26,068 nucleotides of DNA. Source: a virus. A program made the translations under genes and the position numbers. The number at the start of each line of letters is the position of its first letter. Within the stretch, counting starts at the first letter, position 1. The stretch covers positions 1 to 26,068 of the IMG/VR virus record IMGVR_UViG_3300009034_000190; one strand, 5' to 3'. Below the pieces are notes generated by a model. The model was not told the origin of the DNA and searched no databases. It saw only the letters and a list, made by a program, of their open reading frames with translations. Below are positions 1 through 26,068 of the stretch, one piece after another.

Positions 1-1092
1 CATGAGGTACTTGGAGAGTGGGGGGAGGAAATGCAGGGTGTCTTCCGGCATGTGGACATAGACTACTGCCTCGATTTGGGGAAGACGCGCTTCACAGTGA
101 ATGAGGAAGGTACGGAGAAGTGGGAATCTTACAGGTACGAGGATATGGTATACAATAGTAAGTGCATATATGTCCTTGGGGTGGATTGGAATAAGGATGA
201 GACCGGCATCCAACTCTGTGTAATTGAGTACAATCCTACACAGGATGAGATTAACTCTCTGCCGCCATATATGTACAGGGTGTTCAGGACAGAGATCGTA
301 ACTGCCAAGGAATTCACTGAGGAGGGGTCAGTTGCCAGAATACTAGCGATAAATGAAGAGCTCTCGTTGGCACACGCCTATTGTGATGCCGGATATGGTT
401 CTATTCAGATAGAAGCTCTGAAGAAGATCGCTATACTGAACGGGCGGACAGACTTTGCGGAGAAGATCGTTGCGATAGAGATGGGCGGCGCTATTCCAAT
501 CTACGATCCCCTCACTGACGCGAAGGTAATGAAGCCGACGAAGCCCTTCATGGTAGACAATGCGAGTCGAGTAATTGAGTCCAGGCGCGTCTTCCTTCCA
601 GACCACGAAGATGAGAAGGTTAAGCTTGTAGGGCAGATGAGGGAATATCTAGTATTGCGCAAAGGTGTGAGTGGACAGCCGATCTACTCGAAGGATAATG
701 AAGATATGCTAACAGCATTCATGTTAGCGATGCTTGGATTCGCCATGGAGTATAGTGAACTCACCAGCGATAACAAGTTTGACGGTATAGTAGTAGCAAA
801 GGATTCTATATCAGCCAGGGCTGCCGAGAGCGTTAAGTCCCGCACTGGAGGTCATCCGGATAAGGAGAGCGTATTCGAGAAGTATGGTATACCGAGGAGG
901 GGGCCGAAGTTGGAGGAGATAGCAGCCAAGTTTGGCCTTCCTTATAGCTATACTACGGATAAGAGGCCTGAGGATGAGAGGGCTGAGGATGCAGTTGTAC
1001 AACGCTACGCGGAATCTCTGAGGGGGCGCAGAACTGACTTCGGTTCTGAGGAGCGCGCCGGTCGTAGTCGGCCGACAAGGAGAACATTCTGA
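1..1092 (+). CDS. terL: Terminase large subunit, C-terminal part (5' end outside window)
   Basis: The frame is open from base 1, so the gene starts upstream and only about 363 residues of the C-terminal part are visible. What remains looks like the RNase H-like nuclease domain that cuts concatemeric DNA during packaging. Counting from the Met at base 31, the acidic residues are D52 (in VLGVDWNKD, end of a beta strand), D119 (in AYCDAGYG) and D225 (in KDNEDMLTAFMLA), the usual spacing of the three metal-binding acids. The N-terminal ATPase with Walker motifs must lie left of the window. The tail after residue 325 is rich in Arg and Ser and probably disordered. The portal gene two places downstream supports the call. 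The Met at 31 is preceded by a GGGGGGAGG run but is internal to the open frame, so it is unlikely to be the true start. Confidence 0.88.
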   Translation, partial: HEVLGEWGEEMQGVFRHVDIDYCLDLGKTRFTVNEEGTEKWESYRYEDMVYNSKCIYVLGVDWNKDETGIQLCVIEYNPTQDEINSLPPYMYRVFRTEIVTAKEFTEEGSVARILAINEELSLAHAYCDAGYGSIQIEALKKIAILNGRTDFAEKIVAIEMGGAIPIYDPLTDAKVMKPTKPFMVDNASRVIESRRVFLPDHEDEKVKLVGQMREYLVLRKGVSGQPIYSKDNEDMLTAFMLAMLGFAMEYSELTSDNKFDGIVVAKDSISARAAESVKSRTGGHPDKESVFEKYGIPRRGPKLEEIAAKFGLPYSYTTDKRPEDERAEDAVVQRYAESLRGRRTDFGSEERAGRSRPTRRTF

Positions 1093-1094
1093 CT

Positions 1095-1153
1095 AGTGGA
1101 ACCCATGCACCAAGGTACCTGTGTCCCCCTTCGGGTGCCACATGGGCTCCACT
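1095..1153 (+). terminator. Long intergenic hairpin after terL
   Basis: The arms AGTGGA (1095-1100) and TCCACT (1148-1153) pair perfectly. Inside them CCCAT (1102-1106) pairs with ATGGG (1142-1146), GCACC (1107-1111) with GGTGC (1134-1138), and AAGG (1112-1115) with CCTT (1128-1131), giving about 20 pairs with small bulges. It fills most of the 80-base gap between terL and the next gene. There is no U-tract after it, so it could be a terminator of unusual type, an RNA processing or stability element, or a structured leader. It is not a tRNA: there is no T-loop or anticodon arm. Confidence 0.5.
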
Positions 1154-1172
1154 GTGGAGTTAGGGCAGCTTA

Positions 1173-2954
1173 ATGGATACTGACAGACTATACTATGATC
1201 CGGATATAGCCTTCACTGCCAGGAAGATATCTACACCGTCGGAAGGCACTACTCACTTTCAGGAGGATCTCGGTGACGTTGCCCGCCCTCTCCGGGAAGA
1301 GGCAGCGTTAGATGCCACTGCTGTTATGTTCGAAGCTATGTTCGAGGTAGATGATCATCTCGCAGATATAGATAGGAGGATCGTGGAGCAGACGGTGAAT
1401 ATGAGGATTCCTGTGGAGGACGAGGCTACGAGTAGGGCTGTATCATATATCTCTGAGGGGGATCATGATAATTACATATCTCAGGAGGACTGGCTTAGAT
1501 CACTCGAGTATAGGAGCAACCCCACTAGCATACTGAATATCGCCGAGGATTACGATATGATGGAGATGCTCTGGGCGCAGCTTAAGTATAGAATTGCTGA
1601 CTGGCTCGCGGACATAGTAAATGATATACCAGTAGTTGGGAGTAGACTGGCTGATGCTCTGAAGGTGGCTGTATCGGAGTCGGGTTGGGAGGGGCCACAG
1701 GCGGACAGAGGGAGATTAGATGCTCCCCTCGGATTAGGACAGATGGCGGGAACCGTCACCAATACTACATCACTTACAGAGGTATTCCATGCTGATAAGG
1801 TGATAGGTCGCGTCAAGGAATATATATCCAGGCCAATTGGATTAGACTTCGATGCTAGTGCAGTAGAGTTTAAGCCAATTGTTGATGGTATAGGTAGGAA
1901 TTGGGAAGGTACTAAGGGTATAGTTAGAGAGTTACACGGTCCCCTCTTCGCGGAGGGTGGCCCTGTCACCTATCGCATTACTCCAGAAGATAGGACTGAT
2001 ATACGTACATGGGTCGGGAGGGAAGGCGCGGAACTCTTCCGGCCAGGTCTGCAGTCGTACAGGTATATCAGAGAGCAGGTACTAACTGACGACTTTGTCG
2101 GTCACGCTATATATGATACGCGAGATACACTCATAGGGGTTGGACGCGTGCTTGATGGGTATCTACATAGTAGGGATCTCGCTTGCTGTCTGCTTGACAA
2201 CATCCTTAAGGTGTCCGATAGGATAAGCGGTAAGACGCTCCGGTTTCTGAAAGCGCTCAGGCTTGGTCTTATGTACTCATTTAACGGCGTAGCAGCTAGC
2301 GCAGATTCCTTATTCAATATCCTGATAGATATATTCAACCAGCTTGTCACGCAAGCAATGGGCTCAGTGGTTACCACTATCGAGGAGGCTCTCGATGATT
2401 GGACAATGCAGCTGCGGAACTACATTAGCGACTTCTCCAAGGGTAAGGGTGAGGCGTGGGTACGGTGTTACCCATTCGATGAACTCATGCAATTCTGCGT
2501 ATCCTCCCTCTTCGATATGCAATCCGATCTAATGGCATACGTGCGCGACTACTCCAATATGATGAAGCTCAGTTACGTAAAGATGGATAAGTACATGGCC
2601 ATGATTGAGAAGAGGGAATATGCAAGGAGAATGCTGGAACTGACGGACTTTCTCGTAGTTGGCATCGAGAGTGGAATAATTTGCAAGGAATTGAGGGAAA
2701 TGGAGTCAGAGTATCGACCACCGACTGATGAGGACGTTACCAGGTTCGTGAGGAACTACGGCTACAGGGCTAGTCTGAGCGCAGATGCTGCAGTTAAGCA
2801 ATTTGGAAGTACACCTTTCACTGGTGAGATACTGGAGGAGACGGGCGACTTAGCACTATCGGATCTGAAGTGGCTGCAGGATTGTAATAAGAGTCTCAGT
2901 GACGACGAGCTGGCTGAATTCGAGAAGGGGTTCGTAGATATGGTGGGGGGATAG
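1173..2954 (+). CDS. Unknown 593-aa phage protein between terminase and portal
   Basis: I do not recognise this family. The predicted protein is 593 aa, acidic in its N-terminal 130 residues and mostly helical by composition. A hydrophobic amphipathic stretch lies around residues 135-165 (WLADIVNDIPVVGSRLADAL) and another around 395-415. No signal peptide, Cys cluster or enzymatic motif is evident. The start is ATG at 1173; the best upstream purine run is GGAG at 1156-1159, so translation initiation looks weak. The stop is 7 bases before the portal start, so it is surely in the same transcript. Its position between the packaging motor and the portal suggests a virion or packaging role, but that is inference from order only. 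Confidence 0.75.
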   Translation: MDTDRLYYDPDIAFTARKISTPSEGTTHFQEDLGDVARPLREEAALDATAVMFEAMFEVDDHLADIDRRIVEQTVNMRIPVEDEATSRAVSYISEGDHDNYISQEDWLRSLEYRSNPTSILNIAEDYDMMEMLWAQLKYRIADWLADIVNDIPVVGSRLADALKVAVSESGWEGPQADRGRLDAPLGLGQMAGTVTNTTSLTEVFHADKVIGRVKEYISRPIGLDFDASAVEFKPIVDGIGRNWEGTKGIVRELHGPLFAEGGPVTYRITPEDRTDIRTWVGREGAELFRPGLQSYRYIREQVLTDDFVGHAIYDTRDTLIGVGRVLDGYLHSRDLACCLLDNILKVSDRISGKTLRFLKALRLGLMYSFNGVAASADSLFNILIDIFNQLVTQAMGSVVTTIEEALDDWTMQLRNYISDFSKGKGEAWVRCYPFDELMQFCVSSLFDMQSDLMAYVRDYSNMMKLSYVKMDKYMAMIEKREYARRMLELTDFLVVGIESGIICKELREMESEYRPPTDEDVTRFVRNYGYRASLSADAAVKQFGSTPFTGEILEETGDLALSDLKWLQDCNKSLSDDELAEFEKGFVDMVGG

Positions 2955-2961
2955 AGCTCAA

Positions 2962-5277
2962 GTGAGGCTAGATGTAGGGCAGTTGAGTATAAACTACGAT
3001 GCGAGGAGGAAGCGGAGGAAGGGGAGAGTGCAGGAGGTACCCAAGGAGCCCGACCGCGAAGTTACTCCCCAGAGGATAGAGTATGGAAAGCACACCAGGC
3101 CTGGCGGTACTGATGAGTGGAACGACCCGGAGTTCGACTTTAAGAAGATTGCTAAGTGTTTGGCCACAGAGGGACTATTCAGGAGAGCTGTAGATAAATA
3201 CGTAGAGCTTATATGGCGCAACGGTTATGCCCTACGCGGAGATGATCCTATCGCCGTCCAGTATATAATCGAGCGGTTCAGACAGATGGCGATGGTATCA
3301 GGAACTCCTACTGAGATATTCAATCGGAGTATGTCCCAACAGGTCGTTACGTATAATAACTGCTTCATCGAGAAGGTTAGGAGCGTGGAGGCGTCGGGCG
3401 GTCGAGTAAGGAAGACATTTACCGGGAAGGAACTCAAGCCAGTTGCCGCCTACTTTGTAGTGGATGCAACGTCGATGCGCATATCGAAGAATGAGCATGG
3501 GAAGATTAAGCACTATACGCAGAATATTAGGAAGGAAGGGGTAAAGAATCCTAAATGGACTCCCGTTAACATGATCCATATGGTTAAAGACAGGGAAGCT
3601 GGGCTAACGTTCGGCACTCCTATGGTAGCGCCAGTTATCGATGATATTCAGGCACTACGTAGGATGGAAGAGAATATAGAGATGTTAGTATTCAATCATT
3701 CCATCCCTCTCTATCAATATAAGGTCGGTAGTGACGAGCATAAGCCTAAGAAGACGGCACTATTAACTGCGAGGAGTACTGTAAGGGAGATGCCCAGCGA
3801 AGCCATGCTAATTACCCCATACGACCACGAGATAATTGCAATCGGTGCAGAAGGGCGCGCCCTTCGGTGTGAGGGATACCTGGAATACTATAAGAACAGG
3901 ATCTTCGCAGGTCTCGGTGTCTCCGAAGTGGCTATGGGATACTCCGGGAGTGCTAGCAGGAGCGCGGCGGATACTATAGAGAAGGGTATGTACAATACTA
4001 CCAGGGAGTTCCAGAATATCATAAAGATATATATGGAAACTGAGGTAATATCAGAACTCCTCCAGGAAGGCAACTTCGATCCATATGAGAGTAAGGTTGA
4101 ATGGTTCTTCCCTGAGATCGATATTGGCGATAAGGTCCAGTATGAGAACCATATAATTAACCTGTATGCAGGTAATCTCCTAACGGAGTCTGAGGGGAGA
4201 AGTGAGATAGGCAGGGAGCCTATATCAGATGAGGAGAGGGCAGAGCTTCACTTCAATATTATAGAGCTTCCTAGAGCTATCGTCGGCGCTGTAGATGAAC
4301 CCATGCTAGCAACATTCGGACCCAACGCTCTGAGGAAGATGATGTCCAAGTCTTTGGTAGGCAGGGAACGACTCAGTAAGTCGTTAGACATGCCTAGCAA
4401 TCAATATGGCACCAAGCTAGCTCCTGGTACTACTAAGGATGAACGCAACGTTCGCCTCGAACGTGATCGAAGCGATCTCTTAGATCCTGATCATGGTAAT
4501 TCGGAGGGCGATCATACTGGCGAACTTCCTGTAGTTGACGATAGGAAGGACGGAACTGCCGATATAACCAGCAGAGCGAGGAATTTACTTACTGACCTGA
4601 ACTATCCATCATATGCCACTCTCATGTACCGTTACTACAGTATGGCGCATGCCGACGCGGTAGACCTGGTTCGTGAGAGGTATATAGATGGATACGATGA
4701 AGACGGAGTTCCAGTCATCCAGTCACTTAGCGACTTCGACCTGGGCACCCTGGATTTGATCATGGGAATAACTAAGGAGCAAATGCTTCGTCACGCTGGA
4801 CCATTTATAACATACGCATTCGCACTTGGTGTACACGATGTATCAGTGCAGGCTGGGGTTCCCGACATTACAAATAACTTTGGACATCAGATAGATTATC
4901 TGAGAACTAAGAATGACGAGTGGCTGAATAATATGATTAATGCCGTCAAGAGTTCCTCCGTAGAAATAATGAGCAGTACGATTCACAAGAGCGATGCGAT
5001 ATCAAATGTAGCCACCGTATTCGATACTAATTTATTCAGGGTTAAGCTTGGTACGAGGAATGAACTTCAGCGCGCCTATAATATAGGGGTATACACGGGG
5101 GGACTGGCGCTGGGGTATTCCACATTCCAGGTTGATAACGTAGAGATTGATCCAGATGGTAAGTGTAAGGAACATGCGGACAGGACGTATGATTTGGCAG
5201 CAACTAGCCTAGATAGTATACCGCCGGGCCACATGACCCATCCTATGTGTACTTGCACATTAAAGTTAAAGAGATAG
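2962..5277 (+). CDS. Portal protein fused to a MuF-type head morphogenesis domain
   Basis: This 771-aa protein begins at a GTG 7 bases after the previous stop; a run of G at 2944-2950 can serve as ribosome binding site. Residues about 30-460 look like a portal protein, the dodecameric ring at the capsid vertex through which DNA is pumped. The region contains an E/R/K-rich stem-like segment around 260-350 and the typical position after the terminase. A polar, probably flexible linker of about 80 residues follows (roughly 460-540, with GTTKDERN and DPDHGNSEGDHTG). The C-terminal 220 residues end in a MuF signature: C735, H738, then IPPGH with H757, then PMCTC with C763 and C765, matching the conserved Cys/His pattern of SPP1 gp7/Mu F-like proteins. 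In many phages the two are separate genes, so this is a fusion. The portal call rests on position and general character more than on a single motif; the MuF end is clear. Confidence 0.82.
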   Translation: MRLDVGQLSINYDARRKRRKGRVQEVPKEPDREVTPQRIEYGKHTRPGGTDEWNDPEFDFKKIAKCLATEGLFRRAVDKYVELIWRNGYALRGDDPIAVQYIIERFRQMAMVSGTPTEIFNRSMSQQVVTYNNCFIEKVRSVEASGGRVRKTFTGKELKPVAAYFVVDATSMRISKNEHGKIKHYTQNIRKEGVKNPKWTPVNMIHMVKDREAGLTFGTPMVAPVIDDIQALRRMEENIEMLVFNHSIPLYQYKVGSDEHKPKKTALLTARSTVREMPSEAMLITPYDHEIIAIGAEGRALRCEGYLEYYKNRIFAGLGVSEVAMGYSGSASRSAADTIEKGMYNTTREFQNIIKIYMETEVISELLQEGNFDPYESKVEWFFPEIDIGDKVQYENHIINLYAGNLLTESEGRSEIGREPISDEERAELHFNIIELPRAIVGAVDEPMLATFGPNALRKMMSKSLVGRERLSKSLDMPSNQYGTKLAPGTTKDERNVRLERDRSDLLDPDHGNSEGDHTGELPVVDDRKDGTADITSRARNLLTDLNYPSYATLMYRYYSMAHADAVDLVRERYIDGYDEDGVPVIQSLSDFDLGTLDLIMGITKEQMLRHAGPFITYAFALGVHDVSVQAGVPDITNNFGHQIDYLRTKNDEWLNNMINAVKSSSVEIMSSTIHKSDAISNVATVFDTNLFRVKLGTRNELQRAYNIGVYTGGLALGYSTFQVDNVEIDPDGKCKEHADRTYDLAATSLDSIPPGHMTHPMCTCTLKLKR

Positions 5278-5280
5278 GGA

Positions 5281-5643
5281 GTGGTGTATGTGAGAATTAT
5301 CTGTGGGGTAGTCTTCGTACTCATCTTCCTCCTCTGCCTTTCCACAAGTGGAGTCACCGCCAACCCTCCAGCAGGTGGAGAGTGGAGTGAGTATAGGGAA
5401 TTAGTCACTAGTTCTCTGACAAGGTTAGAGGCAAGCATTAATACCTTAAATGGTAAGGTAGATGGGTTAAGAAGCGATATAACGAATAAGATGGAGGAGC
5501 ATAGCGTAGCAATTAGCAGGTTGCGCGCTCAGAACGGTATGTACGCGGCGGGAATTAGCCTTGCCGTTTCCGCCATAGTGGTGTTAGGTGGAGGTTATAT
5601 TAGACGCGTTAGGATGAATGGTAAGGTGATAGGTAATGAGTGA
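5281..5643 (+). CDS. Small membrane protein with coiled coil (holin- or XhlA-like architecture)
   Basis: The protein is 120 aa from the first GTG. Residues 5-22 are a strongly hydrophobic segment that could be a signal peptide or membrane anchor, 38-82 have heptad spacing (LTRLEASINTLNGKVDGL) typical of a coiled coil, and 87-107 form a second hydrophobic segment followed by a basic tail (IRRVRM). GTG codons at 5281, 5284 and 5290 are all possible starts; AGGGAG at 5276-5281 sits best for 5290. Coiled coil plus C-terminal membrane span resembles XhlA-type phage proteins that help holins. Other options are a spanin-like or superinfection-exclusion protein. It overlaps the next gene by 8 bases. 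No endolysin is seen in the window to support a lysis role. Confidence 0.7.
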   Translation: MVYVRIICGVVFVLIFLLCLSTSGVTANPPAGGEWSEYRELVTSSLTRLEASINTLNGKVDGLRSDITNKMEEHSVAISRLRAQNGMYAAGISLAVSAIVVLGGGYIRRVRMNGKVIGNE

Positions 5644-6163
5644 CGCTCGAGTTAAGAGGGTTGTATTTCACGTTAGCCACACCATAGACGTACTTGGGCG
5701 AGCTGGTTCAGATGATGTAAATGCATCCGGCGTAGCATTTGACTTGGATATGATATCGGGAAGCATCAATCCACACATCGATAAGGTAGATATTCGTAAT
5801 GTGGCGGTCACGAGTCCCGTAGAGAACACGTACAGGGTTAACTTCTTCCACCAGGCCACTCGTGGAGGGGTTTCAGGTTACGACTCCACGTATCTTGGTG
5901 GATTTGATATTCCATGTGTGTCAGGTGTTCCTGAGAACCAAGGTACGGGGATATACTACGGCAATGCTCACAATCAGGTATATGGACAGGGAGTTACCTG
6001 TTACATACCATATTTCGAGGACGATGTTAACATCCATAGGGCAGACCGCCCTACGTCTGGACACATGATACACGGTACTATACAGAACATCGGTTCTCAG
6101 GTAGCTGCTCCGGTCAAGGTTATGGTGCTGTATGAGGTTGCGAACGATCAGGAGAAGTGGTAG
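5636..6163 (+). CDS. Unknown 175-aa beta-rich protein
   Basis: The ATG at 5636 overlaps the end of the previous gene, with AAGGTGAT just upstream as ribosome binding site, so the two are translationally coupled. The 175-residue product is rich in Gly, Val, Thr, Asn and aromatic residues with alternating patterns typical of beta sandwich proteins, and has no hydrophobic segment or Cys cluster. I do not recognise the family. The setting between portal and protease suggests a minor head protein, decoration protein or head fibre, by inference only. Confidence 0.7.
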   Translation: MSDARVKRVVFHVSHTIDVLGRAGSDDVNASGVAFDLDMISGSINPHIDKVDIRNVAVTSPVENTYRVNFFHQATRGGVSGYDSTYLGGFDIPCVSGVPENQGTGIYYGNAHNQVYGQGVTCYIPYFEDDVNIHRADRPTSGHMIHGTIQNIGSQVAAPVKVMVLYEVANDQEKW

Positions 6164-6176
6164 TGGGGGTGGTAAT

Positions 6177-8018
6177 ATGGGTGTCAAGAGGTCTGTGCTA
6201 GTTACCGATGTATTCAATGGGACAATTGTTAAGGCTGTAGATGAGGACAAGGCGCGTGAGTTTATCCTGAAGGATGATAAGGGAAGTTCACTAGCATCGG
6301 GTAGGAATCTAATGGTAAAGTTTGGCGGCTCCCACTGGGGGTACGTTAACGGTAACGGGTTCTTCTACGACCCGGAAACAGTGGACAATACTATACCTAC
6401 ATGGACACTCCCATTCCAGAAGCCGGTGCTGCCATACCATCCGAATGCTAATGAGAACGACGTACCGGTATTAGGTAGGATAAAGGCTACTGACTATATA
6501 CTAGGCGCGGCAAGGGCATTCGTGGAGGACGAGAGGATTCCCGAGAATAAACCACACGGGCATCTCGAGTTCCTCACACGTATTAGTGATCCGGATGCTA
6601 TCCCACAGGTGATAGATGGAAGGCTTGATACCGTGTCTATATCCGCCCTTGCGACCAACGTTGCATGCAGCATATGCGGGGATCCTCCATCTATAGTGAA
6701 GGACTCTACGTGCCAGCATACTAGATTCAGGAGATACAATAAGGACGGGGAGAAGGATACTGATGGGAATCTCTGCTTCTATAAGGCGGGGCCGCTATGT
6801 GGGCGGCACCTCGCATTCGTACTCAGCCCCTCGGATAAGTATGCGGGGGTCAAGGGGTATGAGTGGGGCGTAGCCGATGCACAGAAGATTCTAATGGAGC
6901 TATTCGTAATATCTGATGAGGATCAACTGCTACTCAGCTTATGTGATGATAGTTCCGTTAATATGTTCGATAGATTACAGGAAGGAGACGTTAGGGCCGC
7001 AATATTTGATATGCTGCGGATAGGTAGTGAAGACACTGACCAGCAGGACGCTATTGCTGGGGAGCACGTTGAGAATACAGGAGAGGAGGGTGGAATATTG
7101 AATAAACTAGACGTATGGGATTTACTTACCATGACTGAGGAAGAGATAGATACGAAACTCAAGGAGGAGCCAGATATCCTTACTGAGGATGCTAAGCTCA
7201 CCTATAAGCAGAGGAAGGCTCTTCCGGATAGCGCATTCTGCGGACCCGGTAGGAGTTTCCCGGCACACGACGCTGCACACGTCAGGAATGGCCTTGCCAG
7301 GTTGAATCAGGCTAAGGGTAAGCCTAAGGCAAAGATATTAAGTTGCTTGAAGAGTAGGGCGAAGAAATATGGAATTAAAGTCACCACTAAGGTGAAGAAC
7401 GAAGCCAACGGTGACACTACAATCGAAGAGATCGGTGTAGTCGATGTGATCCTGGCCGACGCTACCATAGAGGACATACTAGGCCTTGATATCGTTGAGG
7501 CGTATCTGAGCAAGGAGTATGTGAGGAAGGACGCTGATGGTAGTGCAGGGACTGAAGACACCCCAACTGCTGATGGCACACCTACAGGTGATAGTGGGAA
7601 GACGGATGCCCCTCCGGTAGATATGGAGAGGCTGCAGGCAATAATCAGCGACAAGGATAATGAGATTAAGGCGCTCAATGCTGATAGGGCCCACATGTAT
7701 GGGAAGTTGAAGGGTCTCATTGTAGATCAGATTGTGGGACTCCATCTTACACTTCGGAAGGTAGATTCTGAGGGTGTAGAGGCTCTGAGAGGAACACTTA
7801 TGGAGCGTAATGAACAGTCACTCACGGATACACTGACAGATCTCACGGCGGAGGCTTCGAGCGGCAAGCCACTAGTTCCACAGGGGAAAGTGGAGTCCGC
7901 TCAAGTATCAGATGGCCGGGATCCTGATAATGTAGAGGATGGCTCCTCGGGAGGATATGAGCCATCAGGGAGTGAGGCAAGACTGAACAGTACAATATAT
8001 AAAGGTGTACGAAGATAA
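6177..8018 (+). CDS. Putative prohead protease fused to scaffolding region
   Basis: The start ATG at 6177 is preceded by GGGGGTGG at 6165-6172; an earlier in-frame ATG at 6132 lies inside the previous gene without such a site. The protein is 613 aa. The N-terminal part resembles phage capsid maturation proteases: His88 in VLPYHPNAN followed by VLGRI, then Ser154/Ser156 in LDTVSISAL, which could be catalytic His and Ser. Inserted after the serine strand is a possible zinc site (C164, C167, C179, H181). Around residues 355-400 is a compact motif, FPAHDAAHVRNGLARLNQ then CLKSRAKKYGI, that I associate with small domains found in phage head proteins. Residues about 475-560 are Asp/Lys-rich helices with heptads, as expected of a scaffold. 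The gene precedes the capsid genes, where protease and scaffold belong. Protease function is inferred from motifs; the catalytic assignments are tentative. Confidence 0.68.
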   Translation: MGVKRSVLVTDVFNGTIVKAVDEDKAREFILKDDKGSSLASGRNLMVKFGGSHWGYVNGNGFFYDPETVDNTIPTWTLPFQKPVLPYHPNANENDVPVLGRIKATDYILGAARAFVEDERIPENKPHGHLEFLTRISDPDAIPQVIDGRLDTVSISALATNVACSICGDPPSIVKDSTCQHTRFRRYNKDGEKDTDGNLCFYKAGPLCGRHLAFVLSPSDKYAGVKGYEWGVADAQKILMELFVISDEDQLLLSLCDDSSVNMFDRLQEGDVRAAIFDMLRIGSEDTDQQDAIAGEHVENTGEEGGILNKLDVWDLLTMTEEEIDTKLKEEPDILTEDAKLTYKQRKALPDSAFCGPGRSFPAHDAAHVRNGLARLNQAKGKPKAKILSCLKSRAKKYGIKVTTKVKNEANGDTTIEEIGVVDVILADATIEDILGLDIVEAYLSKEYVRKDADGSAGTEDTPTADGTPTGDSGKTDAPPVDMERLQAIISDKDNEIKALNADRAHMYGKLKGLIVDQIVGLHLTLRKVDSEGVEALRGTLMERNEQSLTDTLTDLTAEASSGKPLVPQGKVESAQVSDGRDPDNVEDGSSGGYEPSGSEARLNSTIYKGVRR

Positions 8019-8045
8019 CATGAAGAGGAAGGGAGGTAATAGAAT

Positions 8046-9188
8046 ATGCCATTAAAGTTCAACTTTAACACCCAGGTTACTAGGAGACAACCGATACGGG
8101 AAGCACCAACTAAGTTTCTTAGTAGCAGACTTCGACCGCACATAGAGAGGTCGGAAGGAGAGAGGCTCTCCGAGGCCCTTATTCCATATAAGTGCCTTCC
8201 TACGATGTTCATTGACACGGAGACTGAGGACGCAGTCGTTCTACTGAAGGGTACTATCGTGTCCCTACTAACTAATCAGACCAGGGATACTGTAACACCG
8301 AGTGGAATAGTTCCTCCGCAAAGTAGCGGTACTATCCCGGTGTTCGAGGACGCCACGGTTGGAACGAGCGTCATTGTAGCGGCTAATATCGATACCAGTT
8401 ACTTTGGGTATGACGATTCTATAGCTGCACTACTAGTCCCTGCTAATGGTGGAGTAGCGAATAGGATGCCATACTCTGCGGACGATGCAACTATAGGCAC
8501 CTTCACGTGTAGTGGGCAGGTAGTTACAGCAGCGATGGCGGCTGATCCTGAATCGAACTACTGTATGATCGAGCCCAACATGCCTGTTGGTGTTGTGTAT
8601 CAGGATGTCTTCCAGGATATCAGAGGTAGGAACCTGAACTATAACCTATGGGAGGTCTGGGGTGTCCTATGTGACTTCTACATAGAAGTACCCTACGTAG
8701 ACTTTGGCGCGCTATCCACGTTTGTTAGTGGGTACGTCGATGCTATAGATGAGCATGTGTACAACCTTAGCTCATCTACGTGCGCTGGATACCTCGGCAC
8801 ATGGCGCCGACACGCGTTCTTCTACTTTGACGGAACTGACGGTAATAGGGATGGACAGGCTGGGCAGCTAGTGCAGTCCGACCTGAACGGCAAGTTCATA
8901 CCACAGGCGGCTGGGAGTGCAGCAATCAATACCGCTGCTAATACGCAGACTGTAGGTAAGCTCATTCTTACTGATTCGCGGTTCCCGAAGGACATGATGG
9001 ATGTCGTGGATACATATCCTGGCTCCCGGATGCCCGGTACCGAGACGGCCGGTCTTCCGTCCGCTCTGTACGAGTTCGTCAGGGATTCACTGTTTGGTAT
9101 CACTGGGTCTTATCCAACTATCCAGACCTGTCTCAATAATGTTAGGGCTGGGGCGTTTGGAATAGCTCGCATTCAGCTGAATATATAG
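8046..9188 (+). CDS. Putative accessory head (decoration-like) protein
   Basis: A 380-aa protein starting at ATG 8046 behind a strong ribosome binding site (GGGAGGT at 8031-8037). It is rich in Gly, Ala, Thr, Ser and aromatic residues with no membrane segment. Residues about 60-160 look beta-rich (LKGTIVSLLTNQ, GTIPVFEDATVG) and the C-terminal part is mixed. Lying between the protease/scaffold and the major capsid gene it is in the usual place of a decoration or minor capsid protein, though large for one. I do not recognise the family; an alternative is a second capsid-like shell protein. Confidence 0.65.
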   Translation: MPLKFNFNTQVTRRQPIREAPTKFLSSRLRPHIERSEGERLSEALIPYKCLPTMFIDTETEDAVVLLKGTIVSLLTNQTRDTVTPSGIVPPQSSGTIPVFEDATVGTSVIVAANIDTSYFGYDDSIAALLVPANGGVANRMPYSADDATIGTFTCSGQVVTAAMAADPESNYCMIEPNMPVGVVYQDVFQDIRGRNLNYNLWEVWGVLCDFYIEVPYVDFGALSTFVSGYVDAIDEHVYNLSSSTCAGYLGTWRRHAFFYFDGTDGNRDGQAGQLVQSDLNGKFIPQAAGSAAINTAANTQTVGKLILTDSRFPKDMMDVVDTYPGSRMPGTETAGLPSALYEFVRDSLFGITGSYPTIQTCLNNVRAGAFGIARIQLNI

Positions 9189-9205
9189 GATAATATACGT
9201 ATAAT
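9177..9205 (+). promoter_or_regulatory. Possible weak promoter before the capsid gene
   Basis: A perfect -10 box TATAAT lies at 9200-9205, 26 bases before the capsid start. The -35 position with a 17-base spacer is CTGAAT at 9177-9182, matching TTGACA at only three of six positions. An extra promoter here would make sense for the most abundant virion protein, but AT-rich leader sequence alone could give this match. Confidence 0.28.
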
Positions 9206-9230
9206 GTAATGGAAGGAGGTAAGATAGATT

Positions 9231-9405
9231 ATGAAGATAAGGCGGAAGGACAAAGAGACTGATGAAGATCTCTTGAAGCTTTACTCCAACGTCTACTCCG
9301 CATTCACAAACAACGGATACGTTGCGGATGCGGATAGCATTACCGGATTCAGTGAGGATCAGGTACAACTAAGGGATCTCCTAACGCAGACGGATCTTAC
9401 GAGGT
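9231..9405 (+). CDS. Major capsid protein, exon 1
   Basis: The ATG at 9231 follows a near-consensus ribosome binding site (AAGGAGGT at 9213-9220). Unspliced, the frame stops at TAG 9411-9413 after 60 residues. The exon is proposed to end at T9405, because GAGGT (9401-9405) pairs with the guide GCTTC (9415-9419) to form P1 with the obligatory U-G pair at the splice point. Exon 1 supplies 58 codons plus one base; joined to exon 2 at 10387 the frame continues as LTQTDLTRF then IPTTVQTVVREAL, giving a 449-aa protein. This N-terminal piece is charged and helical, as expected for the N-arm of an HK97-fold capsid protein. Confidence 0.82.
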
Positions 9406-10386
9406 TCGCATAGAGCTTCCTACTACAGTAATGTAGTAGTTCAACTTCACTATATGCTGGAAAGCCCTAACAGGTAGTGCTGAAGGCAATCAGCAGGTAA
9501 CTTAAGATAGCAAGTAAGAGGCACCCGATATGATGCAGAGAAAGACACTAGAGAAGGAATATTACAGGAATAAGTTGACGCAGGAAGAGATAGCTGAGAA
9601 GTACGGCATATCTCGTCAAACTGTAATAGTTTACCTCAGGCAATATGGGTTAAGTCCTCTGAAACCCTATGAGAGAAACGAAGCGCAAGAACTAACGGCG
9701 AAGCAGGAAGAATTTCTGATTGGTACTATGCTTGGAGATGGGTGTCTACAGATAGCTAAGAATGGCACCAATTCGTGGTTGACTATCAAGCACAGCTATA
9801 AGCAGATGCCTTATGTAGAATGGAAGTATGAGATAATGGAATCGTTTGCTGGATGTAGTATTAAGTCCTCAGAGGAATATGCACACGGTAAGTTGTATAG
9901 GAAGGCTTACTTCAGAACCATATGCCATCCAGTATTCACGGATCTACAGAGGATGTTCTATGATAAGGGTGTTAAAGTAGTTACCAATGAGATAGCTTCC
10001 ATGCTAACTCCGTTCTCAATGGCTGTGTGGTTCATGGATGATGGAACTCGAAGTAGGAATCATCTGGAATTTGCTACCCATTCATATACCACCCCTGAAC
10101 TAGAGAGACTGCAGAAGGTGTTCAGAGATAGGTTCAATATACACACCTCTCTGTGGTTTGCTGGTTACAGGAAAGGTAGTAACCAGAAGATGTATAAGAT
10201 TGGGATACTGAAGAAGAGTGTAGACCAGCTTATATCTATGATGTCTTCCTATATAATTCCATCCATGATGTATAAGATTGCGCCGTTACTCTCAGGAACC
10301 CCAGAGACTACACGTGAAGCCCCGCAAACTGCGGGTGAAGATATAGTCCAAGCCCTATAAGTACCGCGAAAGCGGGGGTATAACTG
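9406..10386 (+). ncRNA. Group I self-splicing intron in the major capsid gene
   Basis: About 981 bases interrupt the capsid frame. Visible elements in order: P1 (9401-9405 with 9415-9419); P2 hairpin CTACTACA/TGTAGTAG with GTAA tetraloop (9420-9439); P3 CTTCAC (9445-9450) with GTGAAG (10314-10319); P4 TGCTG (9455-9459) with CAGCA (9491-9495); P5 GCC (9464-9466) with GGC (9485-9487); P7 GACTA (10306-10310) with TAGTC (10344-10348); P8 CCCGC (10321-10325) with GCGGG (10331-10335); and P9 CCGC-GAAA-GCGG (10364-10375). The intron ends in G10386. The endonuclease gene starts in the P6 loop and its 3' end overlaps P7, P3, P8 and P7'. The splice restores the reading frame exactly. Subgroup was not assigned. 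Confidence 0.87.
9530..10360 (+). CDS. LAGLIDADG homing endonuclease with N-terminal helix-turn-helix (intron-encoded)
   Basis: The 276-aa protein carries two LAGLIDADG motifs, FLIGTMLGDG (62-71) and SMAVWFMDDG (163-172), so it should act as a monomer with two catalytic acids (D70, D171). Residues about 15-40 (LTQEEIAEKYGISRQTVIVY) form a helix-turn-helix like those of sigma or resolvase families, likely an extra DNA-binding module. Such enzymes cut intronless alleles so that repair copies the intron. The start is ATG 9530 (or 9533) after AAGAGG at 9514-9519. The last 18 or so codons double as intron core (P7, P3, P8, P7'), which explains the odd C-terminus (ETTREAPQTAGEDIVQAL) and suggests the frame was extended into the ribozyme. 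A maturase role is possible. Confidence 0.88.
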   Translation: MMQRKTLEKEYYRNKLTQEEIAEKYGISRQTVIVYLRQYGLSPLKPYERNEAQELTAKQEEFLIGTMLGDGCLQIAKNGTNSWLTIKHSYKQMPYVEWKYEIMESFAGCSIKSSEEYAHGKLYRKAYFRTICHPVFTDLQRMFYDKGVKVVTNEIASMLTPFSMAVWFMDDGTRSRNHLEFATHSYTTPELERLQKVFRDRFNIHTSLWFAGYRKGSNQKMYKIGILKKSVDQLISMMSSYIIPSMMYKIAPLLSGTPETTREAPQTAGEDIVQAL

Positions 10387-11561
10387 TCATCCCGACCACT
10401 GTTCAGACAGTCGTCAGGGAAGCACTTGAGCCTAATCTACTGATTATCCCGAATTGTTTCCAGACAATCAATAGTGCTCAGGGTAGAATCGTGCAGATCG
10501 GTGCCATAGGCGCTATGTACGCTGCTATGATCCCTGAGGGTGGCGAATATCCAACTCAGGATCTCGACGTAGACGGGGGTGACATCGTTGCGGTCTCCAT
10601 TGCCAAGCACGGTTTGCAGATCCGCGTTACCGATGAAACCATTGATGAGAATCAATGGGACGTATTCGGGATGTGGCTCCGTGCAGCAGGGCGCGCATTG
10701 GCCCGGCATAAGGAGAAACAAGGAGCACTCCTACTGAATGACTTCGGTGGGGTGGTATTTGATAACAATGCCCCTACTACGGTTGATGATCCGACTCAAT
10801 TCGGTACGACTACTGGTAGAGATATCACAGGTGCATTCAATGGTAGTATGACATTGAATGACATCTTCGATCTCTACGCATGGCTCGCCATGCGAGGGTT
10901 CATACCTGATACACTACTTATGCACCCACTAGCGTGGCAGACATTCGCTATCGACCCGGAAATTCGGGAGATAGTACTTCGAGGCGCCGTCCTGGCTACT
11001 CGGAGAATGCCTGACGGTACCTATTCACCTGGATGGGGTACCAGTCATGAGGGGCGAGGCTTGAGAACCACTGCTACCGGTACGGGCTCCGATACTGGAT
11101 ACGGCACTGGGCCTGATACTGTACTAGGTAAGATAGGCGCCAATCCTTGGGTGTCAACACTGAATCCACTGGCGGCCACATTCAATATTGCCCCACAGTA
11201 TCTTCCCTCACCGTTGAGGGTGCTAGTAACACCATTCGTCGCATTCAACAATACTGGAGGCACAATCTCTACCGGTTCACCGGCAGTGAGCAGGACGTAC
11301 CCCACGACCACAATTACAATGCTTGACAGTAGTAACTGTGGTATTCTGGTACAGAGGTCTCCTGTAGCTACGGAGGAGTATGATGATCCCGCCCGTGACA
11401 TTAGGGCAATGAAGATAATGGAGAAGTACGGCCTTCAATTATTGGAGCAGGGTAAGGCCGTCGCTTCAGCAAGGAACGTTGTCATTACGAGGAACTACGT
11501 ATTCGATAATTCGAATGTAGTCACTCTCCAGCCACACGATAAGAGCACTGCTCTAGTCTAG
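10387..11561 (+). CDS. Major capsid protein, exon 2
   Basis: The coding frame is open upstream of the first ATG (10491) to the predicted 3' splice site; the first two bases complete the Phe codon begun in exon 1. This exon encodes about 390 of the 449 residues. The sequence has the character of an HK97-fold major capsid protein: a VREALEPNLLIIPN segment, a GAMYAAMIPEGGEYP loop, the long helix DVFGMWLRAAGRALARHKEKQGA, and LYAWLAMRGFIPDTLLMHPLAWQTFA. It follows the protease/scaffold gene as expected. An ATG-only annotation starting at 10491 would lose about 35 conserved residues plus exon 1. Confidence in capsid identity comes from order, size and general pattern. Confidence 0.83.
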
Positions 11562-11589
11562 CCAGACCGTGTGGACACATATACCTAGC

Positions 11590-11615
11590 GCGAGGGGAGG
11601 GTAACTTCCCCTCGC
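11590..11615 (+). terminator. Strong hairpin after the capsid gene
   Basis: GCGAGGGGA (11590-11598) pairs perfectly with TCCCCTCGC (11607-11615); two more pairs (one G-U) leave a GTAA tetraloop (11601-11604). No U-tract follows. It could be a terminator, partial terminator or mRNA 3' stabiliser that lets capsid mRNA accumulate. Confidence 0.55.
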
Positions 11616-11648
11616 CTCCCATATAGGAAGGATAAGGAGGTTAGATAT

Positions 11649-11984
11649 ATGCCTAATTCAAGTATGTTGGATAGACACCCAACGGGTGGAGCACAGTATG
11701 TGTATGCCCCCTCAGGGTTGATCCACGACCGCAAGATGATCCAAGCCGGAGAATTGTATATAGATGCCATACAGGAGGTTACCGCGACTGGGTTCTATAA
11801 GTACCATTACGCACTGGATGAACTACCCAAGGTGCAGTATGCTCTGGTGATGAATCCATCGGGATACCATTACATATCTGCATCAGGTGAGTCAGACTTC
11901 ACAGTGACATTCATGAGTGCACCGGTGACCGATCCGCTGGTAACTACGCCTATATTGGTAGGACACTGGCTTGCAGTTCTGTAG
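11649..11984 (+). CDS. Small unknown virion protein (111 aa)
   Basis: ATG at 11649 follows an excellent ribosome binding site (AAGGAGGT at 11634-11641). The 111-aa product is beta-rich, with a repeated NPSGYHYISASGE / YAPSGL style and no membrane segment. Its place right after the major capsid gene, separated by a hairpin, and its strong initiation site suggest an abundant capsid-associated protein such as a small decoration protein. The family is not recognised. Confidence 0.68.
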   Translation: MPNSSMLDRHPTGGAQYVYAPSGLIHDRKMIQAGELYIDAIQEVTATGFYKYHYALDELPKVQYALVMNPSGYHYISASGESDFTVTFMSAPVTDPLVTTPILVGHWLAVL

Positions 11985-12016
11985 AATACATAGTAAGGTA
12001 AGGGGGGTATAATATT

Positions 12017-12577
12017 ATGCCGAAGAAGGCAGCTAATGACGATGACTGGAAGGATCTTCCGGACTTCGTGAGGCTCAACCCTAGCAAGAGTGGTATGTTC
12101 GATGATCGGGAATTCTCCGGGTTGATCGTTAAGGATTTCGGTGTTGAGAACGCTAAGACTGAGATTAAGAACTACGCTCACGTGCCTAAGAAGAATGATT
12201 GTAGCAGGATACAGCACGCTCTGAATGTGCAGATATTAGTCAGATGCAATCCGAAGGGCGAGGCTGTAGCCCTGGGTAACCCAGTCTTCAAAGATGTGAC
12301 AGATACTAAGAGTATCGAGGCCATGATGACATCTAAGAATGCCAGGGAGATCATTGCTATTGCGGAGAAGACCAGGTCCGCCAGCTTCGTATCATCCATG
12401 CTGGACTGGGAGAAGAGTAGGCCGAAGAAGGAGCAGAGGGGTGTCCTTCTGCAGCATCTGACGCTCAGGCTCAAGTCGAGAGAACTTGCTGGAGTTACTA
12501 AGCTGGGAATGGAGCCAGCTATGATTCTGGATGAGGAAACGGGAGAGATGGTTCGGGATACTGTTCAAATGATCTAA
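12017..12577 (+). CDS. Unknown 186-aa protein in the head-neck region
   Basis: ATG 12017 is preceded by AAGGGGGGT at 11999-12007. The protein is 186 aa, Lys- and Glu-rich, starting with a basic-acidic segment (PKKAANDDDWKDLPDF). The middle (HALNVQILVRCNPKGEAVALGNP) looks like a beta sheet and the end is helical. No catalytic motif, Cys cluster or membrane span was found. The setting between capsid and neck genes suggests a virion assembly role, but no function can be assigned. Confidence 0.68.
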   Translation: MPKKAANDDDWKDLPDFVRLNPSKSGMFDDREFSGLIVKDFGVENAKTEIKNYAHVPKKNDCSRIQHALNVQILVRCNPKGEAVALGNPVFKDVTDTKSIEAMMTSKNAREIIAIAEKTRSASFVSSMLDWEKSRPKKEQRGVLLQHLTLRLKSRELAGVTKLGMEPAMILDEETGEMVRDTVQMI

Positions 12578-12608
12578 GTAGGGTAACTTACCTCAAGGGT
12601 GATTATAG

Positions 12609-14021
12609 TTGAATTATGATACGCAGCGTCCATACGTAAGAAGCGTGACCCCCGCTCCTAACGTCAGCGGTGTAAGTATAAGCAGCATGGTGATGGTGGA
12701 GTTCAATGAGAGGATGGATGCAACTACTCTCACTTCTGGCAACATTGCAATATATGCTGATCCGCTGGTGGAGCTGGAGAATAACAGCTACAGCTACGTG
12801 GACTCCTTCAACTTACTGAAGGTTAATCCCTCCGGATACCTCGATGTTAATACGCGATACTCGGTAGTAATCAGGTCTACTGTACAGGATTACCACGGGA
12901 ATACCATGGCTAGTGACTTCTGGTGGAATTTCTGGACTGGACAGCCAAGTGGGTACGTGTACGCCTCTGGGGATCAGTTACAGCCAGATGAGATAGTTCT
13001 ATCCGGGTACTTGGACGTTGTCGATACTTTCCCTGCGAACTACACAAGTAATATACCCTTAGGTGATGTGTCGCCGATATATATACGCCTTAGTGATACA
13101 TGTGGAGTTGGAGCGAGGAACTACTTCGGGGATGCAAGCGGCATCTCCCCATTCATATTAGGGCTCTCATTCCTTGAGGATCCGGCTGCTACCCTTAGTG
13201 GATTCATAAGTATTGAGAATGCCGAAGTCCTTGGTAATCCAATAGTTGCACAGACGGCGCCATCCTATACTATTACGGCGGAGGATAACATAATACGGAT
13301 TGATGGTACAGGCTGGTTGAATAATAATGAGTATATAGTTCGGGTTAAGTCGGGGCTACCAGGGCTATACACTAACCCCATGGCAAATGACTACTTCTTC
13401 GTCTTTACAGGTAACTATACCCCATTGTACACCGGCGCTAATATAATAAGGCTCAATATAGGCCCTATGTTACAAATGGCTATGGCGTATATTCCAGATG
13501 ACACTCTCCTCCGATTTATATACGAAGCCTCAGTGCAAGCTGAGCGGTTATACCCGTATACTGTTGCCGCGGGCAGCCCTCCATGGTACCTCGTGGAATA
13601 CGTCATATATCAGACTAAGATTAATGCGCTATATGCAGCTATAATGATCTTCTGTGGATCCGGAGCCGGAGTCAGGAGAAGATTGGCAGACTTGGAGATA
13701 GAGCTGGACGCCCGTGCCCTAATGCCTGCCCTGCTGCCTATACTCAGTGACCTTAGGGAGAAGAGAGATGAGATGGAGGAGATGGTAATAAGTGGGGATG
13801 ATGAAGAGCCAGGGCCTATATGGGTAGTTAAGTCTGGGGCTGATGCGCGCAGGCCTATAACAGCTGAGAGTTGGCGAAGGTTACCAATGACTGACTTCCG
13901 GGAAGATGTCGGGGATGTGGAGAGTAAGATTAAATGGTTATACGTCAGGGATATATCGGGTGGCGCTTTCATAGGCACCCGGAGTAAATTCCTTGCCGAA
14001 GGACGATACGTTACTGTGTAG
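12609..14021 (+). CDS. Ig-like domain protein, probable neck or head-surface protein
   Basis: The start is TTG at 12609, 5 bases after AAGGGTGAT (12595-12603); there is no better ATG in frame. Residues about 8-115 match the pattern of SbsA/Big_5-type bacterial Ig domains: PYVRSVTPAPN, FNERMDATTLTSGNIAIY, YLDVNTRYSVVI and a D-x-x-G-N turn before WWNFWTG. Residues about 140-270 look like a second, diverged copy (LNNNEYIVRVKSG, NPMANDYFFVFTG). The C-terminal 200 residues are helical and charged (VRRRLADLEIELDARAL, REKRDEMEEM) and could dock to the neck. Ig-like domains often sit on phage surfaces and bind weakly to cells or surfaces. The combination of Ig repeats and a helical connector-like tail is unusual. 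470 aa in all. Confidence 0.72.
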   Translation: MNYDTQRPYVRSVTPAPNVSGVSISSMVMVEFNERMDATTLTSGNIAIYADPLVELENNSYSYVDSFNLLKVNPSGYLDVNTRYSVVIRSTVQDYHGNTMASDFWWNFWTGQPSGYVYASGDQLQPDEIVLSGYLDVVDTFPANYTSNIPLGDVSPIYIRLSDTCGVGARNYFGDASGISPFILGLSFLEDPAATLSGFISIENAEVLGNPIVAQTAPSYTITAEDNIIRIDGTGWLNNNEYIVRVKSGLPGLYTNPMANDYFFVFTGNYTPLYTGANIIRLNIGPMLQMAMAYIPDDTLLRFIYEASVQAERLYPYTVAAGSPPWYLVEYVIYQTKINALYAAIMIFCGSGAGVRRRLADLEIELDARALMPALLPILSDLREKRDEMEEMVISGDDEEPGPIWVVKSGADARRPITAESWRRLPMTDFREDVGDVESKIKWLYVRDISGGAFIGTRSKFLAEGRYVTV

Positions 14022-14035
14022 GAGGTTATCACACA

Positions 14036-14587
14036 ATGGGAAGTAGCAAGCCGTCGCTATACCCCACAGCAACTAATAGTAGAGCGACCATCTCTATGTA
14101 TCCAGGTCATACTACTGGTATCGACCAGAGGGTGGCGATGGATAAGCTCATGGAAGAGTTCGGTAGCTGGGTATTAGTACGACACTACGACCTTACAACC
14201 AGAAGTCAGTACTGGAACGCGGAACAACACGAAGCCACCGGCGGTCCCCCATGGGAGTGGACTGACTACGTGGTTAGGAGTAGGGAAGTACCCATTCGTA
14301 GCGGCGGTGTACTCTCTGCACTGGAGATGCCGGCACCTATGGGTCTGATCACTGTTCCCTACTATACGTTCTACCTCAAGTGGAATGCTGTAGATGGCCA
14401 GAGCGTGACTGAGCATGACGAGATATTCAAGGTACAGTGGTCTCTCCCCAGGAAACCAGAGCCGAGTGAATTGCTAGACCTATGTACAGCAAAGTACAAT
14501 ATTCTAGCTGCATACGACATACTTGGGGATAGTGGTAGGATGGAGTATTACCTCTGCGTGTGTAAGGGCGATAAGGTTGGGTGGTAG
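14036..14587 (+). CDS. Putative head-tail connector (neck) protein, 183 aa
   Basis: ATG 14036 lies 14 bases after the previous stop with a ribosome binding site TAGGAGGTT at 14020-14028. The 183-aa product contains LYPTATNSRATISMYPGHTT, typical beta content, then a Pro-rich EVPIRSGGVLSALEMPAPMG segment, and ends in a Cys-containing strand (YYLCVCKG). No enzymatic motif is seen. By order (between capsid and sheath) it should be an adaptor, stopper or tail completion protein; I do not recognise the exact family. Confidence 0.66.
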   Translation: MGSSKPSLYPTATNSRATISMYPGHTTGIDQRVAMDKLMEEFGSWVLVRHYDLTTRSQYWNAEQHEATGGPPWEWTDYVVRSREVPIRSGGVLSALEMPAPMGLITVPYYTFYLKWNAVDGQSVTEHDEIFKVQWSLPRKPEPSELLDLCTAKYNILAAYDILGDSGRMEYYLCVCKGDKVGW

Positions 14588-14588
14588 C

Positions 14589-15236
14589 GTGGCAAGGATG
14601 CAGGCAGACGGCCATATGAGCATCACAGAATTCACCAGGGAATTTGGCAGAGTTGCAGCGGCGGCATATGCTGCCGACCATAATAATGCGGAACTCAGGG
14701 TTGTGGAGGCATATCCAAACTATGTGGTGAATTGGGAGCAGTATAAGAATGAGATTAACCCGGTAGGAGGCTTCCCTGTAACCATTACATGGGAAGTAGT
14801 ACGGAGGGAGCCTGGCGCCGTCAGCGGCCATCCATTCCAACCAAGGAAGATGATTAAGCCGACGATGCGCGAAATTAAAGCTTATAGTACGGATGATGGC
14901 GACTATATTGAAATACATGGTCAGTGGTTTGATAACCTCGTGCAACTTGATAGTTGGGCGGAGAATAATATAGCAGCAACTAATCTATACAATTGGCTGG
15001 AGGAATTCCTCCAGGTGTATAGCGGATACTTCATGTCCAGAGGTGTCCAGAATATGTACTTCTACAGAGCTGGGAGATTCACATGGGGAACGAATGAAGA
15101 GGAGGCAATGACCAGGTGGAGGAACCCACTGAAGGTCAGGTCGCTGACTTATTACGTTAGAACTGAGACATTGTGGTACAAGAGTCACCGCGATATTAAG
15201 AAGATTATCCTATCGCTGGAGGTTGAGGATAGTTAA
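14589..15236 (+). CDS. Putative neck / tail terminator-type protein, 215 aa
   Basis: I chose GTG 14589 because it lies 2 bases after the upstream stop with GGGTGG (14579-14584) as binding site; an earlier in-frame TTG at 14523 would overlap the previous gene by 65 bases. ATG 14598 is an alternative. The 215-aa protein starts with an amphipathic helix (ITEFTREFGRVAAAAYAADH), has a central beta region (VTITWEVVRREPG) and a helix NNIAATNLYNWLEEFLQVY. Immediately upstream of the sheath, this is where a tail terminator or tail completion protein is expected. Function is inferred from position. Confidence 0.65.
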   Translation: MARMQADGHMSITEFTREFGRVAAAAYAADHNNAELRVVEAYPNYVVNWEQYKNEINPVGGFPVTITWEVVRREPGAVSGHPFQPRKMIKPTMREIKAYSTDDGDYIEIHGQWFDNLVQLDSWAENNIAATNLYNWLEEFLQVYSGYFMSRGVQNMYFYRAGRFTWGTNEEEAMTRWRNPLKVRSLTYYVRTETLWYKSHRDIKKIILSLEVEDS

Positions 15237-15292
15237 TAGAGTCAGGAATTTACAATCTATTCCCGCTAGTAGTGGGAGTTATTGTCCATGGA

Positions 15293-15325
15293 GGAAGGTC
15301 GGGGGTACGTACCCCCCGACCTTCC
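15293..15325 (+). terminator. Perfect 13-bp hairpin upstream of the sheath gene
   Basis: GGAAGGTCGGGGG (15293-15305) pairs perfectly with CCCCCGACCTTCC (15313-15325) around a 7-base loop TACGTAC. There is no U-tract. It lies in the 126-base gap before the sheath gene, so it probably ends or attenuates head transcription, or stabilises the sheath mRNA 5' end. Confidence 0.6.
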
Positions 15326-15362
15326 CTATAGATATACACCAAAGATGGAAGGAGGTAAGAAT

Positions 15363-18140
15363 ATGACACTACCAGGAGTTAAGGTAATGTATCCAGATGG
15401 CGGCCTTGCCGTCCAGCGGCCGGCCGAGTTTGGCACCTCAGTGCTTATCATAGGTACAGCTGAGGATGGGCCGAAGAATAACCCAATAGTTGTCCAGAGT
15501 CTTGAGAAGGCGGAGGATATCTTTGGTAGATTTGGCGAGGGAACACTTATCCGTGGCTTGTATGAGCTGCTCACTGCCACTAACGCTTCTGTGGATGCGA
15601 GGGCTATGAGGATCGGTAACGGTTCACTGGCTAGACTAGGTATTCCTGAAGCTTCAGGTGCAGTAACCTTAGATTTCGCAGGCCAGGACGCAAGTGGCGT
15701 AGCGGATCCTACATTCTCCGCTTCCGGAAGGGTCGATCAATACATTGATGCACTGATCCTCGATGCTAAGTATGAGGGGGCAAGATACAATCAGTTCACC
15801 CTTAGAATAGGCATGGATAATACAGTTGGCAGTCCCAACTACGGTAGACAGTGCGTTATTATATATAACCCCTTCACCGGAGTGGAGTCCACGTTCTCAT
15901 ATGATTACGTCAATACCAGCAACACTGCTGTTGACGTACATACCGTTACCGAGCTAGTGAGTGCGATCAATGCTGATTCCAACTTGAATGAATATATCGT
16001 TGCGAGTACCACCGACTTGACTGCACTGTACGAGGTGCGCCTTGACGGCGGAGCTGGAGCCAGTTACGTGCATCCAGCATCGGGAGACTATGACTGGTAC
16101 AGCGCTGGTGATATTCCCGCGTCACTCAGAGAAGGAAGTGCTATTGAGACTCTATGGAATGACGACGGCACCCCTAAGAAAGTTACCTTGTATCTCCACC
16201 ACATAACTACCAGTCCTGATCAGAATAGTGATGGTATACCAGATGCGGTCGTATCACCAAATCCCACATATGGTGTCCCGTCAGTCATTAGGGTTGGACC
16301 AGTGGGTATGACGTGGAGTTCGAATATACCAACAGCAGGAAACCAGATGGTCAGCTTAGATTATGTCTACGATATAGCTACGGCATCGGGCGAGCTGCTT
16401 AACGTAGCAGGTAAGGACTTCTCCGATCTTGACTATATACCCGTTAATAGGAACGAGAGTCAGGCTCCGGGATCAGTTACCGGTAATACGGTTATAACGT
16501 ATCTAGGGGATGAGGAGGATGCAGGTAGTGAGTACAGACAGTACGTCACTAACGGATACGTGGGCACCAGTTCAGACGGCACGACATCTGTGTTTACCTT
16601 CGCCGCAAGGTTGCAGCCAGATATAGTTAGCTGGTACGGCGGCACTGTCATTGTTCCTAGCATTGAACATGATAATAAGCAAGGTCTTCAGATACCTACC
16701 AGGATATATGAGACCATTTCCGGGGTTACTAGTGAGACTAGGAAGAACGTTACTCTCGGATGGAGCGGCGGCACTGCTACCGTTACATTTACCGATAGTG
16801 ATGATCTACCATCAGTTGGGACTATAATCACTATAGATTACGTTAGCGTAATAGGTACCATGACCGAGTATAATACCAGGTCATCCCTCGAGCTTACCAG
16901 GGGTAGTGCGAACGATTTCGAGAACTACTTCGTAGCTGGCAATCAGATCTTCTTCGGGGGTCCGCATGATACTGACATCATGCTTACGTACAACCATAAG
17001 AGAGTGTACAGTATACCCGGTGACGTCTCGATAGTTGACGCCGATATAGGGAAGATAGAGTTCACCAATCCTTATAGGATACCTCAGATCGATGCAGCTA
17101 GCGGTATCCGCGTAGGACTGAACTATACATACAGGCCTGAATGGATATCACCTAGCGGTACTGAAGCAATGGCCGGGGGCGGTAATGGTGTAGTGATGAC
17201 CAATAAGGAACTCAAGGATGCTCTCACCGAGGGCTATACCTCAATCGAGAACTATGAAGTAGATATAGTTGTACCGATGGAGGCGCACCTGGATTCTACT
17301 ATCGAAGATTATAGTATGGAGACTGGTGTACTATACCTGCAGAATGCGGGATTCCATACCCAATTGGCCGACGTACTGGATCTTATGTCTCGGAAAGTTC
17401 ACGAGACCATCGGTATCATTGGTGTAGAGCCGGCAGAGAGTGCTAGCCCCGGAGATATTGCTAACTGGGTTGCTAGACTAACAGTGCCGAATGCCAATGA
17501 TGGGATGAGGGGCGCGAATTTCATGCCCATATTTGATTCCAAGTGGATAATTGCAATTGCCAGTGAGATTGGTATTAGCATGGCGAAGTTAGGAATCGCC
17601 GGTACCGACTACTATACCGACGGTGCAACCACCCTCGCTGCGCTAATAGCCTCGCTACCGCCTCAGAAGTCTGTTACTAACAGATATATAGGGCGGGCCG
17701 CTACTGGCCTTAGGTACAGACTTTCCATGAATCAAATGGAGGATCTAGCCGATTCTCGATTCACAGCATTCAGGCTTAAGTCTGGAACTGGGGTTGTGGT
17801 TGCTAATGATGTTACTTGTGCAATCAGGGGATCCGACTATGACATGATCACTACACTTAGGATAGTTAAGCTAGTGGTGGATATAATCCGGGATATTGGG
17901 GACAGCTATATTGGTGAGCCCAATACCGGCTATAGCCGGAATGATATGTCCACGTCGATCAATGCCGCATTGCGCGCCCTTACTAGTACCCATAACCAGG
18001 TTCTGAGGGCGTACGACTTTGAGGTAAGATCCAGTGCAGCTGATCAGAGGGAAGGAAATGTCTACATCGACCTTGATCTGGTTCCAGTATTTACGACTCA
18101 GTATATACATGTAACCATCAGGTTGAAGAATACCCTGTAG
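15363..18140 (+). CDS. Contractile tail sheath protein
   Basis: This 925-aa protein would form the contractile outer layer of the tail. The start is ATG 15363 behind GGAAGGAGGT (15348-15357); an upstream in-frame ATG at 15282 would force translation through the GC-rich hairpin and has no good binding site. The N-terminus has the sheath signature: LPGVKVMYPDGG, then EFGTSVLIIGTAEDGP (residues 22-37), then the LIRGLYELL segment. The C-terminal 150 residues are the conserved core (ARLTVPNANDGMRG, MEDLADSRFTAF, IRGSDYDMITTLRIV, EGNVYIDLDLVPVFTTQYIHV). The middle holds large beta insertions, making it longer than many sheaths (400-700 aa). This is the key evidence for myovirus morphology. Confidence 0.94.
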   Translation: MTLPGVKVMYPDGGLAVQRPAEFGTSVLIIGTAEDGPKNNPIVVQSLEKAEDIFGRFGEGTLIRGLYELLTATNASVDARAMRIGNGSLARLGIPEASGAVTLDFAGQDASGVADPTFSASGRVDQYIDALILDAKYEGARYNQFTLRIGMDNTVGSPNYGRQCVIIYNPFTGVESTFSYDYVNTSNTAVDVHTVTELVSAINADSNLNEYIVASTTDLTALYEVRLDGGAGASYVHPASGDYDWYSAGDIPASLREGSAIETLWNDDGTPKKVTLYLHHITTSPDQNSDGIPDAVVSPNPTYGVPSVIRVGPVGMTWSSNIPTAGNQMVSLDYVYDIATASGELLNVAGKDFSDLDYIPVNRNESQAPGSVTGNTVITYLGDEEDAGSEYRQYVTNGYVGTSSDGTTSVFTFAARLQPDIVSWYGGTVIVPSIEHDNKQGLQIPTRIYETISGVTSETRKNVTLGWSGGTATVTFTDSDDLPSVGTIITIDYVSVIGTMTEYNTRSSLELTRGSANDFENYFVAGNQIFFGGPHDTDIMLTYNHKRVYSIPGDVSIVDADIGKIEFTNPYRIPQIDAASGIRVGLNYTYRPEWISPSGTEAMAGGGNGVVMTNKELKDALTEGYTSIENYEVDIVVPMEAHLDSTIEDYSMETGVLYLQNAGFHTQLADVLDLMSRKVHETIGIIGVEPAESASPGDIANWVARLTVPNANDGMRGANFMPIFDSKWIIAIASEIGISMAKLGIAGTDYYTDGATTLAALIASLPPQKSVTNRYIGRAATGLRYRLSMNQMEDLADSRFTAFRLKSGTGVVVANDVTCAIRGSDYDMITTLRIVKLVVDIIRDIGDSYIGEPNTGYSRNDMSTSINAALRALTSTHNQVLRAYDFEVRSSAADQREGNVYIDLDLVPVFTTQYIHVTIRLKNTL

Positions 18141-18159
18141 CGAAGTATACTCTGTAGGC

Positions 18160-18189
18160 TTGACAACACTTGTATATTAGTAGTATAAT
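18160..18189 (+). promoter_or_regulatory. Sigma-70-type promoter before the tube-like genes
   Basis: TTGACA at 18160-18165 and TATAAT at 18184-18189, both exact consensus, are separated by 18 bases. The expected transcript start near 18196 coincides with the first G of a GC-rich hairpin. It lies between the sheath stop and the first tube-like gene, so it would add transcription for the tail-tube, chaperone and tape-measure genes. It is the strongest sign of a bacterial host in the window. Confidence 0.8.
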
Positions 18190-18195
18190 TAGATC

Positions 18196-18227
18196 GGGGG
18201 GGTGGACGTTCTGAACTCTATCCCCCC
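18196..18227 (+). other. Hairpin at the predicted 5' end of the tube mRNA
   Basis: GGGGGG (18196-18201) pairs with CCCCCC (18222-18227), extended by five more pairs (two of them G-U) through 18206 and 18217, around a 10-base loop. It begins about 7 bases after the -10 box, so an mRNA from the promoter would start with this stem, like a 5' stabilising hairpin. It may also terminate transcripts coming from the sheath gene. Confidence 0.55.
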
Positions 18228-18257
18228 AAACTACACTTGAAGGGAGGGGAAGCAAGA

Positions 18258-18811
18258 ATGCCAACCACATTGGAGACGATTACTCAGACGTATACATCGT
18301 TCTCAGGTGCAGATATCAAGTGTGTTGTTGGTAGGGTGATGATTATGGAGCTGCAGGGGTTGTTGGTAGGGTGATGATTATGGAGCTGCAGGGTATATCC
18401 TACAGCGTGACCAGGGAGAAGGCTCCGATCTACACAATGGGAAGCCCAGATCCAAGGTCATTCAGCAGAGGTAAGCGCGGGATCGCCGGCAGCATGATAT
18501 TCACCATATTCGACAGAGACCCGCTGTCCGCACTGGCAGATGACGTAAGGAAGGTATACTATTACTATGCCAAGGAGGATGAACTCCGTGAGCCTTCACA
18601 CTATGGGCGGGAGGTTAACCAACAGCTAGTAGATAGGAATGGTATGCCGCTTGATATAGAGAGGCGGCCGCCCATCTATGACGATCAGATACTCCCTTTC
18701 GATATCACAATCAATGCCCAGAATGAATATGGGCAGATGGCAGTTAAGAGGATATATGGAGTAGAGATCCTAAATAGTGGCGAGGGTATGTCTATTGATG
18801 ATATTGTCAAT
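18258..18811 (+). CDS. Tail-tube-like protein 1, exon 1 (frame broken by a 35-bp duplication)
   Basis: ATG 18258 follows GGGAGGGGA (18241-18249). The frame reads through FSGADIKCVVGRVMIMELQG and then stops at TGA 18372-18374 because of the tandem 35-bp duplication at 18324-18393. Dropping one copy joins it to ELQGISYSVTREKAPIYTMG and the rest, matching the paralogue downstream. The exon ends at T18811: GTCAAT (18806-18811) pairs with guide GTTGAC (18826-18831). Joined to exon 2 at 19782 the protein would be 214 aa. The family is recognised by FSGADI, SYSV-REKAP, FSRGKRGIAGSMIF, PFDITI and SIDDI motifs, fitting a tube protein after the sheath. As read, GTG 18371, ATG 18374 (overlapping the stop as TGATG) or ATG 18380 could restart translation of the longer part. 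Confidence 0.75.
18324..18393 (+). repeat. Exact 35-bp tandem direct repeat (two copies)
   Basis: Copy 1 is 18324-18358 and copy 2 is 18359-18393, identical at all 35 positions and adjacent. The flanking bases do not match (18323 versus 18358; 18359 versus 18394). Because 35 is 3n+2, it shifts the reading frame of the tube-like gene from frame of 18258 to that of 18371. Confidence 0.95.
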
Positions 18812-19781
18812 GAATCACATCAATCGTTGACGTTAAATCCTACTATATGCGGGAAAGCCCTAACGGGTAGTGCCGAGGGTAATCCGCAGGGAAGAGCATA
18901 CCAGGATAACTGGTGGTAACACTCCCCTCAGAGACTATACGTAGGAGGTTACATTGCCTAAGATTACAACAATGAATGAAGAATACTTCCAACACTGGTC
19001 ACCCGATATGGCGTACGTACTCGGGTTCATAGTTGCTGATGGCTGTATAGTATGTCATGACGGCGCCTATCAGCTCATCGTATCCTGCGTGGATCGCGAC
19101 CTAGTAGAATTCATCAGGGATGAGCTTGAATACACACCAACGGTTAAGAAATGTAAGGATGGGTGCTATAGGCTGAGCGTATGTCGCAAGCGGGTCGTAA
19201 TGGACTTGATGGCGCACGGTATACTACCGAGGAAGTCGTGGTCGCCGCTGGTGCCTGATGTTCCTACAGAATATCATGAACCCTTCATACATGGGCTATT
19301 CGATGGAGATGGTTCCGTGTGGACTGATTGGCGGAAGGGTAGAGGTAAGAAGTCGCGCCAATATAGAGTGACTAGTAGTATAACTTCCTATAGCAAGGAA
19401 TTCCTCCAGGGTATCGGGGGTATTATTAAGAGGCTTAATGGAAGTATACCTAAGATATATGGTGGATATGGCGATACACACACGTATCATATAGTATATT
19501 CTAACAAGGAATCTATCGCGCTATACCATACACTATATGATAATCCATTACATAAGTTCTATCTTGGTAGGAAGAAGGAAGTATTCGAAGATTGGCTACT
19601 AACGTGGAAGCATGACTTGGAGTGGGGGCTACGGAAGTGTAGGATATGTGCCACCAAGTTCGTCGCACTTCACGATAAGAGTACCAAGTGCTTATCATGT
19701 TCTAAGCGAACGTCTCGTTCATGTAGGGCAGTAACTAAGAGATAGTCCGATCTCATATGAGAGTATGAGCTAACATAAATG
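18812..19781 (+). ncRNA. Group I self-splicing intron in the tail-tube-like gene
   Basis: About 970 bases. P1 is GTCAAT/GTTGAC (18806-18811 with 18826-18831) ending in a U-G pair; P3 TCCTAC (18838-18843) with GTAGGA (18941-18946); P4 TGCGG (18848-18852) with CCGCA (18884-18888); P5 GCCC (18857-18860) with GGGT (18877-18880); P6a ACCAG/CTGGT around 18900-18915; P7 GACTA (18933-18937) with TAGTC (19743-19747); P8 GTTAC (18948-18952) with GTAAC (19731-19735); P9 CTCATA/TATGAG (about 19752-19769). It ends in G19781. The core shares GGAAAGCCCTAAC and the 36-base P4 spacing with the capsid intron. Splicing gives SIDDIVN-ERQATFVAR, aligning without gaps to SIDDIMVEKTCSFVAR of the paralogue. Confidence 0.88.
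18954..19745 (+). CDS. LAGLIDADG homing endonuclease with C-terminal zinc-binding motif (intron-encoded)
   Basis: 263 aa from TTG 18954, which has AGGAGG at 18943-18948 as binding site; this site overlaps the 3' strand of P3 and the start of P8, so intron folding and translation should compete. Two LAGLIDADG motifs are visible: YVLGFIVADG (21-30) and FIHGLFDGDG (111-120), the latter with D118, so a monomeric enzyme is expected. The C-terminal end has C229-x2-C232 and C246-x2-C249, a likely zinc ribbon. The stop TAG (19743-19745) is part of P7'. The gene fills the P8 loop. It is not closely similar to the capsid-intron enzyme: no shared HTH, and different motifs. Confidence 0.88.
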   Translation: MPKITTMNEEYFQHWSPDMAYVLGFIVADGCIVCHDGAYQLIVSCVDRDLVEFIRDELEYTPTVKKCKDGCYRLSVCRKRVVMDLMAHGILPRKSWSPLVPDVPTEYHEPFIHGLFDGDGSVWTDWRKGRGKKSRQYRVTSSITSYSKEFLQGIGGIIKRLNGSIPKIYGGYGDTHTYHIVYSNKESIALYHTLYDNPLHKFYLGRKKEVFEDWLLTWKHDLEWGLRKCRICATKFVALHDKSTKCLSCSKRTSRSCRAVTKR

Positions 19782-19907
19782 GAAAGACAAGCTACCTTCG
19801 TTGCCAGGACCATTGGTCCGTGGACACAGATCAACGTGAGAGATAATATGCAGGGTAATACATGGGAATGGGATAGGGTGAGGGACTCCCTGATTCCCGT
19901 TACTTAG
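19782..19907 (+). CDS. Tail-tube-like protein 1, exon 2
   Basis: The 41 codons plus stop read ERQATFVARTIGPWTQINVR and then DNMQGNTWEWDRVRDSLIPVT. The TFVAR segment aligns with SFVAR of the paralogous protein encoded from 19938, directly after the SIDDI motif, which fixes the splice point. Without splicing this piece has no start of its own except the ATG 19779-19781 at the intron end, and no ribosome binding site near it. Confidence 0.8.
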   Translation, partial: ERQATFVARTIGPWTQINVRDNMQGNTWEWDRVRDSLIPVT

Positions 19908-19937
19908 TAGCATTATAGGAAGGAGCAGTAGCTAGTA

Positions 19938-21176
19938 GTGCCTGAGGATAGAGAGATCAGACTACCTGGTCGGACCATCCCCATACGAGACATATCACAG
20001 GTAGCGATAGACCGCAGCGGGGCAATGGTGCATGAGAGGGAGATGCCTGCCCGTGCCTACCCTGAGATAGTGGATAGGAAGAATGAGAATAGGCAATGGA
20101 GCACCGAGCCAGTCGTAGGTAAGAGGGCATACGACCGCCAGGCTCCATTTCCCTATGGTGCTGCTGACCCCGGCTATGACGCGCTCTATAGTGAGTCGGC
20201 GCTACGTTCCTTCAGTGGCGCTGACATCAGGTGTGTAGTTCACGTCATAGGTAATGGTGGAGTCTCCAGGCCCGTTATGATAGCTAACCTCTCCACGCTA
20301 TCCTACAGCGTGCACAGGGAGAAGCATCCGGTGGTAGCCCTCGGTCACTCCTACCCGGTAGGATTCTCCAGGGGGGGAAGGACTATAGCAGGCTCTATGA
20401 TCTTCGCTATGTTCGACAGGGAGGTCCTCTGGGACATAATACAGCTATACTCATTCGATATAGAGAGGAATGAGGGGCAGGATGAGTATTCCTCATTCTC
20501 TCCCATGTTAGATCAGTTACCGCCATTCGATATAACTATCACATTTGCCAATGAGTACGGCGATGTAGCGAATATGGCTATATATCAGGTTGAGATTGTA
20601 GATGAGGGTACTGTTCTATCCATTGACGATATAATGGTAGAGAAGACGTGCAGCTTCGTTGCCAGGGACATGGATATGGTTAGGCCATATAAGGATGCGC
20701 CCAACTTCAGAGCACTCGGGAAGGATACTACTGTTAAGCGCGTTACTAGCAGAGATGTTAACGCCTTCCTCGATACGCTTCGTAGTAGGAGGAATGCAAT
20801 TAGAGGTGTCGAGCCAATGAGGATGGATGACGTATACATGCACGATATTCCGTATGATTATGCTCTCTTCCATGACACGGCCGCTCATGATAGGAAGTAT
20901 CCAGCCATTGCTATGGGCGATGATGCGATATATACTAATATACAAGGTATTACATGGATGGGCGAAGCTATACCACACCAGGTTGATCCTGTGGAGTTGT
21001 ACAGATTTGTAGCTAATACTGACCTATATACGAGGAATCCTACTATCAGTAACCTCTTCCTTGTGCACAATACCTATGAACCTGGTATTATTGGCGAGGT
21101 TGAGAGTCCACCACCTAAGTATACTATACTTAAGGACTTACTGGTTAGGAGAGACGAGCTTACTCTAACGAGGTAG
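19938..21176 (+). CDS. Tail-tube-like protein 2 (extended paralogue)
   Basis: The 412-aa protein starts at GTG 19938, with AGGAAGGAG at 19917-19925 somewhat far upstream. An N-terminal extension of about 90 residues (basic, DREIRLPGRTIPIRD) precedes the shared domain at about 90-255: RSFSGADIRCVV, LSYSVHREKHP, GFSRGGRTIAGSMIFAMFDRE, PPFDITITFANEYGD, SIDDIMVEKTCSFVAR. The C-terminal 150 residues (MRMDDVYMHDIPYDYALF onward) are unlike anything I recognise. The shared domain with the preceding gene indicates duplication; this copy might be a tail-terminal tube protein or distal tube/baseplate link. Confidence 0.75.
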   Translation: MPEDREIRLPGRTIPIRDISQVAIDRSGAMVHEREMPARAYPEIVDRKNENRQWSTEPVVGKRAYDRQAPFPYGAADPGYDALYSESALRSFSGADIRCVVHVIGNGGVSRPVMIANLSTLSYSVHREKHPVVALGHSYPVGFSRGGRTIAGSMIFAMFDREVLWDIIQLYSFDIERNEGQDEYSSFSPMLDQLPPFDITITFANEYGDVANMAIYQVEIVDEGTVLSIDDIMVEKTCSFVARDMDMVRPYKDAPNFRALGKDTTVKRVTSRDVNAFLDTLRSRRNAIRGVEPMRMDDVYMHDIPYDYALFHDTAAHDRKYPAIAMGDDAIYTNIQGITWMGEAIPHQVDPVELYRFVANTDLYTRNPTISNLFLVHNTYEPGIIGEVESPPPKYTILKDLLVRRDELTLTR

Positions 21177-21181
21177 TGATT

Positions 21182-22393
21182 ATGCAGAGTGCTACTAGGA
21201 AGGGCGGCGCGCTACGGTCTACACTAGGAATAGAAGGACCAGTTACGATAGATGCCTTCTATCGATACTACTTCTCAGGAAGTCAGTGTAGGATCTTCTT
21301 CAATGGTATCTATATAGCTGAGGTTAACTATATAGAGTATACTATTAGGAGTAATAAGGCGCCCATATATGCGTATAATGACCCATACTATAAGCTAGTC
21401 GCGAGGGGGAACTACCTTGTAGAGGGGTCGTTCAACCTTAACCTCAGGGATAGGGATTACCTCCTGAAGGTTAGGGAGGATATCCTCGGTAGGAGGGGCG
21501 AGGCACGACCCACTACAATCGACGCGGAGGTTCTACCCCTCAGAACCGGGAGCGATCAGGAATTACTCAAGTTCATGGAGGCGTCCAGCAATGAGGTGAG
21601 GGAGGGTGTTATACAGAAGTACATCAGTGCCTATTGGGGGATAGATACGAGGCCGGGGCCGAGGGAGCCAACGAGACCAGATGAGTGGGATCTAACGGAG
21701 AGCGGCGACATCAATCCGAATGGATTCGACATAGTGATGGTATTCGGTGTCCCGGGTGGTCCTACTGGGCAGTTCACCACCAAGCAGATAAATGACGTAC
21801 ACATCACGGGGGAAGGATCCGTAGTTGACTGGAATGGTCAGGGCATCATCACACAATATCCATTCTTCGCGAGGAAGGTGGACGGAGAGCAGACTACATT
21901 TCATCCTCACCAGAGTAGTGTCGATGAGCCAGTTCCGGATATTAAGGATACCCTCGCTAGAAAGGATTGGCCTATAATTGCAGTCCTGAATGGACGCAAT
22001 GAGACCGGCGGTGGCAACTGGGAATTCGAGATATTATTCGATACGAGGAACCGCGGCGTCGGGATCAAGGATGTCAGGGTAGGTAAGATAATACGGCGGT
22101 TCGATGATAATCAAGTAATAGAGACAGATAAGTTTGTACGGGCTGCATCAGCTACCGATCCAGCTCCTAATACCATGTATGTGTATTCCCTCAATATATC
22201 CTCCAACGTTAGCTGGGTGGAGTATAGGGACGTAGTATTCACTATATATGATGTGGGTAGCTCTCCAGGTGGGGCAGATGTTGGGATAGAGTTCGAGACC
22301 ACGAACATTGATGCAACACGCATCAGTGTTGATAACTTACTTAGGGTAAAGAGGCCTGTAACTGGCGCTTTACCTCAACTTCCGTATCATTAG
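21182..22393 (+). CDS. Tail-tube-like protein 3 (diverged, extended paralogue)
   Basis: I prefer ATG 21182, with GAGGT at 21171-21174 region seven or so bases upstream inside the end of the previous gene; GTG 21176 overlapping the stop is an alternative. The 403-aa protein repeats the pattern in weaker form: YYFSGSQCRIFFNG, YTIRSNKAPIYAY, RGNYLVEGSFNLNLRDRDYL, then FDIVMVFGVPGG, VHITGEGSVVDWNGQG and PFFARKV, aligning to the FSG, REKAPIY, RG-AGS, FDITI, SIDDI and FVAR motifs of paralogues 1 and 2. After about residue 260 a beta-rich region follows (WEFEILFDTRNRG, VVFTIYDVGSS). It may be a third tail component such as a distal tail or initiator protein. Confidence 0.7.
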   Translation: MQSATRKGGALRSTLGIEGPVTIDAFYRYYFSGSQCRIFFNGIYIAEVNYIEYTIRSNKAPIYAYNDPYYKLVARGNYLVEGSFNLNLRDRDYLLKVREDILGRRGEARPTTIDAEVLPLRTGSDQELLKFMEASSNEVREGVIQKYISAYWGIDTRPGPREPTRPDEWDLTESGDINPNGFDIVMVFGVPGGPTGQFTTKQINDVHITGEGSVVDWNGQGIITQYPFFARKVDGEQTTFHPHQSSVDEPVPDIKDTLARKDWPIIAVLNGRNETGGGNWEFEILFDTRNRGVGIKDVRVGKIIRRFDDNQVIETDKFVRAASATDPAPNTMYVYSLNISSNVSWVEYRDVVFTIYDVGSSPGGADVGIEFETTNIDATRISVDNLLRVKRPVTGALPQLPYH

Positions 22394-22404
22394 GGGGATT
22401 AATA

Positions 22405-22791
22405 ATGGCTGAAGAAGTAGTAGTAGGAGGAGAAGTAACGCAGGAACAGATTGCAGAGTGGAAGGAGAAGTACGGTCAAGGTCCAGACCGCACCATACAC
22501 AGAGTTACACTGAGTGGAATTACGTACTACTATAGGGCGCTACTCAGGGCGGAACTCAAGAATATCATGAGAGTACTCGGGGCGCCGGCGGCGGCCATGG
22601 AGGGCGCACCTACCAACTATAGTGACCAGCAACTCAGCATGGAGGATCAGAACGTCGTGAGGGCAGTCCTCCACCCACAGATCGGGGTAGATATGATTTC
22701 AGCTATGCCCGGTGGTGTCGTAACTAATCTCTCAGAGCTAATCTTGGATGCATCAGGGTTCAATGAAGTAGCTGAACCGGAGATCCTATAG
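22405..22791 (+). CDS. Putative tail assembly chaperone 1
   Basis: ATG 22405 with AGGGGGATT at 22394-22402 as binding site. The 128-aa acidic protein has VTQEQIAEWKEKYGQ, then THIHR-like strand HRVTLSGITYYYRALLRAEL, and ends with QNVVRAVLHPQIG and a helix. The same pattern appears in the next gene: DIQGWKRKHG, YRVNLMGEEYVYRRVAVDEY, IIREALLYP. Small acidic paired genes between tube and tape measure are typically tail chaperones that coat the tape measure during assembly. Unlike the classical G/GT pair, this pair is separate, with an 7-base gap rather than an overlapping frame. Confidence 0.58.
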   Translation: MAEEVVVGGEVTQEQIAEWKEKYGQGPDRTIHRVTLSGITYYYRALLRAELKNIMRVLGAPAAAMEGAPTNYSDQQLSMEDQNVVRAVLHPQIGVDMISAMPGGVVTNLSELILDASGFNEVAEPEIL

Positions 22792-22798
22792 GAAGCTA

Positions 22799-23458
22799 AT
22801 GTACGGACAGTCTGATATACAAGGGTGGAAGCGTAAGCATGGGCCAGTCTATAGAGTTAATCTTATGGGAGAAGAGTATGTATATAGAAGAGTAGCTGTA
22901 GATGAGTACCTCAGAGTAGTGGACGCCTCCCATGATGATCATGAGTTAGAAGATGCTATCATTAGGGAGGCATTGTTATATCCACACAATTTCGATATTG
23001 ATAATACTCCAGCAGGTATACCTACAGTACTTGCTAGATGTATGTTACGCTCCAGCCTCCTACAGGCCGTATCCGACGATTTAGATGTAACTACCGTATG
23101 GCAGGGCTATATTGACGAGGAGAAGGTGAAGATAACACCAAGGAGGGACGGGCGCCGCCTTGTAGTCGATGATCCAATAACTCCACTCGTCATACAGATA
23201 AGCCAAGCATTCCCAGCATACAAGCCAACTGAGGTACTAGCACTTCCCATAGAGGAGATCCTCAAATTGGTTGCATGGTCCGAGCTTGTGCTAGGAAATG
23301 TTCAGCCAGAGGGGGAGAGGGAAGGACCGGCCGCTCCAGGTGCTGGGGGTAGGAAGTGGATACGAAGTAAGGGAGAGCTTGAGGGAAAGTCAGCAGCAGC
23401 TAGTGCCAGGGCATTAGCCGAGAGGATGAGGATGGAGAATGCTAGGGGCCGATCCTAG
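22799..23458 (+). CDS. Putative tail assembly chaperone 2 (paralogue, with extended C-terminus)
   Basis: 219 aa from ATG 22799, behind TAGGAAG (22789-22795). Residues 5-95 repeat the layout of the preceding 128-aa protein (W-K-x-K-x-G, Y-R-V-N-L, R-E-A-L-L-Y-P, then a helix), showing a tandem gene duplication. The extension 95-219 is charged and ends in a Gly/Ala/Arg-rich tail (EGKSAAASARALAERMRMEN). It overlaps the next gene by 20 bases. A chaperone role is inferred from position. Confidence 0.58.
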   Translation: MYGQSDIQGWKRKHGPVYRVNLMGEEYVYRRVAVDEYLRVVDASHDDHELEDAIIREALLYPHNFDIDNTPAGIPTVLARCMLRSSLLQAVSDDLDVTTVWQGYIDEEKVKITPRRDGRRLVVDDPITPLVIQISQAFPAYKPTEVLALPIEEILKLVAWSELVLGNVQPEGEREGPAAPGAGGRKWIRSKGELEGKSAAASARALAERMRMENARGRS

Positions 23459-26068
23459 AGATTATTCTGGTATGTACGCCGGAGATGTAGGTGCAGGATA
23501 CCCCTACCCTTCCCCGGAGAAGGGTAGGGGTACGAATCTATCTACGACCATCCTGAAGGGCGCTGCCCTCATGGCGGCATTCCCTATAATCTACTCCCTC
23601 AGTCAGAGAGGTCTCTCCAGACTTAGCAGGGGGATGGCATCCGTTAGTACCAGGGTAGCATCCCGCTATGCCGGTAAGTCCCAATTTGCAAGGGATGTAG
23701 TATCCAGCTATCTCGGACAGGCGGGCAGTGTGCTTCCATTCAAGGGGCCCACACTCGGCAAGACTCTCGGTGGTACCAATGCCGTATCTGGCCTGATAAG
23801 TAGGTATAGGAGCTGGCAGCGCGGCCTCGGTATTGATACCTCCGCATATAGCAAGTGGGCTGCTATGTCAGCCAACTTCGCCAAGCCGATGGTAAGGGGT
23901 ACGAGGATTCGGTATGCTGCCAGGGCATCTCAGAGGGCGGCTAAATTCCGTGCATTCTTCAGGGATAAGCACTCAGCTGCCTTCAAGGGCCGCGTGGTAG
24001 GTTCCGTAGAGCACTTCCTACGCGATTATGCAGTTATGCTTCCCGGCTTCTTCGTAGCTGAGAAGGCCCTTGGTCTCATTACTGGAAGGGCTGGCGAGGA
24101 GCCAGGCCCAAGGTGGTGGAACTTCCCCGCCCACGTGAGGAATGCGGCGGCCGACTTTGGCAGGACAGCCGTAGGCCTCCTTCCCATCCAACTCGCATTC
24201 CGCGGACTCGCCGGTGGCGTTAAGCTCAGTAAGGATACCCTGGAGAGGAGTGTAAGGTATAAGCTCCTGAGGAGGAGGAGAGTGCCAGGTGGCGGCTCTG
24301 GTATGCAGGGGTTCCTCCACAATGCAGCAAGGCAGATTGATCTCCTGAGGACGAAGACAGTCGGGACGAGGGAGGCGCCGGGCTTCGAGTCCAGAGTCAG
24401 GGGAGCTACCAGCGAATTCTTCCGCAGCTTCCAGATTAAGTGGCGAGGCATCCACGCCAAGCTGCCAGGTGTAGTGCCAGCTCCCATACGTACCCTTCGT
24501 GCTAATATAGAGAACACAATGGATGGTTGGCGGAGGGGTAAGGTTCCCGCCATACACCCACTAACGCAAGTCCCACCAAGTAACTTCATCGAGGATCTCG
24601 ATACGATTAGGGGTATACCCATCGGCGGAGCATACACCGAGGCTGTGGGAGCCATCATGTCCTCCTACGAGAGGCCGAAGATGGGCTTCATGGCCAGGAT
24701 GCTCGGTATGCGTCCAATGAAGTTCAGTCAGAGGATTGGCGAGAATACCATAGAGACTGTCATGGGAAGGAATCTCATCAAGGATATGCCTGGCATTACC
24801 CAGGATATGATGAGGGACTGGCTGCGTAGTAGGTACTATCAGAGGGGGGTATTCCATGCTGGGAGGGGTAGGGCGCTCAATCTTAGTAGATGGAGGCCTA
24901 CTGAAGTAGTTAGTAGGGCTGTGGACTGGGCGCAGGAGAGAGTCGTCTTCGCAGGTAAGCTGAGACCATTCGAGATATTTAGGGCTAAGAGGGTTAAGGA
25001 TTGGGCACTAGGGAAGTCACCTAACGTATATGAGTGGACAGAGGGGCATAGGGTGAGGGTAGGTCCTCTACCTCCTACAGGCGGAGCGCCTGGCACAGTA
25101 AGCGCCGCCGATCTACTGGACCAGTATAATCCCTACGGGGCATACGTTGAACTTCAGGGTGATAGTAGGATATTATGGGTACGCACAGGAAGGAGGGGAA
25201 GTGGTCGCCTCTTCTACTATAAGACAGGCGCGCCCATTGCCTTAGAATTCGTACAACCAAGACCATATAAACTAGTTGAGACTCCACTGAAGGGTTCACT
25301 TCGGGAAGTGCAGCACAGGTTCTATGGAGGCATAGGAGATCCATTGGAGAGATTTGACGCCATGTCCCCGGCGGAGGAAGTAGGGAAGCTACAGGAGGCA
25401 TACGGGTGGTCCAAGTTGAGGTCGTGGTTCCACGCCAGGGTACTCAGGAATCCCTCTGACGCAATGCTAAGGGAGATGCAGGGGAGGGGCGGAGGTTGGG
25501 CATGGCCAGGCCTGGAGATAGGAGCCGGGTATGGCAATATGCCAGGTCCACTCACGAGGGCTAAGAATCTCTTCATGAAGTACTTCGATAGGACTCGCTC
25601 TCCGCTGGTCTATATGTCCGAGGAGCGGGGGTTCCTTAAGCAACTGGCTGCAGGGGGGAAAGGGCCGCACAACTACGTCGATGAGGGGAATCTGGAGCCC
25701 ACTATCAGATATCTCAGGGGAGTAAGGAATGTTCTCAATGAGTCACTAGATGAGTCGTGGCATATACTGCGCAGGAGGGAGATAGCCCAGAGGTATGCTG
25801 AACATAGGATAGACCTTGGTGGAAGGAGAGTGCGCCTTGGTGATATCTTCGATGACAGTGCGTCGGGGCGTAGGAGGCTAATAGATGCTGTAAATACGAT
25901 ACTGCCAACTGCGGATCCCGGTATCAGGCTACCCGGGCCATGGGAGAAGGCGCGCCATATCCTTGATACTGTCCAGAGCGATGAAGGGTTCTGGAGCCAC
26001 GCAGTTACTAAGACTAAGAGAGGTAGGGAACTTACTGCAGCCGATGAGTTGAAGAAGTTCGTCTTCCG
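23439..26068 (+). CDS. Large basic protein, putative tape measure (3' end outside window)
   Basis: Start ATG 23439 lies inside the previous gene after GAGG at 23427-23430; later in-frame ATGs are at 23472 and 23574. The frame is open to the right edge, so at least 876 residues. It is strongly basic (Arg/Lys-rich) and helical, with hydrophobic segments near residues 38-55 (LKGAALMAAFPIIYSL) and about 197-215 (YAVMLPGFFVAEKAL). No enzyme motif was recognised. Its size and place after the chaperone pair make it the tape-measure candidate, setting tail length and possibly entering the host membrane at infection. The high Arg content and the long non-repetitive C-terminal part are less typical, so another large ejected virion protein is possible. 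Confidence 0.6.
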   Translation, partial: MLGADPRDYSGMYAGDVGAGYPYPSPEKGRGTNLSTTILKGAALMAAFPIIYSLSQRGLSRLSRGMASVSTRVASRYAGKSQFARDVVSSYLGQAGSVLPFKGPTLGKTLGGTNAVSGLISRYRSWQRGLGIDTSAYSKWAAMSANFAKPMVRGTRIRYAARASQRAAKFRAFFRDKHSAAFKGRVVGSVEHFLRDYAVMLPGFFVAEKALGLITGRAGEEPGPRWWNFPAHVRNAAADFGRTAVGLLPIQLAFRGLAGGVKLSKDTLERSVRYKLLRRRRVPGGGSGMQGFLHNAARQIDLLRTKTVGTREAPGFESRVRGATSEFFRSFQIKWRGIHAKLPGVVPAPIRTLRANIENTMDGWRRGKVPAIHPLTQVPPSNFIEDLDTIRGIPIGGAYTEAVGAIMSSYERPKMGFMARMLGMRPMKFSQRIGENTIETVMGRNLIKDMPGITQDMMRDWLRSRYYQRGVFHAGRGRALNLSRWRPTEVVSRAVDWAQERVVFAGKLRPFEIFRAKRVKDWALGKSPNVYEWTEGHRVRVGPLPPTGGAPGTVSAADLLDQYNPYGAYVELQGDSRILWVRTGRRGSGRLFYYKTGAPIALEFVQPRPYKLVETPLKGSLREVQHRFYGGIGDPLERFDAMSPAEEVGKLQEAYGWSKLRSWFHARVLRNPSDAMLREMQGRGGGWAWPGLEIGAGYGNMPGPLTRAKNLFMKYFDRTRSPLVYMSEERGFLKQLAAGGKGPHNYVDEGNLEPTIRYLRGVRNVLNESLDESWHILRRREIAQRYAEHRIDLGGRRVRLGDIFDDSASGRRRLIDAVNTILPTADPGIRLPGPWEKARHILDTVQSDEGFWSHAVTKTKRGRELTAADELKKFVF
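23499..23532 (+). other. Perfect 14-bp inverted repeat inside the start of the tape-measure candidate
   Basis: TACCCCTACCCTTC (23499-23512) pairs perfectly with GAAGGGTAGGGGTA (23519-23532) around a 6-base loop, starting at about codon 21. A hairpin this strong in the early coding region could slow initiation, act as attenuator, or show that the true start is downstream (for example ATG 23574) and that this is an intergenic terminator-like hairpin like the others in the window. Confidence 0.6.

Follow-up and report, generated by a model that had tools for sequence, protein, structure and literature searches.

The window, which is the whole stretch of DNA analysed here, is an IMG/VR virus record of 26,069 bases in which neighbouring genes match the portal, head maturation protease and major head protein families in family searches. 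The gene considered here lies in two parts (Table 1). Taken by itself, exon 2 has matches to Phage_capsid_4 (9.1e-14) and to two phrogs of major head proteins, and by sequence family match the interrupted gene is that of a phage major capsid protein. The ATG of exon 1 at 9231 is preceded by a Shine-Dalgarno-like sequence, AGGAGG, at 9214-9219. When positions 9406-10386 are excised in silico the two exons are joined in frame within the codon for F59, at a predicted ligated junction of ...ACGAGGU-UCAUCCCG, to give a capsid protein of 449 aa which is 31.5% identical to the major head protein of Moorella phage MTATph1 in a protein search. The sequence-only reading had proposed a group I intron with exact splice sites at these positions, joining 58 codons and one base to 390 codons; its coordinates proved exact and its essentials correct, as did its expectation that automatic annotation would yield a truncated capsid starting at 10491 and a 60-aa ORF, which is what the ORF list contains. 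On comparison with related sequences it is almost certain that 9406-10386 is a mobile group I intron within the major capsid gene, the splicing of which would give the 449-aa capsid.

Table 1. Features of the interrupted capsid gene and of the predicted intron within it (positions in the window).
Feature	Position	Strand	Details
Exon 1, major capsid gene	9231..9405	+	58 codons + 1 nt; aligned to intronless relatives
P1	9401..9419	+	exon GAGGU 9401-9405 with internal guide GCUUC 9415-9419; U9405.G9415 at splice site
Predicted group I intron, 981 nt	9406..10386	+	excision frame, relatives, covariation, U (exon) and G (intron) ends
P2 hairpin, GUAA loop	9420..9439	+	three pairs changed on both sides
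P3 5' strand CUUCAC	9445..9450	+	partner GUGAAG 10314-10319; 100% paired, three pairs changed on both sides
P4 enclosing P5	9455..9495	+	P4 9455-9459/9491-9495; P5 9464-9466/9485-9487
P6a-like hairpin ACUU...AAGU	9500..9515	+	by direct reading
Intron ORF, LAGLIDADG_2 homing endonuclease, 276 aa	9530..10360	+	PF03161 2e-39; phrog_11023 3.2e-23; I-SceI 2.5e-12
P7 + P3 3' strand + P8	10306..10348	+	P7 10306-10310/10344-10348; P3' 10314-10319; P8 10321-10325/10331-10335
P9 CCGC-GAAA-GCGG	10364..10375	+	three compensatory pairs among four introns
Exon 2, major capsid gene	10387..11561	+	2 nt + 390 codons + stop

Relatives of the capsid were collected by searching with the spliced protein and then with an alignment, which gave 43 viral contigs. 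The gene runs uninterrupted across the junction in 41 of these, with a TRF/IP-like sequence (for example ATRFIPAVVQTVVREALEPNL and ATRFIPKVVETVVREALEPNL), in keeping with the TRFIPTT-like reading that had been expected of intronless relatives. The remaining two contigs, IMGVR_UViG_3300028840_003855 (L006) and IMGVR_UViG_3300032053_007626 (L047), are interrupted by homologous introns (983 and 981 nt, respectively, against 981 nt in the window) that split the same capsid codon at precisely the point seen in the window, their spliced capsids being 73% and 63% identical to that of the window. The intron core, searched as a DNA pattern in viral contigs, matched the L006 contig alone. Among named phages a DNA search gave no match and a protein search only distant capsids, from Moorella, Bacillus and Acinetobacter phages, of which those of MTATph1 and Bacillus phage KLEB27-3 are each annotated as a single ORF. 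An intron had been suspected in the MTATph1 capsid, where the match starts at residue 59, and was rejected as the one annotated ORF starts 38 codons upstream. A search of bacterial and archaeal genomes with the capsid found no host or prophage.

The boundaries of the intron are marked by the last base of exon 1, U9405 (GAGGU), which forms a U.G wobble with G9415 in P1, and by the last base of the intron, G10386 (AACUG), a signature shared by the introns at this site in the window, L006 and L047. Each cut is followed by TC, so that a shift of the junction by 1-2 nt would leave the mRNA unchanged; only the 9405/10386 placement has both the terminal U and the terminal G. The helices that the sequence-only reading had drawn (P1, P2, P3, P4, P5, P7, P8 and P9) are all present, along with a P6a-like hairpin, P6 itself being visible by eye only, as a short helix. 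The elements of a group I core, with its P3-P8 and P4-P6 helices and P3/P7 pseudoknot, are represented by P3, P4, P5, P7 and P8. The stretch from P7 to P3 is only 3 nt, which argues against an IA type intron with P7.1/P7.2. P10, as read directly, looks weak in the window but reaches 7 bp in L047, where UUAUUCC of exon 2 pairs with GGAAUGG, and 5 bp in L006.

Covariation was assessed for P1, P2, P3, P4, P5, P7, P8 and P9 in an alignment of the three introns at this site and the second capsid intron of L006. P1, P2, P3, P4, P7, P8 and P9 fit the related introns, and P3, P4, P7 and P8 covary among the four. Across these, 96.0% of cells pair, a figure that should be considered with caution as the structure was hand-drawn on the basis of the window sequence, and so favours itself on cells paired, and only four introns are compared. 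Pairs changed on both sides number 14 out of 41, against a mean of 5.4 in shuffled alignments and none as high in 500 shuffles, which we take as support and not as a probability given the few sequences and the manually drawn structure. When the 3' strands were slid by 1-3 columns, pairing fell to 32-45% with 0-1 pairs changed on both sides. P3, for example, reads CUUCAC:GUGAAG in the window, CUCCAC:GUGGAG in L006 and CUUUAC:GUAAAG in L047; P7 reads GACUA:UAGUC in the window and GGCCA:UGGUC in intron 2 of L006; P4 has two compensatory pairs relative to L047; and the third pair of P1, G.U in the window, is G-C in both L006 and L047.

The Rfam Intron_gpI model (RF00028) gave no match within 9300-10500. 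When the two parts of the intron were searched separately, a truncated match of 13.8 bits was obtained on the 5' part and none on the 3' part, so that the check proposed earlier, an Infernal search of 9400-10400 with this model, did not reach the gathering score. That score, 50, is a detection threshold and not a defining property of group I introns, and the window intron falls below it because the 831-base ORF splits the ribozyme core between P6 and P7. The homologous introns of L006 and L047 have weak matches on their 3' parts, and the same model does detect a second intron further along the window (52.9 bits). Group I introns with a core split by an ORF are thus missed by the standard ribozyme search.

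The missing Rfam flag, together with automatic ORFs consisting of 10491-11561 and the 60-aa frame upstream, could be read as a broken capsid gene, into which an endonuclease gene has been inserted and from which a truncated capsid is translated from the GTG at 10491 in the absence of splicing. However, such a protein would lack 93 N-terminal residues, many of them conserved in relatives; exon 1 is itself conserved and has a ribosome-binding site; and three phages share the identical insertion site with ribozyme helices that show compensatory changes. We regard a broken gene as very improbable. Removal at the level of the protein or ribosome, with the insert as an intein or a bypassed segment of the kind found in T4 gene 60, has even less to commend it and is exceedingly improbable. 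The insert does interrupt a single codon and, like many inteins, contains a homing endonuclease gene, but an in-frame stop (TAG, 9411-9413) follows exon 1, the endonuclease starts in another frame, no intein family or domain was matched by the insert in the family search, and the insert has covarying group I helices. The T4 gene 60 bypass gap is about 50 nt, and the insert, at 981 nt, is far above this.

The ORF within the intron was left unnamed by the earlier reading and is identified here as a LAGLIDADG endonuclease. It aligns with I-SceI over residues 44-255, both LAGLIDADG motifs retaining their acidic residues (LGDG and MDDG). Its N-terminus is probably a helix-turn-helix, a Pfam match which is sub-threshold in the window protein and above threshold in the L047 homologue. 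The endonucleases of L006 and L047 are 78% and 58% identical to that of the window; four distant relatives were found by search and one more by alignment search. Between the window and L006, pS is 0.70 (near saturation) and dN 0.144, lower than the capsid dN of 0.24, which suggests that the endonuclease has long been under purifying selection. The last codons of the ORF overlap the ribozyme core (P7, P3' and P8), and some of the constraint at the C-terminus may be due to this overlap.

The intron RNA would fold after transcription and excise itself via two transesterifications: attack by guanosine after U9405, as presented in P1, followed by attack of the freed exon after G10386, the ligated mRNA then encoding the full capsid. 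The I-SceI-like endonuclease probably cuts the conserved capsid site in copies that lack the intron, repair of which would copy the intron in (homing). The boundaries, the compensatory helices, the site common to three phages, the endonuclease family and the purifying selection are established by sequence comparison, and we infer self-splicing, DNA cleavage and current mobility from what is established for group I introns and LAGLIDADG endonucleases in general. In a further explanation splicing is real, but homing is no longer the chief task of the endonuclease, which would instead assist splicing as a maturase or be used to attack intronless phages in the same infected cell. Some LAGLIDADG proteins are maturases, and the presence of a common site in three phages with capsids only 63-73% identical would suit such a role, as would the strong constraint (dN 0.144 with near-saturated synonymous sites). 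In phage PhiPA3 an intron endonuclease confers a competitive advantage (PMC11620839). However, both motifs keep their acidic residues as in active homing endonucleases, and we consider a principal role other than homing unlikely, though not far-fetched.

The capsid gene of L006 (2052-6897) comprises six exons, 2052-2205, 3189-3382, 4342-4424, 4673-4686, 4949-4968 and 6037-6897, two of which are just 14 and 20 nt long, and is predicted to hold five group I introns, a reading drawn from one metagenome contig. All five introns have the same U and G ends with a P1 readable for each, and the spliced product of 441 aa aligns to the window capsid free of gaps at every junction. With Rfam, intron 3 scored 54.6 bits (above the gathering score), intron 4 47.0 (just below it) and intron 1 a partial match. 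LAGLIDADG_2 ORFs that are related to each other (49% identity) lie in introns 1 and 2, and intron 5 has a LAGLIDADG_3 ORF. A second capsid intron in L047 (4416-5235, 820 nt), with an HNH endonuclease ORF, occupies another site (HPL/AW), bringing the capsid family to a total of six insertion sites. It is tempting to see the capsid genes of this phage clade as long-term hosts of many ribozymes (six sites, five of them occupied in L006), with an endonuclease selected for its benefit to the phage, for example through interference with intronless co-infecting relatives, and not for selfish spread alone; this is offered as speculation, and as a rather improbable one.

Introns were also observed outside the capsid gene. 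The window has a second group I intron at 18812-19781 (970 nt) in a probable tail gene, with a LAGLIDADG_3 ORF at 18954-19745, the removal of which joins ...SIDDIVN to ERQATFVAR... consistent with a paralogue present in the window (SIDDIMVEKTCSFVAR). In the L006 contig a group I intron without an ORF occupies this site, and at least three introns interrupt the tail gene of that contig (about 23590-26450), two of them containing endonuclease-like ORFs; within this gene, no canonical U site could be assigned at the first junction. Near the start of the window tail gene, a perfect 35-bp tandem duplication (18324-18393) shifts the reading frame and may represent either a genuine mutation or an assembly error.

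The intron of the window belongs to a well-known class of mobile elements, and group I introns in capsid genes have already been described. The present analysis corrects how the principal structural gene is annotated in an uncultured phage lineage. More striking than the window intron is the predicted five-intron capsid gene of L006; no phage capsid gene with as many as five group I introns was found in the largely open-access literature searched. With its 14-nt exon, this gene would be a good test of the efficiency and accuracy with which several ribozymes splice one highly expressed late mRNA.

In crAss-like phages of the Delta and Zeta groups, group I introns also break up capsid genes, with one Zeta capsid gene in five fragments (PMC7886860); these phages were absent among the capsid relatives found here, and the L006 gene has six exons and five introns, including the two very short exons. 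The Bastillevirinae have up to three introns per gene, in polymerase, terminase, reductase and thymidylate synthase genes, and resemble the present case in that their essential genes hold group I introns whose loops encode endonucleases (PMC11878797). Three introns are likewise found in one gene, orf142, of phage Twort, and the endonuclease family phrog_11023 is also present in a Nitunavirus DNA polymerase intron. I-SceI is itself a LAGLIDADG intron endonuclease to which both motifs align, whereas the window protein adds the probable helix-turn-helix and is phage-borne. The major capsid gene of mycobacteriophage LittleE (Cluster J) also contains a likely group I intron, which has an ORF for a LAGLIDADG-type endonuclease and the splicing of which was shown by RT-PCR and N-terminal sequencing (PMC3706429). 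However, the ORF of LittleE is on the opposite strand, whilst that of the window intron runs in the direction of the capsid gene and extends into the ribozyme core, and the splicing of this intron is a prediction. The Cluster J phages BAKA and Optimus have an intron in a tail gene (PMC3706429), and the window combines capsid and tail introns.
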